A DNA stretch of 64,000 bases, taken from assembly GCF_003003775.1 (NCBI RefSeq), contig NZ_PVWJ01000008.1, positions 1-64,000 of the forward strand, read 5' to 3'. Under the pieces are notes generated by a model. The model did not search any database. It was not told the origin of the DNA and worked only from the letters and a program-made list of their open reading frames with translations. Positions 1-64,000 of the stretch are shown piece after piece. The number at the start of each line of letters is the position of its first letter. Within the stretch, counting starts at the first letter, position 1. Made by a program: the position numbers and the translations under genes. The stretch comes from Merismopedia glauca CCAP 1448/3. Lineage in GTDB: Bacteria; Cyanobacteriota; Cyanobacteriia; Cyanobacteriales; CCAP-1448.

Positions 1-328
1 GCGCTGCTTGGCGTTGCAAACGGTAGCCATTAATTTCGACTGTGTAGGCTGCTTGCTCTTCAGGAGGTTGATTGATATTGAGAATCGAGTTAGCTAAATA
101 TTGAATCGCATCTATAGTCATCCCATCTTTACCAATGGCAGTTTGGATTTGACTGGAAGTCAACCCTTGAGTTTCAATCACCAACCAACACTCAGATGTA
201 TTAGGAGTTTGAGAATTAGCTTCAGTTATTATTGGAGCGGGAGCAATTGAGACTGCTGTCCTCAATCCTGCTAATAGCAATAGTTTTTCTAACCATTGCT
301 GACCTCGTTCAACCCTGGGAGCAAGCAT
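1..328 (-). CDS. jag: Jag/KhpB-like KH RNA-binding protein (3' end outside window)
   Basis: The reading frame starts at an ATG (complement of 326-328), five bases after the yidC stop, and runs off the window edge after about 109 codons. The visible part contains a KH-type signature IGKDGMTIDAIQYLANSIL near residues 73-91, with the GxxG-type loop GKDG. In the Jag/KhpB family this KH domain is followed by an R3H domain, which would lie beyond the edge. KhpB binds RNA together with KhpA, and a khpA-like gene is present at 42740-43123. Position directly behind yidC is the usual cyanobacterial arrangement and suggests co-transcription from rpmH. The C-terminal half cannot be judged here. Confidence 0.85.
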   Translation of the reverse strand, partial: MLAPRVERGQQWLEKLLLLAGLRTAVSIAPAPIITEANSQTPNTSECWLVIETQGLTSSQIQTAIGKDGMTIDAIQYLANSILNINQPPEEQAAYTVEINGYRLQRQAA

Positions 329-333
329 ACTTC

Positions 334-1602
334 CTACCCTGACGTTTTCTTTTTAGAACTATTTGGGGTGAAACCAGTGGGTTTATCGTCTTTTGGTGAC
401 GAATTAGTCACTGGCTTGGTTTTTTTATCGGCTTTCACGACTTTGGGATTAGGTTTAGGTGCTTCTTCTTTTTTCTTAGCCGCAGTCCCTTCAAAAGGTA
501 GTGAATCTCTGCCTTTATCTAATTTCTCTTGTTCATCTACCATTTTCTGCAAGTTATCTGGTAGAGGTTCGCGAGACAGAATGAAGGTTTGGACGGTTTG
601 GAAAATATTGCCAATCACCATGTACATCAATACTCCGGCTGGCAATGGGAAGAACAAGAACATCCCAGAAACCATAAGGGGCATGGCTTTGTTGACTGTA
701 TCCTGCTGGGGATTGCCACTATTGGAGTTTTGTCCAGAGACGATTTGACTCACATAAAGGCTGATGCCATAGAACAGCACCATTCCCAGAATATCCCAAT
801 GAATGTTATTTTCTGGGTCAACTACTCCAACTCTACCGAGGGCGTTGATGAAGAGGAATCCTTTTTTAGCCGCTAAACCAGGAATAGTTCCTTGAAGGGT
901 GACATCTCCAGGTTGCAGGGCTTCTATAGTTCCATCTGCACTGATGCGGACTTTATCTTCCCCTTTACCATTCATCACTTGCCAATGGGGGGTGATTTCT
1001 GTGTTGGGGAAGTCTTTGAGGATGTCAGTAACTGGTTTGCCAGTTTCGGTTTGAAACTCAGCTTTGACTTTTTGACCTACCACTAGCTGATTCCCTTGGG
1101 GAATTATAGCTAAGACTGGTGCTCTGACCCCATCGCTGAAGTAAATATTTTGGGGTTTAGTGGTAAAACTTTGAGCCTGAACCTGCTCGGTTGGCTGACT
1201 GGGGAGAATTTGCAGGTTGACGGTGTAATTAACGTCAGCAAATGGCGAACCCCTTAAAGTCGCAAAGAGAGCAAACAGAACTGGCATTTGGAACACCAGG
1301 GGTAAACACCCAGCCAGAGGATTACCAAAATCTTTATACACCTTAGACATTTCTTCCTGCTGTTTGGCAGGATTGTCTTTGTATAAAGCCTGGATTTCCT
1401 TCATCCGCTTTTGCATTAGCGGCTGAGTTACCTTAGTGCGCTTCATTTTTCGCAGAGAATCTGCGACCAGAGGATAGAGAGCAAACCTGATTACCAAAGT
1501 TAAGGCGACGATCGCTAAGCCATAGCTGGGCACAATCTGGTAGAAAAAATCCAAGATTGGCAGCATTACATTATTGGAGAGAAATCCAACACCAAAATCC
1601 AT
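334..1602 (-). CDS. yidC: YidC/Oxa1 family membrane protein insertase
   Basis: 422 residues. It inserts proteins into the cytoplasmic and thylakoid membranes, alone or with SecYEG. A first membrane segment (about 13-47) contains [10 protein letters not shown] with the conserved groove arginine (R39). The coiled, basic cytoplasmic loop [20 protein letters not shown] follows, then [15 protein letters not shown] as the second core segment. Some 150 residues of soluble sequence separate this from the next membrane segment at about 268 ([18 protein letters not shown]), a large non-cytoplasmic insertion. The last core segment is [21 protein letters not shown], and the tail is Lys/Pro-rich as expected for ribosome contact. 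It sits between the PH protein and jag in the rpmH-rnpA cluster. Confidence 0.95.
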
Positions 1603-1708
1603 CTGGTCAATTCCGAAATTGTTAGTTTTTCTAAAATCAATCTAGCAAACTCTCTACCAGGGGTTTATGAGTTTTCCTGGGGAACAATTTGCCAACATAG
1701 TGCTGAAT

Positions 1709-2092
1709 TTATGCTGCTATAGATTTACCAGTCTTGGCTTTGACCTTTTGGTCGATGTAGTCATATAGTTCCCGAAAACGCGGTAACGCCCTGAGTTCTA
1801 AACGACTGCCATCTTTTAATGTCAGAACCATATCGCCCCACAGTCCGATTCCGCGTGCAATTTTCACGACTTTAACGATATCTGTATAAATGATATCGCT
1901 GCGATCGCGCCCCATCCATCCTCCAGTGACTGAGATTCGCCTATCTGTAAACCGATAGCGCAACCACATGGCACGGACAATTGCTCCTACTGTTAGAGGT
2001 AAGCAAATGACCGTAAACCCCAGGAGGACGTTAACGATCAAATCTCCAATATGGGGACCACCCTCAAAATAGGTTTCTTCACGAATGCCCAT
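1709..2092 (-). CDS. bacterial PH-domain (DUF304-like) membrane protein
   Basis: 127 residues. One hydrophobic segment at about 16-40 (LIVNVLLGFTVICLPLTVGAIV) is followed by a small beta-rich domain with the sequence RRISVTGGWMGRDRSDIIYTD, typical of bacterial PH domains of the DUF304/YdbT type. The gene overlaps the end of rnpA by 14 bp and precedes yidC. This rnpA-PH-yidC order is common in cyanobacteria. The molecular function is not established; a membrane-associated accessory role is inferred only from topology and context. Confidence 0.8.
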   Translation of the reverse strand: MGIREETYFEGGPHIGDLIVNVLLGFTVICLPLTVGAIVRAMWLRYRFTDRRISVTGGWMGRDRSDIIYTDIVKVVKIARGIGLWGDMVLTLKDGSRLELRALPRFRELYDYIDQKVKAKTGKSIAA

Positions 2093-2486
2093 CTATGACC
2101 TCAGCTTCTGCCAACAACTGCTCTAATTCTCGCAAAAGATCGTAATAATTGCACCCACTAGCGGTGGTACTAAGACTAATTACTACTAGCCAACCAGGTA
2201 TTATTTGGGGTAATAAAGACCTTAAAGCTGCTCTAATTTGTCTTTTTAAACGATTGCGAATTACTGCTTTTTTACTAACTTTTTGGCTCACGGAGATCCC
2301 AAACTTAGTGACAGCAGATAGCTTTGGACTATCTTTGAGGACAGTTAGAGCCGGACTTACTTTCGCTACAGGTAACTGATACAAGCACCGCACCATTAAG
2401 TGCTTCCCTTTCCAGCGACGACCTTTTTTATAGACCTGCTGGAAATCTTGCCGACTGCGGAGTCGATGCGGTTTGGGCAATCCCAC
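2079..2486 (-). CDS. rnpA: ribonuclease P protein component
   Basis: 135 residues. Protein subunit of RNase P, which removes 5' leaders from pre-tRNAs. The start is a GTG (complement of 2484-2486) only 4 bp after the rpmH stop. N-terminal LPKPHRLRSRQDFQQVYKKG and the family signature around KAVIRNRLKRQIRAALR (RNR motif, Arg-rich helix) are clear. It is the second gene of the rpmH-rnpA pair conserved in most bacteria. The C-terminus reads into the PH-domain gene. Confidence 0.95.
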   Translation of the reverse strand: MGLPKPHRLRSRQDFQQVYKKGRRWKGKHLMVRCLYQLPVAKVSPALTVLKDSPKLSAVTKFGISVSQKVSKKAVIRNRLKRQIRAALRSLLPQIIPGWLVVISLSTTASGCNYYDLLRELEQLLAEAEVIDGHS

Positions 2487-2490
2487 GTCG

Positions 2491-2628
2491 TTACACTGTT
2501 AAACGATAACGCCCTTTGACTCGTCTGGCTTTGATCACTTTTCTCCCGTTTCGGGTACGCATCCGCGCCCGAAATCCTGATGTTCTTTTCTGCTTACGAT
2601 TAGTTCCTTCTAAGGTTCTGCGCGTCAT
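2491..2628 (-). CDS. rpmH: 50S ribosomal protein L34
   Basis: 45 residues, starting [20 protein letters not shown] and ending in a highly basic tail ([17 protein letters not shown]). The family core [19 protein letters not shown] is intact, and the length is normal for cyanobacterial L34. It is the first gene of the cluster and lies 4 bp upstream of rnpA, so the operon promoter should lie within about 2630-2750. Confidence 0.95.
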
Positions 2629-2747
2629 TGGCGATCGCTCCTGGGTCTATTTTTTAATATAAAAAAGCCACAATTCACTACTCTACCATGTATTGATAGA
2701 TCTTTGGTAAGTTAGACCATGAAAAAGCAACACCAACAGCAGACAGC

Positions 2748-2768
2748 AGGGTAGGCAATGCCTACCCT
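2748..2768. terminator. hairpin between DUF2808 gene and rpmH
   Basis: Perfect 9-bp stem AGGGTAGGC / GCCTACCCT with loop AAT, 21 nt beyond the stop of the minus-strand DUF2808 gene. A short T run (CTTTT) follows only on the plus strand. It may act as a terminator, but the same GGGTAGGC...GCCTACCC hairpin is a common dispersed intergenic sequence in cyanobacteria. Confidence 0.45.
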
Positions 2769-2789
2769 ACTTTTAAGATTCAAGATTGA

Positions 2790-3317
2790 CTAATTAATAC
2801 TGATTTCCCAAGTTCCTACATAGTAGGCGTTAGCAACTCCGGTAGAACTCAGCACCCGACAGTTAAAGTAATAAGTTCCGATATCGGGATTCTTAACATT
2901 ATCTAAGACTATTTCCGCTTTTTTATTCGGTTCTAGCGGTTCCTTGAGGGTAATTTGGAGTAAATGATCTTCTTTATTCCAGTCTACTTTTTCTATAGCT
3001 ACTTCTTCACCTTTAGAAATCACTTTAACTTCGTTCGAGTCAAATTTACCTTTGTAATAGTCTGGATAAGAGATCGTAAATTGATAAACAGCTTGTTGGA
3101 GTTTTTTGCCAGAGATCCTCAAAACATAACGATCCCACATATTCCTAGTACCGTAATCCAAACGGTAATCTAGCCTATTTTTGCTGTCTACACCGCTAAA
3201 AATGGTGATTCCTGGCGTGCCTTGGGCTAGAGTAATTGCAGGTATTGTGGCTACTAAGCAACTGGTGAGTGCGATCGCAGGAAGTAAGTATCGTTGGGTT
3301 AATCTGGCAAAAAACAT
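2790..3317 (-). CDS. DUF2808 exported protein
   Basis: 175 residues with a cleavable signal peptide (hydrophobic stretch LLPAIALTSCLVATIPAITLAQ, probable cleavage near residue 31). The mature part, with YRLDYGTRNMWDRYVLRISG, FTISYPDYYKGKFD and GTYYFNCRVLSSTG, matches the cyanobacterial DUF2808 family, predicted as a small beta-sandwich exported protein of unknown function. It is monocistronic, between the rpmH operon and a MITE-like repeat. No catalytic motif is visible. Confidence 0.8.
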   Translation of the reverse strand: MFFARLTQRYLLPAIALTSCLVATIPAITLAQGTPGITIFSGVDSKNRLDYRLDYGTRNMWDRYVLRISGKKLQQAVYQFTISYPDYYKGKFDSNEVKVISKGEEVAIEKVDWNKEDHLLQITLKEPLEPNKKAEIVLDNVKNPDIGTYYFNCRVLSSTGVANAYYVGTWEISIN

Positions 3318-3458
3318 AGGCTCTAGAGAATGAAGTTCTGGTAGTTCTAAAACTCAGGACGTAAAGAATTTCTAAAAGTGTCTGGAATGACAGAGTTTTT
3401 CGGGTAAGTCGATCCTTGAGTCAATTATGACATTTTTTTGGTTTAATTAAGAAAACAA

Positions 3459-3667
3459 TAGACCTCTTGCGAAAGTCCCTGATGCCCAAAGGCTGGAAGC
3501 CTAGACGGACGCTAAAATGTCGGAGGGAGCCTCCGACATCGCGTCCTTGGCTATACAGACAAAGCCCGCCTGCGCGGGCTATTGTAAACCTGCAAAGGCA
3601 GGTTTCGGTTGTATAGCGCCAGACTTGAGTCTGAGCGATCGGAAAAAATACTTTGGCAAGAGGTCTA
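3459..3667. mobile_element. MITE-like element, family TAGACCTCTTGC
   Basis: About 209 bp bounded by imperfect inverted ends TAGACCTCTTGCGAAAGT and ACTTTGGCAAGAGGTCTA, with no reading frame. The interior holds several hairpins (for example GCCCGCCTGCGCGGGC) and the string GTATAGCGCCAGACTTGAG, shared with the smaller relative at 50209-50289. A third relative lies at 44213-44395. Non-autonomous transposon ends are the simplest reading. Confidence 0.7.
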
Positions 3668-3702
3668 ATGACCGATTATGGGTATTTATTGGTTAAGAGT
3701 AG

Positions 3703-4668
3703 TTAAACACTGCTTAATTTATGAGATTTAAGGCGATTTCGACGAGAGTTTAAAAATCGTAATTGCTGGTACAGAGTTGATATTTTGGGTAATTGAGTTC
3801 CTAGACTCGAAGCAGTACGAATGGGATTACCAAACATAGTTTCAATTTCTAAAGCACGTCCGCTATCGTAGTCAAGTTTCATGCTAGTACGATAGGGCTG
3901 CATTTGATCGGTCAAATCTAGCATTTGTTGAATTAAATCAGGATGGATGTGGCGATCGCAAGCAGATGCCCCCAAGGCGACTTCTTGCATTAGTTCTTCC
4001 ACTAGGTGGCGAGTTCCAGAATGCCCCATTAGCTCATCAGTTGTGGCATCTAAAATTACAGATAGCCCATTGTAAGGAATATTCCAAACCAGTTTTTGCC
4101 AACGGGAGAGGAGCAAATCTTCAGCTAGATCGACTTTAATGTTTGCTGCGGTAAAATCTGCGGCTAAATGCTCCATTTGGGGTGTAATGCCACAAGCTTG
4201 ATAGTTATTGGCATACTCAGCTATCTTAATTTGTCCATAATCGAGGTGATGAATATGCCCTGGTGCAACTTTGTTAGCACAAATGAAACACAATCCTGCT
4301 AGAATTCGGCGATCGCCTACAATTTCTGCGATTTCTTCTTCTACCCCCAATCCATTTTGCAAAATCAAAACTAACCCCTGACGTTTGACTACGTGAGGTA
4401 AAATCTGGGATAGCAAATGATTGTGAGTAGTTTTCAAACCAATAATTGCCACATCACAAGCTGGCATTTTTTCAGCTTGTTGATAAGCATTGACTTCAGC
4501 AAGGGTAAAGTCACCTTGATACGATTGCACAATCAACCCATGCTCTTTGACATGAGCATAGTCTGAGTGGAGGAGAAAATGCACTTCAAACCCAGCTTTT
4601 TGCAACCGAGAGCCGTAGAAACCCCCTATAGCTCCTGTACCGATCGTGGCATAACTATAGCTAGACAT
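3703..4668 (-). CDS. panE: 2-dehydropantoate 2-reductase (ketopantoate reductase)
   Basis: 321 residues. NADPH-dependent reduction of ketopantoate to pantoate for pantothenate/CoA synthesis. The Rossmann glycine motif ATIGTGAIGGFYGSRL is at residues 7-22. The family motifs LILQNGLGVEEE and KLVWNIPYNGLSVILDA (catalytic Lys and Asn region) follow, and the C-terminal domain has the GRALEIETMFGNPIR region that binds substrate. The length is normal. It starts 5 bp after a 54-residue membrane-protein gene, so the two are probably co-transcribed. Several PanE-like proteins act on other 2-keto acids, so substrate specificity is not proven. Confidence 0.88.
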   Translation of the reverse strand: MSSYSYATIGTGAIGGFYGSRLQKAGFEVHFLLHSDYAHVKEHGLIVQSYQGDFTLAEVNAYQQAEKMPACDVAIIGLKTTHNHLLSQILPHVVKRQGLVLILQNGLGVEEEIAEIVGDRRILAGLCFICANKVAPGHIHHLDYGQIKIAEYANNYQACGITPQMEHLAADFTAANIKVDLAEDLLLSRWQKLVWNIPYNGLSVILDATTDELMGHSGTRHLVEELMQEVALGASACDRHIHPDLIQQMLDLTDQMQPYRTSMKLDYDSGRALEIETMFGNPIRTASSLGTQLPKISTLYQQLRFLNSRRNRLKSHKLSSV

Positions 4669-4673
4669 GACGA

Positions 4674-4838
4674 TTACCTCATCAGTAAACTTAGTAGTAT
4701 CGGGACTACTAAAGAAGTATCGGGAGCAGGAATCATTTCCCCTCGTAAATCTAAAAGCTGTACCAGAATTAGATAGGCTAATGCCAAAATTAGAGAAATC
4801 GCGCCAGCAGTTATAGCTACAAATTTTGATCGGTTCAT
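4674..4838 (-). CDS. 54-residue single-pass membrane protein
   Basis: An ATG at the complement of 4836-4838 opens a 54-codon frame, MNRSKFVAITAGAISLILAL and onward. A basic N-terminus is followed by one strong hydrophobic helix (about 7-30), a polar patch LDLRGEMIPAP and a second hydrophobic stretch VVPILLSLLM. The stop is 5 bp before the panE start, supporting translation in one transcript. No family is recognised. It is too short to exclude chance, but composition and tight spacing favour a real gene. Confidence 0.55.
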   Translation of the reverse strand: MNRSKFVAITAGAISLILALAYLILVQLLDLRGEMIPAPDTSLVVPILLSLLMR

Positions 4839-5124
4839 GATGTTTTTTGCAATTAATAATTATAAATCTAATTTATTCAGCTATTAGCTGAAAGCTAATA
4901 GTTTGGGTGTTTACCTCACTCCTTCTGGGTAACCTGTTGGGTAACCTGTTTAAAAGGTTGCAAGTCCAGTGGCTCCCCCCAGACTTCTAACAATCGTTAT
5001 TGAATCACCGTGCCAATAAAAATTGTAGATCAACTCTTCCCATGTCGTTCCGACAGGCTGTACCAACCTCCCTTATCTCAACTCATAAATTAAATGTGTG
5101 ATAGCTTCAAAATAATAATGACTC

Positions 5125-6081
5125 ATGAATAAATTTAATCTCGATCGTCCAGAAACACAAGTTGCAGTTCAAACTTACGATCTGCGGAAAGTCTATCGAA
5201 CTGGCTTTTGGTTAAACCAAAAAATAGAATCCCTTAAAGGGTGTTCTTTGACAGTTTATCCCCAGGAAACTTTTGGACTATTAGGACCTAATGGTGCTGG
5301 CAAAACGACTTTATTAAAAACCTTATTAGGTATAGTTCGCCCTACTTCTGGAGTGGGTTTGCTTTTAGGATATCCCATCGGCAATCAGGCGGTTAAACAA
5401 AAAATTGGGTATTTACCAGAAAATATCTATTTATATGATTATCTAACTGGTTGGGAGTTTTTAGAATTTGCGGCTGGTTTATTTGAAATTCATCCTAACA
5501 TTTATAGAAAACGCATTCCGCAACTATTAGAATTAGTAGGATTGTCAGTGGCAACGGCTAAAAAGAAACAATTGCGCCAATATTCCAAAGGAATGTTGCA
5601 GCGAATTGGTATGGCACAGGCTCTAATTAACGATCCAGAATTAGTTTTTTTAGATGAACCCATGTCTGGATTAGATCCGGTGGGGAGAAAGCAAATGCGA
5701 GAAGTAATTCTGTCTTTAAAAGCTGCTGGAAAAACAGTTTTTTTCAATAGTCATGTATTAGCAGAAGTCGAACAGATCTGCGATCGCATTGCAATTTTGT
5801 CTGAAGGAGAACTAATTTGTATTGGTGCTTTAAACGATCTTTTGGCGGCTAATGATAGTAACTATCAAGTTCGAGGTACTGGAGGAGATCCACAAGAGTT
5901 ACGACGTTGGATACCTAATTTAGTCATGGAAGATAATATATGGCACGGACAGTTGCAAGGAGAAACAGATGTTTTTATAGCTAATTTACGAGAATTAGGC
6001 GGTCAATTGATAGATCTACATCTGGGAAGACCAAATTTAGAAGATTTCTTTATGGAACAGCTACGCCAACACAGATCTTAA
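5125..6081 (+). CDS. ABC transporter ATP-binding protein (NatA/CcmA type)
   Basis: 318 residues. Walker A is LLGPNGAGKTTLL, the signature region reads RQYSKGMLQRIGMAQAL, Walker B plus catalytic Glu is LVFLDEPMSGLDP, and the switch His is in FFNSHVLAEVE. The C-terminal 80 residues are the extra domain typical of ATPases serving ABC-2 type exporters (drug, polysaccharide or Na+ export). No permease gene adjoins it: the next gene, bvdR, is convergent. The partner must be elsewhere, or the protein is an orphan subunit. Substrate unknown. Confidence 0.88.
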   Translation: MNKFNLDRPETQVAVQTYDLRKVYRTGFWLNQKIESLKGCSLTVYPQETFGLLGPNGAGKTTLLKTLLGIVRPTSGVGLLLGYPIGNQAVKQKIGYLPENIYLYDYLTGWEFLEFAAGLFEIHPNIYRKRIPQLLELVGLSVATAKKKQLRQYSKGMLQRIGMAQALINDPELVFLDEPMSGLDPVGRKQMREVILSLKAAGKTVFFNSHVLAEVEQICDRIAILSEGELICIGALNDLLAANDSNYQVRGTGGDPQELRRWIPNLVMEDNIWHGQLQGETDVFIANLRELGGQLIDLHLGRPNLEDFFMEQLRQHRS

Positions 6082-6232
6082 ATTCTGATTATTTTCTGAG
6101 AGTAGTTTCCGTCTTCAGCCCTATGAATTTCAGCTTTATTTAGGTATCATTTTGAGAAAATGATGGGGGATAGCCGGATCTGCTGCCCCTAATCATCAAT
6201 ATTGCTTGAGTTTCACAATAGGTCTAATATTC

Positions 6233-7228
6233 CTACAAAAACACAGTTTTGCCGCTTTCAGCAGAGATTCGGGCGGCATCAGCGACTTTTAAAGCGTAGA
6301 AGCTAGCTTCTGGCTTTACATATAAAGGAGTACCATCCGTTAAATAATCTAAAATCATCGTCGTGTCTTTGGCAAACAAACCGCGACGGGAACCGAGTTG
6401 GATGTCAGTTTGTTCAGCTTTCTGAAATAGGGTTCCGCGATCGCCATCAAATACTATTTTCCCTTGTTCCCCACAAATTTCAAACCGATTCACCCCTTCC
6501 CAAAAGGTTTCCCCTTTCCCATAAGTAATTTCGGCAACTAAGCCAGAAGTAAACTTGAGTTGAGCCGTGCATAAGCAAGCTGTATAAAATCCCCCATCTA
6601 CATCCCAATATTGAGCCTGACAGCTTACGCTAGCTACCTCACCCAACAAATCGATCGCTCGATGTACTCGTGACAAAGCACCCATCAAAGGAAATCCAAA
6701 GAGTTTGTGATTATAAGTCCACTTGCGGGGGGCTGGATGCTGTGGGGCAATGGTACTGTACTTGGCATAAAATGGCTTACCAATGTGGGCTAAATTCTCC
6801 TTTAAGCCCTGATGCAACCCTCCCAAAAGCTCTATATGCTCTACGTGTAATAACTTGCCCCGCTCGGCTGCTAGAGCCATTAGATGCTCTGCTTCCCGAA
6901 GGTCTAAAGCCAAGGGATACTCAACGATTAAGTGCTTTCCTGCGTTCAGAGCAGCCTTACCGATTTCATAGCGATCGCAATTGATATTAGCCAGGACAAC
7001 TAAATCTACATCTGCTCGTGCTACTAATTCTTGAGCCGAACTTATGGGTTTAGCACGGCAATTTTGACTGAATTCTTCCGTTTTTTCGGGGCTGCGTCCA
7101 TTCACCGCCACAACGCGCGATCGCTCATCGGCACTAAAAGTTTCCGATCTCAGCTTAGATACATAACCTGTTCCGACTAAACCAACTCCCAAAACTTGGG
7201 AATTAACCTGCTCTGATAAACTTGACAT
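6233..7228 (-). CDS. bvdR: biliverdin reductase (Gfo/Idh/MocA fold)
   Basis: 331 residues. The N-terminal NAD(P) motif is GVGLVGTGYVSKLR. The stretches VEYPLALDLREAEH, GKLLHVEHIELLGG, YAKYSTIAPQHPAPRKWTY and FGFPLMGALSR closely resemble what I recall of the characterised Synechocystis BvdR. This enzyme reduces biliverdin IXalpha to bilirubin and is linked to normal phycobilisome assembly. Its substrate is the product of the heme oxygenase encoded at 35284-35997. C-terminal LGSRRGLFAKDT and PLYVKPEASFYALKVAD also fit. Without a phylogeny, a different Gfo/Idh dehydrogenase cannot be fully excluded, but the shared motifs are specific. Confidence 0.85.
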   Translation of the reverse strand: MSSLSEQVNSQVLGVGLVGTGYVSKLRSETFSADERSRVVAVNGRSPEKTEEFSQNCRAKPISSAQELVARADVDLVVLANINCDRYEIGKAALNAGKHLIVEYPLALDLREAEHLMALAAERGKLLHVEHIELLGGLHQGLKENLAHIGKPFYAKYSTIAPQHPAPRKWTYNHKLFGFPLMGALSRVHRAIDLLGEVASVSCQAQYWDVDGGFYTACLCTAQLKFTSGLVAEITYGKGETFWEGVNRFEICGEQGKIVFDGDRGTLFQKAEQTDIQLGSRRGLFAKDTTMILDYLTDGTPLYVKPEASFYALKVADAARISAESGKTVFL

Positions 7229-7515
7229 CTGATGATAATACTTGAATTGATTGATAAGTAATCTTTATTCTATTCGACTGAGATAGTAGTAAATACTACT
7301 GATACACCATAAGGTTTTGGGAAGTATAAGTAATCAAGATTGAATCTGGGAAATTAATTACGAATCCCATTCAACCAAGGTGGTAATTTGTTGCGATCGA
7401 GGATGGTTTTTCCTTTAGTATCGAAAGGTGAAGCTAATCTCAAGACATAAAAGCTACTTAGCTGACCTGTCCGAATAGCTTTAGAAAAACTTATACTGCC
7501 GTTTTGATTAATTAG

Positions 7516-7827
<312 letters not shown>

Positions 7828-7861
7828 TTTCCAATTCCTGTAAATCTTGAATTCTTCCAAT

Positions 7862-7891
7862 AGCCTGGGTAAGCACCCAGGCTTTGTTTTT
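7862..7891 (+). terminator. intrinsic terminator of petF
   Basis: A perfect 9-bp stem AGCCTGGGT / ACCCAGGCT with loop AAGC is followed by TTGTTTTT, 34 bp after the ferredoxin stop. It has the classical rho-independent form on the plus strand. Confidence 0.9.
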
Positions 7892-8050
7892 GGGCTGACG
7901 GGGTGACAATAAATGAATTTATACCCACACCCTACACCCCACACCCAGCCTATTTTTTAACTCGTTTGTCAACCCATCAGGTTTTTGGGCAGGGGTTGCT
8001 AAATAAAGTCATAACGAGTATGATTTATATATAGCGATCGCATTCCTGCC

Positions 8051-8308
8051 ATGATTAGAGACATTCCCCTTTCTCAAATCCGCCGCCCATTTCCTAGAAC
8101 CAATGACCAAGCCAAGGTCAAATCTTTAATGGATTCCATCGCCGAAATCGGTCAGCAAGAACCCATCGACGTTTTAGAAGTAAATGGCGTATATTATGGT
8201 TTTTCTGGCTGTCACCGCTTTGAAGCCTGTCAAAAACTGGGTCAAGAAACCATTAAATGTCGAGTTCGCCAAGCTACCCCCGCAGTCTTAAGGCTACATT
8301 TAGCCTAA
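8051..8308 (+). CDS. srx: sulfiredoxin (ParB/Srx fold)
   Basis: 85 residues. The sulfiredoxin signature is present as GFSGCHRFEACQK (catalytic Cys in SGCHR). N-terminal IPLSQIRRPFPR is the conserved ParB-like strand. Sulfiredoxin uses ATP to reduce cysteine sulfinic acid in over-oxidised 2-Cys peroxiredoxin, and cyanobacterial homologues have this compact length. The gene is followed 24 bp later by a Dps gene in the same direction, giving an oxidative-stress pair. A generic ParB-like nuclease domain protein is the alternative, but the Cys-His-Arg motif supports Srx. Confidence 0.88.
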   Translation: MIRDIPLSQIRRPFPRTNDQAKVKSLMDSIAEIGQQEPIDVLEVNGVYYGFSGCHRFEACQKLGQETIKCRVRQATPAVLRLHLA

Positions 8309-8332
8309 ATTTATCTCAATGAGGCTTAAAGC

Positions 8333-8803
8333 ATGAAAATTAACCTTGGAATCGAAGAACCAGAACGTCAACAGATTGCTGAAGGTCTATCTCGTCTGTT
8401 GGCTGATACTTATACCCTGTACTTAAAAACTCACAATTTCCACTGGAATGTGACAGGACCAATGTTCCAAACATTACACTTAATGTTTGAGACTCAATAT
8501 AACGAGTTAGCCTTAGCCGTCGATTTAATTGCAGAACGGATTCGGGCTTTAGGATTTCCAGCCCCTGGAACCTATAGCGATTATGCTAAATTAAGCTCTA
8601 TTACTGAAACAGCAGGGGTTCCCAAAGCTGAAGATATGATTCGCCTGTTAGTTGAAGGTCAAGAAGTTGTAGTGAGAACCGCTAGATCTATCTTTCCAGT
8701 CGCTGAAAAAGCCAACGATGAGCCAACAGCCGATTTACTGACTCAAAGAATGCAGGTACATGAAAAGACCGCTTGGATGCTCAGAAGTTTGCTAGAAAGC
8801 TAA
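8333..8803 (+). CDS. dps: Dps-family ferritin-like DNA-protection protein
   Basis: 156 residues, a single ferritin-like four-helix domain. The ferroxidase ligands are recognisable in [27 protein letters not shown] (split: HNFHWNVTG, then HxxFE) and in the second helix [14 protein letters not shown]. Dps dodecamers oxidise Fe(II) with H2O2, store iron and protect DNA. The N-terminal extension is short, without the long lysine-rich DNA-binding tail of some homologues. It lies 24 bp behind sulfiredoxin, consistent with shared peroxide-stress expression, and is followed by a hairpin terminator. Confidence 0.92.
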
Positions 8804-8810
8804 TTAATTG

Positions 8811-8842
8811 AATTGGGGTGGGCTTTTTTGTTCGCCCCAATT
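8811..8842 (+). terminator. possible terminator behind dps
   Basis: Stem AATTGGGG / CCCCAATT encloses a 16-nt loop that itself contains TTTTTT. It begins 8 bp after the dps stop. The loop is long and no T tract follows the stem, so termination strength is uncertain. Confidence 0.45.
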
Positions 8843-8997
8843 TATTGGGCGATCGCCTTTCTGTCAGCCCGTCAGGTGTTTTACTCAACCAAAATATAAG
8901 AGAACTCAAAGAAAGTAAGTGGGGTTAAAATAAGTTATTACTTGGCGCTCCTAAACTTCCATAAATTGTCATTCAGTTCACTTTATTTTGACTAACT

Positions 8998-9335
8998 ATG
9001 ACTAATACTCCTACAGATCGCAAACCGCGCCGTCTATCCAGAGGTGTCTCACAAAATCCCATATCTCCAGCAGAAAAGGCGATACTAGAAGCTGAAAGTG
9101 AAGTGGATCACCAAAAAGCGAAAGCGGTTTTTGAACGAGTCCGCCATTTGAACGAGTCCGCCATAAGTTAATGGAGGAACACTACAACTGGTACATTACG
9201 ATCGAGCCAAATAGTGAAGAATATTTCCTATCTCAAGATGAAATGGAATCATTCGATCAAATAAGAACTAAAAACTTAGCTGGAAAGGTTTTTAGCTTTC
9301 GTCTCAATGAAACAGGAATCTGTGGCTCAATATGA
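8998..9335 (+). pseudogene. small hypothetical gene broken by a 17-bp tandem duplication
   Basis: An ATG at 8998 opens MTNTPTDRKPRRLSRGVS and continues to FERVRH, where TTGAACGAGTCCGCCAT stands twice in a row (9131-9147 and 9148-9164). The second copy shifts the frame by 2 and a stop follows at once (ISAIS-type tail ending near 9170). If one copy is removed, the frame continues KLMEEHYNWYITIEPNSEEY to a TGA at 9333-9335, about 106 codons in all. That repaired stop overlaps the ATG of the next gene as ATGA, exactly as in an intact operon. The C-terminal part (YFLSQDEMESFDQIR) looks like a small uncharacterised cyanobacterial protein usually paired with an aspartyl-protease-like gene. Product unknown. 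Confidence 0.75.
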
Positions 9336-9697
9336 TCGAGGGGAAATTTGATAGTACAGGAAAACTATTTTTCCCGATTGATTTAGTAGCGAGTAATGGA
9401 GAAGTTTTTGGGTCTGAGGCATTACTAGATACTGGTTTTACCCAATGGTTAGCCATGAACAATCAAGATATAGAAAGTCTTGGTTGGCTACTTTTAGAAA
9501 GAAAACTACTTATGCAAACGGCTCAGGGTGAAACTGAGTTTGATGTTTAGAGCGGAACAGTGATTATTGACGGACAGACTTTTGAAGTTCCTGTTTTGGC
9601 AGGAGATGCGATCGCCGAAATCCTTCTGGGTTTACCTTGGCTCCAAACTAGACGACTAGTAGTAGACTTTCCGCAAGGAGTGCTAACCTTGGGGTAG
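9332..9697 (+). pseudogene. retropepsin-like aspartic protease gene with internal TAG
   Basis: The ATG at 9332 overlaps the stop of the preceding gene. The frame encodes an aspartic-protease-like domain: ALLDTGFTQWLAMNNQDIESLGW carries the D-T-G catalytic motif (short form LLDTGFTQWLAM). It then meets TAG at 9548-9550. After it the same frame continues for 48 codons (SGTVIIDGQTFEVPVLAGD, then IAEILLGLPWLQTRRLVVDF) to a TAG at 9695-9697, restoring the family's conserved C-terminal half. A single substitution, probably of a sense codon such as TAT, explains the break. Truncated product or pseudogene; both genes of this operon are damaged. Confidence 0.75.
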
Positions 9698-9707
9698 GCG
9701 ATCGCGC

Positions 9708-10340
9708 TTATATTTGCTCCCGCACCCATTGCCGGAAGTTGACTTCTGCGGCGACTTCATCGAGTAAAGCTACTTCTAAAAACTGGTATAAATCGTTTTT
9801 TTCAACGATGGGAAAAGTAGGAGAGCGATCGCACTCGACATACGTTCCATTTACTAATTGCAGAATCTGCCAGACGCGCCCATTAAACCGCCAAAACTCA
9901 GGTACTCCTAAACTTGCATAAAGCAGGTTTTTATTGAGATCGGTGTGAGTGATATCAACTTCCACCACTAAATCCGGTGCTGGATCGACATTTAAATTGA
10001 TTTCGCGATCGCTAACTAAAGAATAATTCTGGATATAATACCCATTATCAGGCTCTGCACTTTTGAGTAAGTCTTCCCGATCCAGGGTAGTCGATCCCAT
10101 TGTCTTAATTTTCATACCGATCTCAACTACAAGAACTCTAATAAAAAGTTCAATTAATCTTGCAGATCGTTCGTGTCCTTCAAGAGGCATGGTAATCTCT
10201 AATACTCCATTGTCGTAGGTGAAACGAGCGCGGGTGCGTTCCGTCAGCAAGCTTTGAATTTGCTTGAAGGCGTGCCAATCGAGGTTGCGAAAGGAAAGAC
10301 GCTTTTCACCGACAAGTTTGGGTGGAGGCTGTAACAGCAT
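9708..10340 (-). CDS. Uma2-family (DUF820) restriction-endonuclease-like protein
   Basis: About 210 residues from the ATG at 10340 (a GTG lies 9 bp further upstream). It has the PD-(D/E)XK-like core of the Uma2 family: YDNGVLEITMPLEGHE, then PAPDLVVEVDITHTDLNKN with the Asp/Glu metal ligands, and YASLGVPEFWRFNGRVWQI. The family is hugely expanded in cyanobacteria and its biological role is not settled. Its nuclease-like fold is known, but the substrate is not. Monocistronic, immediately downstream (convergent) of the broken protease gene. Confidence 0.85.
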   Translation of the reverse strand: MLLQPPPKLVGEKRLSFRNLDWHAFKQIQSLLTERTRARFTYDNGVLEITMPLEGHERSARLIELFIRVLVVEIGMKIKTMGSTTLDREDLLKSAEPDNGYYIQNYSLVSDREINLNVDPAPDLVVEVDITHTDLNKNLLYASLGVPEFWRFNGRVWQILQLVNGTYVECDRSPTFPIVEKNDLYQFLEVALLDEVAAEVNFRQWVREQI

Positions 10341-10457
10341 CGAAGTCACCGTAATTTAGTGCGAAATTTACCTTGGTTCTTCGAGAATAACTTATTTAAA
10401 GAGCGATCGCCCTATGTGCAAGGTGCGGTTGTCTCCAAAGCAGGTGTGTGGGATTCA

Positions 10458-10513
10458 GGTAGGTTGGGTTGAGGAACGTTGGCGTTAGCCTGCCGTTAGG
10501 CATAACCCAACAT
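10458..10513. repeat. dispersed hairpin repeat (GGTTGGGTT...AACCCAAC)
   Basis: The complementary arms GTTGGGTT and AACCCAAC enclose a GC-rich centre including GCGTTAGCCTGCCGTTAGGC. This is the form of a widely dispersed cyanobacterial intergenic repeat. No reading frame is present. Confidence 0.5.
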
Positions 10514-10520
10514 TGATAAA

Positions 10521-10868
10521 TTAAAGCTTTTCCAGGAAGGTTTCACAATAACCGCGCAACTTTTCTAAGCACTGGCGAACATTAGAGAAACGCTCTTGCA
10601 CTTTCTCCGGTTGACGTACCGATCGCAAATATATTAACTCTGTCTGCAACAAACGCATCTGTTTGTGCATTTCAGTCAAATAAGATACCCAAAGGGAACT
10701 AACTGCCGAATCTAGACCTTCACAACTCAAAGGCATAATTCGATCACGAAATTCTGATTCTAGCTCTGCAAAGGAAGCTTGCAACTCGTCGCGATCGCTA
10801 ACTTGGAGCATCCGATCCAAACTTAAAGAGAAACTTTGTAGCTTTTGCCAATGTGTTGGTGATAACAT
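10521..10868 (-). CDS. conserved alpha-helical protein, possibly PatD family
   Basis: 115 residues, predicted almost entirely helical. The second half (EMHKQMRLLQTELIYLRSVR followed by QPEKVQERFSNVRQCLEKL and a C-terminal YCETFL) resembles the PatD family (heterocyst frequency control protein), which also occurs in strains without heterocysts. The match rests on memory of the C-terminal pattern L-x-x-ARQP...RL...YC and is tentative. Transcribed divergently from the relA/spoT homologue with about 250 bp between them. Confidence 0.5.
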   Translation of the reverse strand: MLSPTHWQKLQSFSLSLDRMLQVSDRDELQASFAELESEFRDRIMPLSCEGLDSAVSSLWVSYLTEMHKQMRLLQTELIYLRSVRQPEKVQERFSNVRQCLEKLRGYCETFLEKL

Positions 10869-11124
10869 TTTGCCCTAACTAGACTACAATCATATGTAAA
10901 GAATTTTATCAAAGCTGATGATATGAGGGTTTGATAGGTGTCAGATAGCGATCTCATCAAGCTGCCTCTAAAGTTAGTAGTGGATCAAGTTAAGAAATCC
11001 AGATAAACAGTGAACTAACTCAAAAACATCAGTCATTATGGGTAGTACTAGGCTCGAAGCTGGCAACGCCGCCAAGTTTTAGGACTGGGGAAGACAATTT
11101 TTAATTTCTAGGGTGCGATCTATT

Positions 11125-13398
11125 ATGAGTATAGTAACTACAGAAACTCCTACCCCCACTATTGAATGTGCTATCCCCAACTGGCTGCAAGAATGCTTGC
11201 TGACTCAAGAGAAGGAAGGAAGTAACTGTGCGGCGGATGTTGGCTTAATTTGTCGAGCCTTTGAATTTGCTTACAATCTGCACAAAGATCAGCGTCGCGC
11301 CTCTGGAGAACCTTATATTTGCCATCCAGTAGCTGTAGCCGAACTGTTGCGAGATTTAGGTGGCGGTAGCGCCATGATCGCTGCTGGATTTTTACACGAT
11401 ATTGTCGAAGATACAGAAGTCACCCCAGAAGAAATTGAAACTCGTTTTGGTAGCGAAGTCAGACATCTAGTCGAAGGTGTCACCAAGCTGTCTAAATTCA
11501 ACTTTTCTAGTAAAACCGAACGCCAAGCCGAAAACTTTCGCCGGATGTTCTTATCTATGGCGCAAGATATCCGTGTGATTGTGGTGAAACTAGCCGATCG
11601 CTTGCACAATATGCGTACCCTAGAACATCTACCCGATGAAAAGCGTCGTCGCATTGCTAGAGAAACGATGGAACTATTTGCACCTCTAGCCAATCGCTTA
11701 GGGATCGGACGCATTAAGTGGGAATTAGAAGATTTATGCTTTAAGTACTTAGAACCAGAATCTTATCAAGAAATTCAGGAATTAGTTGCCGAGAAACGTA
11801 CTACTAGAGAAGCCAGACTGACTAACGTTGGCGAAATGTTGCGTCACGGACTAGAAAGTGCCAGCATTACCTGCAAAGATATTAGCGGTCGTCCCAAGCA
11901 TTTATATGGCATATATCAAAAAATGCGGGGGCAACAGAAAGAATTTCACGAAATTTATGATATTGCCGCGATTAGAATTATTGTGACGACTATAGATGAG
12001 TGTTATCGCGCCCTAGCTGTAGTCCATAATGCTTTTAAACCGATTCCAGGCAGGTTTAAAGACTATATTGGCTTACCTAAACCAAATCGATACCAATCTC
12101 TACACACCGCCGTCATTGGCTTGACGGGACGACCTTTAGAAGTGCAAATTCGTACCCTGGAAATGCACCAAATCGCCGAGTATGGGATTGCAGCGCACTG
12201 GAAGTATAAGGAATCAGGCGGTTCGCGGGGTAAATTAACGGAAGTAGAAGAAAGATTTACTTGGTTGCGCCAACTCTTAGAATGGCAAAGCGATCTCAAA
12301 GATGCTCAAGAATATTTAGAAAATGTCAAAGATAACCTGTTTGATGATGAAGTTTACGCTTTTACTCCCAAAGGTGATGTGGTTCCTCTGACTCACGGCG
12401 CAACACCTGTAGATTTCGCCTATCGGATTCATACAGAAGTAGGAAATCACTGTGCGGGTGCTAGGGTAAATGGTCGAATGGTGACTCTCGATAGCCAGTT
12501 GAAGAATGGGGATATTGTGGAGATTTTGACCAAAGAAAATGGTCGTCCTAGCCTCGATTGGTTGAATTTTGCAGTAACTACAGGTGCGCGCAACCGAATT
12601 CGTCAATGGTACAAGCGATCGCGCCGCGACGAAAATATTGCTCGCGGTAAGGAACTATTAGAAAAGGAATTGGGGAAAAAAGGTTTGGATGCTTTAATCA
12701 AATCTCCCCAGATGCAAGGAGTTGCAGAACGAGCAAATTATCATAGTGTAGAAGATTTGCTGGCGGGATTGGGATATGGTGAAGTTACGCAAAACCAAGT
12801 AGTCAACCGCTTGCGAGATGCTGTTAAAGAAACCGAAAAGTTACCACTGACTCCAACTTCAATCGCCAAGCAATTACCTGTAAGTAACAACGAGATTTCT
12901 AATCAGCCGACAACTCTTCCTAGTTGCGGTAAACAATCCCCGATTTTAGGAATAGAAGGCTTGGTATATCACCTGGCTGGTTGTTGCAATCCTTTACCTG
13001 GAGAAGGGATTATTGGAGTAGTTACCCGCAGTAGCAATCGGGGAATTTCGATTCACCGCCAAGGGTGCAACAATGTCGAAAGTATCCCAGGCGATCGCTT
13101 AGTTCCTGTTAGTTGGAACCCTGATTGTACCACTGGCAACCGTCCCCAAACTTACCCTGTTAACATCCAAATAGAAGTATTAGATCGAGTTGGGATCTTT
13201 AAAGATATTCTGTCTCGGTTGAGCGATCAAAATATCAACGTTCGCAAAGCTGGAGTCAAAACCGACATAGGTAAACCAGCACTAATAGATTTGTGTGTCG
13301 AAATCCGCGATCGCCAGCAGTTAGAACGTATTTTTAATCAAATCAAGCAAATGAGCGACATCTTAAACCTACGTCGCCTCACCGAAGGGGAAGAGTAA
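11125..13398 (+). CDS. rsh: bifunctional (p)ppGpp synthetase/hydrolase (RelA/SpoT homologue)
   Basis: About 757 residues from ATG 11125 (an in-frame GTG lies 12 bp upstream). Domain order: HD hydrolase with FLHDIVEDTEV (about residues 90-100), synthetase with RFKDYIGLPKPNRYQSLHTA, TGS domain starting DDEVYAFTPKGDVVPLTHGA, a zinc-finger-like HLAGCCNPLPGEGIIG segment, and a C-terminal ACT domain (NIQIEVLDRVGIFKDILSRL). The RxKD motif (RFKD) and the intact HD site indicate a SpoT-like enzyme that both makes and destroys (p)ppGpp. It controls the stringent and dark/starvation response. Its stop directly abuts the stop of the convergent DUF3574 gene. Confidence 0.95.
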   Translation: MSIVTTETPTPTIECAIPNWLQECLLTQEKEGSNCAADVGLICRAFEFAYNLHKDQRRASGEPYICHPVAVAELLRDLGGGSAMIAAGFLHDIVEDTEVTPEEIETRFGSEVRHLVEGVTKLSKFNFSSKTERQAENFRRMFLSMAQDIRVIVVKLADRLHNMRTLEHLPDEKRRRIARETMELFAPLANRLGIGRIKWELEDLCFKYLEPESYQEIQELVAEKRTTREARLTNVGEMLRHGLESASITCKDISGRPKHLYGIYQKMRGQQKEFHEIYDIAAIRIIVTTIDECYRALAVVHNAFKPIPGRFKDYIGLPKPNRYQSLHTAVIGLTGRPLEVQIRTLEMHQIAEYGIAAHWKYKESGGSRGKLTEVEERFTWLRQLLEWQSDLKDAQEYLENVKDNLFDDEVYAFTPKGDVVPLTHGATPVDFAYRIHTEVGNHCAGARVNGRMVTLDSQLKNGDIVEILTKENGRPSLDWLNFAVTTGARNRIRQWYKRSRRDENIARGKELLEKELGKKGLDALIKSPQMQGVAERANYHSVEDLLAGLGYGEVTQNQVVNRLRDAVKETEKLPLTPTSIAKQLPVSNNEISNQPTTLPSCGKQSPILGIEGLVYHLAGCCNPLPGEGIIGVVTRSSNRGISIHRQGCNNVESIPGDRLVPVSWNPDCTTGNRPQTYPVNIQIEVLDRVGIFKDILSRLSDQNINVRKAGVKTDIGKPALIDLCVEIRDRQQLERIFNQIKQMSDILNLRRLTEGEE

Positions 13399-13914
13399 TC
13401 AGAAGGAAGTACAAGATAGATCGTCAACTCGAAGGACAGATTCTTGTTGAAAGGAATTATTGTACAACCGCCGAATCTGCTCAATTCTCTGAGTGCTATC
13501 TTTAGCTTTCTCAACGGGGTAAAGTAAGATTATCAGTCGCGATTTTTCCTTAATAATAACTCCCTGCGAGTTTCTAAATTGACCCCGACCTGCTAGGAAT
13601 GTCAACCCATCTGGAAATCGGGGTGTAATTTCGCGATTGAGAAATGTTTGAAACTCTGTCTCCGAGACTTCTAAACCATTAGGTCTTGATGCGCCGAAAA
13701 ATAGCTCTGTTCTCACAAAAAGATTTGCAGATGCTAAATTACCACACAATCGTCGCCTTTCTGCGTCTATTGGCTGATTTGTCTCTAGTGATGAACTTTG
13801 ACTCCAGACTTCAACACCCTGGCTAGCATGAGTGTAAGGTATGGAAGTCGCGATCGCTGCAAATCCTGAAATAATTAGGCTATGAGTAATTACACTGGTT
13901 AATTTAACTGGCAT
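13399..13914 (-). CDS. exported DUF3574 protein
   Basis: 171 residues with a signal peptide (hydrophobic SLIISGFAAIATSIPYTHAS, cleavage probably after HAS near residue 31). The mature domain has VRTELFFGASRPNG, VSETEFQTFLNREITPRFPDG and GRGQFRNSQGVIIKEKSR, which fit DUF3574, a small periplasmic domain of unknown function. Two cysteines (LCGN and LSCTSF) may form a disulfide. The 3' end abuts the relA/spoT stop with no base between. The 5' leader contains an orphan copy of the CTACCC/GGGTAG hairpin and further sequence shared with the leader of the 14299-14796 gene. Confidence 0.75.
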   Translation of the reverse strand: MPVKLTSVITHSLIISGFAAIATSIPYTHASQGVEVWSQSSSLETNQPIDAERRRLCGNLASANLFVRTELFFGASRPNGLEVSETEFQTFLNREITPRFPDGLTFLAGRGQFRNSQGVIIKEKSRLIILLYPVEKAKDSTQRIEQIRRLYNNSFQQESVLRVDDLSCTSF

Positions 13915-14097
13915 GGTTTTGCTCCTTGAAATTTGGACGTTACAGTCACAATAAGCAAAGACTTCAGTATCAGAATACTCAAGTCCATTGACGTTACTTA
14001 GTACTCATAATTGGTATCTTTAGTTAGATTTGGTGTTAAAAGTGCATTTATCTGAAGCAACTTTATCTTTCTGTTGTAACCAAGATTTTTGAGCATA

Positions 14098-14123
14098 TGT
14101 CCTACCCTTTCGGGTAGTTTTTT
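14098..14123 (-). promoter_or_regulatory. CTACCC-loop-GGGTAG-GACA hairpin, copy 1
   Basis: On the minus strand this reads AAAAAACTACCCGAAAGGGT continuing AGGACA: a 6-bp stem with a GAAA loop and an A run on its 5' side. It lies about 185 nt upstream of the DUF3574 start and about 180 bp beyond the end of the 14299-14796 gene. Sequence following it (GCTTCA..AATGCACTTTTAA.ACCAAAT) is also shared with the leader behind copy 2, so this looks like a duplicated leader. Confidence 0.6.
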
Positions 14124-14298
14124 GGGAAAAATATGATGGCAATATTAGTGGCGCGATCGCTTATAGCGGTTCTGGTTTTGATACACTACTCATGGGCGGG
14201 CAAGATGCCCACCCTACAAGAGTTTCAAAATATTGCACTAGGATGTGGGTAATTTGCCAAAATAGAGTCAAAATAAGTAGCCTTAAGACACAAGCTTT

Positions 14299-14796
14299 TT
14301 AATTGAACCACGTATAAAAGCTGTTAATTCCGCTACTTGGTGGTAAGCTGCAAAAGACTCCATAAATAATGCCATTAGCAACTGTTGGGGTATTGAAAGA
14401 TGCTTTACCGTTAGCACTAGTGCTTGCACTCTTAGAATCTACAAACGTTCCGTCTCCATAGCCACTTCTGAGAGTACAAGTAAGGGTCTGACTGTTGTAC
14501 TTAAGTACACTCATAGTAACGTAAACCCCATTAGTGATTTTCTCATCAGGAACTCCCCTGTCAATAGGGCAAACTACATACGCATACTTGGAAGTATTAG
14601 TGTTATAAATATAGTCTGCTCCTCGAACTAGTGTTGAATCTGAAGTAGGATCTGATGACAAACACTTACTTCCAGGAGAGAACCTATAACTATCAGCAAA
14701 CGCTGGAGCAGTAGCAGTAACTATAGCCGATCCTAAAGTAATAAAAACAGCAATAAAAGCCTTAGTTGAACGCATAAACTTTCTGTTAGATTGCAT
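14299..14796 (-). CDS. exported four-cysteine protein, paralogue of 24200-24703
   Basis: 165 residues from the ATG at 14796, which is preceded by GGAGA and aligns with the start of the paralogue. N-terminal MQSNRKFMRSTKAFIAVFIT and a hydrophobic stretch ending APAFA form a signal peptide. Four cysteines occur at positions matching the paralogue: PGSKC, YVVCPIDR, TLTCTL and VFCSLPPSSGI. Two disulfides in an exported beta-rich domain are likely. No known family is recognised. The gene is flanked on both sides by hairpin copies 1 and 2 in the same orientation and lies beside a LuxR-type regulator. Confidence 0.75.
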   Translation of the reverse strand: MQSNRKFMRSTKAFIAVFITLGSAIVTATAPAFADSYRFSPGSKCLSSDPTSDSTLVRGADYIYNTNTSKYAYVVCPIDRGVPDEKITNGVYVTMSVLKYNSQTLTCTLRSGYGDGTFVDSKSASTSANGKASFNTPTVANGIIYGVFCSLPPSSGINSFYTWFN

Positions 14797-14893
14797 ATCT
14801 ATATCTCCGACAATTTGGGTTGAATTTGGTATTAAAAGTGCATTCATGTGAAGCAGCTTTATGATTCTGTTTTAATCCACAGTCTTGGCAATG

Positions 14894-14920
14894 TGTCCTA
14901 CCCGAAAGGGTAGTTTTTTT
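14894..14920 (-). promoter_or_regulatory. CTACCC-loop-GGGTAG-GACAC hairpin, copy 2
   Basis: On the minus strand it reads AAAAAACTACCCTTTCGGGT then AGGACACA. The stem ends 102 nt upstream of the ATG at 14796, the same distance as copy 3 from its gene. In the direction of the gene the A tract precedes the stem, so it is not an intrinsic terminator for that transcript. An operator or a 5'-UTR hairpin fits better. It also lies 15 bp beyond the stop of the LuxR-type gene. Confidence 0.65.
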
Positions 14921-14934
14921 ATTTATTGTTTAAG

Positions 14935-15537
14935 CTAAACACAGACCTTTTCTGGTTCTTCACAAATCCGCTTTTTGGCATAAATGTTTTTGACATGAAA
15001 CTTCACCGTATTAAGACTAACCTGCATTTTTTCGGCAATGTCTTGATACGTGTAAGATTGCGATAATAGTCTCGAAATTTCGGCTTCGCGATGGGTGAGA
15101 TTGTATTTATTTCGTTCCATCTGCAATTCTTCGCCCAAAATAGCCGTTTTATCTGCCAATAAAATTAACAGCCAGGGGCGATCGCCAGCAATTGAATTTA
15201 TTTCATCCTCAGTTTCAACGGTTAGATAGCTAACACGAATCCGAATAATGTGTTTTTCTGTAACTGGGTAATCTATCACAAATACTCGATCGTCATAATT
15301 ATAATTACTGAGTAAAGATTGATGAATATCAGAAATTATGGGAGGAAGACTATTAATATTATGATTACCATGCCAAATCTGGCGACAAATTTCTCTAGCT
15401 TTTAGGTTTAAGTAGATAGGTTGTAAATTACGAGAAACTACCATCACTCCCTCTTGTACTATTCCAATTAAATTATTGGGGAGTATGTCATAGTGATTAA
15501 CAGAATCTAATGGTTTATGTTTAATTTGTTTTTTCAT
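14935..15537 (-). CDS. LuxR-family transcriptional regulator with PAS-like N-terminal domain
   Basis: About 200 residues from the ATG at 15537; an in-frame ATG 51 bp upstream would add an unlikely Cys-rich leader. The N-terminal 120 residues (NNLIGIVQEGVMVVSRNLQPIYLNLKAREI split: GIVQEGVMVVS, then PIYLNLKAREICRQIW) look PAS-like. The C-terminus is a GerE/LuxR helix-turn-helix: NLTHREAEISRLLSQSYTYQ then DIAEKMQVSLNTVKFHVKNI. No receiver-domain aspartate is present, so it is not a classical phosphorylated response regulator. It directly precedes the hairpin and the exported four-cysteine gene, making those targets plausible but unproven. Confidence 0.85.
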   Translation of the reverse strand: MKKQIKHKPLDSVNHYDILPNNLIGIVQEGVMVVSRNLQPIYLNLKAREICRQIWHGNHNINSLPPIISDIHQSLLSNYNYDDRVFVIDYPVTEKHIIRIRVSYLTVETEDEINSIAGDRPWLLILLADKTAILGEELQMERNKYNLTHREAEISRLLSQSYTYQDIAEKMQVSLNTVKFHVKNIYAKKRICEEPEKVCV

Positions 15538-15588
15538 CGCTGTGTCCCAATTGCTACTACAACAGCAAAGGCTATTAGCACTAATCAA

Positions 15589-15962
15589 GCATATAAAACA
15601 TTTTCTAGTTCGTCAGTAGGAAAAGGTGAGAAAAAGTCGTAAAAAGTTTGATGATTATGAGGTGAGTGCTGAAACATACAGCAGTCCCCAATATGGTAAG
15701 GACAATTTAAAAGGCTGAAGCCTTGGCGAAAATATCTGTTGAACATCTGCTCAACACAGCTACATCTTTCACATGGCTTAGCCAGACTGGCTGTTCCTAT
15801 GAGTAGAGCAGTGTAATTAAATGATGGAGCAGGTTTTTTATCACATCCAATCGTTGCAATGCAACGTTTCTACGTTTCGATCTGTAGCGTGACTTTCAAG
15901 AATTGGTATGACATACAAAGTTATCTAGTGATAAACCTACTGGTTCACCACAGGCAATTTAT
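15589..15962. other. non-coding stretch with dispersed-repeat fragments
   Basis: No convincing reading frame. It contains a short hairpin AAGGCTGAAGCCTT, a TTGCAATGCAACG palindrome at about 15853 and, at 15879-15909, a 31-bp sequence found in inverted orientation at 48908-48938. Confidence 0.6.
15879..15909 (+). repeat. 31-bp dispersed repeat, copy 1
   Basis: It starts GATCTGTAGCGTGACTTTCA and ends AGAATTGGTAT, and is the exact reverse complement of 48908-48938. In both places a TTGCATTGCAACG-type palindrome lies nearby, so both are parts of one dispersed repeat family. Confidence 0.75.
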
Positions 15963-16125
15963 GGCGTTGCTGAATCAAGGTATGAACTAGGTCTGACGGT
16001 GTGACAAGCTCAGCGTGCCACACCCCAAGTAGGAATAGTGAGAGATCAGGGGGAAAGAAAACCCAATCAACAATCAACAATCAACAATCAACAATCAACA
16101 ATTCATACTTCAAATCAGCAATCCC
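15963..16125 (+). mobile_element. MITE family GGCGTTGCTGA, copy A
   Basis: 163 bp with imperfect inverted ends GGCGTTGCTGAATCAAGGTA(TGAA) and TTCATACTTCAAATCAGCAA(TCCC). The interior contains CACCCCAAGTAGGAATAGTG and five ATCAACA heptamers at 16066-16100. Copy B at 26456-26586 has the same ends and interior in opposite orientation, and a right-end fragment lies at 59103-59159. No clear target duplication flanks this copy. Short frames inside it are not genes. Confidence 0.75.
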
Positions 16126-16145
16126 AGAGATATTTGCTGATTTAG

Positions 16146-16607
16146 CTAAAAAGTACGGTGCAGAGTCTCGTCAGGAACAGGAGTATGATGAGGAGTAAGC
16201 TTACCTGAGTCCCACCCATCAGTTGTGGCTGCTGGATCGAGATTTCCTTCTCTAATTTTCCGTTCTAGGTTAATTAGGTAATAGATGATTGATACTCCAG
16301 GACCAAAAACTATTCGATCTCCATCTATTAACTCATGAACTTCCAATTTACGACCATTTACTAAGATTCCATTTGTACTTCGCTTTCCAGTCAAATCTCC
16401 ATCAATAATTAAGTAAAAGTCTGTACCATCATCCCGTAAACGTCTCAGTAAAGTGGCATGATGTCGGGAAGCAAATCGCGAAAATAGTCTGACATCAGAT
16501 GTTGCTTGACGACCTAAACTACATAAGTTGTTGCTGACAGTAAACTCTCTGCGTCCTGTGTCATCTTCAATAATCAGTAGGTGCTTATGCGGATTTTCAC
16601 TGCTCAT
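16146..16607 (-). CDS. FHA-domain protein
   Basis: 153 residues from ATG 16607 (a TTG 12 bp upstream is a weaker start). A single forkhead-associated domain spans about residues 10-115: the strand with SLGRQATSDVRLFSRFASRHHATL contains the phosphothreonine-binding GR..SD and SRHHA motifs (short form FASRHHATLLRRL), followed by STNGILVNG, with Asn and Gly as expected. FHA domains bind phosphothreonine proteins, so this protein probably reads Ser/Thr kinase signals. The C-terminal 40 residues are Asp/Pro/His-rich and unstructured. The partner kinase is not in the window. Its 3' end lies 20 bp from the MITE. Confidence 0.88.
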   Translation of the reverse strand: MSSENPHKHLLIIEDDTGRREFTVSNNLCSLGRQATSDVRLFSRFASRHHATLLRRLRDDGTDFYLIIDGDLTGKRSTNGILVNGRKLEVHELIDGDRIVFGPGVSIIYYLINLERKIREGNLDPAATTDGWDSGKLTPHHTPVPDETLHRTF

Positions 16608-17172
16608 ATTTACCAGCAACCAAACGACTTAAGGATGTTCTAATGTCATGCCAAAGATCTGTAACTAATAATTTAACACCACATAAAAAATAATTACTCC
16701 CAATTACAATCTTAGTTTTTTGAGTGACAATTGGCTCTAATTATTAAAAAAAGATTAATTTAGCAATTAACTGTCATTTAGCGATCTAGGTGGTCTTTCT
16801 CTCGGTTTCTTGAAACACAGATTAGTATATGTAATTAAAGATACTAATCTAAGAGTTATTATTTTTAATCTTTATTATGATACACCAATTCTTTTCCCGT
16901 CCACTCATGTAATCACTTATCATTTGAGAATCGAGTTATAGAGATTAACAAAAAACATAATTTTTTTAGTGTTATTTATAACTTTGATGAAAGATCTACT
17001 CAATTTTGTACCATCAAATAGTTATATCCTTTAGAGAAAAAATATATACACTACTTATAATACTAACGATTACCGAAAATCAATAAATAGGTAGGAAAAA
17101 TTAGTTTTACATTGACATTTTATGCTATGTATACTGCCCTGCCTCCCGATTGCCAAAGGCAGCATTTACTCT
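16608..17172. other. 565-bp AT-rich intergenic region, no gene seen
   Basis: Very AT-rich sequence between the FHA gene and the end of the P-type ATPase gene. No reading frame with coding character, no tRNA-like fold and no strong terminator was recognised. Near 17143-17184 it ends in GCCAAAGGCAGCATTTACTC and a short CTCTTTA tandem. Confidence 0.5.
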
Positions 17173-19569
17173 TTACTCTTTACTATGATGCCTTAGCAAC
17201 AGAGAATTAGTCACTACACTGACAGAACTCAAAGCCATCAGCGCGCCTGCACCAGCCGGACTTAAAATTATCCCAGTACCTAAAATAGATAGCCAACCAG
17301 CAGCAACTGGAATTGCTAAAATATTATATCCTACCGCCCATAAAAGGTTCTGGCGAATTTTGCTCACTGTGCGGCGAGATAAGGCAATTGATGTCAGTAC
17401 GCGAGAGAGATGAGGCTGAATTAAGACAATATCGGCTGCTTCTATCGCCACATCTGTACCCGTACTCAAAGCAATTCCCACATTAGCTTGAGTCAAAGCA
17501 GGTGCATCATTGATCCCATCACCTACCATAGCTAGGTAGTTACCACTTTGTTGCAATTTAGCTATAGCTTCGGCTTTACCTTCAGGACGCACTCCAGCAA
17601 TAATATTATCTACGGAAATCGTCAATTTTTGGGCTATAGCTTCAGCAGCTTGGGTGGTATCTCCAGTCAAAACCATTACCTGCAAACCCATTTTCTGCAA
17701 ACCATCGACTGTAGCTTGAGCATCTTCTCTTAAGGGGTCTTCTACGGCAATTAGCCCCATTATTTTGCCTGCCACAGCTAGATAAACTAAGGTTTTGCCT
17801 TGAGTAGCCAACTTTTCGGCTTCAGTGTGAAATATCGAATCAATCGTTATTTGCTGTGATTCTAGCCAAGCTGCATTCCCTAAAATAACCGATTTACTGG
17901 CAATTAGCCCCGATATTCCCAAACCAGAGGCTGTAGAGCTATCCGCCACTGGTAATAAAGGTAACTCTAGATGATTGGCTGCTTCTTGAATCGCGATAGC
18001 CAGAGGGTGAGAGGTAATGGCTTCTAATGATGCAGCTAGCTGTAAAATTTCCGATTGACGCTCAAAAGGGAAACAATCAGTTAAAGTAGGATGACCGATG
18101 GTGAGAGTGCCAGTTTTATCAAACACTACTGTATCAATTTTGTGGACTTGTTCTAAAACATCCCCACCCTTAATCAAAATCCCTTTTTCTGCACCGAGAC
18201 TCGTACCGACTAAAATGGCAGTTGGGGTAGCTAAACCCAAAGCACAAGGACAAGCTACAACTAACACAGCGATCGCTAATTTGAGGCTAAATAGCAGTTT
18301 TTCACTGTCTAAACTCCCCCCCTGATGTGACATCATAGTGCCTGAATGATGTGCCATCAAAGATGAGCTATGTAAAACTGCTTGCGACCAAATATCAGTG
18401 CCAATAAAGTACCAAAATAAAAAGGTGAAGCTGGCGATCGCCATGACACCATAAGTAAAGTAACCTGCGACTGTATCAGCGAGTTTCTGAATCGGTGCTT
18501 TGCGGGTTTGGGCAGCCTCGACTAAACTGATAATCTGCGCCAAAGTTGTATCATTACCAGTACGGAGAGTTTGCAGGGCGATCGCACCTGATAAGTTAAC
18601 TGTTCCTCCCGTTACCAAATCTCCCACTTGCTTGACAACTGGTAAAGATTCTCCAGTCACCATCGATTCATCTACCGAAGTGACTCCAGCCACAATTTCG
18701 CCATCAACGGGGATTTTTTCCCCTGGTAATACCCGCAACCATTCTCCAACTCGAACTTGCTCGACTGGAATTTCAATTCCTACTTGTTCACTGGTAGCCG
18801 ATGCGCCAATTAAACGCGCCAGTTGCGGTTGAAGAGCAACTAAGGCTTCAAAAGCTTGAGAAGCTCTAAAACGAGCTTTTTGCTCTAAAGTACGCCCTAA
18901 GAGGATAAATCCCACCAGCATGACTGGTTCGTCAAAAAAGCATTCCCAACCTAACTGAGGAAACGCCAATGCGACTAAACTAGCGCTATAGGCAGTTATC
19001 GTCCCTAAAGCGACTAGAGTATTCATATTCGGCATTCCATGACGCAATCCCCGCCAGCCATCAATCGAGATTTGTCTTCCAGGGCCTAATAATGATAGGG
19101 TGGCTAATCCACAGTGAAACCATAAAGTATTTAAAATGGGAATTTTTGCGTCTGCCCAGTAGTCAATATGTCCGATAGTGGAAAATAATAATAAAATTAG
19201 CGCCAGAGTCAGTCGCCAAGTCAAATCTCGACTAGCCTTCTGTTGTCTCTCTACGGGATTGCTTTTGGCAGATAAGCTAGAGCCAGCGATACGTGGTTGG
19301 GTAGGAAATCCTGTTTTGGTGAGCTTTTCAGCTAATTCGTCAGGAATGACTTGCTCTAATTCGCATTCAACCACAGCCACTTCCGTTAACAGATTAACGC
19401 AAGCTGATACTACCCCTGGATGCTCTTGCAGTTGGCGTTCTACAGCTTTCACGCAACCAGCACATTTCATTCCTTGAATATCTAAAGTAATCGTTTCGCA
19501 GGTAGGATTGGTAGTAATAATCGCAGTTTGGCTGGGTTTGATGGTGGAAGAATTGACAGAGGCTGACAT
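17173..19569 (-). CDS. copper-type heavy-metal P1B-ATPase
   Basis: 798 residues. N-terminal HMA domain with [15 protein letters not shown] (CxxC metal site, residues 33-47). The actuator domain has MVTGESLPV, the membrane metal site is [12 protein letters not shown], the phosphorylation site [11 protein letters not shown], the HP motif SHPLAIA, and the hinge [18 protein letters not shown]. The CPC motif places it with Cu(+)-transporting ATPases such as CopA/PacS/CtaA, moving copper out of the cytoplasm or into the thylakoid lumen. A Met/His-rich loop ([17 protein letters not shown], about residues 404-420) sits between two membrane segments and probably binds copper. No metallochaperone or regulator gene is adjacent. 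Confidence 0.92.
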
Positions 19570-19820
19570 AAATTAGTGACACGGGGACGCGGAAATGGTT
19601 GAGAAAGTTAACTCGATCGTATACAATCTAGCTGCTACGCAGCTTAGCATTAATGGCTCAGGTCTAGCGAGATCGGTTGTGAAAGCGCTCCCTAGTGAGA
19701 GGAACTATTTGGGCTATTTGGGAATAAGGCTTGTTCAAATGAGATAATTGAGCAGCAAAGCCTGTGCAAAAATAGAAGCGCTGTCTTATAGAAACCTGTG
19801 GCAGAGGAAACACGAAGAGT

Positions 19821-20045
19821 ATGAAAGTTGGCGATCGCGTAAAAGTTAATCAATCTGTTATTGTCTACCATCATCCCGAACACCGCAATCAAGGTTTTGA
19901 TCTCAAAGGTGAAGAAGGAGAAATTTTCCAAATTATCCATGAATTGGATGGCAAACCAATTAGTGCTAACTTCCCAGTATTAGTTAAATTTGGGAAAAAG
20001 TTTCGCGCTCATTTCCGAGAAGACGAAGTTGAGGTTGTTTCATAA
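19821..20045 (+). CDS. ftrV: ferredoxin-thioredoxin reductase, variable (alpha) chain
   Basis: 74 residues, the normal length of the cyanobacterial variable subunit. The SH3-like beta-barrel sequence MKVGDRVKVNQSVIVYHHPE, GEEGEIFQII and VLVKFGKKFRAHFREDEVE is characteristic. It pairs with the catalytic FeS subunit FtrC to pass electrons from ferredoxin (petF at 7528) to thioredoxin, switching enzymes on in the light. FtrC is not in this window. It is convergent with the next small gene, with a single base between their stops. Confidence 0.93.
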   Translation: MKVGDRVKVNQSVIVYHHPEHRNQGFDLKGEEGEIFQIIHELDGKPISANFPVLVKFGKKFRAHFREDEVEVVS

Positions 20046-20046
20046 C

Positions 20047-20289
20047 TCAACGTTTTCGTTGATTAAACCAGCCCACAATATTGATATCTCTCTTGAGTTT
20101 TTGAAACTCCTGTTGGTGGGCTTCGGCTGCTTGCCGATACCACTGACAGTAATCATCTAGGGCTTGTCGGTATTCTACTTCCCGCCGAAACTCATAGGCA
20201 ACTTGGTAAGATGCAAATATGCTAACTCTCGGTGGTAAAACAGGGATAATTTGACCAAACTCTCGCAACACGATCTCACCTACTATCAC
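20047..20289 (-). CDS. hypothetical helical protein, 80 residues
   Basis: The frame begins with GTG (complement of 20287-20289). The C-terminal half is an amphipathic helix rich in Glu, Arg, Tyr and Gln (ALDDYCQWYRQAAEAHQQEF) and the end is strongly basic. No family recognised. The tight convergent spacing with ftrV, one base apart, and protein-like composition support a real gene, but the start is uncertain. Confidence 0.5.
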   Translation of the reverse strand: MIVGEIVLREFGQIIPVLPPRVSIFASYQVAYEFRREVEYRQALDDYCQWYRQAAEAHQQEFQKLKRDINIVGWFNQRKR

Positions 20290-20367
20290 TTATCCGATAT
20301 TAGCAACAAACTCATTTGAGCTTAAGAAGCTTCCACAATTTCGATCGCCAAGTTGGAGACTAGGGGA

Positions 20368-22692
20368 ATGCAGGTAGCCAGTTCAGAACAGTTGGATAGT
20401 GAATCTGCCAATTCAGTCGCTCAGTTGCGATCGCTTGAAGCAGAACGTCTCTTCCACAGCCTCAGAATTGGGCAACAACGGCTGGCTCAATGGCAGGGAG
20501 GTGAGTTGGCGGTTTCGGCGGTTCCAGGGGCTGGCAAGTCCACCGGAATGGCGATCGCTTCTGCTTTGACTATTGCTCGCGAACAGTTACATTCTCGCAA
20601 GCAGTTGGTAATTGTGACTTTCACTCGTTCGGCGGCGGCTAATATTAAAGCCAAAATTCGTCAATGTCTGAGGGGACTTTACTTGCCACCAACGGGATTT
20701 GTGGTTAATACTCTTCATGGGTTAGCCTTAAATATCGCTAGCCGTCATCCCGATAAATCTGGGTTGAATTTGGATGGTTTGACGGTAATATCTCCCAATC
20801 AAAATCATCGCCTGATTAGAAATTGTGTGGAACATTGGATCGCTAACCATCCTCGCCTGTATTACGCTTTACTGGAAGGCACAGAGTTTGATGGGGAAGA
20901 AACCGAACGTATCCGCCGTCAATCAGTTTTAAGAACTGAAGTTTTGCCAGAAATAGTCAAAACTGTAATTCATGAAGCTAAAAGCTCTGGCTTACTACCC
21001 CAAGATTTATGGGAATTGAGCCAGCAAGCAGGGGGAAATTATCAGATTTTGGCGATCGCGGCGGGATTATACGAGCAATATCAGCAATTACTCCAGCAAC
21101 GGGATCTGATCGACTACGATGAGATGATTCTGGCAGCTTTGCGGGTATTAGATAACGATAGCGCTCGTCGGTTGTGGCAAGAACAAGTATTTGCTGTTTT
21201 TGAAGACGAAGCCCAGGATTCTACCCCTTTACAAACTAAATTATTAGAAATTTTAGCGACGGATGCCAATAATTCTCAACTGAATTTGGTAAGAGTCGGC
21301 GATCCCAATCAGGCGATAAATTCTACCTTTACCCCCGCAGATCCGATTTATTTCCGCAAATTCTGCCAAAGCTGTGACGATAGAGACAGATTAGCCACGA
21401 TGGCACAAGCTGGGCGCAGTTCCCAAATAGTGATTGATGCGGCTAACTTTGTCTTAGATTGGGTAAGTAAGTCTAAAGTCGCGGGAAATGAAGAACCATT
21501 TAGCTACCAGTTGATTCGTCCTGTAAACCCAGGAGATCCGCAACCAGATGCTAATCCTCAGCCTACTGGTAAAGGATTGGAAATTCATACTCCTAGGGAT
21601 GTCTATCACAGTGTCGAATTGATCGGGAACAGGATTGTAGAACTGTTTCGGGAAAATCCTGAAGCCAACGCGGCGGTTTTAGTGCGGGAAAATCGTCAGG
21701 GAACATTTGTGGCGCAACAATTGAGTTATCTCAGATCCCTCAAACCTAAAATCGAAGTGTATGATGTAGCGCAGAGCGATCGCTATTCCCTGGTTCCAGG
21801 TGAAGTTCTCAGCTTACTCCAATTCGCCTCTCGTCCCCATTCTCCCAATTACCTCAAAGCTGCACTAGAAGCCTTGGTTCAGCGTAAATTAATCCCTACT
21901 CAAGATCTAAACGCCTTATCCACCTTACCAGAAAAATTCCTCTACCCAGGGCCATTAGACCCCCAACCTTCAGCTACAGTTTTAGCCGCTAGAAACGTTT
22001 GTCGTCGCTTGTTAGACGCACGTTTGCAACTTCCTTCATATCAGCTTATTCCCTTCATCGCCGCAGAAATCTTAAAATACGATAAAAATGAACTAGCGAC
22101 AGCAGACAAGTTAGCAGAACGCATTTCTCAGCAAACTCATGGTAATAATACATTAGGAAATGCGATCGCAGCTTTAACTGAAATTGTCACTGCTGAAAGT
22201 TTTGATGCTGTCGAAACCGAAGAACCAGAAACCCGCTATTTGCGTCCTAGGCAACTGACAATTATTACTATGCACAAAGCCAAGGGTTTAGATTGGGATT
22301 ATGTCTTTATTCCCTTCCTCCATGAAGATAATATCCCTGGAAGTCCTTGGGTGCCAAATGCTGCCAAATTTTTAGGAGACTTTACCTTATCTGAGGTAGC
22401 ACGGGCGCAAATTCGCACCAGTTTACATGGCGACAAAGTTTTACCAGAAGCAGAATTAGCTTGGCAACAAGCCACAAATCTCAAAACCGCAGAAGAATTT
22501 CGTCTACTTTATGTAGCTATGACTCGCGCCAAACGGTTATTATGGCTATCGGCTGCTGCCAAAGGGCCTTTCCGTTGGAGTGCTTTTAACTGGGAACGCG
22601 GGGGTAAATTACAAGAGAAAAAACCTTGTCCCGTCATTCCAGCATTACAAAAGAGATTTCCTAAATCAGTAATTTATCGCTATTTAAAATAG
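20368..22692 (+). CDS. UvrD/Rep-family (SF1) DNA helicase
   Basis: About 774 residues from the ATG at 20368, which is preceded by AGGGGA. Motifs in order: Walker A VPGAGKSTGMAIA, motif Ia VTFTRSAAANIKAKI, Walker B VFEDEAQDSTPLQ, motif III VGDPNQAINSTF, motif V TIITMHKAKGLDWDYVF and motif VI LLYVAMTRAKRLLWLSA. It unwinds DNA 3'-to-5' with ATP. It differs from canonical UvrD/PcrA in motif II (EDEAQD for DEAQD-like context) and lacks an obvious C-terminal nuclease. Function in repair or replication restart is inferred from the fold. Monocistronic. Confidence 0.88.
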   Translation: MQVASSEQLDSESANSVAQLRSLEAERLFHSLRIGQQRLAQWQGGELAVSAVPGAGKSTGMAIASALTIAREQLHSRKQLVIVTFTRSAAANIKAKIRQCLRGLYLPPTGFVVNTLHGLALNIASRHPDKSGLNLDGLTVISPNQNHRLIRNCVEHWIANHPRLYYALLEGTEFDGEETERIRRQSVLRTEVLPEIVKTVIHEAKSSGLLPQDLWELSQQAGGNYQILAIAAGLYEQYQQLLQQRDLIDYDEMILAALRVLDNDSARRLWQEQVFAVFEDEAQDSTPLQTKLLEILATDANNSQLNLVRVGDPNQAINSTFTPADPIYFRKFCQSCDDRDRLATMAQAGRSSQIVIDAANFVLDWVSKSKVAGNEEPFSYQLIRPVNPGDPQPDANPQPTGKGLEIHTPRDVYHSVELIGNRIVELFRENPEANAAVLVRENRQGTFVAQQLSYLRSLKPKIEVYDVAQSDRYSLVPGEVLSLLQFASRPHSPNYLKAALEALVQRKLIPTQDLNALSTLPEKFLYPGPLDPQPSATVLAARNVCRRLLDARLQLPSYQLIPFIAAEILKYDKNELATADKLAERISQQTHGNNTLGNAIAALTEIVTAESFDAVETEEPETRYLRPRQLTIITMHKAKGLDWDYVFIPFLHEDNIPGSPWVPNAAKFLGDFTLSEVARAQIRTSLHGDKVLPEAELAWQQATNLKTAEEFRLLYVAMTRAKRLLWLSAAAKGPFRWSAFNWERGGKLQEKKPCPVIPALQKRFPKSVIYRYLK

Positions 22693-22886
22693 TTGATTTA
22701 ATAATAAGATTGCCCGATTTTTAAAACAATTTTAAAACACAAATAACCAAAATAGTTTTAGTCACAAAGTGTAGATATACTGAACCCATAAAAATTTGTA
22801 TTTCCCCAAAATAAGTAAATTCTGGGATGGAAAATAGCTGGTTAACCAACTATTTTGATATATGTAGGTTTCATACATATAAAAAT

Positions 22887-23480
22887 ATGAATTTGGCTAA
22901 ATTTCCCAAATCAACTCTAGCTTTAGCCGCAGGATTAGCTGCAATTACTGTAGCTGGAGTTGCCCAAAATGCAGAAGCTGCTAGCATAATTGGTCAAAAA
23001 GTTTATTCTACTGGAGGAGATATTACACTAAAAGTCTTACCTGCTACTGCTGGTTATACTAGTGAATTACATTTGTACACTCCTGGTTATGAGCAATTTA
23101 TTACTACTAACAGAAATGCCGATCAAACATACACTTTAAGCGGTATCCCAAAAGGCTTAGAACTAATATTTGGTATCTATGTAACTAATACAGGTGACAC
23201 CTTTAAAATGGGTGATGGCAGTCGTAACCTAGATGCACTTGCTCACGCTGCTGTAGATGTGGTGAAGCCTAATAAGTTCTTAGTTGGTTTTGAAGACTTA
23301 TTCGGTGGGGGAGATCAAGATTATGATGATAACGTCTTTGAATTTACCCAAGGTATCACAACCAATTCAAATGGAACGCCAGTCCCTGAACCTTCCACTA
23401 TGATTGGCACTTTAGCTTTCAGCGTTTTGGGTGGAGCAGCTTTATTGAAGAAGCGTAAAAGTAAAAAAACTCTAGCTTAA
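22887..23480 (+). CDS. PEP-CTERM protein with DUF4114 domain
   Basis: 197 residues from ATG 22887, which places a clean signal peptide (LALAAGLAAITVAGVAQNAEA) at the N-terminus. The upstream ATG at 22827 would add a non-hydrophobic leader. The middle, ending VGFEDLFGGGDQDYDDNVFEF, is the acidic Asp-rich DUF4114 signature, likely calcium binding. The C-terminus VPEPSTMIGTLAFSVLGGAA plus LLKKRKSKK is a PEP-CTERM sorting tag: PEP motif, transmembrane helix, basic tail. Such proteins are exported and processed by exosortase, often into the extracellular matrix. Confidence 0.88.
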   Translation: MNLAKFPKSTLALAAGLAAITVAGVAQNAEAASIIGQKVYSTGGDITLKVLPATAGYTSELHLYTPGYEQFITTNRNADQTYTLSGIPKGLELIFGIYVTNTGDTFKMGDGSRNLDALAHAAVDVVKPNKFLVGFEDLFGGGDQDYDDNVFEFTQGITTNSNGTPVPEPSTMIGTLAFSVLGGAALLKKRKSKKTLA

Positions 23481-23697
23481 ATAAATTAGAGAGATTTATA
23501 AACCCTGAGATAAATATCTCAGGCTTCACTTATTTGGGATGCGTCACTTTCAGGTAACACCAATTGCTTAAAGTATGGCTACAAATAGTTTAGTATTGGA
23601 TAATAGCTACCTAGAATAAATCAAAATTTAGAAACTTTCAGTAATCTTTCTAACTTATTGCTTAACAAGTATTTATAGCATATCTAAAATCAAAATT

Positions 23698-23726
23698 TTG
23701 GCTGATGGCTTGCGTCATGCTATAAT
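23698..23726 (+). promoter_or_regulatory. sigma-70-type promoter of tRNA-Arg
   Basis: TTGGCT (4 of 6 to the -35 consensus) and a perfect TATAAT at 23721-23726 are separated by 17 bp. The predicted start would fall about 10 nt before the tRNA. Confidence 0.65.
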
Positions 23727-23742
23727 GTATCTATACAGGTTT

Positions 23743-23815
23743 GGGCATGTAGCTCAGTGGATAGAGCTTTAGGTTCCGGTCCTAACGGTCGGGGGTTCGA
23801 GTCCCTCCATGCTCG
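23743..23815 (+). tRNA. tRNA-Arg (anticodon CCG)
   Basis: 73 nt folding into a complete cloverleaf. Acceptor GGGCATG pairs with CATGCTC, the D stem is GCTC/GAGC, the anticodon stem TTAGG/CCTAA holds loop TTCCGGT (anticodon CCG, reading CGG), and the T arm has GGTTCGAGTCC. The discriminator base is G and CCA is not encoded. A TATAAT promoter lies 17 bp upstream. Confidence 0.95.
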
Positions 23816-23932
23816 TCATATTTTCTAGAAGGTAATCTTCCTTAACCTCCAGGGGAAAGAATGCCAGGATTTGTCCTTAATTTGGATGTTTTTCGCTTAA
23901 TTAGTGAAAAGCGATCGCTACCAATCTAACCG

Positions 23933-24039
23933 TAGATGGAAAGCGATCGCCCCGAAGAGCGATCGCAACCAAACATATTATGCACCATTTTATATCTTCA
24001 GGGTTCCAATCCTTGATCGCCCCGAAGAGCGATCGCAAC
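23933..24039 (-). CRISPR. orphan mini-CRISPR remnant: two repeats, one spacer
   Basis: Two copies of GATCGCCCCGAAGAGCGATC(GCAAC) lie 70 bp apart (23945-23969 and 24015-24039). The second copy extends to a 37-bp unit at 24003-24039 that begins GTTCCAATCC and ends GCAAC, the usual form of cyanobacterial CRISPR repeats. This leaves a 33-bp spacer at 23970-24002. Read on the minus strand, the distal repeat (23933-23969) is degenerate only in its 3' part, as is normal for a terminal repeat, and AT-rich leader-like sequence lies at 24040-24083. The inner GATCGC/GCGATC hairpin is also HIP1-like, so a chance HIP1 pair is the alternative. No cas genes are in the window. Confidence 0.45.
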
Positions 24040-24080
24040 TTGTCTTTTTGAGTAAATTTACTTAACTATTAAAAAGAAAA

Positions 24081-24104
24081 AAACTACCCGAAAGGGTAGG
24101 ACAC
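24081..24104 (+). promoter_or_regulatory. CTACCC-loop-GGGTAG-GACAC hairpin, copy 3
   Basis: AAACTACCCGAAAGGGTAGG followed by ACAC; a longer A-rich run precedes it. The stem (24084-24099) ends 101 nt before the ATG at 24200, matching the spacing of copy 2 to its paralogous gene. The A tract is again 5' to the stem in the gene's direction. Confidence 0.65.
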
Positions 24105-24199
24105 TTTCTCTCGGTTATTGGTTACAAAATAATTATGAGGTGATGTAAACCAAGGCACTACTTCAAGAACAAATAATAACAATTAGAGGAAAGTTTAAG

Positions 24200-24703
24200 A
24201 TGAAATTTAACAAAAATTTCGTGAGATCGACCAAGGCTTTTGTAGGTGCTGCAACCCTAATATCTGCTACAGCTTTTGCAACTTCAGCATATGCTTCACA
24301 GCAGATAGTATACCCAGGTAGTAACTGCGATGCTCCCAGTCAGGTTCAAGGTGCAAACCTGATTAAGACTAGTTCTGGTACAGTGTTGAACACAAGTGCT
24401 TCAGCAACAATAAATTATGTAGTTTGCCCTATTGTTCGAGATAATGTTAATGATAGTATTAGCGCACCTTCGGCTTCTATCCGAGTAAGAAATACTAAGA
24501 ATACCACTACTACGTGCTGGTTTGAAGCTCTCGATCGAGATGGAGCGTATCACGATATAAATAGTAAGAGTTTCACTGGTGTGGGAACTAGCACGCTCGG
24601 TATTCCCCTCACTAAACTAACCAAGGGAGGGACTCCTTATCAGATTGAGTGTTCCCTACCATCAGGTAGTAGCATCTTAAACTATCTCATTGTTGAACAA
24701 TAG
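24200..24703 (+). CDS. exported four-cysteine protein, paralogue of 14299-14796
   Basis: 167 residues. N-terminus MKFNKNFVRSTKAFVGAATL resembles the paralogue's start (FMRSTKAF), and a hydrophobic stretch ending SAYAS gives a signal peptide. Cysteines at PGSNC, NYVVCPIVR, TTTCWF and YQIECSLPSGS occupy the same places as in the paralogue. The rest is diverged but co-linear, so this is an old duplication. No known domain is recognised. Hairpin copies 3 and 4 lie upstream and downstream in the same orientation. A GATCGCTC/GAGCGATC stem follows the stop. Confidence 0.75.
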   Translation: MKFNKNFVRSTKAFVGAATLISATAFATSAYASQQIVYPGSNCDAPSQVQGANLIKTSSGTVLNTSASATINYVVCPIVRDNVNDSISAPSASIRVRNTKNTTTTCWFEALDRDGAYHDINSKSFTGVGTSTLGIPLTKLTKGGTPYQIECSLPSGSSILNYLIVEQ

Positions 24704-24716
24704 ATTGATCCCAAGA

Positions 24717-24760
24717 GATCGCTCTTTTAGTTAATACAAACTATAGGAGCGATCGCTTTT
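24717..24760 (+). terminator. probable terminator behind the 24200 gene
   Basis: Stem GATCGCTC / GAGCGATC with a 22-nt AT-rich loop is followed by GCTTTT, starting 13 bp after the stop. The long loop lowers certainty, and the right arm is also a HIP1 site. Confidence 0.5.
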
Positions 24761-24794
24761 CGTCTTTGTGGCAAACTTTCTTAATTATCGACCA

Positions 24795-24820
24795 AAAAAC
24801 TATCCGATCAGGTAGGACAC
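24795..24820 (+). promoter_or_regulatory. degenerate CTATCC-loop-GGTAG-GACAC hairpin, copy 4
   Basis: AAAAAACTATCCGATCAGGT then AGGACACTTTCTC. It shares A run, arms, GGACAC and the following TTTCTC with copy 3, but the stem is weakened (ATCC for ACCC). It lies 92 bp beyond the stop of the 24200 gene, with no plus-strand gene after it. Confidence 0.5.
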
Positions 24821-24851
24821 TTTCTCCGATCTCTCATATTTATTAGCTGAG

Positions 24852-25313
24852 TTATTCTTGTGTTGCCATAGCGCGTAAAATATCGCTGCGAGTTACAATT
24901 CCAATTACCTGTTTGGCTTCATCAACTACAGGTAGGCGATGAATATGCTTTTCATGCATCAATTTAGCTGCTTCTGATAGCAATTTTCCTGGTTCGATCG
25001 AGATGACTTTAGCTGTCATCACCTCTCCCACGGTTTGTCCTAAAGCTTTATGCAACTCTCGCTCGTATTTACCTGGATTTTCCAGATAAATGACGCTATC
25101 TAGTAAAACTATATGAGCGGGAGGATTTACCCCTGTTGCTTGCCACATTAAATCTGTTTCTGACAAAATTCCTACTAAATTGCCATTATCATCAATAACT
25201 GGTAATCCTCCGATCCGACGTTCGGCTAAGATGCGGATTGCTTCTTGGATGGGAGTTTGTGACTTGACGCTAATTACATCGCCAGTCATAATTTCAGCAA
25301 CTGTTTTAGGCAT
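24852..25313 (-). CDS. tandem CBS-domain protein
   Basis: 153 residues, consisting of a CBS pair (Bateman module). First CBS: AEIMTGDVISVKSQTPIQEA to GGLPVIDDNGNLVGILSETD. Second: VGEVMTAKVISIEP to HRLPVVDEAKQVIGIVTRSD. Such modules bind adenosine nucleotides; in cyanobacteria and plants stand-alone CBS pairs have been linked to thioredoxin and redox regulation. No catalytic domain is attached. It ends 31 bp from hairpin copy 4 and precedes nothing co-directional nearby except the M42 peptidase gene upstream (76 bp), so co-transcription with it is possible. Confidence 0.9.
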   Translation of the reverse strand: MPKTVAEIMTGDVISVKSQTPIQEAIRILAERRIGGLPVIDDNGNLVGILSETDLMWQATGVNPPAHIVLLDSVIYLENPGKYERELHKALGQTVGEVMTAKVISIEPGKLLSEAAKLMHEKHIHRLPVVDEAKQVIGIVTRSDILRAMATQE

Positions 25314-25388
25314 AGCTTAGATTCAGTGAGGGTTCCTGGCTTAATTGTAAGAAATTGCTGAGTCAGCTTGAAGAAATTAACTGATTAT

Positions 25389-26435
25389 TTACATTCGCGT
25401 TTGGCAAAATAAAGATAGCAGATGACAGCAATTGGCGATCGCTCCTAGATGAGCAATTTCGTAGCCGTGAGTGTTCTGGGTGGGAAAGGCTAAGCAAGCT
25501 GCTTTAGCTACGTGCCCAAATTTCATGGCAATAGAAGCATCGCTGCCAAATGAGTTTAAGATTGCCATTTGTAAAGGGATATTAGCCGATTGAGCTACTT
25601 CTTGCAGTTGTAAATTTAATCGTTCGTCATAAATTCCATAACTGTCTTGAGATAGCAAAACTGGTGCTTCTCCATCATCTATCGGATATTCTGAAGATAA
25701 CGGGCAAATTTCTAAGGCAATTAAGACATCAATTTTTTGCTGTTGGGTAAAGTATAAAGCACCAATCGCTCCTACTTCTTCTTTGGCTGAGGCGACTAAG
25801 TAAACATCTACGGGTGGATTTTGCAATCTTTCGGCTAAAGCCAGCAAAATTGCCACCGAAGCTTTATTATCCAGAGTATAGCTACCGATATAATCTTGCA
25901 AACGAATCGGCTGTTTGCGATGTTTACCCACCACTACCCTAGTTCCTGGACGAATTCCGGCTGTTTCTAGCTGTTGAGAAGTACATTTAGTCTCGATCCA
26001 AACATCTTCCCACTTCAGTGCTTTTTCCTCTTGATATACCTTTTGCGGAGATTGATGGGAAACGTGTCGAGAACCAAAAGAGAGGATACCGCTAATCGTA
26101 GCGCGATCGCCCAACAGATCTACTACTCCTTCCCCATATACCCAAGGGAAAGCACCACCCAACCGTTGTACTTCTACCCTTCCTTCAGGAGTAATATTTT
26201 TAACTATTGCCCCGATTTCATCTTTATGGGCAGTAATTGCTAAACTATAACTAGAATCAATTCCAGGAATTTTGGCGATCGCATTTCCCGCTTCATCTAA
26301 CCAAGCTTCTACTCCCAGATCCGCAAACTTTTGCATAATCAGGCGATCTACTTCAGTTTCCATCCCACTAGGGGAATGATGCATCACGAGTTCGGTAATA
26401 GAATCAAACAGGCGATCGTAGTTTAAAAAAGGCAT
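25389..26435 (-). CDS. M42-family metallo-aminopeptidase
   Basis: 348 residues. Metal ligands of the M42/M20-like fold are visible: AITAHKDEIGAI (His), YTLDNKASVAILLALAERL (bridging Asp), ASAKEEVGAIGA (catalytic Glu pair), ALEICP, and a late His in NTHGYEIAHLG. The N-terminal substrate-side HHSPSGMETEVD is typical. Family members are cytosolic dodecameric di-metal aminopeptidases (glutamyl aminopeptidase, endoglucanase M-like). A MITE copy lies about 20 bp upstream of the start, so its promoter region has been altered. Confidence 0.88.
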   Translation of the reverse strand: MPFLNYDRLFDSITELVMHHSPSGMETEVDRLIMQKFADLGVEAWLDEAGNAIAKIPGIDSSYSLAITAHKDEIGAIVKNITPEGRVEVQRLGGAFPWVYGEGVVDLLGDRATISGILSFGSRHVSHQSPQKVYQEEKALKWEDVWIETKCTSQQLETAGIRPGTRVVVGKHRKQPIRLQDYIGSYTLDNKASVAILLALAERLQNPPVDVYLVASAKEEVGAIGALYFTQQQKIDVLIALEICPLSSEYPIDDGEAPVLLSQDSYGIYDERLNLQLQEVAQSANIPLQMAILNSFGSDASIAMKFGHVAKAACLAFPTQNTHGYEIAHLGAIANCCHLLSLFCQTRM

Positions 26436-26455
26436 AAGCTATTACCTATAATGTT

Positions 26456-26586
26456 GGCATTGCTGATTTGAAGTATGAATTGTTGATGGTTGATTGTTAA
26501 TTGTTGATTGGGTTTTGTTTTACCCTGATCTCTCACTCTTCCCACTTGGGGTGTCAACCTAGTTCATACCTTGATTCAGCAACGCC
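26456..26586 (-). mobile_element. MITE family GGCGTTGCTGA, copy B, with 8-bp target duplication
   Basis: 131 bp with ends GGCATTGCTGATTTGAAGTA(TGAA) and TTCATACCTTGATTCAGCAA(CGCC), imperfect inverted repeats of 24 bp. It is flanked on both sides by ATAATGTT (26448-26455 and 26587-26594), a perfect 8-bp target-site duplication. The interior matches copy A in inverse orientation, including CACTTGGGGTG and the TTGTTGAT heptamer tract. It has no coding capacity and must be mobilised in trans. It sits between divergent peptidase and CYTH genes. Confidence 0.85.
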
Positions 26587-26687
26587 ATAATGTTGAATCT
26601 GGAACAAGTTAAACTTCAATTTCCAGAAACAGCCAGGGGTTGGAGCTATAATTTGGATTGGGGATGAGGGAGCAATTATATTCCATT

Positions 26688-27182
26688 ATGGCTGTTGAGA
26701 TCGAACGTAAATTCTTAGTCAATAGTAATGAGTGGCGATCGCTAGCTCCTGGTACGTTATATCGTCAAGGATATATCCCCACTAATCCAGATGTAACCGT
26801 CAGAGTGCGTTTGGTGGGGGAGCAAGGCTATTTAACGATTAAAACCCCCTTAACTGCCATATCTAAAGCCGAATACGAATATCCAATTCCCCTGAGCGAT
26901 GCTCAATCGATGATCGATAGTGCCTGTAAATCGCTAATAGTTGAAAAATACCGCCATAAAATTCCTTTTGGTGGTTTAGTTTGGGAAGTAGACGAGTTTA
27001 TTGGCCAAAATGCTGGATTAATCCTGGCTGAAGTAGAAATTCCCACCGAAGATTTTGCAGTAGAGTTACCCAACTGGAACCTGCAAGAAGTGTCAGGTGA
27101 TCGCCGTTATTACAATCATTACTTAGCTCATCATCCCTTTCAAACTTGGAAAAATTATGACTCTAAGCAGTCATGTCTTTAA
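26688..27182 (+). CDS. CYTH-domain triphosphatase
   Basis: 164 residues from ATG 26688. The signature EIERKFLV stands at the N-terminus (residues 4-11), followed by VTVRVRLVGEQGYLTIKTP with alternating basic residues of the triphosphate tunnel, then EYEYPIPLSDAQ, KYRHKIPFGGLVWEVDEF and AEVEIPTEDF. CYTH enzymes hydrolyse inorganic tripolyphosphate or thiamine triphosphate, and some are class IV adenylate cyclases. For short bacterial members inorganic triphosphatase activity is the usual finding, but the substrate is not determined by sequence alone. The 5' side is occupied by the MITE. Confidence 0.85.
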   Translation: MAVEIERKFLVNSNEWRSLAPGTLYRQGYIPTNPDVTVRVRLVGEQGYLTIKTPLTAISKAEYEYPIPLSDAQSMIDSACKSLIVEKYRHKIPFGGLVWEVDEFIGQNAGLILAEVEIPTEDFAVELPNWNLQEVSGDRRYYNHYLAHHPFQTWKNYDSKQSCL

Positions 27183-27324
27183 TTTACTCGGTAAAGCTTG
27201 AGAATACTTCTGTGTTAGTCTTTCCTCTGAAGCAGCAACCAATATTTTTATAAGCCGTCAAAGATACAATATCCGTACCTAATTTTGCTCAAAAGTTGCG
27301 GCTCACTGTAGGAGAGTTATTTGC

Positions 27325-28770
27325 ATGGCTAAATTTCCAGAAAAATGGTCTAGTTTTGGGGCTAAAACCACTATTTATCAGTATTTGACCATATTTTTGT
27401 CCTGTACATCATGCCTTAATTCTCGTGCAGATTTATCTTTATCTCAAGTAACTCCTGAAGCTACACCACCTCTCATACCTCAAGAAGTTATCCAAGCGCA
27501 CCCAGTCAGAACTTTACCAGGTAAGTTAGATTCTATCCCTACATTTAATAGTAATAGCCCAGAAGTTGTCCAAAGCGAAGGAATTCTGGTATCTACATTG
27601 CCCTCTACTGGAAAAAATACACCAAAAGCTCATTTAAACTTTCCTTTGCGGGGTAGATTCGATGTCTTTGCTCATCATATTGCCAAAGGAACTTCCCCTT
27701 TAGATTTACGCACCCTGTATTTAGGAATTATCGTTCATAATCCCAATCGACAAGCCCTTAAAATAAAGGTTTTGCAAGCAGCTAGCTACTTAAGTCAGCC
27801 GGATGCGCCATTTATTGAGTTACCACCTTACACAGATAACGCTCAAGGAACAGTATATGCTGGTCCTGGCGATCGCGTGATGAATGATGTTCTGCGTGGG
27901 TTGCGAGAGGCTGAGTTTCCCTCCCAAGTCGTCATTCCTCCCCAGGGATACGCCATGTTACTCAATCACCCTATTCCTACTAAAACCTTCATCCCGCCTT
28001 TAAATGGACGTTCTACCTTGATGCGGTTGCGGACTAATCGCCAGGTGTATGTAGCTAGTCTGGCTATGTTTGCTAAATCTAACCCTGATGGGAGCGATCG
28101 CCCTCCTACATTAGCAGAATGGCAAGAACTACTCAAATCTGGCAACTTAGTCACCCCTAGAGACTTAGCACCCACTCCCCCAGATGAAAAAGGTAAGATT
28201 ATCTACGGTAGAGTTGCTGGTGTGGCTGCTGGTTCTGTCTGGAAAGGGAAGTTAGTCGATCCAAACAGTCAATATTTAAGCATCCCTAAACCTGATGGCG
28301 CATATTCATACCCAATAGCAACTGTACCTGGGGGAACTTTAGGAACCAGTCAAATCCAAAGCGCGCCGATGCTAGTTCGTTACCCAGATACAGCTTACCG
28401 CGCTCATGGTAACTATGGAATTGAATACAGCCTGAGTTTACCTTTAAAAAATACTACACAGCAGGAGCAAAAAGTCACGATTGCGCTCCAAACTCCTATA
28501 AAAGCCGATTTAATCTCCCAAGGCTTAAGATTTTTAGAACCACCAGCCAAACAAACTTGGTTTCGAGGAACTGTACGACTTCAATATCAAGATGACTCAG
28601 GTTTAGTTCAGGATAAATACATTCATCTAGTGCAAAAACGAGGTCAATCAGGACAACCTCTGGTAAGTTTAAAGATGCCAAAAGGCGATTCGCGTCTAAT
28701 TAAAATCAACTTCCTCTACCCTCCAGATGCTACCCCTCCACAGGTGCTGACAATTAAAACTGAACCGTAA
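27325..28770 (+). CDS. DUF3370 exported protein
   Basis: 481 residues. N-terminal hydrophobic segment (IYQYLTIFLSCTSCLNSRAD) is a probable signal sequence. Blocks such as HPVRTLPGKLDSIPTFNSN, LNFPLRGRFDVFAHHIAKG, TLYLGIIVHNP and VLQAASYLSQPDAPFIELP fit the cyanobacterial DUF3370 family. Downstream, YRAHGNYGIEYSLSLPLKN suggests a second beta-rich domain. Function is unknown; localisation is presumably periplasmic or outer-layer. A 16-bp perfect hairpin follows 6 bp after the stop. Confidence 0.75.
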   Translation: MAKFPEKWSSFGAKTTIYQYLTIFLSCTSCLNSRADLSLSQVTPEATPPLIPQEVIQAHPVRTLPGKLDSIPTFNSNSPEVVQSEGILVSTLPSTGKNTPKAHLNFPLRGRFDVFAHHIAKGTSPLDLRTLYLGIIVHNPNRQALKIKVLQAASYLSQPDAPFIELPPYTDNAQGTVYAGPGDRVMNDVLRGLREAEFPSQVVIPPQGYAMLLNHPIPTKTFIPPLNGRSTLMRLRTNRQVYVASLAMFAKSNPDGSDRPPTLAEWQELLKSGNLVTPRDLAPTPPDEKGKIIYGRVAGVAAGSVWKGKLVDPNSQYLSIPKPDGAYSYPIATVPGGTLGTSQIQSAPMLVRYPDTAYRAHGNYGIEYSLSLPLKNTTQQEQKVTIALQTPIKADLISQGLRFLEPPAKQTWFRGTVRLQYQDDSGLVQDKYIHLVQKRGQSGQPLVSLKMPKGDSRLIKINFLYPPDATPPQVLTIKTEP

Positions 28771-28775
28771 ATGAA

Positions 28776-28819
28776 GTACAGACGTAGCACTTCGACTTCG
28801 CTCAGTGCTACGTCTGTAC
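28776..28819. terminator. 16-bp perfect hairpin behind the DUF3370 gene
   Basis: Arms GTACAGACGTAGCACT and AGTGCTACGTCTGTAC enclose a 12-nt loop, 6 bp after the stop. No T run follows. The arm core CAGACGTAGCA/TGCTACGTCTG recurs inside the pbpC coding region at 54948-54968, so this is a dispersed palindrome that may also terminate transcription. Confidence 0.55.
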
Positions 28820-28903
28820 AGAAGTCAGAAGTAAACTAAGTCTGTAAACTAAGTTTAGTTTGAAATGTAAGCGATATGCTTCCAGCACGCTGCGCGATCG
28901 CCC

Positions 28904-28938
28904 CTCTTCCTTCTTCCCTCTTCCTTCTTCCTTCTTCC
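28904..28938 (+). repeat. heptanucleotide tandem repeat (T/C)TCTTCC x5
   Basis: Five consecutive heptamers CTCTTCC/TTCTTCC directly in front of the threonine aldolase ATG at 28948. A related tract lies at 57164-57194. The 7-bp unit fits the short tandemly repeated repetitive (STRR) class known in cyanobacteria. Confidence 0.8.
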
Positions 28939-28947
28939 TTATTAAAT

Positions 28948-29991
28948 ATGAACTTTGGTAGTGATAATGTGACTGGGGTAGCTCCAGAGATTATGGCGGC
29001 ATTAGTTGCGGCTAATCAAGGTGCGGCTATTCCTTATGGTGATGATGAATCCACTCACAGATTACAAGAAATATTTTCCCAGTTATTTGAAACTGAAGTG
29101 GTAATATTTCCAGTAGTCACAGGCTCTGCGGCTAATTCGCTGGCTTTATCAGTAATAACGCCATCTTTTGGGGCTATTTATTGCCATGAAGATGCCCATA
29201 TCAATCAAGATGAATGTGGTGCGCCAGAATTTTATACTGGAGGAGCAAAGCTAGTTACCTTAAAAGGTGAAGCTGGCAAAATCTCAGCGACGGATTTAGC
29301 TCAAAGGTTAGCTACAGCCGGAACTGGGGTGGTGCATCGGGTACAACCAGCAGCAGTAAGTATCACCCAAGCCACAGAAGCAGGAACGGTTTATAGTTTA
29401 GAAGAGATCGGGGCGATCACTCAAGTCACCCATTCCCATAACCTGAAGCTACACGTAGATGGCGCTAGATTTGCTAATGCACTCGTCACGTTAGGCTGTA
29501 CCCCAGCAGAAGCCACTTGGAAGGCTGGTGTGGATGTCTTATCTTTTGGAGCCACCAAAAATGGGGCAATGGCAGCAGAAGCTGTCATCTTCTTTCAGCC
29601 AGAGTTAGCTAAAACATTTGGTTACCGTAGAAAGCGTAGTGGGCATTTACTTTCAAAAATGCGCTTTTTATCCACCCAACTAGAAACTTATATCAAAGAA
29701 GATCTATGGCTCAAAAATGCCACTCATGCTAACCTCATGGCAAATCGGCTAGCGACAGAGTTAGCTGCCATTCCAGGGCTAGAATTACGATATCCAGTGG
29801 CAGCCAATGAGATCTTCATCTACTTACCAGAAACCGTAATTAGTGAGTTATTTGCAGAAGGGTTCAAATTCTATCGCTGGGAACCAGGAGGAGATCTCAG
29901 TTTAGTGAGGTTAGTCACGGCTTTTGACACTGAACCAGAGGCGATCGCAGCTTTCGTCGAAACCGTTAAATCTTGCCTCATCGTCTCATAA
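28948..29991 (+). CDS. ltaE: low-specificity L-threonine aldolase
   Basis: 347 residues from ATG 28948, chosen because MNFGSDNVTGVAPEIMAAL matches the family N-terminus (D-N-x-T-G) and the upstream in-frame region is repeat DNA. PLP-dependent fold type I: VTGSAANSLALSVI, AHINQDECGAPEF, the HVDGARFANAL motif (Asp contacting PLP), and the lysine in LSFGATKNGAMAAEAV. It cleaves L-threonine or allo-threonine to glycine and acetaldehyde. Its ribosome-binding region is overlapped by the heptamer tract, which could make expression vary with copy number. Confidence 0.88.
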   Translation: MNFGSDNVTGVAPEIMAALVAANQGAAIPYGDDESTHRLQEIFSQLFETEVVIFPVVTGSAANSLALSVITPSFGAIYCHEDAHINQDECGAPEFYTGGAKLVTLKGEAGKISATDLAQRLATAGTGVVHRVQPAAVSITQATEAGTVYSLEEIGAITQVTHSHNLKLHVDGARFANALVTLGCTPAEATWKAGVDVLSFGATKNGAMAAEAVIFFQPELAKTFGYRRKRSGHLLSKMRFLSTQLETYIKEDLWLKNATHANLMANRLATELAAIPGLELRYPVAANEIFIYLPETVISELFAEGFKFYRWEPGGDLSLVRLVTAFDTEPEAIAAFVETVKSCLIVS

Positions 29992-30253
29992 AAATAGCAG
30001 CCAAATTGGGCTGCCAAAGAAGGATGCATGAGTGGTTAACATTTAAAATATAAGTTTTTCAACTATAACTACCTTGGGTTACCGTTTTTGATACGCAGGA
30101 CAACCAAGAGAAACAACAACTCAATATTCGCTACTAAAGACGGCAGGGCAAACGCTTGAAAATTATTGAACCAGGATTTTGAGAAGATAGGTATCATCCC
30201 ATCTTGCTTTCTTAAGCTTTGCTTCGATACCTGCCTTGTTCGTGGTATTACTC

Positions 30254-31507
30254 CTAAAGCCCATCAACTTCAGGAGTTACTGGCATTACCTTGAATTCAG
30301 CAACTGCGGGTTGGGGTTCCCAGCGCTCTAACATCACGGCATGAGCCGTATTCCCCACCACATTCAGCAACGTATGAAAACTATCCATCAAGCGATCTAC
30401 TCCAGCCAAAATCGCCACTCCTTCCAAGGGCAAGCCAGAAGCAGTAAAAATAGTTGCCATCATCACAATCCCGGCACCAGGTACACCTGCCGTACTAAAG
30501 GAAACTAGCAAGGTACTCAAGACTACAGCTAACAAGAGACTGGGCGTGAGCGGCACATCATAGAGTTGCGCCACAAACAAAGCATTAAAGCCCTGTCCAA
30601 CAGCCATACCATCGCGTTTGAGGGCAGTGCCCAAAGGAATAGCAAAACTGGCGATTATCGGCGAAAGTCCATACTTTTCTTGAGCATTTTGCAGTGCTAA
30701 AGGCAAGGCAGCATTCGAGCTAGCCGTACCAAACGCCAGGGTCAAACTGGGAGCAAAGCTGCGGAAAAAGTGAAGCGGCTGGGCTTGGAAAATACCTAGC
30801 AAGAGTCCATAAACCCCAATCATCAGAACTATCGCCAAGACAACACCAATCATATACGTCAGTAACTTACCCAAAATACCGATTCCCTGCACCGCAATGA
30901 CAGAACTTATGAGAGCAAACACCCCGACAGGCGCAGTATAAAGAATTAAAAACAGGATTTTTTCACTGATGATATAAACACTTTCAAGAAAGGCTACAAA
31001 AGGTTTGGCGCGATCGCCCGCCTGTTGAATACCCATGCCAATCAGGGCACTGGAAAAGATGGTTTGGAGCAAATTTCCCGAACTGAGCGCTCCGAGAGGA
31101 TTTGTGGGAATCAGACCGACCAGCCAAGCAATTAAGTCAGGGGACTGTTCTGTTGGTTGGATCTGGGTTTGAGCTAAGCCAATAGTGGCTGTACCCGGAT
31201 GCATCACAATGGCGGCGATTATGCCTAACCCCACAGCAACGATACTGGTGAGGACATAGCTGAGCAGAAGTTTAGCCGTGTAGCGTCCGACCTGGGAGGC
31301 ATTTCGGATGCGAGTCAGGGCTAAAATTAGTGAGGAAAAGACGATGGGCACTACCACAAATTGAATTAAGCGCAGAAATGCTTGCCCCAAGGGAGCCAAG
31401 AGGTAAAGATTCAGAGGCTCAACCCAGGTAGGAAAGGCTTCGTGCAAGATGGCACCAAAGCTCATCCCAGCCGCTAGAGCCAGCAGAACGATCGTGGAAA
31501 GGTTCAT
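30254..31507 (-). CDS. dicarboxylate/amino acid:cation symporter (DAACS, GltP/DctA type)
   Basis: 417 residues with about eight membrane helices and two re-entrant loops. The serine-rich HP1 motif is LAFGTASSNAALPLALQN. The TM7-type motif is followed by SFAIPLGTALKRDGMA, and the HP2 loop is STAGVPGAGIVMMATIF. Family members import glutamate, aspartate or C4-dicarboxylates with Na+ or H+. The final segment LAGVDRLMDSFHTLLNVVGN contains the D-x-x-x-D and N of the substrate/cation site. The exact substrate cannot be deduced. Monocistronic. Confidence 0.9.
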   Translation of the reverse strand: MNLSTIVLLALAAGMSFGAILHEAFPTWVEPLNLYLLAPLGQAFLRLIQFVVVPIVFSSLILALTRIRNASQVGRYTAKLLLSYVLTSIVAVGLGIIAAIVMHPGTATIGLAQTQIQPTEQSPDLIAWLVGLIPTNPLGALSSGNLLQTIFSSALIGMGIQQAGDRAKPFVAFLESVYIISEKILFLILYTAPVGVFALISSVIAVQGIGILGKLLTYMIGVVLAIVLMIGVYGLLLGIFQAQPLHFFRSFAPSLTLAFGTASSNAALPLALQNAQEKYGLSPIIASFAIPLGTALKRDGMAVGQGFNALFVAQLYDVPLTPSLLLAVVLSTLLVSFSTAGVPGAGIVMMATIFTASGLPLEGVAILAGVDRLMDSFHTLLNVVGNTAHAVMLERWEPQPAVAEFKVMPVTPEVDGL

Positions 31508-31697
31508 GAAAATTGAATAGGGAAAACCATAGCTTCTTAGCCTAGCAATTGCTAGATTACTAGTTTGTGTCGTCTGCTATACATTTCCCTGTTTTTACAG
31601 ATTGTCCAAATTCAGAATCTTGACCTCGGAGAAAATCGTCGGGAATATCCACTTGCCGACTGTTGAGAAGAACTACAGGCTTTTCACTGCGCCGTTG
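31508..31697. other. intergenic region with possible gene relic
   Basis: No intact gene. On the minus strand a short open stretch (PVVLLNSRQVDIPDDFLRGQ) has coding character but no start and no recognised family. Confidence 0.25.
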
Positions 31698-32105
31698 TTA
31701 TGTGTGAATTGACGCAAATTTGGCGAATACTTCAGCTTCTGTCATCTTCAAGGTTTGATTAGCAAATTCATAGTAACTAGGTTTCCTGTCTATAAAGATT
31801 TGCTCTTTGAACTCAAACTCAATTTCATTCGGAAAAAGACCTGCTGGGACAAAATATTCATTGGTAGCCAATAACCTGTAGAACATATGCGTACCGCATT
31901 CACTACAAAAAGCTCTTTCAGCCCATTCTGAGGATTTATACACTTTTAGTCGCTCAAAGCCATCTATCTGCACATCTGATCCGCAAAGTACACTTAATGC
32001 TGGACCACCTCCCCATCGGCGACACATTCCGCAATGACAGCCCTCTAAGCTGGTTTTGTCTGCTGTTCTGATGGTTATGGCACCGCAAAGACACTTACCA
32101 TCCAT
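31698..32105 (-). CDS. GFA-family zinc protein (CENP-V/GFA domain)
   Basis: 135 residues, a single GFA domain. Zinc ligands are in CLCGAITI, the pair CHCGMCRRWGGGP, and AFCSECGTHMFYRL. Founding members catalyse glutathione adduct formation with formaldehyde (Gfa), but most family members have no assigned reaction. No formaldehyde or glutathione genes adjoin. Intact and of standard length. It is followed upstream by the P450 relic, which suggests this spot has lost or gained genes. Confidence 0.88.
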   Translation of the reverse strand: MDGKCLCGAITIRTADKTSLEGCHCGMCRRWGGGPALSVLCGSDVQIDGFERLKVYKSSEWAERAFCSECGTHMFYRLLATNEYFVPAGLFPNEIEFEFKEQIFIDRKPSYYEFANQTLKMTEAEVFAKFASIHT

Positions 32106-32153
32106 TCCTCTCTCCTCTATTTCCCGCGATCGCTACCTGATTTTGGCACATAA

Positions 32154-32315
32154 CTACACCGTTAGGCTTTCTAACTGCCTTTTGCCCCCACCAAAAGGCA
32201 AATCCTCAAAAGGGGAAAATTGACCCTCTAAAAAGCGTTCTGGTCGGAAATGCTCGGGATCTGGGTAAATACTTTCCCGACGATGAGCGAGATAAAGAGA
32301 GCCAATGGGGACATT
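32154..32315 (-). pseudogene. C-terminal fragment of a cytochrome P450
   Basis: The minus strand from 32315 encodes 53 codons: NVPIGSLYLAHRRESIYPDP, then EHFRPERFLEGQFSPFEDLP and FGGGKRQ, ending in TAG at 32154-32156. These are the P450 elements before the heme-binding loop: the PERF motif (FRPERFLE) and the start of the heme signature (PFGGGKRQ for FGGGxRxC). The frame then goes off and the heme-ligand cysteine is missing. No P450 N-terminus exists: the preceding DNA is the GIY-YIG gene, whose stop overlaps the fragment. It resembles cyanobacterial CYP110-type sequences. A decayed remnant, not functional. Confidence 0.75.
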
Positions 32316-32959
32316 CAACTGTCAACCACAGTACTCCAATCATCATTCTCAACCGCCGCTTCTAATTTTCGACGACGCTCAGCCATTTTGTCATCCTGTA
32401 AATCGTTCTTCTCTAATTCATCAATGAGGGTGGGATCTGCCATTGCCTTGCGTAACTTGAGCTTCTTGTCTTCGTGGGCATTGCGCTCAGATGCTGACAT
32501 GGCTGACTGGGCTGCCTCGCCGACTGTACTGGCCCAAGATAACTGTGACTGAAGATTCCCAGGCGGAACGCTCTTGAGCGCGGCAATCCACTCATCTCGC
32601 AATGCTTCCATCGCCTGACGTTTGGGAAACTTGAATGTCTGAACTCGCAGAAAAGCTACGACTTCGGTGCCATTTTGGGCAATATGTCCCTCCACAGATT
32701 GTCGTATATCCCGTGAGTAGCCAACGTACTGGGTTTGGCGCTCACTGTTTAAAACCGCATAAACTCCAGCTACTTTCACGTTGTTTGTGAGCGATCGCCA
32801 TTCTTCTACCGATATTACCTCAGTTCCGTCACGATCTAGCGTCATAGATGCGGTCGCTGAGGTATGCTCATCATCAGAAGTGTACAAAAAACTGTGCAGT
32901 CCTTGATGAGCCACCGGAACGTTTTGATGTTCAATGGGGATATTATTTTCAGATTCCAT
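32315..32959 (-). CDS. GIY-YIG nuclease-domain protein
   Basis: 214 residues. A GIY-YIG-like core spans about 63-120: VAGVYAVLNSERQTQYVGYS (G-V-Y ... Y-V-G), then RDIRQSVEGHI and FKFPKRQAMEALRDEWIAAL, with the late Glu of the active site. The C-terminal third is a charged helix rich in Lys, Glu and Asp. The N-terminus (about 60 residues) is unrelated. Such stand-alone proteins occur in many cyanobacteria with unknown roles. Its last codons overlap the P450 relic, and it could have landed there by insertion. Confidence 0.75.
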   Translation of the reverse strand: MESENNIPIEHQNVPVAHQGLHSFLYTSDDEHTSATASMTLDRDGTEVISVEEWRSLTNNVKVAGVYAVLNSERQTQYVGYSRDIRQSVEGHIAQNGTEVVAFLRVQTFKFPKRQAMEALRDEWIAALKSVPPGNLQSQLSWASTVGEAAQSAMSASERNAHEDKKLKLRKAMADPTLIDELEKNDLQDDKMAERRRKLEAAVENDDWSTVVDS

Positions 32960-33205
32960 AGGATACTCAGAGCTTAATTGAGAACGATCCTACCTCTATT
33001 TCATGCCTGACGGGGTGACAAAAGAGCGATCGCTAAACTCTTGGGGTGGCAATCCTACTAAAGGTAGATATTACCTGGAAAGACTTGATTAAAGGTTTAA
33101 AAATGTTGTTAAATGAGCGAGACTTGAGTCGATCTTTAACTAGATGCTGCTCTGGCAGAAGAGTCTACCAAAATAAGATGTATTCAATTGGAGATCCGCT
33201 CTGAG

Positions 33206-34642
33206 ATGAAAATAGCTCGAAAATTCCACCATGTTAAAAGTTTAGCTCTGATAACAGCGATCGCTCTAGGATACTTTCCTCAAGATCGTGTAAATAGTGC
33301 GACTTCTCCCTCTACAGTCACCTATACCCCAAGTTCTGAAAATTTTATGAATCCCGAACGGGGGTTCATGTACAATGTCGGTCTGATTGAAGATCCCACT
33401 CTTCACTACGTTCGTATCAATGGTTTTACTGTAGCCCGTGCTTATGTCGAATTAGATGCGTATCGTCAAAGTCCGCTATCAGCAGATTTTTTAGAAAAAT
33501 TACGCCAAGGTTTTCAACGAGCGCGCGCTGCTGGGATCAAACTAATCGTGCGATTTTCTTATAATACTCCCGATAGCATTCCCCCAGAAGGAGTACCAGA
33601 CGCTAGCATCAACCAAGTTTTACAGCATATTGAGCAACTAAAACCAGTTTTCGTGGAAAACAGTGACGTAATTCTAGTTCTACAGGGTGGATTTATTGGT
33701 GCTTGGGGTGAATGGCATGGTTCGGCTAATGGTTTGGATAGTCTTGAAAATAGAAGCCGCATAGCCAAAGCTTTGCTAGCTGCTTTACCTTCTAATCGCA
33801 GTCTCCAAATCCGATATCCTGAATATATTCGAGACATTTTTCCCCAGCCATTAATTGAAGCTGCTGCTTTTAGAGGTAGTAACCAAGCACGTACCGGTCA
33901 TCACAATGATTGCTTTTTAGCCAACCCCACTGATGGCGGAACTTATTACCCAACTATCGCCCTATTTCGCTCTTATGTAGCGAATATATCTCCTTGGGTG
34001 CCGATTGGCGGCGACACTTGCCAAGTAACGCCAACGCAACAGCGAACTGACTGCGTAACGACTCAAAACGAGCTAGCTTTATTTCATTGGAGCTACCTCA
34101 GCGCTACTTGGTATAAGCCAAATGTCGATCGCTGGAAACGAGAAGGATGCTACAATAACATCTATCAAAAGCTGGGCTATCGCCTTCAGCTAATTAGCTC
34201 TAGTTTACCTAGTGGGGTTAGACCAGGTAGTGTATTTAGCGGTAGTTTGAAAATCAAAAATGTCGGCTACGCCAGTCCTTTTAATCGACGTAATTTGCAA
34301 GTAGTGTTACGTCACCAGCAAACGGGTAGGTTATATCGACTGTCTATTCTCAAGCTTCATAGCAAAACCAACGACCCCAGATTTTGGTTACCTGAAGCAG
34401 GTGAGGTAGATGTCAAGGTAGAAGGGGGCATTCCTGCTAATGCTGTACCTGGAAATTACCAAGTTTTAGTTAACTTACCCGATCCAATGCCAAATTTAAG
34501 AAATAATCCCTTGTATTCCATCCGCTTAGCTAATAATAATACTTGGGAAGCGCAAACGGGATTTAACTCTCTGCAAAGAACTGTCCAAGTCGATAATAGT
34601 GTAGCTGGATTTGCTTATACTGGCACAGTTTGGTTCCGGTAA
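33206..34642 (+). CDS. exported DUF4874/DUF4832 protein
   Basis: 478 residues from ATG 33206. A signal sequence (SLALITAIALGYFPQDRVNS) is followed by TYTPSSENFMNPERGFMYNV, the N-terminal DUF4874 motif (N-P-E-R-G-F). The TIM-barrel-like part has RAAGIKLIVRFSYN and VILVLQGGFIGAWGEWHGS, with acidic residues typical of glycoside hydrolase folds. The C-terminal DUF4832 domain runs from about residue 300 to the end. A carbohydrate-active role is plausible from the fold but unproven. The gene is solitary. Confidence 0.8.
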   Translation: MKIARKFHHVKSLALITAIALGYFPQDRVNSATSPSTVTYTPSSENFMNPERGFMYNVGLIEDPTLHYVRINGFTVARAYVELDAYRQSPLSADFLEKLRQGFQRARAAGIKLIVRFSYNTPDSIPPEGVPDASINQVLQHIEQLKPVFVENSDVILVLQGGFIGAWGEWHGSANGLDSLENRSRIAKALLAALPSNRSLQIRYPEYIRDIFPQPLIEAAAFRGSNQARTGHHNDCFLANPTDGGTYYPTIALFRSYVANISPWVPIGGDTCQVTPTQQRTDCVTTQNELALFHWSYLSATWYKPNVDRWKREGCYNNIYQKLGYRLQLISSSLPSGVRPGSVFSGSLKIKNVGYASPFNRRNLQVVLRHQQTGRLYRLSILKLHSKTNDPRFWLPEAGEVDVKVEGGIPANAVPGNYQVLVNLPDPMPNLRNNPLYSIRLANNNTWEAQTGFNSLQRTVQVDNSVAGFAYTGTVWFR

Positions 34643-34674
34643 TTTGGCTTTGGGTGAGGGCGATCGCTCGGTAC

Positions 34675-34812
34675 TTAGACAATGGCAACGCGCTTGTTAG
34701 CCTGCATTAGCTGCGCTGCGGAATTATCAATTCCCATACCATAACGCCATTCGCCATTAAGATATAGCCAGGTTGGCACCTGATAGTAATGAAGCGCCGC
34801 ACTGACGAACAT
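34675..34812 (-). other. possible 45-codon gene remnant
   Basis: A short minus-strand frame, MFVSAALHYYQVPTWLYLNG and WRYGMGIDNSAAQLMQANKR onward, has protein-like composition but overlaps the acyl-CoA dehydrogenase fragment on the other strand and has no recognised family. It may be a relic of the same rearrangement or chance. Confidence 0.2.
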
Positions 34813-35139
34813 CTTTGCTACATGGTGGGAGGCTTAGAGAATGAATTAATGGCGGCAAAGTTGGCACTTGGGCACATGATTTCTACAGCCGTTATTAGTC
34901 AACCTGGTTTTGACACGACAAATCAGATTATGTCTGGACGAACTCTGGTCGCTAAAGCTGCGCTCAATGTAGTTGACCTAGCAATGGAAATCACTGGGGG
35001 AAGCGCTTTCTATCGCCAGCTAGGTCTAGAGAAATTGTTCCGTGATGTGCAGGGAGTTCGCTATCACCCTCTACGGGAGGAGGCTCAGCGCCAGCTATCT
35101 GGTCAACTGGCACTTGGGTGGGATCTGTCTTCTTTGTAG
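34789..35139 (+). pseudogene. C-terminal fragment of an acyl-CoA dehydrogenase-like flavoprotein
   Basis: 116 codons that match only the last helical domain of the acyl-CoA dehydrogenase/DszC-like family: VGGLENELMAAKLALGHMI, SGRTLVAKAALNVVDLAMEI, TGGSAFYRQLGLEKLFRDVQ and RYHPLREEAQRQL. Family proteins have about 380 residues, so the N-terminal and central FAD-binding domains are missing and an in-frame stop lies just upstream. It is most likely a relic of a deleted gene. Sulfur-compound or sulfonate monooxygenase-type relatives have the same end, so the parent's substrate is unknown. Confidence 0.65.
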
Positions 35140-35283
35140 GGTATTGCCTTTAAGCCAGCTTTAAAGCGGCGATTATCTGCTCGCTACCCCAAAAAACTTT
35201 GCTGGTAACAATATTTACCCTTTTTAGGCAAATACGATTACCAGCAACACAGTTACTGAATTAATTACAGGAAATAATCAAAA

Positions 35284-35997
35284 TTACTCGGCTGTAACTA
35301 ATTCAGTGCTACCAGTAGCGCGACGACGAGTGAGAGTGTTAAACAACATAATTCCGATCGCTTTGATCAAGTTACCCTCTAATTCATTGAACATCTTCAT
35401 GTTCATCCCAAAAGCAGCATTAGCTTCATCTACAATTCGATCTGCTTTAGCTTCATCAACGGGTAAATCGTTCATCGCTTGACGATACTTGTTTTTAAAA
35501 GCTTTTTCATCGTCAATATCTGCAAACTCGTAAAAAGCAGTACCTTGTCCGTTGAGGTTCATTCCTCTTTGAGCAATGCCTTTGAGGATTTGTCCTCCAG
35601 ACAAGTCACCTAAATAGCGAGTATAAGAGTGTGCAACTAGTAATTCTGGTTCTGTTGCCGAAATCTCTCTGATTCTATTGACATAAGCTTGCGCTGCTTG
35701 AGAAGGTGCAACTTGCTCCCGCCAGTTAGCGCCGAAGTAATATTGTAAATCTGCTTCTAAGCTATTTTTGCGGTTCAGTTCGGGAAAATAAATTTTGGAA
35801 AGGATGGGGTGCTGGCGGTGCTTAGCCATCTCTTCTTCCATTGCTGAGTATACAAAGTAGAGATTAGCTACCAATTTCCGGTAGGATTCCTTTTCCACAA
35901 CTCCTTTTAAAAAACACTTGACAAAACCGACATTTTCTGCCATCGTGTGAGCTTTCTTAGTGCCTTCACGCAATTTGGTGGCTAAATTACTGCTCAT
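35284..35997 (-). CDS. ho1: heme oxygenase (biliverdin-producing)
   Basis: 237 residues, the length of cyanobacterial HO-1. The proximal heme ligand lies in KKAHTMAENVGFVKCFLKG (His near residue 17). The distal helix has the glycine motif YTRYLGDLSGGQILKGIAQ. It opens heme with ferredoxin electrons to biliverdin IXalpha, Fe2+ and CO, the first step to phycocyanobilin and phytochrome chromophores, and its product is also the substrate of BvdR (6233-7228). Monocistronic. Confidence 0.95.
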   Translation of the reverse strand: MSSNLATKLREGTKKAHTMAENVGFVKCFLKGVVEKESYRKLVANLYFVYSAMEEEMAKHRQHPILSKIYFPELNRKNSLEADLQYYFGANWREQVAPSQAAQAYVNRIREISATEPELLVAHSYTRYLGDLSGGQILKGIAQRGMNLNGQGTAFYEFADIDDEKAFKNKYRQAMNDLPVDEAKADRIVDEANAAFGMNMKMFNELEGNLIKAIGIMLFNTLTRRRATGSTELVTAE

Positions 35998-36208
35998 GCT
36001 AAATTTCCCAAGGTTAAAGTGACACTCAGCTAAGTTGATTTGAGTGATGTATGAAAAAAGCTGCTAAATCGTTACATTAAACCGATCTGGGGCGCATTTT
36101 CATTAAGATTTCTAACGATGTTACAGGGGTTACAACTCAAGATTTTGCGGTTTTGGCTGCATAAATGGGAATTATAACGATTGAGAGTTTGTAATATGTA
36201 ACTGAATT

Positions 36209-38635
36209 ATGAGTCAAAATTTACCGCAAGTAGACGATCTCGATCGCAATGTGACGGCTATTTTAGATTTAGTCCATCAAGAATCTAGTTTAAAGGGTAC
36301 AGATACATCTGCGATCGCCGCTTCGACTAGAAAAGCTATTTCCCCGACTTTTGAAATTGTCTTTGCTGGCGCTTTTAGTGCTGGTAAATCGATGTTGATT
36401 AATGCTTTGCTAGAGAGAGAATTATTATACAGCGCTGAAGGGCACGCGACGGGAACAGAGTGCTATATTGCCTATGCACCACCAGAAGCGGAAAGGGTTG
36501 TTTTAACCTTTTTGAGTGAAGCAGAAATTCGGGAACAAGCTAATGCTTTGTGCGCTAATTTGGGATGGACTACCCCTATTAATATTAATCAAGCTGAAGT
36601 ATTAAAAGTGGTACAGGAGTTATGTGAAGCCACAATTGTCTCAGAAGGTGGAGAAAGTAAGTCAGAAAAGGCGAAGCAAGCGAAGGGTTTATCTTTATTG
36701 TTAGATGGGTTTGTAGCTAATCGAGAACGGATTCATACTTTAAATAATGCTACTTATTCGATGGAACAATTTAACTTCTCGAATTTACAAGAAGCTGCAA
36801 GTTTTGCACGTCGGGGAAGCAATAGTGCGGTTTTAAAACGGATTGAATATTACTGTCATCACCCATTATTAAAAGATGGAAATGTGCTGATAGATACTCC
36901 AGGAATTGATGCGCCAGTTCAAAAGGATGCAGAACTGACTTATAAAAAGATCGAACATCCAGATACTTCGGCAGTAATTTGCGTGTTGAAAGCTGCATCT
37001 GCGGGAGAAATGAGTAAAGAGGAGACGGTACTTTTAGAGAGAATGCGGGATAATCCTGGAATCCGCGATCGTGTTTTCTATGTGTTCAATCGCATTGATG
37101 ATACTTGGTATAATACTCAGCTAAGACAGCGCTTAGAGCAGTTAATTAGTTCCCAGTTTCAAGATGCGGCTAGGGTTTACAAAACTAGTGGATTGCTAGG
37201 GTTTTATGGAAGTCAGATCGAAGATACAAATGTTGAGAATCGCTTTGGTTTAAATTCCATATTTGCCGAACAAGTTGGGAGTAATATAGAAGAAGAAACT
37301 CCACAATTTGTCAACGAATTTGTCCGCTATTGTGCTAACTCTGGTAAACTATCTCCCAGTCAGTTTAAAATATCTGTTCATAGTTACGAAAGTCCTAATG
37401 CTAACTATGTCAGGATTTTATCAGAGCAAGGCTTACTTTTAATTAAGCAGTTAATTAGTGATAGTGGAATTGAGGAATTCCGTCAGGGAATTACCCACTA
37501 TTTAACTCAAGAAAAACGCCCTGCCTTATTTGCTAATCTAGCCGACGATTTGCAACCAGTATGTATCAGTTTACGGAATTACTATCTAACCAAGATTAGA
37601 GATTTAGATAGTCAGCCTCATGAAATTGAGGGGATGAAAGCCAAAGAATTGGAACGCCTCAATCAAGAGTTGCATCAAATAGCGGAAGATTTTCGCGAAC
37701 ATTTAACGAAAGAAATCAATCAAATAGTTACTAATGATTGCGAGCGCTTTGAAAATGATTTTCGGCATTTACAAGCGAGAACAATTCGCAAGTTAGATGA
37801 ATTGTTAGATACATTTTCAGTCGCACAAGCATATCGGAGAGCCACATTAAGCCATCGTCGTAATGCTACCGCGCCGCTAATTGCTGTTTTGGTAGAAGCA
37901 CTTTATTATCTAGCCAATGAGTTAGAAGATGTGCTGGTTGAATGTTGTAAAACTGTTGTAGCTAATTTGTTCCAAAGGTTACGAGAAACGGTGAGTAAAT
38001 CGGAGTATTATCGACATATATATCGCCTAGTAGGAAATGATGCGGGGATAGCAGAACAACTAGAATCAGCCGAAAAACAGGTGCTTCATGCCTTAATTAG
38101 TGTAGCCAGAATTGAGTGCGATCGCTTTGTGAGAGAAAGTCCTCGGTTCTACGATGAAGGTACTTTTTCTATCTATCAATTCCGCCAAACATTACAGCAA
38201 ACCTCACAAAGTTATGACTGTGAAAGTATGGTGGAAGCCGAACCTGCAATTCGTCAGTTACTCAAGTTAGATTTTGAACCTAAAGTATCAGAAACAATTC
38301 GCCGTAACTTCCGTCAAACGATGAATCAAACCTTAAAGACTCATCTACTACCACTAGCAGAAAGTCAAGCAGATCTGATTTTACAACAATACGCTCAGGC
38401 GCGCGCTCATTTAGAAACTAATCTCGAAGTAGAAGCTAGTCGAAAAATTGCCGACAATCAAAAAGCGCAACTAGAAATCCAGGAAAAGATCGGTATCTAT
38501 AATCAAGCTATAGATGCTATTAATTCTTGTTTGCAACTTATGAATTTAGGCGATCGCTTCTTACCTACAATTGACGACGTTGAATTTAAACGCCAAGTTT
38601 TTGAGACGAAGAGAAATGGCGATCTCTTACAGTAA
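36209..38635 (+). CDS. dynamin-like GTPase
   Basis: 808 residues. GTPase motifs: G1 AGAFSAGKSMLINALL (residues 55-70), G2 in ATGTECYIAY, G3 LIDTPGIDAPVQ, G4 VFNRIDDTWY. A long helical region follows (about 350-800) with coiled-coil character, as in bacterial dynamin-like proteins that remodel membranes. The known cyanobacterial example, from Nostoc punctiforme, is somewhat shorter. No second paired dynamin gene is adjacent; two KGK-domain genes and an HNH gene follow on the same strand 120 bp later. Confidence 0.85.
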   Translation: MSQNLPQVDDLDRNVTAILDLVHQESSLKGTDTSAIAASTRKAISPTFEIVFAGAFSAGKSMLINALLERELLYSAEGHATGTECYIAYAPPEAERVVLTFLSEAEIREQANALCANLGWTTPININQAEVLKVVQELCEATIVSEGGESKSEKAKQAKGLSLLLDGFVANRERIHTLNNATYSMEQFNFSNLQEAASFARRGSNSAVLKRIEYYCHHPLLKDGNVLIDTPGIDAPVQKDAELTYKKIEHPDTSAVICVLKAASAGEMSKEETVLLERMRDNPGIRDRVFYVFNRIDDTWYNTQLRQRLEQLISSQFQDAARVYKTSGLLGFYGSQIEDTNVENRFGLNSIFAEQVGSNIEEETPQFVNEFVRYCANSGKLSPSQFKISVHSYESPNANYVRILSEQGLLLIKQLISDSGIEEFRQGITHYLTQEKRPALFANLADDLQPVCISLRNYYLTKIRDLDSQPHEIEGMKAKELERLNQELHQIAEDFREHLTKEINQIVTNDCERFENDFRHLQARTIRKLDELLDTFSVAQAYRRATLSHRRNATAPLIAVLVEALYYLANELEDVLVECCKTVVANLFQRLRETVSKSEYYRHIYRLVGNDAGIAEQLESAEKQVLHALISVARIECDRFVRESPRFYDEGTFSIYQFRQTLQQTSQSYDCESMVEAEPAIRQLLKLDFEPKVSETIRRNFRQTMNQTLKTHLLPLAESQADLILQQYAQARAHLETNLEVEASRKIADNQKAQLEIQEKIGIYNQAIDAINSCLQLMNLGDRFLPTIDDVEFKRQVFETKRNGDLLQ

Positions 38636-38757
38636 ATGGTAGGGGCGCAACGCATTGCGCCTTTACCATATTTTGGGTCATTTTTTTAAGAAAATAATGA
38701 AATTATTTGTAGGCTGATGGGTAATCTATATTTAAGTAGTAATTAGATGCTTTTATC

Positions 38758-39114
38758 ATGAATCAGCAATTTAATGGTTTAGATACTGAAGATGTAATTT
38801 CAGTTTACGAAGGTCACGTATTTGTTAATAGTAAAACTTTTACCGTTAATGAATTTATGGCGGCTATCAAACAAGCTAATAAAGGTGTTTTGGGAGAGGT
38901 GACTGACGAAAAACAAAAATGGTTTGGCGAAGGATTAGATTGTAAACTTCTCAAACCAGGTGCTAAAACTTGGCAAAGAGGTAAAGTAAGAGTTCGTCTA
39001 GAATTTTGTCCAGAAGAATTAGAAGTCACTCCAGAAGTAAATGGTAACAATGAACAAAACGGTTCAGCTTCTCCTCTAGATGATATTCGTAAGTTTGCGG
39101 ATAAAGCTAACTAA
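38758..39114 (+). CDS. KGK-domain protein
   Basis: 118 residues. A KGK domain is indicated by the C-terminal LLKPGAKTWQRGKVRVRLEF (W-x-x-G-K-x-R-x-x-L-E-F) and the preceding acidic N-terminus DTEDVISVYEGHVFVN. The family is essentially cyanobacterial and of unknown function. The tail LDDIRKFAD is shared with the next gene (LDDLRRAI), so the two are tandem paralogues, 90 bp apart. Confidence 0.8.
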   Translation: MNQQFNGLDTEDVISVYEGHVFVNSKTFTVNEFMAAIKQANKGVLGEVTDEKQKWFGEGLDCKLLKPGAKTWQRGKVRVRLEFCPEELEVTPEVNGNNEQNGSASPLDDIRKFADKAN

Positions 39115-39204
39115 GAATAATTAATTAAATAGTAGATTATGAGTTAGTTGGCTAACAAAAACACCTTTTTAAACGCAAGTTTGTCCCTTTATATTAGATA
39201 ATTT

Positions 39205-39582
39205 ATGAAACCTAAGTTTGAACCTTTAAACTGTAGAAAAGATGATGTCGTTTGCATGGATGGCTGTACTTCTATGATTGGTCAGATAGATAATGTTTTC
39301 AATTTTACATTTTCTACGGATCTTAGAGAAAAAATTGCAGATCAAATCATAGAGAAGCATTTAGTTTTAACCAAGGGTGGGGCATATAATTTATTAAGCG
39401 ATTATGGCACTAGTTGTCAAATATTAAGAGTTGGTTCGCCTGATTGGGTAAAGGGTAAAATTAGAGTTAAATTACAGCTAGAATTTGTACCTGATGAACC
39501 TGAAATTAAGGAAGTCAGAACTACGAACACTCATGAATCGCCTTTAGACGATTTACGTCGCGCCATAACTGAAACCAATTAA
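39205..39582 (+). CDS. KGK-domain protein, second copy
   Basis: 125 residues, paralogous to the preceding gene: VGSPDWVKGKIRVKLQLEFV matches the KGK signature and the C-terminus SPLDDLRRAI matches SPLDDIRKFAD. It differs by a cysteine-containing N-terminal half (DVVCMDGCTSMIGQ). Its stop is 3 bp before the ATG of the HNH gene, so both are likely translated from one transcript. Confidence 0.8.
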   Translation: MKPKFEPLNCRKDDVVCMDGCTSMIGQIDNVFNFTFSTDLREKIADQIIEKHLVLTKGGAYNLLSDYGTSCQILRVGSPDWVKGKIRVKLQLEFVPDEPEIKEVRTTNTHESPLDDLRRAITETN

Positions 39583-39585
39583 CCA

Positions 39586-39828
39586 ATGACAAATAATTCC
39601 AGAATTAAGATTCCTGATGAAGTCAGAAAATACGTTTTCATCCGCAATAACTATCAGTGTCAAAGTTGCGGTAAAACTCATCAAGAAACAGAATTAAATA
39701 TTGACCATATTATTCCTTTGGCTAAAGGTGGTAGTAACGATATTAGTAATTTGCAAAGTCTTTGTCGTACCTGCAATCAAATCAAAAAACACCATTTTGA
39801 TCCTAGATTTCGGCGTAGTTTTAGTTAA
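39586..39828 (+). CDS. HNH endonuclease
   Basis: 80 residues. Compact HNH domain: RKYVFIRNNYQCQSCGKTHQ (first CxxC), LNIDHIIPLAKGGSNDISNL (the D-H-I-x-P and N of HNH) and LCRTCNQIKKHH (second CxxC). Metal-dependent nuclease of the McrA type, without an accessory domain. Three bases separate it from the second KGK gene, which is the only clue to function. Not part of an intron or intein here. Confidence 0.9.
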   Translation: MTNNSRIKIPDEVRKYVFIRNNYQCQSCGKTHQETELNIDHIIPLAKGGSNDISNLQSLCRTCNQIKKHHFDPRFRRSFS

Positions 39829-39872
39829 CTATTAAAAGTACAAATGCGCTTGCCTTGGCGACTGGAAGTCGC

Positions 39873-39959
39873 GGCTACAAAGACAAAACCCACCTTCGTG
39901 GGTTAAAAACCCTTGATTTTTATTAGTCCGCGTAGGCGGACTTCGTTTGTGTAGTAGCG
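39873..39959. repeat. paired-hairpin intergenic repeat (GGCTACAAAGACAAA...TTTGTGTAGTAGC)
   Basis: Imperfect inverted ends GGCTACAAAGACAAAACCC and GTTTGTGTAGTAGC enclose the hairpins ACCCACCTTCGTGGGT and GTCCGCGTAGGCGGAC. The same design, with GGCTATACAGACAAAG and GGTTGTATAGCGCC ends, forms the core of the element at 3549-3620. No coding. Confidence 0.65.
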
Positions 39960-40041
39960 AATTCTATTCGCCCAATACTCATTCAAAAGACTGACAATGC
40001 CATGATGGGGATAATTATGTAGTCACCAGCGTCATAGCAAT

Positions 40042-40779
40042 ATGAGCGAGAATTTAGAGCCGTATTACAAAATCCTAGGACTAGAACTAGGAGTATCTCT
40101 CAAAGAAATCAACAAAGCCTACAAAAAACTAGCATCAGCTTGGCATCCAGATCGCTTTCCCCAAGAAGATGTAGAATTAGTGCGATCGGCGGCTGAAAAG
40201 CTCAAAGAAATTAATCATGCGCGCGATGTCTTGCGTTCATTTCATCGCCACGGTACAGTTCCTCAAACCGAACCAACACCTAAGTCAAGAGCTTATACTT
40301 ACCAAAAACCACCATCAAAGCGTCCTTCTGCTTCAGCGCCCAGAAGCTCTTCTAACAAGTCTCAAGATACCAGATCTAGTTCTAATAGTAGCCAAACACA
40401 ACGAAAACCCTATACTAGAGATCTCAGTGGTGCTGATTTTAGGGGAGCAGATCTCAAAGAAAAAGACCTTTCTGGCAGAAATTTGCAAGGTGCTAACCTG
40501 GAAGGAGCAAATTTAAGCGATACCTTTTTACATAAAGTCAATTTAGAAGGAGCAAATCTACGCAAAGCCAATTTGTTTAGAGCTAACTTATTACAAGCTA
40601 ATCTGAAAAATGCCGATTTGCGAGAATGCAATCTAGTAGGCGCAGATTTAAGCGGTTCAGATTTGAGTGGTGCAGATTTAACAGGGGCAAAAGTTGGAAC
40701 GGGTCAAAAGATTTTGGTTAAATTAACGGGAGTCAAGCTGACAGGAACGATTCTTCCCGATGGCTCGATTCATAGTTAG
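40042..40779 (+). CDS. DnaJ-domain protein with pentapeptide repeats
   Basis: 245 residues. Residues 1-65 form a J domain: YYKILGLELGVSLKEINKAY, the KKLASAWHPDRFP helix with the HPD motif that stimulates Hsp70. A Ser/Pro-rich linker (about 75-125) follows. The rest is a run of about 18 pentapeptide repeats of A(D/N)LxG type (LSGADFRGADLKEKDLSGRN, split here) that folds as a right-handed beta-helix. The combination would recruit an Hsp70 to whatever the beta-helix binds. Solitary gene. Confidence 0.9.
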   Translation: MSENLEPYYKILGLELGVSLKEINKAYKKLASAWHPDRFPQEDVELVRSAAEKLKEINHARDVLRSFHRHGTVPQTEPTPKSRAYTYQKPPSKRPSASAPRSSSNKSQDTRSSSNSSQTQRKPYTRDLSGADFRGADLKEKDLSGRNLQGANLEGANLSDTFLHKVNLEGANLRKANLFRANLLQANLKNADLRECNLVGADLSGSDLSGADLTGAKVGTGQKILVKLTGVKLTGTILPDGSIHS

Positions 40780-40949
40780 CCTGAGTACAGTTAAATGAAG
40801 CCTTAAGTGAAGCAATTCATGGAAGATACGTTCGGATTAGCGAAGCTATCAGATAGGTGTGGTGCGATCGCCTAACTAGTATCGTTAACTTCCATAGATA
40901 TAATGGAGACGCGACCCTAGAGAAAAGTAATCCTCCGAAACACCTGATT

Positions 40950-42380
40950 ATGTTTGATGCCCTAGCTGAAAGTTTAGAAAGTGCCTGGAAAAAACTGCGC
41001 GGTCAAGATAAAATTCGTGAATCCAACATTCAAGATGCCCTCCAAGAGGTGCGTCGCGCCCTGCTAGCGGCTGATGTCAACTTGCAGGTAGTCAAAGATT
41101 TCGTCACGGAAGTAGAAAAACAAGCTTTAGGCGCAGATGTGATTGCTGGAGTCAAGCCAGATCAGCAATTTATCAAAATTGTCTACGATGAGTTAGTCAA
41201 GGTGATGGGAGATACCAACGTTCCCCTCGCCCAAGCTGAAACCTCCCCCACAGTAATTTTAATGGCTGGGTTGCAAGGTACGGGTAAAACCACAGCTACC
41301 GCCAAACTAGCTTTACATTTAGCTAAAGAAAACCGTAAAACCCTACTAGTAGCCACAGACGTATACCGTCCGGCTGCTGTCGATCAGTTGGTCACTTTAG
41401 GTCAACAAATCAAAATCCCCGTCTTTGAGATGGGGACAGATGCCAATCCCGTAGAGATTGCCCGTCAGGGATTAGCCAAAGCCAAAGAAATGGGAGTCGA
41501 TACCGTCATCATCGATACGGCGGGACGACTGCAAATCGATGGCAATATGATGGCAGAGTTAGCTCAAATCAAAGAGACGGTTCAGCCCCACGAAACCTTG
41601 CTGGTAGTGGACGCAATGACCGGACAAGAGGCAGCTAACTTAACTCGCACCTTCCACGAACAAATTGGGATTACAGGGGCAATCCTGACCAAATTAGATG
41701 GGGATACTAGAGGCGGGGCGGCTTTATCTGTGCGGCAGATTTCCGGTCAACCGATTAAATTTGTCGGGGTAGGAGAAAAGGTAGAAGCACTACAACCCTT
41801 TTATCCAGAACGGATGGCGCAAAGAATCTTGGGGATGGGAGATGTCCTGACCCTAGTAGAAAAAGCCCAAGAAGAAATCGACATCGCCGATGCGGCGAAA
41901 ATGCAAGAGAAAATCCTGAAGGCTCAGTTTGACTTTAGTGATTTTCTCAAACAAATGCGCCTGATGAAGAATATGGGTTCTTTGGGCGGCTTGCTGAAGA
42001 TGATTCCTGGAATGGGCAAACTTTCTGGGGAACAGTTGCAAAAAGGGGAAAGCGAACTGAAAAAAGCTGAGGCGATTATCAGTTCTATGACCAAAGAAGA
42101 ACGGCAAAATCCCGATTTACTCACTGGTTCTCCCAGCCGTCGTCGCCGAATTGCCAAAGGTTCCGGTCACTCCGACTCTCAAGTGACTGAACTAGTAGGT
42201 AAGTTCATGCAAATGCGTAGTATGATGCAAAAAATGGGACAAGGAGAAATGCCCGAAATGTTTGGGGGTATGGGAGGCATGAATCGCCCTGCTCAACCAG
42301 GTTGGCGCGGTTATACGGGCGCTCCTGGGAAAACCAAGAAGAAAAAAGACAAGAAAAAGAAAGGTTTTGGAACTTTGTAA
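40950..42380 (+). CDS. ffh: signal recognition particle protein Ffh (SRP54)
   Basis: 476 residues from ATG 40950, where MFDALAESLESAWKKLRGQD matches the family N-terminus; the 31 upstream in-frame codons are untranslated leader. The NG domain has G1 GLQGTGKTTATAKLA, DTAGRLQID, TKLDGDTRGGAALS and the DARGG-type motif. The C-terminal M domain is methionine-rich (LKQMRLMKNMGSLGGLLKMI, GKFMQMRSMMQKMG) and binds 4.5S RNA and signal peptides. It targets nascent membrane proteins to the Sec/YidC machinery. An ATAATGG-type -10 (TATAAT at 40899) lies just upstream. ffh-rpsP-khpA-phoH follow in order. Confidence 0.96.
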   Translation: MFDALAESLESAWKKLRGQDKIRESNIQDALQEVRRALLAADVNLQVVKDFVTEVEKQALGADVIAGVKPDQQFIKIVYDELVKVMGDTNVPLAQAETSPTVILMAGLQGTGKTTATAKLALHLAKENRKTLLVATDVYRPAAVDQLVTLGQQIKIPVFEMGTDANPVEIARQGLAKAKEMGVDTVIIDTAGRLQIDGNMMAELAQIKETVQPHETLLVVDAMTGQEAANLTRTFHEQIGITGAILTKLDGDTRGGAALSVRQISGQPIKFVGVGEKVEALQPFYPERMAQRILGMGDVLTLVEKAQEEIDIADAAKMQEKILKAQFDFSDFLKQMRLMKNMGSLGGLLKMIPGMGKLSGEQLQKGESELKKAEAIISSMTKEERQNPDLLTGSPSRRRRIAKGSGHSDSQVTELVGKFMQMRSMMQKMGQGEMPEMFGGMGGMNRPAQPGWRGYTGAPGKTKKKKDKKKKGFGTL

Positions 42381-42390
42381 CCTAGTCCCT

Positions 42391-42425
42391 ATCAACCATC
42401 AACCATCAACCATCAACAATTAACA
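42391..42425 (+). repeat. heptanucleotide tandem repeat ATCAACC x5
   Basis: ATCAACC three times, then ATCAACA and ATTAACA, in the ffh-rpsP gap. The same heptamer family (ATCAACA) forms the tracts in the MITE at 16066-16100 and near 59112-59135. Confidence 0.8.
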
Positions 42426-42479
42426 ATCCCTAATCTCTCTAAATGCCTTACAATCAAACAGGAGTGTAATTTATTCAAC

Positions 42480-42728
42480 ATGGTCAAAATTAGATTAAAG
42501 CGATTCGGCAAGAAACAAGAAACTAGCTATAGAATTGTTGCTATTGAAAGCAAAGCTCGCCGTGACGGTCGTCCTTTAGAAGAATTAGGGTTCTACAATC
42601 CCAGAACTAAAGAAACTAACCTGAACGTTCCAGGAATAGTCGAGCGCCTCAAACAGGGAGCGCAACCCACCGATACCGTCCGTCGTATCTTGGAAAAAGC
42701 TAACGTGTTTGCACAAGTCAGCGCCTAG
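42480..42728 (+). CDS. rpsP: 30S ribosomal protein S16
   Basis: 82 residues, standard bacterial S16: [20 protein letters not shown] and [20 protein letters not shown]. Preceded by AGGAGTG as ribosome-binding site. It sits between ffh and khpA, an order common in many bacteria (ffh-rpsP-KH protein). Twelve bases separate it from khpA, so the two are coupled. Confidence 0.97.
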
Positions 42729-42739
42729 GGCATCTTTCA

Positions 42740-43123
42740 GTGTCTGAAATACCATCATCATCAGGTCCTAACTATACAGAGTTAGTAAGGTTTTTATTGC
42801 AACCTTTCTTAGACACTCCAGAGTCTTTGAAAGTCGATTGCGAGATTATCCCTTCTACATCTCGCGTCTGGATTAGGTTAGCCTTTGAAGCCGCAGATCG
42901 AGGACGTGTCTACGGTCGCGGCGGTCGCAATATTCAAGCGATTAGAACCGTGTTAGAAGCGACGGCTCAAGCAGTAGGTCAAAGTATCCATTTGGATATT
43001 TACGGTAGCTCTAACTCTAACTCGAATACTCATCAAGAGCGCAGTAGCCCTCCGGCTGATAAACCTGCTAGCAAACATGAGCCACCAAAACAAAGACCAG
43101 TTAGTAAAAATCGGACTCAATAG
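42740..43123 (+). CDS. khpA: KhpA-family KH-domain RNA-binding protein
   Basis: 127 residues starting at GTG 42740. The single KH domain has YTELVRFLLQPFLDTPESLK and the GxxG loop VYGRGGRNIQAIRTVLEATA. The C-terminal 40 residues are Ser/Asn/Pro/Lys-rich and disordered, an extension beyond the short Firmicutes KhpA. It binds RNA as a heterodimer with KhpB/Jag (here at 1-328) and affects cell-division and small-RNA functions in other bacteria. Located 12 bp after rpsP. Confidence 0.9.
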   Translation: MSEIPSSSGPNYTELVRFLLQPFLDTPESLKVDCEIIPSTSRVWIRLAFEAADRGRVYGRGGRNIQAIRTVLEATAQAVGQSIHLDIYGSSNSNSNTHQERSSPPADKPASKHEPPKQRPVSKNRTQ

Positions 43124-43149
43124 CTGAGAAGTTTTTTGAGTTTTTCCCT

Positions 43150-43200
43150 GCAAACTCCCGACTTCTTCAAGTCGGAGTTTGCCAGAAGTCGGGAGTTTGC
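43150..43200 (+). promoter_or_regulatory. alternative-hairpin region upstream of phoH
   Basis: GCAAACTCCCGACTTC (43150-43165) pairs perfectly with GAAGTCGGGAGTTTGC (43185-43200), 16 bp. It can alternatively pair with AAGTCGGAGTTTGC lying between them. Two mutually exclusive stems 25 bp before the phoH ATG could act as terminator or attenuator, or could simply be a dispersed repeat. Confidence 0.5.
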
Positions 43201-43225
43201 CAAGCCAGCCCAAGGGGATAAGGAA

Positions 43226-44185
43226 ATGACGGGAACTTGGAAAACAGTTGAATTACCTAGTAGTGAAAGTGCGATCGCACTTTCGGGAAAACAAGAAGAA
43301 AACCTGAAACTCCTCGGTAATCTGACTGGTGCAACTTTGGTGCTGAGAGGACAAGAAGTTTTGATTTCGGGAACTACTAGCCAAATTGATAGGGCAATAG
43401 AAGTAGTACGCACCCTAGAAGGTTTGTGGCAAGATGCCAAACCCATCAATCAAGTAGATATTCGCACGGCTTACCAAGCCCTCAATGTGGGGCGTACAGA
43501 ACAGCTTAAGAATATGCATTCTAACTCTTTGGCTAAAACCCGTAAAGGTGAGGAAATTCGTGCCAAAACAATGGCTCAATGGAAGTATGTCCAAGCCATT
43601 CGTTCCCATGATATGACCTTTTGTATTGGTCCTGCGGGAACAGGAAAGACCTTTTTAGCCGCAGTTTTGGCGGTTCAAGCTTTACAAAGCGATGAGTGTG
43701 AAAAAATTATCCTAACTCGTCCAGCAGTAGAAGCTGGAGAAAAATTGGGTTTTCTCCCTGGAGATTTGCAGCAAAAAGTTAACCCTTTTCTGCGTCCCCT
43801 ATATGACGCTTTATACGAGTTTATTGATGCGGAAAGAATTCCAATTTTGATGGAAAAAGGGACAATTGAAGTCGCACCTCTAGCTTATATGCGCGGTCGC
43901 ACCTTGAGTAATGCGTTTGTGATTGTCGATGAAGCTCAAAATACTACCCCAGCCCAAATGAAGATGGTTTTGACTCGCTTGGGGTACAAGTCGCGCATGG
44001 TAGTTACAGGGGATGTTACCCAAACAGATTTACCTCCTAATCAGATGTCTGGGTTAGCAGTAGCTGAAAGGATTTTGCGTTCTGTCGATGGGATTGCTTT
44101 TTGTCACTTAACTAAAAGCGATGTGGTGCGTCATCCTTTGGTAGAAAGGATTGTGGCGGCTTACGAGCAGTATGATGGTCAGTAG
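43226..44185 (+). CDS. phoH: PhoH-family ATPase
   Basis: 319 residues from ATG 43226 (preceded by AAGGA); upstream in-frame sequence is the repeat hairpin. The ATPase core has Walker A FCIGPAGTGKTFLAAVLAVQ, TRPAVEAGEKLGFLPGDL, Walker B AFVIVDEAQNTTPAQMKMVL and RMVVTGDVTQTDLP. This is a PhoH-type (SF1 helicase-like) protein involved in RNA metabolism in other bacteria. The N-terminal 100 residues include a KH-like fold (LKLLGNLTGATLVLRGQEV). It ends the ffh-rpsP-khpA-phoH run. Confidence 0.93.
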   Translation: MTGTWKTVELPSSESAIALSGKQEENLKLLGNLTGATLVLRGQEVLISGTTSQIDRAIEVVRTLEGLWQDAKPINQVDIRTAYQALNVGRTEQLKNMHSNSLAKTRKGEEIRAKTMAQWKYVQAIRSHDMTFCIGPAGTGKTFLAAVLAVQALQSDECEKIILTRPAVEAGEKLGFLPGDLQQKVNPFLRPLYDALYEFIDAERIPILMEKGTIEVAPLAYMRGRTLSNAFVIVDEAQNTTPAQMKMVLTRLGYKSRMVVTGDVTQTDLPPNQMSGLAVAERILRSVDGIAFCHLTKSDVVRHPLVERIVAAYEQYDGQ

Positions 44186-44212
44186 CTACACTGCTAAATT
44201 AGCGCCATTCAA

Positions 44213-44395
44213 TAGACCTGTTGCATAAGTCCGATATTTCTGGCGTATCGGGAATCGGGAATCGGGAGTCGGGAGTCGGGAGTCGGAAGTCGGGAATCGT
44301 TTCCAGCACTAAGGAGTTGGATTTCTCTGATTAATTAAAAAGCGTCTCAAACCCTTAGCATGAAACAATATTGCTTTAGTTTTGCCAGAGGTCTA
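44213..44395. mobile_element. MITE-like element, TAGACCT family, with heptamer tract
   Basis: Ends TAGACCTGTTGCATAAGT and TTTGCCAGAGGTCTA are degenerate versions of the ends at 3459-3667. A further single end GTTTGCCGGAGGTCTAT follows at 44404-44420. Inside, seven heptamers (TATCGGG/AATCGGG/AGTCGGG types) lie at 44246-44294. No reading frame. Confidence 0.6.
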
Positions 44396-44470
44396 ATGTT
44401 GGAGTTTGCCGGAGGTCTATAGAAAAGACTAAGCTAGCTGTAAAGCTTTGGAAACGTGCCCCCCAAATTC

Positions 44471-45418
44471 ATGTCAACAGAGTTAGCAATTCAAACCACT
44501 GGATTAACCAAGCAATTTGGCTGTCATCTAGCTGTGAATAACGTCGATTTAGAAATTGCTTCAGGAGAAGTTTATGGCTTAATTGGTCCTAATGGTGCCG
44601 GAAAAACGACTTTAATTCGGATGTTAGCAGGAGCCGAAGCTGCTACAACGGGTGAAGTATATATTAATGGCGATCGCTTTTCTACTGATGAGAACCATCC
44701 TGTAATTAAGCGTCAAATTGGTTACTTACCCGATGATTTTCCGGTATATGAAGATTTGACGGTTGAGGACTATTTACAATATTTTGCCAGACTGTATCAA
44801 CTCAAGGAACCACGTCGTTCTAGACGGGTGTTAGAAGTCTTAGATTTCGTCCAACTAGGTCATAAACGTAAAAGTTTGATTCCTAGTTTATCTAGGGGAA
44901 TGAAACAGCGTTTATCTTTGGCGCGGACGATTATTCACGAACCGATTTTACTACTGTTAGATGAACCAGTTTCGGGATTAGATCCAATTGCTCGTCAGCA
45001 GTTTCGGGAAATGATTAAAATTCTCCAAGCTGCGGGAATGACAATTTTAATTTCCTCTCATGTGCTGAGCGATTTAGCTGAACTTTGCAGTTCTGTAGGA
45101 GTCATGGAGTTAGGCTTTCTGGTTGAAAGTACCAGTCTCCAGAATCTGTATCAGAAATTGAGTCGCAACCAAATCTTCATCTCGGTTTTAGACAAGTTAG
45201 ACTTATTAGAAGTAGAGCTAAAAAATTGTCCCTTAGTCCGCAGTTGGGAAAGGGTAAGCGATCGCTCTTTAAAAGTTGAATTTACGGGCGAAGATGCGGA
45301 AGCTGCCGATCTACTCAGATCTATGATTGAAGCCAGCATTCCTATTTCCCAATTCCACACTATTCAAGAAAGTTTGGAGAGTATATTTCTCAAATTAGGA
45401 CATCAACAACCTTCTTAA
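44471..45418 (+). CDS. ABC-2 type transporter, ATP-binding subunit
   Basis: About 315 residues from ATG 44471. Walker A YGLIGPNGAGKTTLIRMLAG, signature SLSRGMKQRLSLARTII, Walker B ILLLLDEPVSGLDP, switch LISSHVLSDLAEL. The C-terminal accessory region is typical of ABC-2 exporters. It is followed 40 bp later by its likely permease (45459). It is only distantly similar to the ATPase at 5125. Substrate unknown. Confidence 0.9.
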   Translation: MSTELAIQTTGLTKQFGCHLAVNNVDLEIASGEVYGLIGPNGAGKTTLIRMLAGAEAATTGEVYINGDRFSTDENHPVIKRQIGYLPDDFPVYEDLTVEDYLQYFARLYQLKEPRRSRRVLEVLDFVQLGHKRKSLIPSLSRGMKQRLSLARTIIHEPILLLLDEPVSGLDPIARQQFREMIKILQAAGMTILISSHVLSDLAELCSSVGVMELGFLVESTSLQNLYQKLSRNQIFISVLDKLDLLEVELKNCPLVRSWERVSDRSLKVEFTGEDAEAADLLRSMIEASIPISQFHTIQESLESIFLKLGHQQPS

Positions 45419-45458
45419 AACAACGTTTTTTCTCTCATAATTCACCCAAATTAAACTT

Positions 45459-47030
45459 ATGTACCTTAATTTGATTGACCAGTTAGCAGAAACTAATCCT
45501 CAGTTATTTAGAGAACTCAAAAGCCGACTAAAGCCTGGACATATCACGATGTCTGTTGCAATTTCCTTAACGGGACAGATTTTTTCATTAATGTTATTGG
45601 GTAACCACCTAAATAATCCGACACCTAGTGAGTGGCAAAGTTGGTTCTGGACTAATTTTATGTGGTTGAGTGGGGTAGGAATTTTTGCTCTACTTATTGT
45701 CGGCACTTATATGTTAATTGTTGACCTATCTAAAGAGGAAGAAAAAGGCACCCTCAACCTTCTACGTCTCAGTCCTGAATCTGCCAAAAACATCTTGATT
45801 GGCAAGTTATTTGGAGTCCCAATTCTATTATATATAGTGGCGCTATTAGCTTTGCCTTTACACCTTTTTTCTGGGTTAACAGCCGGAATTTCCCTAATAG
45901 TAATTTTAGGATTTTATGCCGTATTAATTAGTAGCTGCATTTTCTTTTATAGCTTGGCTTTGTTATGCGCCCTATTACCCATTGGGAAGGGTAATTTGAA
46001 GGCTGGTTTATTGAGTGGTGGACTCTTACTAAAATTAGTGGTTAGTTCCTCATTTATTGTAACCACAAGTTTTACTTTAACTCCTTTAAACTGGTTAATA
46101 TGTTTTAATCCGTGGATGTTTCTACAAAGCTCTTTGCTAGCTCATCAAACAGCAGAATATGAGGGGCAATTTTCAGCCATTAATTGGTATGGTTTGTCAT
46201 TCGATGGTAATGCGATCGCCATAGGTATTTTCCTAGTTTTAAATTATAGTCTCTGGAGTTTCTGGATTTGGCAAGGATTACAGCGTTGGTTTCACAATCC
46301 AACTACCAATCTATTTACTAAAGCCCAAAGTTATTGGTTAACAGCTAGTTGGCAAATCACGGTTTTGGGATTTGCCGTCAACTTTCAGTCTTACCAAAGT
46401 CGAGAGATACTTTGGGAGAATTTTTGCATTTTGATGTTCTTCAATCTGGTTTTCTATTTTGTCTTAATAGGTGTTTTAACTCCTCGTCGTCAAGCAATTC
46501 AGGATTGGGCTAGATATCGTCATTATTATAATTTTGGCGGCAAAGGTAAGTTATTGCAAGACTTAGTTTTTGGTGAAAAAAGTCCGGCGGTAGTAGCAAT
46601 TGCCATCAATGCAATCTTGGCTAGTTTAATAGTTACTATGTGGATTTTATTCAACTCAAAATTCGGTTTGCTGATGCCAGCTTTGAGTAGTTTTATAATC
46701 GCGATCGCCTTAACTTTAATTTATGCTTTTGTGGTTCAATTGATGTTACTAATCAAAAGTCCTCAAAGGGTGTTTTGGACAATGCTTAGCTTAGCTGGAT
46801 TAATGGTTTTTCCCATAGCCTTTTCCATCGTCAACTACACAAATTTTGATAAAACTGCTTGGATCTGGTTATTTTCTATCTTTCCCTGGGTAGGGTTATC
46901 TGTACCATCGATTGCTCCTTTGGCAGTAATTTCCGCTTGTATGATTCAATGGCTAGGAGTGACTATTTTAGGCTTCCAATTGCAACGCCGTCTCAAGGCG
47001 ATTGGTGGATCTAAACTTTTAACTGCTTAA
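45459..47030 (+). CDS. ABC-2 type transporter, membrane subunit
   Basis: 523 residues with about 11-12 hydrophobic segments, for example FWTNFMWLSGVGIFALLIVG and ILIGKLFGVPILLYIVALLA. The motif LSKEEEKGTLNLLRLSPES after the second segment (E-x-G-T-x-x-x-L) is characteristic of ABC-2 permeases. It is larger than the usual 250-400 residues, perhaps two fused permease halves. It pairs with the preceding ATPase gene. Export substrate not deducible. Confidence 0.85.
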   Translation: MYLNLIDQLAETNPQLFRELKSRLKPGHITMSVAISLTGQIFSLMLLGNHLNNPTPSEWQSWFWTNFMWLSGVGIFALLIVGTYMLIVDLSKEEEKGTLNLLRLSPESAKNILIGKLFGVPILLYIVALLALPLHLFSGLTAGISLIVILGFYAVLISSCIFFYSLALLCALLPIGKGNLKAGLLSGGLLLKLVVSSSFIVTTSFTLTPLNWLICFNPWMFLQSSLLAHQTAEYEGQFSAINWYGLSFDGNAIAIGIFLVLNYSLWSFWIWQGLQRWFHNPTTNLFTKAQSYWLTASWQITVLGFAVNFQSYQSREILWENFCILMFFNLVFYFVLIGVLTPRRQAIQDWARYRHYYNFGGKGKLLQDLVFGEKSPAVVAIAINAILASLIVTMWILFNSKFGLLMPALSSFIIAIALTLIYAFVVQLMLLIKSPQRVFWTMLSLAGLMVFPIAFSIVNYTNFDKTAWIWLFSIFPWVGLSVPSIAPLAVISACMIQWLGVTILGFQLQRRLKAIGGSKLLTA

Positions 47031-47500
47031 AAATGTAACGGGTAATGGAAAATCTACCCATTTATTCATTACCTCTTACCTCAAAAATTAGGCTAGTCAA
47101 AGAAAGGGCGGTTGTCGCCCCATGAAAAAAAAGATTGTTCAATAAAATGTCTTATTAAAAAGTTACATAATTCTTTCGGTATGAATGTATTTAAGGTCAA
47201 TCTCATAAATTACATCGCCACTATAGTTACATCAGATAGTCATGCTTTTTTATCGCTTTGAAAAGATATTACTGTTTTGAAAGATGGACATTGTATCCCA
47301 GAATACTCTGGTTAAAAATTCAGAGTTTAATCTTAAATAATCAATAATTAACTCATTCTTTTTTGTTTACCTGAACCGCATATTGTTGAGTCTTGGGAAT
47401 TCGACAGCATACTCAAATTAACGAATACAAAAGTGTTAACTAGTTGATTTAAGTTTGAGTATTTGTTCTGTACAACTCAATAATTTACATCGGAGTAGGG
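47031..47500. other. 470-bp AT-rich leader region, no gene seen
   Basis: Between the ABC permease and the PstS-like gene. A small hairpin GGGCGGTTGTCGCCC is at about 47106. The rest is AT-rich, without a coding frame. One isolated TTTAATCT half-site was seen, not the repeated form of a Pho box. Confidence 0.5.
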
Positions 47501-48859
47501 ATGTTTTTTTCTAAAAAATCTAACAAGTTAACCAGTTCTGTAACGGCGATCGCTTTGACAATTGGTTTGAATCAATTCCTGATTCAACCATCTTCGGCTG
47601 TAAACATTAATGGCTCTGGTTCTACTTTTGCTCAGGGTCTATACCAAGGAACAAGTCCTACAGGTCTATTTTCTACCGCAGGCTCTTGGTTTAGTCAATA
47701 TGCTATCGTCAACCCTGCTGCTGTTTTCAAATATGCTGCTGTTGGTAGCGGAGCAGGTGTTACATCCTTCCTAACTCAAACCCCCCCTTCAGGTTCTCCC
47801 ACTGTTCCTGCACCTATTGCTTATGGAGCAACAGACGATCCTATCATCACAAATCCTACTGCGACTACTCCTAACGCTGGTCCAACAGTCCAAGTACCCG
47901 TAGCAGGAGGAGCGATCGTTTTGATCTACAACAAAACAGGTCTAACTATTCCCGCCAATGGCATCAAACTATCTCGCCGTACATACTGCGGCATTTTTAA
48001 TGGTACTATTAATAACTGGAATGCACCTGAGATTAAGCAGGATAATGCTAATGCGGTCATTGCTGCAAATTTACCCATCAAAGTTGTACGTAGACCACAG
48101 GCAACTGTAGAAAGTGGTAGCGGTACTACCTTCAACTTAACTAACCACCTCAATACAGTTTGCCGTCCTACTCCCCTAGTTAATCCTACTCCTGCGATTA
48201 ATCCTCCCGTAACATTTACTTGGAATCGTGGATTTAGTACCGTTAGCCGACCTGCACCTGCTTGTACTACTGGTAGTAGTGCTTTTGTCTGTTGGCCTGC
48301 AACCTTCTTACAACCTGCAACCAAAGGTGGTTCGGCTCTTGCCAGCTTAGTTAATAGTACCAGTGGTGGATTTGGCTATGTTGATGGTGCCACTTTTTTC
48401 AGTCAAGCTAGCATTGCTGGTAGCAACTTGAGATCTGCCTGTTTACAAAACCAGGGAGGTGTTTATATTTGTCCTCCCCTAAATAAGGCAACTAACCCAC
48501 CACTAAGTGCGGCTAATTTATCCGCATTTAGCGTCTCTGTGTCTAATGGTTTTGTTGGTGCTACCGATACAGATACCAATAACCGCCGCATTGCGCTTAA
48601 GGTTCCTAATCCTTCCAGTGTTGCGGCTTATCCTATGGTTTCTGCCACCTATCTCTTGTTCTATGACAAGTATGCAGATGTCAACGTAGCCAACGGCATA
48701 AAAGGATTCATTGCCTGGGTTGCTACTAATGCTACTGCTGACACTATCGCCAAAAATCGTGGTTATGCTCCTTTACCTACAACCATCAAAACTCAAGTCA
48801 ATACTTTGGTTAACAAGTGTGTAGATATAGTTGTCGATCCTGCCGCAGGCTGTGTATAG
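47501..48859 (+). CDS. PstS-like exported substrate-binding protein
   Basis: 452 residues. Signal peptide SVTAIALTIGLNQFLIQPSSA, then VNINGSGSTFAQGLYQG, the phosphate-binding-protein N-terminal motif. Further family elements: AAVGSGAGVTSFLTQ, IAYGATDDPIIT (G-x-x-D binding loop), VPVAGGAIVLIYNKTGL, TYCGIFNGTINNWN and a GTTF-type segment GSGTTFNLTNHL. It is about 100 residues longer than typical PstS, with Pro/Thr-rich insertions and seven or more cysteines (for example PAPACTTGSSAFVCWP) suggesting disulfides. No pst transporter genes are near, and no Pho box is clear. Phosphate or a related ligand is likely but not certain. Confidence 0.8.
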   Translation: MFFSKKSNKLTSSVTAIALTIGLNQFLIQPSSAVNINGSGSTFAQGLYQGTSPTGLFSTAGSWFSQYAIVNPAAVFKYAAVGSGAGVTSFLTQTPPSGSPTVPAPIAYGATDDPIITNPTATTPNAGPTVQVPVAGGAIVLIYNKTGLTIPANGIKLSRRTYCGIFNGTINNWNAPEIKQDNANAVIAANLPIKVVRRPQATVESGSGTTFNLTNHLNTVCRPTPLVNPTPAINPPVTFTWNRGFSTVSRPAPACTTGSSAFVCWPATFLQPATKGGSALASLVNSTSGGFGYVDGATFFSQASIAGSNLRSACLQNQGGVYICPPLNKATNPPLSAANLSAFSVSVSNGFVGATDTDTNNRRIALKVPNPSSVAAYPMVSATYLLFYDKYADVNVANGIKGFIAWVATNATADTIAKNRGYAPLPTTIKTQVNTLVNKCVDIVVDPAAGCV

Positions 48860-48907
48860 ATACCCACAAAATTAGGCCGATCGTGATTGGGTGTTGCATA
48901 GTGGATA

Positions 48908-48981
48908 ATACCAATTCTTGAAAGTCACGCTACAGATCCAACACATCCAAACGTAGAGACGTTGCATTGCAACGTCTCTAC
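48908..48981. repeat. dispersed repeat with 31-bp unit and GTAGAGACGTTGC palindrome
   Basis: 48908-48938 is the exact reverse complement of 15879-15909. It is followed by a 13-bp stem GTAGAGACGTTGC / GCAACGTCTCTAC with loop ATT (48953-48981). Widespread intergenic palindromes of this type occur in cyanobacteria. Non-coding. Confidence 0.75.
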
Positions 48982-49078
48982 ACACCAATTATGTTGCCCA
49001 ACAAAATGAAAATGGTATAAACCGATTATATAAATGACGATAAACTCAGAAGATTCTGGGATGAATTCTATTTACTAA

Positions 49079-49747
49079 CTAACTTCCCCACATCCTTAGT
49101 AAATTGGCATAGTTTTTAGAGATAAGATCGAACTCTAAAGATTTACCTTCTTTAGCAAAAATTGACCGACGAACAGTGTCTAGATCGAATAGTATTTCTC
49201 GATGTTCCGAATTGCGAACTAAACTTTGTATCCAACCAACTGCGGCAAATCTTATCCCTTGAGTGACCGTTTCGACTCGGTGTAAAGTTGAAGCAGGATA
49301 GATAATAGCGGCACCAGCTTCAAGCCTGTAAGAGCGATCGCCATCGCTTAGTTCCATGACTAATTCTCCTCCAGTATAACTATCTGGTGGGCTGAGAAAT
49401 ATGGTAAAAGAAAGATCGGAACGCCAATAATTATCTCCACCCATAAACGCATTATCTACATGAGTTCCGTAACTCATTCCTACTTCATAACGACTAAAAA
49501 TTACAGAATGAATTACTTTGGGTTGAGCCGCACTAGTAAATAAAGGATGACGCTCTAAGGCGTTTTTAACTAACTCAGATAAAGCTGGGTAAGCTTGACT
49601 ACTTTTGGGTAGCTGCTGGTTGTTTTTAACTAATTTAGCGTGCCATCCGGCTGTTTTTTGACCGTCGATAAAATCTGATGGGTTGAGGCGATCGCTGATG
49701 TGTTTTAGTTCCTCGGTTTTTAAAACTTCTTCGAGAGAAAAAATCAT
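49079..49747 (-). CDS. PKHD-type Fe(II)/2-oxoglutarate dioxygenase (PiuC-like)
   Basis: 222 residues. Prolyl-4-hydroxylase-like fold with iron ligands in YGTHVDNAFMGG (H-x-D) and the distal His in YPASTLHRVETVTQG, followed by the 2-oxoglutarate-binding Arg in GIRFAAVGWIQS. The N-terminal FIDGQKTAGWHAKLVKNNQQ and the mid motif RSDLSFTIFLSPPDSYTGGE are typical of PiuC/YbiX proteins, whose substrate is unknown and whose genes are often iron-regulated. Transcribed divergently from a small lipoprotein gene. Confidence 0.9.
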   Translation of the reverse strand: MIFSLEEVLKTEELKHISDRLNPSDFIDGQKTAGWHAKLVKNNQQLPKSSQAYPALSELVKNALERHPLFTSAAQPKVIHSVIFSRYEVGMSYGTHVDNAFMGGDNYWRSDLSFTIFLSPPDSYTGGELVMELSDGDRSYRLEAGAAIIYPASTLHRVETVTQGIRFAAVGWIQSLVRNSEHREILFDLDTVRRSIFAKEGKSLEFDLISKNYANLLRMWGS

Positions 49748-49878
49748 ATTTGGACTTGGATCGAGTTGAACTTATAATTGGCGATGTTGCTGATTGTATA
49801 TCTTTATTTGAGCGCTATTGGACAACTGGAAACATAAAGAATATACTAAAACTCAAAGTGACAAACTTTATCAATAAG

Positions 49879-50121
49879 ATGGGGAGTGCGATCGTGCAAT
49901 CAAAAACAATTCAACTATTTCTCGCTGCAAGTTTAGCTGCTACACTTGGTGCTTGTGCTGGTGGCAATGAAACTAAGACAGACGATAAACCAACAGAAAC
50001 AACAACTCCAAAAACTGAAGCAACTTCAACTCCAAAAGTCACAACAACACCTAAATCAGAGGCTTCTCCGACTAAAAAAGATGACAAGAAAGAAGGTGGT
50101 GAAGGCGGTGAAGGTGAGTAG
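49879..50121 (+). CDS. small Thr/Lys-rich lipoprotein
   Basis: 80 residues from ATG 49879. A hydrophobic segment LFLAASLAATLGACAGG ends in a lipobox (LGAC), so the protein is probably lipid-anchored at the cysteine. The mature part is a low-complexity tail of Thr, Lys, Pro and Glu ending KKEGGEGGEGE. No family is recognised. In-frame codons upstream of 49879 give an unlikely leader. A GTG 15 bp downstream is an alternative start. Confidence 0.6.
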   Translation: MGSAIVQSKTIQLFLAASLAATLGACAGGNETKTDDKPTETTTPKTEATSTPKVTTTPKSEASPTKKDDKKEGGEGGEGE

Positions 50122-50208
50122 ATAGCTTAGTTTTTGAGCAATTTCCACTATTTATGACAATGCGGTGGGCGAAGCGTCTCCGCCCACTTCAACCGTCCGT
50201 TTACTCAC

Positions 50209-50289
50209 TAGACCTATTTAACCTGCATAGGCAGGTTTTGGTTGTATAGCGCCAGACTTGAGTCTGAGCGAACTTTGGCAAGAGGTCTA
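50209..50289. mobile_element. short MITE-like element, TAGACCT family
   Basis: 81 bp between TAGACCTATTTAACCTGC and ACTTTGGCAAGAGGTCTA. Its interior GTATAGCGCCAGACTTGAG (continuing TCTGAGCG) is shared with 3612-3636 in the 209-bp element, and the right end is identical in both. An internally deleted derivative of the same family. Confidence 0.7.
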
Positions 50290-50309
50290 ATCACTTCTTT
50301 TGAAAATAC

Positions 50310-50900
50310 CTAGGCAATTTTTTTTCTCCGCTTTAACCAAGCACCAGCACCTAAAGCACTAAACGCCAAAGTTCCCAAAATTGTAGTTGGTTCGGGTATG
50401 GGATCTACTCTAAAGAAAGCTGCTCCAACGTTAAATGGACTAACTTCAGCAAAAATGTCGAGGGAATAACTTCCAGCAGCAAGAAAGAATTTGCCTTGGC
50501 TAATCTCAGGATCTGAGATACAAGCTAATAAATCGTTGCTACAATCGCCGCCAGTAGGAACAGTAGAGGTTTTACCTAGCAAAACGCCATTGTTATAAGC
50601 ACTAAACTGATCTCCCCCCAGAAATGCATCCTGAATGGTTAAAAAAGCTCCACCTCCATCAACCACAAATTCCCAAGGAGAGTCAGGTGCATACTCCGAA
50701 ATCCCATCAGCATCTGGCTCGCATAATCCTACACAGCTACTAGCTGCTACTCCTACATCCTCAAAAAAGAACTGATACCAGATATTCTTACCAATTACGG
50801 CGGCTTGAGCTTCTGTACTAATGGCTAGTGTCAGAGAAGCGGCTCCGACTGATATTGCTAGTAGCTTTTTGATGAGAGTCATTAAATTGATTTTCTCCAT
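50310..50900 (-). CDS. PEP-CTERM sorting protein
   Basis: 196 residues from ATG 50900 (another Met 18 bp downstream is possible). Signal peptide LLAISVGAASLTLAISTEAQA. The mature part has paired cysteines (SSCVGLCEPD and DCSNDLLACISD) and ends in a PEP-CTERM tag: PIPEPTTILGTLAFSALGAG followed by AWLKRRKKIA. It is exported and probably processed by exosortase. It resembles the 22887-23480 protein only in the tag. Function unknown. Confidence 0.85.
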   Translation of the reverse strand: MEKINLMTLIKKLLAISVGAASLTLAISTEAQAAVIGKNIWYQFFFEDVGVAASSCVGLCEPDADGISEYAPDSPWEFVVDGGGAFLTIQDAFLGGDQFSAYNNGVLLGKTSTVPTGGDCSNDLLACISDPEISQGKFFLAAGSYSLDIFAEVSPFNVGAAFFRVDPIPEPTTILGTLAFSALGAGAWLKRRKKIA

Positions 50901-51346
50901 GTATATGAGGAGTTGATTGAGGAAGCAACCAAACCCGCGATTCAGTACTTCCACGAAATGGCAAGATTTATTAACTTTCTCAGTACTAGGGAAATTACTG
51001 ATAGCTAACAGACTAGTGATATTACTGATAGCCAGCAGATTTTTCTCCAGAATACATCCTGATTTATGCCTATATTTTAGCCATAAACTACATAACAGGC
51101 TAACATATCGAGTTTTAGCATTCGTGTATTTCTATATACAGTTTTTTATTTAAAGATAGCAATGCAAATTCATGGTTATGTACTTTAGTAGCTATTTAAC
51201 CCCTAAAACCCAGTAAATTTGCAAATTTTTACTTAAATCAAGAAATGTTAGTTATACCTATTTTCAGGGAACTATGTAATTCTAGATACAGAAAGGTATC
51301 CTCCCACACCAGTCCCCATTTATCAGCCCCTGACTCAAATAGACTT
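50901..51346. other. 446-bp intergenic region before the transposase-like gene
   Basis: No gene recognised. It contains a near tandem repeat (ATTACTGATAGCTAACAG and ATTACTGATAGCCAGCAG at about 50994 and 51024) and AT-rich sequence. No terminal inverted repeat matching the end of either downstream gene was found. Confidence 0.5.
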
Positions 51347-52507
51347 ATGGTGTCGCCTAAAATAGCCGTTCAGACAGTATCATTCGTAGATGAGTACTGT
51401 GAGGCATATAAAAATATCTTTTCTGAAGTGAGAACTTTCGAGAATTTTAAGTTCTTACATTTGGGAATTATGTCTCAGATTCAGCGCAAATCTTTAACCG
51501 GAATCGCTAAAGCCATTGGTTTGAAAGACTCCCAACCTTTAAATAACTTTCTTAAAAACTCACCTTGGGATGTTCAGGCTTTAAGATTAAAGCGATTGAT
51601 GTGGTTGAAAGACAAGTTAAATAATCGGTCTTTTGTTTTAGTTATTAATGAAATAGGAGATAAAAAGAAGGGTAATACTACTGCTTACGTAGCTAAACAG
51701 TATATTTGTCAATTAGCTAAAACCGAAAATGCCATTGTTTCAATTAATGCTTATGGAGTTTTGGATGGAATTACGTTTCCGCTAATTTTCAAAGTTTTTA
51801 AACCTCAGAACTCACTCAGTTTAAATGAAGAGTATCAGACTAAACCGCAGCTAGCGATCGCTATTATTCAACAACTAAAAGAAATGGGATTCAAGTTCGA
51901 TTTAGTCATAGCCGACAATATCTATACTAAAAATAGTGAATTTCTAGAATTATCAAGTAAATTATCCATCCATCTTTTATTGCCTAATCAAGACTGTAAT
52001 AGTGACACCTTTGTTAGATCGCACAATCGAGTAAATCTAGATATTATTGAGTTACATAAACTTGCTCAAACTAATCAGCGATCGCAAGCAGATTTAGAGC
52101 CGAAAAATCGAGGTATGTTTAAGGAACAGACAGAAATAAAGTCCTCAACTTCAAGTAATTCTACGTGGCATATTAAAGGAGAACGTGAAGCTTCTGAGAG
52201 TTATAAAATGGGAGAAATTTATAACTTTGTTAACTGGGTTGAATACGGTTTTCAACAAGTAAAACAAGAACTAGGATGGGGAGATTTTCGGGTAACTAAC
52301 TACCGTGCTATTGAAAGATGGTGGGAGATAATTTTCAGCGTGTATTGGATGATTAGTTTGCATTCAGATGTGTTTCAAACAGGAAAACAGAATCAATCCC
52401 AAAAATCAATCTTATCTCAACAACAACCTACCTCAATTTCTTCTTTAGAAGAACAAATGATTTGGTATCATCGTTTAGATAACTTACAGTCTATTATCCA
52501 TCTCTAG
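51347..52507 (+). CDS. IS701-type transposase-derived protein, first paralogue
   Basis: 386 residues from ATG 51347. IS701-like features: QTVSFVDEYCEAYKNIFSEV, FLHLGIMSQIQRKSL, LVINEIGDKKKG, AYVAKQYICQLAKTENAIVS, DLVIADNIYTKN and the C-terminal NWVEYGFQQVKQELGWGDFR followed by RWWEIIFSVYWM. The usual first catalytic Asp in (I)DETGD-KKG is Asn here (N101). The second Asp (ADN) and the C-terminal Glu (NWVE) remain. The segment between them is short, Ser/Asn-rich and unlike family members. A gap-free match to the second paralogue over the first 110 residues shows duplication. No inverted repeats or target duplication were found. Confidence 0.8.
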   Translation: MVSPKIAVQTVSFVDEYCEAYKNIFSEVRTFENFKFLHLGIMSQIQRKSLTGIAKAIGLKDSQPLNNFLKNSPWDVQALRLKRLMWLKDKLNNRSFVLVINEIGDKKKGNTTAYVAKQYICQLAKTENAIVSINAYGVLDGITFPLIFKVFKPQNSLSLNEEYQTKPQLAIAIIQQLKEMGFKFDLVIADNIYTKNSEFLELSSKLSIHLLLPNQDCNSDTFVRSHNRVNLDIIELHKLAQTNQRSQADLEPKNRGMFKEQTEIKSSTSSNSTWHIKGEREASESYKMGEIYNFVNWVEYGFQQVKQELGWGDFRVTNYRAIERWWEIIFSVYWMISLHSDVFQTGKQNQSQKSILSQQQPTSISSLEEQMIWYHRLDNLQSIIHL

Positions 52508-52520
52508 GTATCAGCTAATC

Positions 52521-52551
52521 AGCAAATATCAAATCAAATTTGATATTTGCT
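52521..52551 (+). terminator. 14-bp perfect hairpin behind first transposase-like gene
   Basis: AGCAAATATCAAAT / ATTTGATATTTGCT with loop CAA, 14 bp after the stop. Weak T tail (TTCCCTTC). Probable transcript end. Confidence 0.6.
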
Positions 52552-52640
52552 TTCCCTTCACTTAACTAAGAAATTTAGTATTTACGCCAGAGGTCTATTC
52601 AGTAATAACACCGAAAAATTAACCTATCATTTTTTGATTA

Positions 52641-52658
52641 TTCAGCAAATTTGCTGAA
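52641..52658. promoter_or_regulatory. 18-bp perfect palindrome upstream of second transposase-like gene
   Basis: TTCAGCAAATTTGCTGAA, fully self-complementary without a loop, 182 bp before ATG 52840. The form fits a dimeric repressor site rather than a terminator. No cognate regulator is known. It shares AGCAAAT with the terminator arm 100 bp earlier. Confidence 0.4.
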
Positions 52659-52839
52659 GTAATTACTTTTAATATAAGGTATAATTCTCATCTAAAAAGC
52701 TAATTTTTTTTGCGATATAAGTGATTATTTTCAGGCTTTTGGCGTAGGTAAAATCTGAAAATTTCAGTAATTGTACCAGCAATATTCGAGATATTTTTGA
52801 GCAAGATATAAGTTAGATACTTATTTATGGATCTTGCTG

Positions 52840-54066
52840 ATGATTTTACCAAGAATTCCTACAAGGACAGTTTCTTTTGTAGATGACTATTGTCAAGAAT
52901 ATCAAAAAATATTTCCCGAAGTTAGAAGCTACGAAAATTTTAAATTTTTACATATTGGTCTAATTTCGGAACTAACACGAAAATCATTGCCAGAAATTGC
53001 TAAATATGTGGGATTAAAAGATTCTCAATCTCTCAATAATTTTATTAAAAACTCTCCTTGGGACGTTAACTTATTAAGAGAGCAAAGATTATCTCTGTTG
53101 AAAAAGCACTTAGGTAATCGCCGCTTTATTTTAGTAATTAATGAAATTGGCGATAAAAAAAAGGGGAAAACCACAGATTATGTAGCCAAGCAATATATCG
53201 GTCAATTTGGCAAAACTGAAAATGGGATAGTCACCATTAATGCTTATGGAATTCTAGACGGAATGACTTTTCCTTTAATATTCAAAGTATTCAAACCCAA
53301 AAATACTTTACTTGAAGGAGATGATTACCAATCTAAACATGATTTAGCTCTAGGAATTATTAAAAAGTTACTCCAAAGAGGTTTTCAGTTTGATACGGTA
53401 ATTGCAGATAGCGTTTATGGTAGAAACAAAGATTTTCTCCAAGTATTAAATCGCTTATCGCTCAACTTTATTGTACCTCTAAAAATCTCACCTATAAGTA
53501 CGATAGAGACTACGTATAGAGGCTTTTATCATGAAAACTCTCAGAGTATTTTGACAAGCCAGTCTAACTTCTTCAACAACAGAGGTATGAGTCAAGCACA
53601 ACTCAATGGGATTTTCGATCACAAGCACTCTGATGCGTTAATTGAGTACACAGACGATTATATATCTGCTGTGACCAATATTCCAGAATCTATGAGTCAA
53701 AAACTGGCTCATCTGCTAATTTTACTAGCATGGACTGAGTATAAACTCAAAGAAGTGATTAAAGAACTGGGTTGGACTGATTTTCGGATCACTAACTATC
53801 AATCTATTGAAAGGTGGTGGGAAATTGTTTTGAGTGCTTATTCAATGGTGAGTTTACAATCAGATGTCTTTCAAAAAAAATGGCAAATGGACTTATTTGT
53901 ACCACCAGAAACTCAGCTAATGGCAGAATTAGCTAGCCAAAATCGTAGTGGTGATGAAGAAACTATTTGGCAAGAAAGATTGCATAAATTAGTCAAATCA
54001 ATCTCGTTAAATGAAGGACAAAAATCTGCTCATTGGGCGATCGCGGCTGCTTCTAGAAATAACTAA
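52840..54066 (+). CDS. IS701-type transposase-derived protein, second paralogue
   Basis: 408 residues from ATG 52840. It is co-linear with the first paralogue: RTVSFVDDYCQEYQKIFPEV, FILVINEIGDKKKGKTTDYV, KQYIGQFGKTENGIVTINAY, DTVIADSVYGRNKDF, AWTEYKLKEVIKELGWTDFR and RWWEIVLSAYSMVSLQSDVF. The Asn in place of the first catalytic Asp is at the same position (N101). The middle region (about 205-275) is Ser/Asn-rich and differs fully from the other paralogue. The frame is intact with normal stop. It is preceded by 330 bp with a terminator and a palindrome, so it is transcribed separately. Confidence 0.8.
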   Translation: MILPRIPTRTVSFVDDYCQEYQKIFPEVRSYENFKFLHIGLISELTRKSLPEIAKYVGLKDSQSLNNFIKNSPWDVNLLREQRLSLLKKHLGNRRFILVINEIGDKKKGKTTDYVAKQYIGQFGKTENGIVTINAYGILDGMTFPLIFKVFKPKNTLLEGDDYQSKHDLALGIIKKLLQRGFQFDTVIADSVYGRNKDFLQVLNRLSLNFIVPLKISPISTIETTYRGFYHENSQSILTSQSNFFNNRGMSQAQLNGIFDHKHSDALIEYTDDYISAVTNIPESMSQKLAHLLILLAWTEYKLKEVIKELGWTDFRITNYQSIERWWEIVLSAYSMVSLQSDVFQKKWQMDLFVPPETQLMAELASQNRSGDEETIWQERLHKLVKSISLNEGQKSAHWAIAAASRNN

Positions 54067-54095
54067 AATTAAGGAAGAAGGAAGAAGTACAGAAT

Positions 54096-56462
54096 TTAGG
54101 AGTTAGGAATTGAGAAACCGCGACGTGTAGGGGAGAAGTTGGATAATTGTACTTGAAAACTGAGGCGATCGCCATCACTGGTGCTACCCTGGGTTTCATG
54201 CTTCAGATTTCCCCTTCTCACCTCCAAAGTCCAATTACCTGGTTTCATCTCCCAAAAAAGAGAATTAGAAGTATTTTCAGCAATTTTTTGCTGGTTTAGC
54301 CACCATTCAACTGGCTGGCTTGGAGTAGTAGCTAATTTAAATTCTAATCTTGGATTTGTGTCTGAAGACATGAGAAATATATCACCTTGACTGGGTGATA
54401 AAATCTTGAGATTACGAGAAGTGGAATTAGCAGTTTGAGGGGGTGACAATTGTTGTGACTGTAGCCACTCGTTATACTCTGGAGGTAATGAGCCTTTGTC
54501 TAACTGTTGTTCGTAACTCTGGAGATCTGCTACATAAAGATATTCCTGTACAATTGAGGTACAAGCGGAAGTAGGTTTTAAACCCGATAAAGCGCATATG
54601 GGTTTTTGTACCATATCTGTAGGTGGGGGAAAAGCTGTAGGTTCAGCAGACGAGTGTAGGTGTAGCATGATGCGATTCCACAAAGGTGCAGCACCCGTCA
54701 CCCCAGAAACCTGTCGCATGGAATCGCCGTTGAAGTTTCCCACCCAAGTAGCAACAGTATAGTCAGTTGTGAACCCAACAGTCCAAGTATCGCGGAAATT
54801 GGAAGAGGTTCCTGTTTTCACAGCCGTAGGGAAAGGTAAATCTAACACTGAATTTACCCCAAAACTGATACTGCGGGCATGGCGATCGCTTAATATATCT
54901 CTAATTAAACCCCATGTGGGGAGAGAGGGGGAGGAGGGAGATGGTAGAGACGTAGCAGTGCTACGTCTGGGAGAGGGGGAGGTAATAATTGGGATCGATT
55001 TTCCTTGATTGGCTAATGTAGTGTAAGCATGAGCTAATTCCCACAGGGTTACCTCACCGCTACCTAGAGCTAATCCCAGTCCGTAATGTTCGGGATCTTG
55101 GGTTAAATGGGTAAATCCGAGTTCGTGGAGGCGATCTAAAAAGGCTGGTACGCCGACTTTTTCTAAGACGCGCACAGCAGGAACATTCAGAGAATTAGCT
55201 AAAGCAATTCGCACCCGCACGGGACCTAAAAATTTTTCGTTGTAATCTGTGGGATTATAGAGTTTACCGCCAGGAATAGCGTAATAAGTCGGGATATCTG
55301 CCAAGATGGTTTGGGGACGAATTACCTTGTTTTCTAAACCTAACTCGTATAAAAACGGTTTCAGGGTAGATCCAGGTTGACGCAATGCTTGAACTCCATC
55401 GTTACTCCCCAAGTTGGCTTCATCGAAGTAATCGGGAGAACCTGCATAAGCGAGAACTTCTCCTGTATGATTATCAATGACTAAAGCTGCGGCATGATGC
55501 ACGTTGTTGCCCGAAAGCGATCGCACTACCTGTTTGACTTGTCCTTCTACCAATTCTTGTAACGATCGATCTATGGTAGTTTGCACTGTAGCCGCAGAAT
55601 TTCCTTTGGGTAACTGACGAGCCAACCAAAACAGAAAATGGGGTGCAGCAATAATTCCCTGTTGGCGCGACTGGAAAGCAACTTGTTCGCTATAGGCGCG
55701 ATCGCTCTGTTCCTTAGTAATATACCCATCTTCCAGCATTTGATTCAAGACATATTTTTGCCTTTGTTTTAACCGTTCCCAATGGGTGTAAGGATTAAAA
55801 TAAGTCGGATTATTGGGTAATGCAGCTAAGATACTGGCTTGCGCCAAGTTTAGATCCTGCGCTGGTATGGAAAAATAGATTCTCGAAGCCGCTTCTACCC
55901 CGTAAATATTGCCACCCATCGGTAAACGGTTGATATAAGCCGCTAGGATTTCTTCGCGATTCATTCCAGCTACTAGTCGCCAAGATTGCCAAATTTCTGC
56001 GATTTTACCAGTAAGGTTAGGGGAAGTAGGAGATAGCATCCGCGCTAACTGCATCGTAATCGTAGAAGCACCAGAAACTACCTTTTTCTGCTCAATTCCA
56101 TCTTTAATTGCCCTGGCGATCGCCTGTAAATCTATTGCACCATGTTGATAAAATCGTCCATCTTCTGCGGCGATAATGGCTTGAATAAAGTGTGGAGATA
56201 CTCGATCTAAAGGTACTGCTGCTGTATGCTGGTTATCTCTTGTTAGCAGTGTTCCTAATGGTAAACCGTGGCGATCGCTAAATTCAATCGGTTGGATATC
56301 TTGAGCTAGATCGGTAGCGTGAATGGGTGCAAAATAGGGAAGGGATCGGACTATTAAAGCGATCAGCAATACCAATGCGAATAACTTGCCTATTCGCCTG
56401 TATTTAAAATGAAATCTGTGCCAAATTAGGGTGAGCGATGACTTGCGCGATCGAAGTTTCAT
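54096..56462 (-). CDS. pbpC: penicillin-binding protein 1C (bifunctional peptidoglycan synthase)
   Basis: 788 residues from ATG 56462, which shares its A with the stop of the PIN gene (TAATG). Membrane anchor LFALVLLIALIVRSLPYFAP, then glycosyltransferase family 51 motifs IIAAEDGRFYQHGAIDLQAI, VSGASTITMQLARM and LAAYINRLPMGGNIYGVEAA. The transpeptidase has RQPGSTLKPFLYEL (SxxK), NSLNVPAVRVL (SxN) and the KTGTSSNFRDTWTVG motif. A C-terminal beta domain typical of PBP1C follows. A Pro/Ser-rich stretch (SPSPRRSTATSLPSPSSPS) inside the transpeptidase domain is encoded by repeat-like DNA. Confidence 0.92.
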   Translation of the reverse strand: MKLRSRKSSLTLIWHRFHFKYRRIGKLFALVLLIALIVRSLPYFAPIHATDLAQDIQPIEFSDRHGLPLGTLLTRDNQHTAAVPLDRVSPHFIQAIIAAEDGRFYQHGAIDLQAIARAIKDGIEQKKVVSGASTITMQLARMLSPTSPNLTGKIAEIWQSWRLVAGMNREEILAAYINRLPMGGNIYGVEAASRIYFSIPAQDLNLAQASILAALPNNPTYFNPYTHWERLKQRQKYVLNQMLEDGYITKEQSDRAYSEQVAFQSRQQGIIAAPHFLFWLARQLPKGNSAATVQTTIDRSLQELVEGQVKQVVRSLSGNNVHHAAALVIDNHTGEVLAYAGSPDYFDEANLGSNDGVQALRQPGSTLKPFLYELGLENKVIRPQTILADIPTYYAIPGGKLYNPTDYNEKFLGPVRVRIALANSLNVPAVRVLEKVGVPAFLDRLHELGFTHLTQDPEHYGLGLALGSGEVTLWELAHAYTTLANQGKSIPIITSPSPRRSTATSLPSPSSPSLPTWGLIRDILSDRHARSISFGVNSVLDLPFPTAVKTGTSSNFRDTWTVGFTTDYTVATWVGNFNGDSMRQVSGVTGAAPLWNRIMLHLHSSAEPTAFPPPTDMVQKPICALSGLKPTSACTSIVQEYLYVADLQSYEQQLDKGSLPPEYNEWLQSQQLSPPQTANSTSRNLKILSPSQGDIFLMSSDTNPRLEFKLATTPSQPVEWWLNQQKIAENTSNSLFWEMKPGNWTLEVRRGNLKHETQGSTSDGDRLSFQVQLSNFSPTRRGFSIPNS

Positions 56463-56845
56463 TACCACACTCGTTGAATAGAATAAAAATCAAAAGCCAG
56501 ATCCCGACTAATCAAAACTAGGGAATGATTCATTGCTTGTGCGACTAAAATGCGATCAAATGGATCTCGATGATGTAGTGGTAAACAACGAATTTGAACA
56601 GTGTCAGCAAATGCAATGGGCAGAATCGGAATACCTAAAGCATTAATTTGAGGTTCAATGGCTTCAAAATCACCTTTTAGAGATAATTTACTTATACTAA
56701 TTTTGATTGCTATTTCCCAAAGGCTTGCAATACTTAAAAAAACAGCATCAGCAGATTCAATTTTCTGTTTGATTAATATTGGGAGATTTGCATCATCCTC
56801 TAAAAACCAGATCAAAGCATGAGTATCAAGAAGTAGCTGACTCAT
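56462..56845 (-). CDS. vapC: PIN-domain toxin (VapC type)
   Basis: 127 residues. PIN nuclease with acidic residues at LLLDTHALIWFLEDD (first Asp), SIASLWEIAIKI (Glu) and PLHHRDPFDRILVAQA (the D-P-F-D-R motif). VapC toxins cleave RNA, commonly tRNA. The start overlaps the end of the antitoxin gene (4 bp), and its stop overlaps the pbpC start. The D-P-F-D-R variant with HHRD is typical of the cyanobacterial subgroup paired with DUF2281 antitoxins. Confidence 0.9.
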   Translation of the reverse strand: MSQLLLDTHALIWFLEDDANLPILIKQKIESADAVFLSIASLWEIAIKISISKLSLKGDFEAIEPQINALGIPILPIAFADTVQIRCLPLHHRDPFDRILVAQAMNHSLVLISRDLAFDFYSIQRVW

Positions 56846-57069
56846 TCCATATATTCCTTCAGATCCTCAAGCGGTTCATCAAAATCATCAGGAAGCGGTA
56901 ACACAAACATTCCCTTCATTGTTCCCGCTACGCGAAGTTTCTGGGTTGGTTTATCTTGGTTAGAGTTTTTCATGTGCTTTTCTAATAAAAACTCTACATA
57001 ATGCAGAACTTCCGTCTGAAGCGACTCAGGGAGTTCCGCTAACTTTTGTAAAATAACTGGCTGTATCAT
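56842..57069 (-). CDS. DUF2281-type antitoxin
   Basis: 75 residues. N-terminal helices VILQKLAELPESLQTEVLHY with the DUF2281 pattern (L-P-E-x-L-x-x-E-V-L-x-x-V-E-F-L) and an acidic C-terminus (LPDDFDEPLEDLKEYME) that would cover the toxin's active site. It overlaps the PIN gene by 4 bp. Such a short antitoxin usually represses its own operon. Confidence 0.88.
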   Translation of the reverse strand: MIQPVILQKLAELPESLQTEVLHYVEFLLEKHMKNSNQDKPTQKLRVAGTMKGMFVLPLPDDFDEPLEDLKEYME

Positions 57070-57163
57070 AGTTGATGACGGAGATCTGACGCGGTAAGAA
57101 AAGAGCGATCGCTCTCGATCTATTTTGTTAGCTACACAGGCTCAATAAAGCATTCCGTAACTT

Positions 57164-57194
57164 TCTTTCCTTCTTCCTTCTTCCTCCCTCTTCC
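57164..57194 (+). repeat. heptanucleotide tandem repeat TTCTTCC, about four copies
   Basis: TCTTTCC, TTCTTCC, TTCTTCC and a degenerate fourth unit, between the antitoxin gene and a small gene. Same unit as the tract at 28904-28938; a short complement AAGGAAGAAGGAAGAAG is near 54073. Confidence 0.7.
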
Positions 57195-57313
57195 TTAGTA
57201 AGTAATTAAACTGGTTGACAGTTGAGAAATTGGCACACTCGCTACCAATTTAGGGCGAGTTCAGGGTAGAATGAAAATCGTGGTGTAAGTGAGTATAAAT
57301 AACTAGTTAAGAT

Positions 57314-57556
57314 ATGTCTACGTCAACATTGGTTCGTCAAGAAACTTCTTTAGAATGCTTGCAGTCATTAAATGATGCGTCTGCTAACCATCAACACCAA
57401 GCTCGTATTATGCAGTTGACCAAGTGTTTATATCAAGTCGATCACCAAGAAAAGTATCTCAGTCTACAAGCGGAAGTAGAATCGCTGATCCAACGGTTAA
57501 AAAGCATTAAAGCCCAGAAATTGACAGATGAGCGCCAAGAATCTCCTAAATCGTAA
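57314..57556 (+). CDS. hypothetical coiled-coil protein, 80 residues
   Basis: ATG at 57314. The sequence is helical and charged, with Leu spaced as in a coiled coil (LTKCLYQVDHQEKYLSLQAE and onwards to RLKSIKAQKL). No transmembrane segment, no known motif. It is followed by the stop of a convergent gene 6 bp away. Similar short proteins occur in cyanobacteria, but no function is known to me. Confidence 0.6.
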   Translation: MSTSTLVRQETSLECLQSLNDASANHQHQARIMQLTKCLYQVDHQEKYLSLQAEVESLIQRLKSIKAQKLTDERQESPKS

Positions 57557-57562
57557 GATTTA

Positions 57563-58924
57563 TTAGTTTGGAGAAGGAGCGATCGCTTTATTCACTAGTT
57601 CAATTAAGTCGTTAATCTTCTTTCGATCTTCAACAGAGGTTTGCGGTTGAGAAGCTAGCCAAGCGATCGCTTCTGTTTTTCCGTCTTGAGCAGCTATAAT
57701 AACTGCTCCCCAGGCTTTAGCATATTTGTTAGTGGGATTTACCTGTAAATAGGTTTCAATCCGTCCTGAGAGTCTCCCAGAGTCATTCCGCAAGGTTCTT
57801 AAGATTTCTGCTCGTTCCCAAAGTGAAGACTCAAATAAGTTTAATCCTTTCTCCCACTGACCATTAACTAAGTACACTAGTAGTTGCTGCTTCGGACTAG
57901 CCCAATTTTGTTGGAGTTGCGATCGAGCAAAATCGCCGTGAAGCTTAATTAAACTGACCTGCGCCTCGGTTTTGGCTGATAATTTGTGTCTATCAAGTTC
58001 TTCTAAAGCATTAATCCATAATCCAGCTTTAGCTAACTTTAACGCTTGTTGATAATTCGGTTGGGAAATAGCTGGAACTTTTAAGGAAATTTGGGATAAA
58101 ACCAGGGGAGACAGGCTAGATTTTTGAGATTTAACTTGATAAACTCGGAAAATCGGTTCTATTCCCACAGTTTGATTAACTACTAGCTCTGGTGTAGCAT
58201 CTGGAATCACTTGTTGCCAATAAATTGATTGTCCAGCAGGACTAGTCCACTCCACCATTTTTTGGATACGATCTGTTTTGGGGTTGTAGTGAAATACTTC
58301 GCCATAGGTAACAGAAGTAGTGCCAAAAGTGCGATCGCCTGTAAGATTAAGCCATACTCCAGGAACTGAACTATCTAAGGGTGTTACTTTATTTAAAGAC
58401 AAAGAACGGTAAGAATCTTTGTATTGAGCAGTTTCTTGCTGTAAAGGTGCAAGAACAAATGCTTCATCAGGACCTATAATTTTGACTTTCTGCTTGATTT
58501 CATAATATCCAGCCAATGAATCTGGTTGATATAGTCGAAACTCGCTAATTTCCTGGCAAGCTGGTTCGCAAGCAGTACCATTTTTGAGTAATGGGATCAG
58601 GATGGGAGATTCACCATCTGGTTCCATTACCAACATCTCTCCTGAAGTGTATCCCTGCTGACTAATTTGGCGTTTAATTTGGTCTAAGGTGTACAAACCA
58701 GCCGGATTAAAAGCTATCTGCATTCCAGAAGGCAGAAATCGGTTAAGTATAGCTGGTGCATTGGGATTGAGGATGAAGAGAATTGCTAAACCAAAACCAC
58801 CAGCAGTTAACCCAATCGCCATCAACAGTACAGCTATAGCTCCCAAATTGGTCAACCATTTTCCACTAGTCGTACCTCTGACGATAGAATTAACTCCAGA
58901 TTTACTCACTTTTTTCCTGCTCAT
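57563..58924 (-). CDS. hypothetical membrane-anchored protein, 453 residues
   Basis: ATG at 58924 (a GTG lies one codon upstream). After a basic N-terminus (SRKKVSKSGVNSIVRG) there is one strong membrane helix (LGAIAVLLMAIGLTAGGFGLAILFIL, about 29-54). The soluble part has SPILIPLLKNGTACEPACQE with a cysteine pair, a beta-rich region, and a C-terminal helical part (QALKLAKAGLWINALEELDR) that looks TPR-like. Probably an exported or lumenal assembly protein. No family recognised. Convergent with the small gene. Confidence 0.6.
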   Translation of the reverse strand: MSRKKVSKSGVNSIVRGTTSGKWLTNLGAIAVLLMAIGLTAGGFGLAILFILNPNAPAILNRFLPSGMQIAFNPAGLYTLDQIKRQISQQGYTSGEMLVMEPDGESPILIPLLKNGTACEPACQEISEFRLYQPDSLAGYYEIKQKVKIIGPDEAFVLAPLQQETAQYKDSYRSLSLNKVTPLDSSVPGVWLNLTGDRTFGTTSVTYGEVFHYNPKTDRIQKMVEWTSPAGQSIYWQQVIPDATPELVVNQTVGIEPIFRVYQVKSQKSSLSPLVLSQISLKVPAISQPNYQQALKLAKAGLWINALEELDRHKLSAKTEAQVSLIKLHGDFARSQLQQNWASPKQQLLVYLVNGQWEKGLNLFESSLWERAEILRTLRNDSGRLSGRIETYLQVNPTNKYAKAWGAVIIAAQDGKTEAIAWLASQPQTSVEDRKKINDLIELVNKAIAPSPN

Positions 58925-59102
58925 CACACAATTTTTTGCACTTTAGGATATCTCATAACTCTTAGCCTAGAGATAGTTAACTTAAATATTTTATGAGCCT
59001 TTACCTAGAAAAGCATCGGCTTTATCGTTTAATCAGCAATTTTTCTGACTAATTACTTAATAAGATCTATGATTTAAGCTCTACAATCCGGTATCAATGC
59101 GA

Positions 59103-59159
59103 AAGAAAACCCAATCAACAATCAACAATCAACAATTCATACTTCAAATCAGCAATGCC
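59103..59159. repeat. right-end fragment of the GGCGTTGCTGA MITE
   Basis: 57 bp: AAGAAAACCCAATCAACAATC, heptamers ATCAACA, and the end TTCATACTTCAAATCAGCAA(TGCC). It matches the right third of copy A almost exactly; the left end is missing. Confidence 0.7.
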
Positions 59160-59214
59160 TAAAAAGTTTATAGAATTGGGATTAGGAAATATCCCAATCC
59201 CCAATCACCAGACA

Positions 59215-59997
59215 CTACCCAGCAGGAGTTACCCAAACCTGCATCTCAACCAAATCCATCGCCGCAAACTGAGTCACTAAAGCCACATCCGCAGCATCTC
59301 GCCCATAAGCAATAGTAACTCGATTACCCCTGGGTTGCTCTTGGGTGGCATCAAAAGTGTACCAGCGATCGCCTACGTAAGCTTCAAACCAAGCGTGTAA
59401 ATCCATTGGCTTGAGTTCATATAAATATCCCACCACCATGCGCGTCGGAATGTTTAAACTACGACAAAGAGCAATCCCTAAGTGAGTAAAATCCCGACAA
59501 ACCCCCACCCGTCTATCAGCAGTTTCTACCGCCGAAGTCGAAGCATTACTGGTTCCGTAAGCATACTCTATATTTTGCTGAATCCATTGGCGAATCGCTT
59601 CTACTTGCTCGTAGCCTGGATTTGCATTACCCGCTATCTCTAGCGCCAAATCCCCTAACCTATCTGCTTCGCAATAGCGACTAGGTAAAATAAATTGCAA
59701 GACGCTATCTGGTAATTCTGGAACAGGGACAAAATGAGCATTTGGCTCTACATCAATCTTATCAGGAGCATCAACCACAGCACTAGTCCGAACCTGAAAA
59801 GCACCTTGAGGAATCGTGATTCGCTGACACAAGTTGCCATATCCATCAGCATATTCAACTACTGGAACATGGGGAGACAATTGATATTCTTCTCGCATGA
59901 TCCACTGTCCCGATCCACTTCGAGGGCGTAACATCAAGATAACAGGTGTTTGGTCATGGGATTCAAACAAAATTTGACAGCCAACGTTTAGTTGCAT
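59215..59997 (-). CDS. transglutaminase-like family protein
   Basis: 260 residues. The transglutaminase-like core has the catalytic triad: RVGVCRDFTHLGIALCRSLN (Cys), LKPMDLHAWFEAYVGDRWY (His) and FDATQEQPRGNRVTI (Asp). The N-terminal 100 residues form a beta domain as in family members that precede it. Predicted cytoplasmic, with no signal peptide. Family enzymes may be proteases, amidases or cross-linkers; the role here is unknown. A MITE end fragment lies 55 bp downstream. Confidence 0.87.
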   Translation of the reverse strand: MQLNVGCQILFESHDQTPVILMLRPRSGSGQWIMREEYQLSPHVPVVEYADGYGNLCQRITIPQGAFQVRTSAVVDAPDKIDVEPNAHFVPVPELPDSVLQFILPSRYCEADRLGDLALEIAGNANPGYEQVEAIRQWIQQNIEYAYGTSNASTSAVETADRRVGVCRDFTHLGIALCRSLNIPTRMVVGYLYELKPMDLHAWFEAYVGDRWYTFDATQEQPRGNRVTIAYGRDAADVALVTQFAAMDLVEMQVWVTPAG

Positions 59998-60279
59998 CTT
60001 GAATGTATTTCTAAATTTTGCAATACGCTAATTCCAACATAACAATATTTTAATTTCTATTTACTTTTTCATCTAGAGTGACTCAAGATTATTTTTAGAT
60101 TATATGACTTGGCAATTGACCAATAAGAAAGTAAGATCTGCTGGTTACATTTCAGCTTAAAATAGATAAACCAATTTAGGTAATTTTTAGACTACAATTG
60201 CTGATTTATCACTGGAAGTCGGCACCCATAAATGTATATTCAAATTCCCGTTCAAGTAAGATTTTCTAGGAAATAGTCT

Positions 60280-61161
60280 ATGGCTTACGTTATTGCTACT
60301 GCAAATATGAAGGGTGGTGTCGGCAAAACCACAATTACTGTAAATTTAGCTACTTGTTTGGCAAAAAATTATGGCAAGAAGGTGCTAGTTTTTGACCTAG
60401 ATACTCAAATTAGTGCTACTTTAAGTTTAATGCCCACTAATATTTTTGGTCAACATCGCAAAGCCAGACAGACTTTAAAACAATTAATTAATCAAGTTAT
60501 TAATTTAGAAACTAAAAGGCAAATAGATATTAGAGAAGCTATTGAATATTCTGTTTGCAATATTAAAAACTTAGATTTATTGCCAGGAGATATTGAATTA
60601 TACGATGAGTTTATCGTCGCTGAAATGCTGCATGAAGAAGCTTATGCGGTAGATAAATTAGATTTTGCTTATGTCTGGAATCGGTTTGAAAGAAGATTGA
60701 TTGCTCAGATTATAGAACCAGTTAAATCTGAATATGATTTTATTATTTTAGATTGCGCTCCTGGTTTTAATTTAATGACTCGGAGTGGCTTAACTGCTAG
60801 CGATTTTTACATCCTGCCGACTAAAGCTGAAACTTTATCAGTCATAGGTATTCAGTTGTTAGAAAGACGGATTGCTGAATTAAAGAAAACTCATGAAGCA
60901 GCTCAATTGTTGTCGATTGAACTATTAGGAATAGTTTTTAATATGACAGGTAACATTTTAACTGGAAGGTATCATCGTCAGGTTATGCAAAGAATTAATC
61001 AAGAATTTCCGGCAGAAAAAATATTTCAAACCCAGATTCCCGCAGATATTAATGTAGCTAAAGCTGTTGATAGTTTTATGCCAATTGTTTTGAGTAGTCC
61101 TCAATCTGCTAGTGCTAAATTATTTTCTCAATTAACTCAAGAAGTGCTTCAAAAGATCTAA
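60280..61161 (+). CDS. ParA/MinD-family ATPase
   Basis: 293 residues. Deviant Walker A ANMKGGVGKTTITVNLATCL (signature Lys at residue 11), Walker A' DLDTQISATLSL, and Walker B YDFIILDCAPGFNLMTRSG. The C-terminal part (IPADINVAKAVDSFMPIVL) is ParA-like. It is chromosomal, with no ParB nearby. In cyanobacteria stand-alone ParA proteins position carboxysomes or other cargo. A long insertion at about 65-110 (TLKQLINQVINLETKRQIDI) is unusual. Partner unknown. Confidence 0.88.
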   Translation: MAYVIATANMKGGVGKTTITVNLATCLAKNYGKKVLVFDLDTQISATLSLMPTNIFGQHRKARQTLKQLINQVINLETKRQIDIREAIEYSVCNIKNLDLLPGDIELYDEFIVAEMLHEEAYAVDKLDFAYVWNRFERRLIAQIIEPVKSEYDFIILDCAPGFNLMTRSGLTASDFYILPTKAETLSVIGIQLLERRIAELKKTHEAAQLLSIELLGIVFNMTGNILTGRYHRQVMQRINQEFPAEKIFQTQIPADINVAKAVDSFMPIVLSSPQSASAKLFSQLTQEVLQKI

Positions 61162-61286
61162 TGAGAAGGGAAAGCAAATATGCAATTTCTATTGGCACAG
61201 TAGCTGATTTCACTCCAGTCCTGGCATACTGACATAACATTGGTGGATACTGTATCTTTATCTTCAGAAGGGCTGCAACTATCATA

Positions 61287-63370
<2,084 letters not shown>

Positions 63371-63377
63371 ACTTTAT

Positions 63378-63707
63378 TTAGTTTTTTTTACGATTCCGAT
63401 TTTGCTGTCTATTTTGTTCAGAATTAGAATTGTTTTGTTGAGGCGTAGGGCGGTTTGTATTTCTGGGTAAATCTGCTTCTATTTGCGAATTACGCTGATA
63501 ATTGGAAGGTCTGTATTTCCTTTTAGATGTGTTAATAATGTCATCAATATCATGGTCTACATTGGCGACTCTAGTATCTTCAGCAATAGCTGCTTTTGGG
63601 TCGATTTGAACAATATGGAAATAATTGGTTAATAAAAAAGCAGAGACAAATAACCACTTATAGTTGAGGCTAGAGCCATGATGACAGTTAGTAAATGATG
63701 GTTTCAT
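63378..63707 (-). CDS. hypothetical exported Asn/Gln/Arg-rich protein
   Basis: 109 residues from ATG 63707. A hydrophobic segment (WLFVSAFLLTNYFHIVQIDP, about 19-38) may be a signal peptide or anchor. The remainder is low complexity, rich in Asn, Gln and Arg (RNSQIEADLPRNTNRPTPQQ and beyond), ending NRKKN. No family recognised. Eight bases separate its stop from the heptamer tract. Confidence 0.5.
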   Translation of the reverse strand: MKPSFTNCHHGSSLNYKWLFVSAFLLTNYFHIVQIDPKAAIAEDTRVANVDHDIDDIINTSKRKYRPSNYQRNSQIEADLPRNTNRPTPQQNNSNSEQNRQQNRNRKKN

Positions 63708-63734
63708 ATGATGGTTTTCTCGTACTTGATTAAC

Positions 63735-63998
63735 TTAATTCCATGTCTGCATTTCCTGGATTAATTCTTGATATAAAGTAGGCAAGTCACTCAAAATAGA
63801 GGTCGCATCTTGGATAATTTTAGGTTTATATCTTAACCAATTAGAATTAGATTGATGAGCCACAAATTTGAGAACGGGTAAATAGTTTTTCGCCTGGTCT
63901 AAATAATTTTCTCTTTGCTTAGGGGTAGGAAAATGAGCCAACTTGAATATGGCAATACAAGTAGATATAGTATTCCAAACTGGTAAAATATCCAATGG
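63735..63998 (-). CDS. hypothetical protein, probably 5'-truncated by the window edge
   Basis: An open minus-strand frame of at least 86 codons ends at a TAA complement near 63735. A TTG is visible at 63993-63995, but the frame stays open up to the edge and the true start probably lies outside. Helical, with Leu/Lys/Tyr-rich content (QAKNYLPVLKFVAHQSNSNW). No family recognised. Confidence 0.5.
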   Translation of the reverse strand, partial: PLDILPVWNTISTCIAIFKLAHFPTPKQRENYLDQAKNYLPVLKFVAHQSNSNWLRYKPKIIQDATSILSDLPTLYQELIQEMQTWN

Positions 63999-64000
63999 CG

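Follow-up and report, generated by a model that had tools for sequence, protein, structure and literature searches.

The window (the whole 64,000-nucleotide stretch of DNA analysed here) is part of contig C8 of a 5.2 Mb genome in 254 contigs, whose relatives are cyanobacteria. It carries two paralogous genes, A and B, arranged head to tail with 330 bp between them and flanked by an ORF of 194 aa that has no Pfam match and by a gene for a PBP1C-type transglycosylase/transpeptidase. The features of the pair are:

51347–52507, forward strand: ORF A, IS701-derived protein, 386 aa, NEIG; ATG at 51347, start aligned to that of the Cyanosarcina radialis homologue (L047:8001-9164)
51347–51631, forward strand: N-terminal helical domain of A, residues 1–95; 25/27 family-conserved columns kept
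51647–51649, forward strand: Asn101 of A, codon AAT, replacing the first catalytic Asp; part of the predicted strand beta-1 (residues 95–104)
51914–51916, forward strand: D190 of A, second catalytic Asp, kept
51986–52204, forward strand: degenerate D2-E segment of A, residues 214–286, predicted disordered
52241–52243, forward strand: E299 of A, catalytic Glu, kept; the YREK Arg four residues upstream is replaced by Val
52522–52550, no strand assigned: perfect AT-rich palindrome GCAAATATCAAAT-CAA-ATTTGATATTTGC, 13-bp arms and 3-nt loop, just 3' of the stop of A
about 52840–54066, forward strand: ORF B, paralogue of A, 408 aa, NEIG; ATG at 52840, alternative start TTG at 52834
53140–53142, forward strand: Asn101 of B, codon AAT, in place of the first catalytic Asp
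53407–53409, forward strand: second catalytic Asp of B, kept
53485–53673, forward strand: degenerate D2-E segment of B
53737–53739, forward strand: catalytic Glu of B, kept; Y, R and K of YREK all lost

Both proteins match the whole-protein NF033540 profile of IS701 transposases above its curated cut-off of 150 bits (A, 174 bits; B, 185 bits) as well as Pfam DDE_5, and, like the cyanobacterial DETG subgroup of the IS701 family, they keep the N-terminal helical domain, strands beta-1 to beta-4, the second catalytic Asp, the Glu, and the IERWWE region. A search of solved structures by sequence returned no meaningful match, and Sigma-70 and terminator scans gave signal at or below chance. For B, the TTG start is the less likely one, since 'MILPR' lines up with the beginning of A and with that of the C. 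radialis protein. Both frames are open, with neither stops nor frameshifts, as an earlier first-pass annotation of this DNA had read them. That annotation had proposed a count of copies in the genome and had named many near-identical copies as evidence against domestication; A and B are 48% identical, the only other close relative in the genome is a frameshifted DETG copy on contig C63 (43% identical), contig C57 carries a distant relative, and no recent near-identical copies of A or B were found in the genome.

The motif INEIGDKKKG of A and B reads IDETGD[K/R]KKG in relatives, so that the intact DDE triad is absent from both proteins, with Asn101 in place of the first Asp and the second Asp and Glu present. 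The first-pass annotation had described the substitution, its position at residue 101 in both proteins, and the remaining ADN/ADS and E positions, and on each point the alignment agrees with it. The first catalytic column is Asp in 82 of 86 intact copies, the exceptions being A, B, C. radialis, and one further genome (G056), all four of which encode Asn; in the 83 aligned non-NEIG relatives it is Asp without exception, and an active-looking relative with Asn, which the annotation had considered damaging to its reading, was found in 0/83 of these rows. Position 103 is Thr in 95% of the same 83 relatives and Ile in the NEIG proteins. Of 40 broken copies, 38 keep the Asp and the other two carry Asn, but NEIG occurs in none. 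The DNA pattern NEIGD[K/Q]KKG, scanned over class and order samples (~719 genomes; 390 and 391, overlapping), occurred only in the window, C. radialis, and G056. Viral contigs gave no match for NEIG, and in a plasmid search scored by identity all IS701 relatives fell below 60% identity except for one record at 60–80%.

Beyond what was first annotated, the Asp-to-Asn change is accompanied by Thr103 to Ile, by loss of the YREK Arg, and by loss of a C-terminal tail, which, together with the degenerate D2-E segment, set A and B apart from the DETG subgroup. The YREK signature (Y-2-R-3-E-6-K) is mostly present in the cyanobacterial group (Y, 95%; R, 90%), and its Arg is replaced in four of four NEIG proteins (V, L, I, K), with further changes in B (no Y or K), C. 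radialis (no Y), and G056 (Asp instead of Glu). It does not define the IS701 family as such, since the Tyr was found in only 4 of 27 IS701 elements in a wider sample (PMC2266710). The tail of active relatives (~50 aa) is absent from all four NEIG proteins, and A and the C. radialis protein have an identical end point.

Active relatives have ends of the form CCCTCTT(T/C)TGTCACT and 4-bp target duplications. The IS701 end sequence is CCCTCTTTTGTCACTCTCCG, and multi-copy relatives have ends of type CCCTCTTTTGTCACT, CCCTCTTCCATC or CCCTGATCTGTCA, located 357–399 nt 5' of the motif and about 10–83 nt 3' of the stop, and their target duplications, for example TTAA, are 4 bp long. A profile built from such ends recovered both at C63 and one full and one partial end at G056, the two positive controls, but neither end around A, B or the C. 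radialis gene (p = 0.20–0.59 around A and B); no 4-bp target site duplication was found for A/B, where element ends are not definable. The flanking inverted repeats that the first-pass annotation reported missing, and which together with target duplications it had named as evidence against its reading, are therefore absent at the pair, and A and B differ from IS701 mobile elements in having no terminal repeats, target duplication or recent copies. Upstream of A, TTATACCTATTTT at 51252 resembles the TTATCCCTCTTTT of the sister group by eye, but no residual repeat is claimed because the profile test was not significant (p = 0.56). A separate element, TATTTAACCCCT, is common to the regions upstream of A (about 51194–51205) and of its C. 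radialis homologue (L047, about 7820–7832), 140–180 bp 5' of the start codon in both, and may represent either a regulatory site common to the two genes or a remnant of the left end. The frameshifted DETG copy on C63 (13871–14934, locus L161), with both terminal repeats present, has disrupted a gene whose product looks, by eye, like a nuclease of the staphylococcal-nuclease type.

The family of the window organism is sampled by two genomes only, that of the organism itself and that of C. radialis, a member of another genus, which has an intact, single-copy NEIG gene. In a tree of 91 proteins, A and B group with the C. radialis protein in a single clade (SH-aLRT 100), and by parsimony their common ancestor would already have been NEIG. 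The G056 protein stays in a separate clade with the motif masked, and a single old NEIG clade was rejected (AU p = 0.009), giving a minimum of two changes. NEIG thus appears to have arisen a second time, independently, in the genus of G056. This second lineage goes beyond the first-pass annotation, which had recommended a comparison of NEIG and DETG homologues; in the alignment all non-NEIG proteins have Asp. Two of its genes, L189:6901-8145 (G449, DEIG) and L160:8115-9341 (G056, NEIG), have intact frames and are truncated and YREK-deficient. Within the genus, G463 has DETG, both ends, and a full tail, while G449 has DEIG, the left end only, a truncated tail, and no Arg. Together with G056, these three genes suggest the order Thr to Ile, then Asp to Asn. 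Single changes also occur in broken copies (NETG in L036 and L044; DEIG in L187 and L188), and the broken DEIG copies indicate that Thr to Ile alone can be plain decay. For the G056-G449 pair omega was 0.19–0.40, below 1 in every region, so the second lineage looks younger or less constrained.

Selection was assessed region by region, with codon models fitted to each pair of the A, B, and C. radialis genes. Over the N-terminal 215 residues (residues 3–217) omega was 0.03–0.07 (2dlnL against omega = 1, 125–170), over residues 281–392 it was 0.13–0.29, and in the D2-E segment, where identity among the three falls to 9–13%, omega = 1 was not rejected; synonymous sites are saturated and the omega values rough, so that reliance is placed on the contrast between regions and not on exact values. 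That contrast is steep. Identity across the N-terminal half is 61–67%, and DETG control pairs with similar N-terminal identity retain 55–75% identity in the D2-E segment. The NEIG proteins keep 25–27 of 27 conserved columns in the N-terminal 95 residues but 1–4 of 13 in the D2-E segment, which is the only neutral-looking part of A and B. In a neutral simulation, 2.5% of frames were open at 0.05 substitutions per site and 0/400 at 0.1. As the D2-E segment could drift so far only once catalysis had become irrelevant, constraint on the rest would have persisted after its loss, and the codon models indicate strong purifying selection on the N-terminal 215 residues since A, B, and C. radialis split. 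The dN/dS comparison put forward by the first-pass annotation thus comes out in favour of selection on the pair, and the conserved N-terminal half beside a drifting D2-E segment adds to what it had seen. It had described the inter-catalytic region as Ser/Asn-rich and wholly different between the copies: the enrichment is mild (23% against 14–16% overall), and identity between A and B there is indeed 9%.

AlphaFold models, made for A and B alone, show a confident N-terminal helical domain, beta-1 with Asn101, beta-2 to beta-4, and C-terminal helices. Confidence is low in the D2-E segment (A, residues 214–286, pLDDT about 25–45; B, residues 222–266), which may partly reflect a shallow alignment. 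Among the fold matches of the A model, Tn5 transposase ranks first.

The window pair lies beside the PBP1C-type gene and the C. radialis gene between proB and hisA; no conserved genomic position was found between the two, nor any neighbour gene common to the window, C. radialis, G056, and G449, and with the positions differing there is no conserved neighbourhood pointing to function. The palindrome at 52522–52550 folds well above shuffles (z = -4.6) and is possibly a terminator or an operator; as a repeated binding site it was rejected, being present in a single copy in the genome. Elsewhere in the window, at 56462–57069 on the reverse strand, a DUF2281 gene precedes a PIN-domain gene and the two overlap at their ends, a toxin-antitoxin-like arrangement.

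A and B are probably domesticated, catalytically dead, and non-mobile IS701 transposases, which would retain the recognition half and neither cut nor join DNA; their most likely nature is that of non-cutting, DNA-binding remnants. Two marks of domestication were found: open frames under purifying selection after the loss of mobility and an intact homologue in another genus. The proposal of the first-pass annotation, a domesticated DNA-binding protein rather than an active element, stands in part, with domestication borne out by the lost Asp, purifying selection, missing repeats, two copies, the homologue in another genus, and the lack of an active-looking relative with Asn, and DNA binding as a probable activity; none of the observations that it had named as refuting was made. 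The first catalytic Asp, the YREK Arg, the C-terminal tail, and the terminal repeats have been lost and the D2-E segment has collapsed, while the N-terminal DNA-recognition half, the early RNase H-like core strands, and the C-terminal helices are kept. In the proposed mechanism, the proteins, probably dimeric, would still bind DNA but no longer cut it. Their target would be either sequences akin to IS701 ends or a new site in the host genome, and they may act by site occupancy. If IS701 ends are still recognised, transposases would be blocked in trans; if specificity has shifted, A and B would be host regulators.

The DNA-recognition half is almost unchanged, which makes a block of transposition and the regulation of host genes the best two candidate roles, with about equal odds between blocking incoming IS701-type elements and acting on host genes. 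Tentatively, the proteins may be dominant-negative inhibitors that occupy IS701 ends and obstruct active transposases, either through titration or by forming mixed dimers. The N-terminal half is nearly that of active relatives, the recurrent origin fits an arms race, the remaining close copy in the window genome is frameshifted, and the matches listed for the four genomes that carry a NEIG or DEIG gene (G000, G001, G056, G449) include no other full-length intact close copy; four genomes are, however, too small a sample for statistics, and active copies are also missing from many genomes that have neither NEIG nor DEIG genes. With the same reserve, A and B can be read as proteins that have acquired new binding sites and regulate host transcription or act in the manner of nucleoid proteins, consistent with the loss of the element's own ends, the divergence of the paralogues, and the retention of the recognition half with the C-terminal helices, but without conserved gene neighbours or a repeated binding site, the palindrome being unique.

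It is unlikely that A and B are decaying IS copies, recently dead with frames open by chance. Their degenerate D2-E segment, the missing tail, and the single D-to-N or T-to-I changes in the broken NETG and DEIG copies would suit decay, but a near-random D2-E segment alongside an N-terminal half at 61–67% identity and omega of 0.03–0.07 requires that selection went on once the loss had occurred, frames in the neutral simulation are broken very soon, and NEIG is absent from all 40 broken copies. It is very improbable that A and B are active transposases whose altered site uses Asn or the neighbouring Glu in place of Asp: A, B, and C. radialis do retain the second Asp and the Glu, and the GDKKKG context is kept, but the DDE motif is reported to be perfectly conserved in IS4-related families including IS701 (PMC2266710), the YREK Arg, tail, D2-E segment, and ends are lost as well, and there are no recent copies.

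As probable domesticated dead transposases, A and B can be set beside several known systems. They share the RNase H-like DDE fold with the Tn5/IS50 transposase. The Tn5/IS50 inhibitor, a non-catalytic transposase variant, establishes the principle that such a variant can inhibit transposition; it has no N-terminus and is encoded by the same element, whereas A and B retain theirs and stand as genes of their own, outside any element. Eukaryotes offer well-known examples of catalytically dead, domesticated DDE transposases, and bacteria have dead TnpB repressors; no described case of a dead, retained transposase from IS701 was found among the papers searched. TldR proteins are repressors that derive from TnpB of IS200/IS605 and IS607 elements and are dead as nucleases; they arose several times (PMC13418256) and resemble A and B in that an IS-encoded protein repeatedly and independently lost its catalytic site with the binding part retained (PMC13418256). 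In contrast, TnpB carries a RuvC domain and works as an RNA-guided nuclease, A and B derive from a DDE transposase, family searches with A and B gave DDE_5/IS701 and not TnpB, and neither a guide RNA nor a conserved partner gene was seen at A/B. By analogy, TldR is the closest bacterial precedent.

More speculatively, cyanobacteria may have repeatedly made IS701 transposases into protective proteins that silence incoming element ends, by an ordered route shared across origins in which Thr to Ile, Arg loss, and tail truncation precede Asp to Asn; both parts, taken jointly, are doubtful. If true, they would amount to a host-encoded anti-transposon defence by dead transposases binding incoming ends. 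Two independent origins would share the same active-site change, with DETG, DEIG, and NEIG side by side in one genus, and the conserved recognition half against the drifting D2-E segment shows which part has been kept by selection. The DETG/DEIG/NEIG series opens the path from a mobile enzyme to a retained binding protein to direct test.
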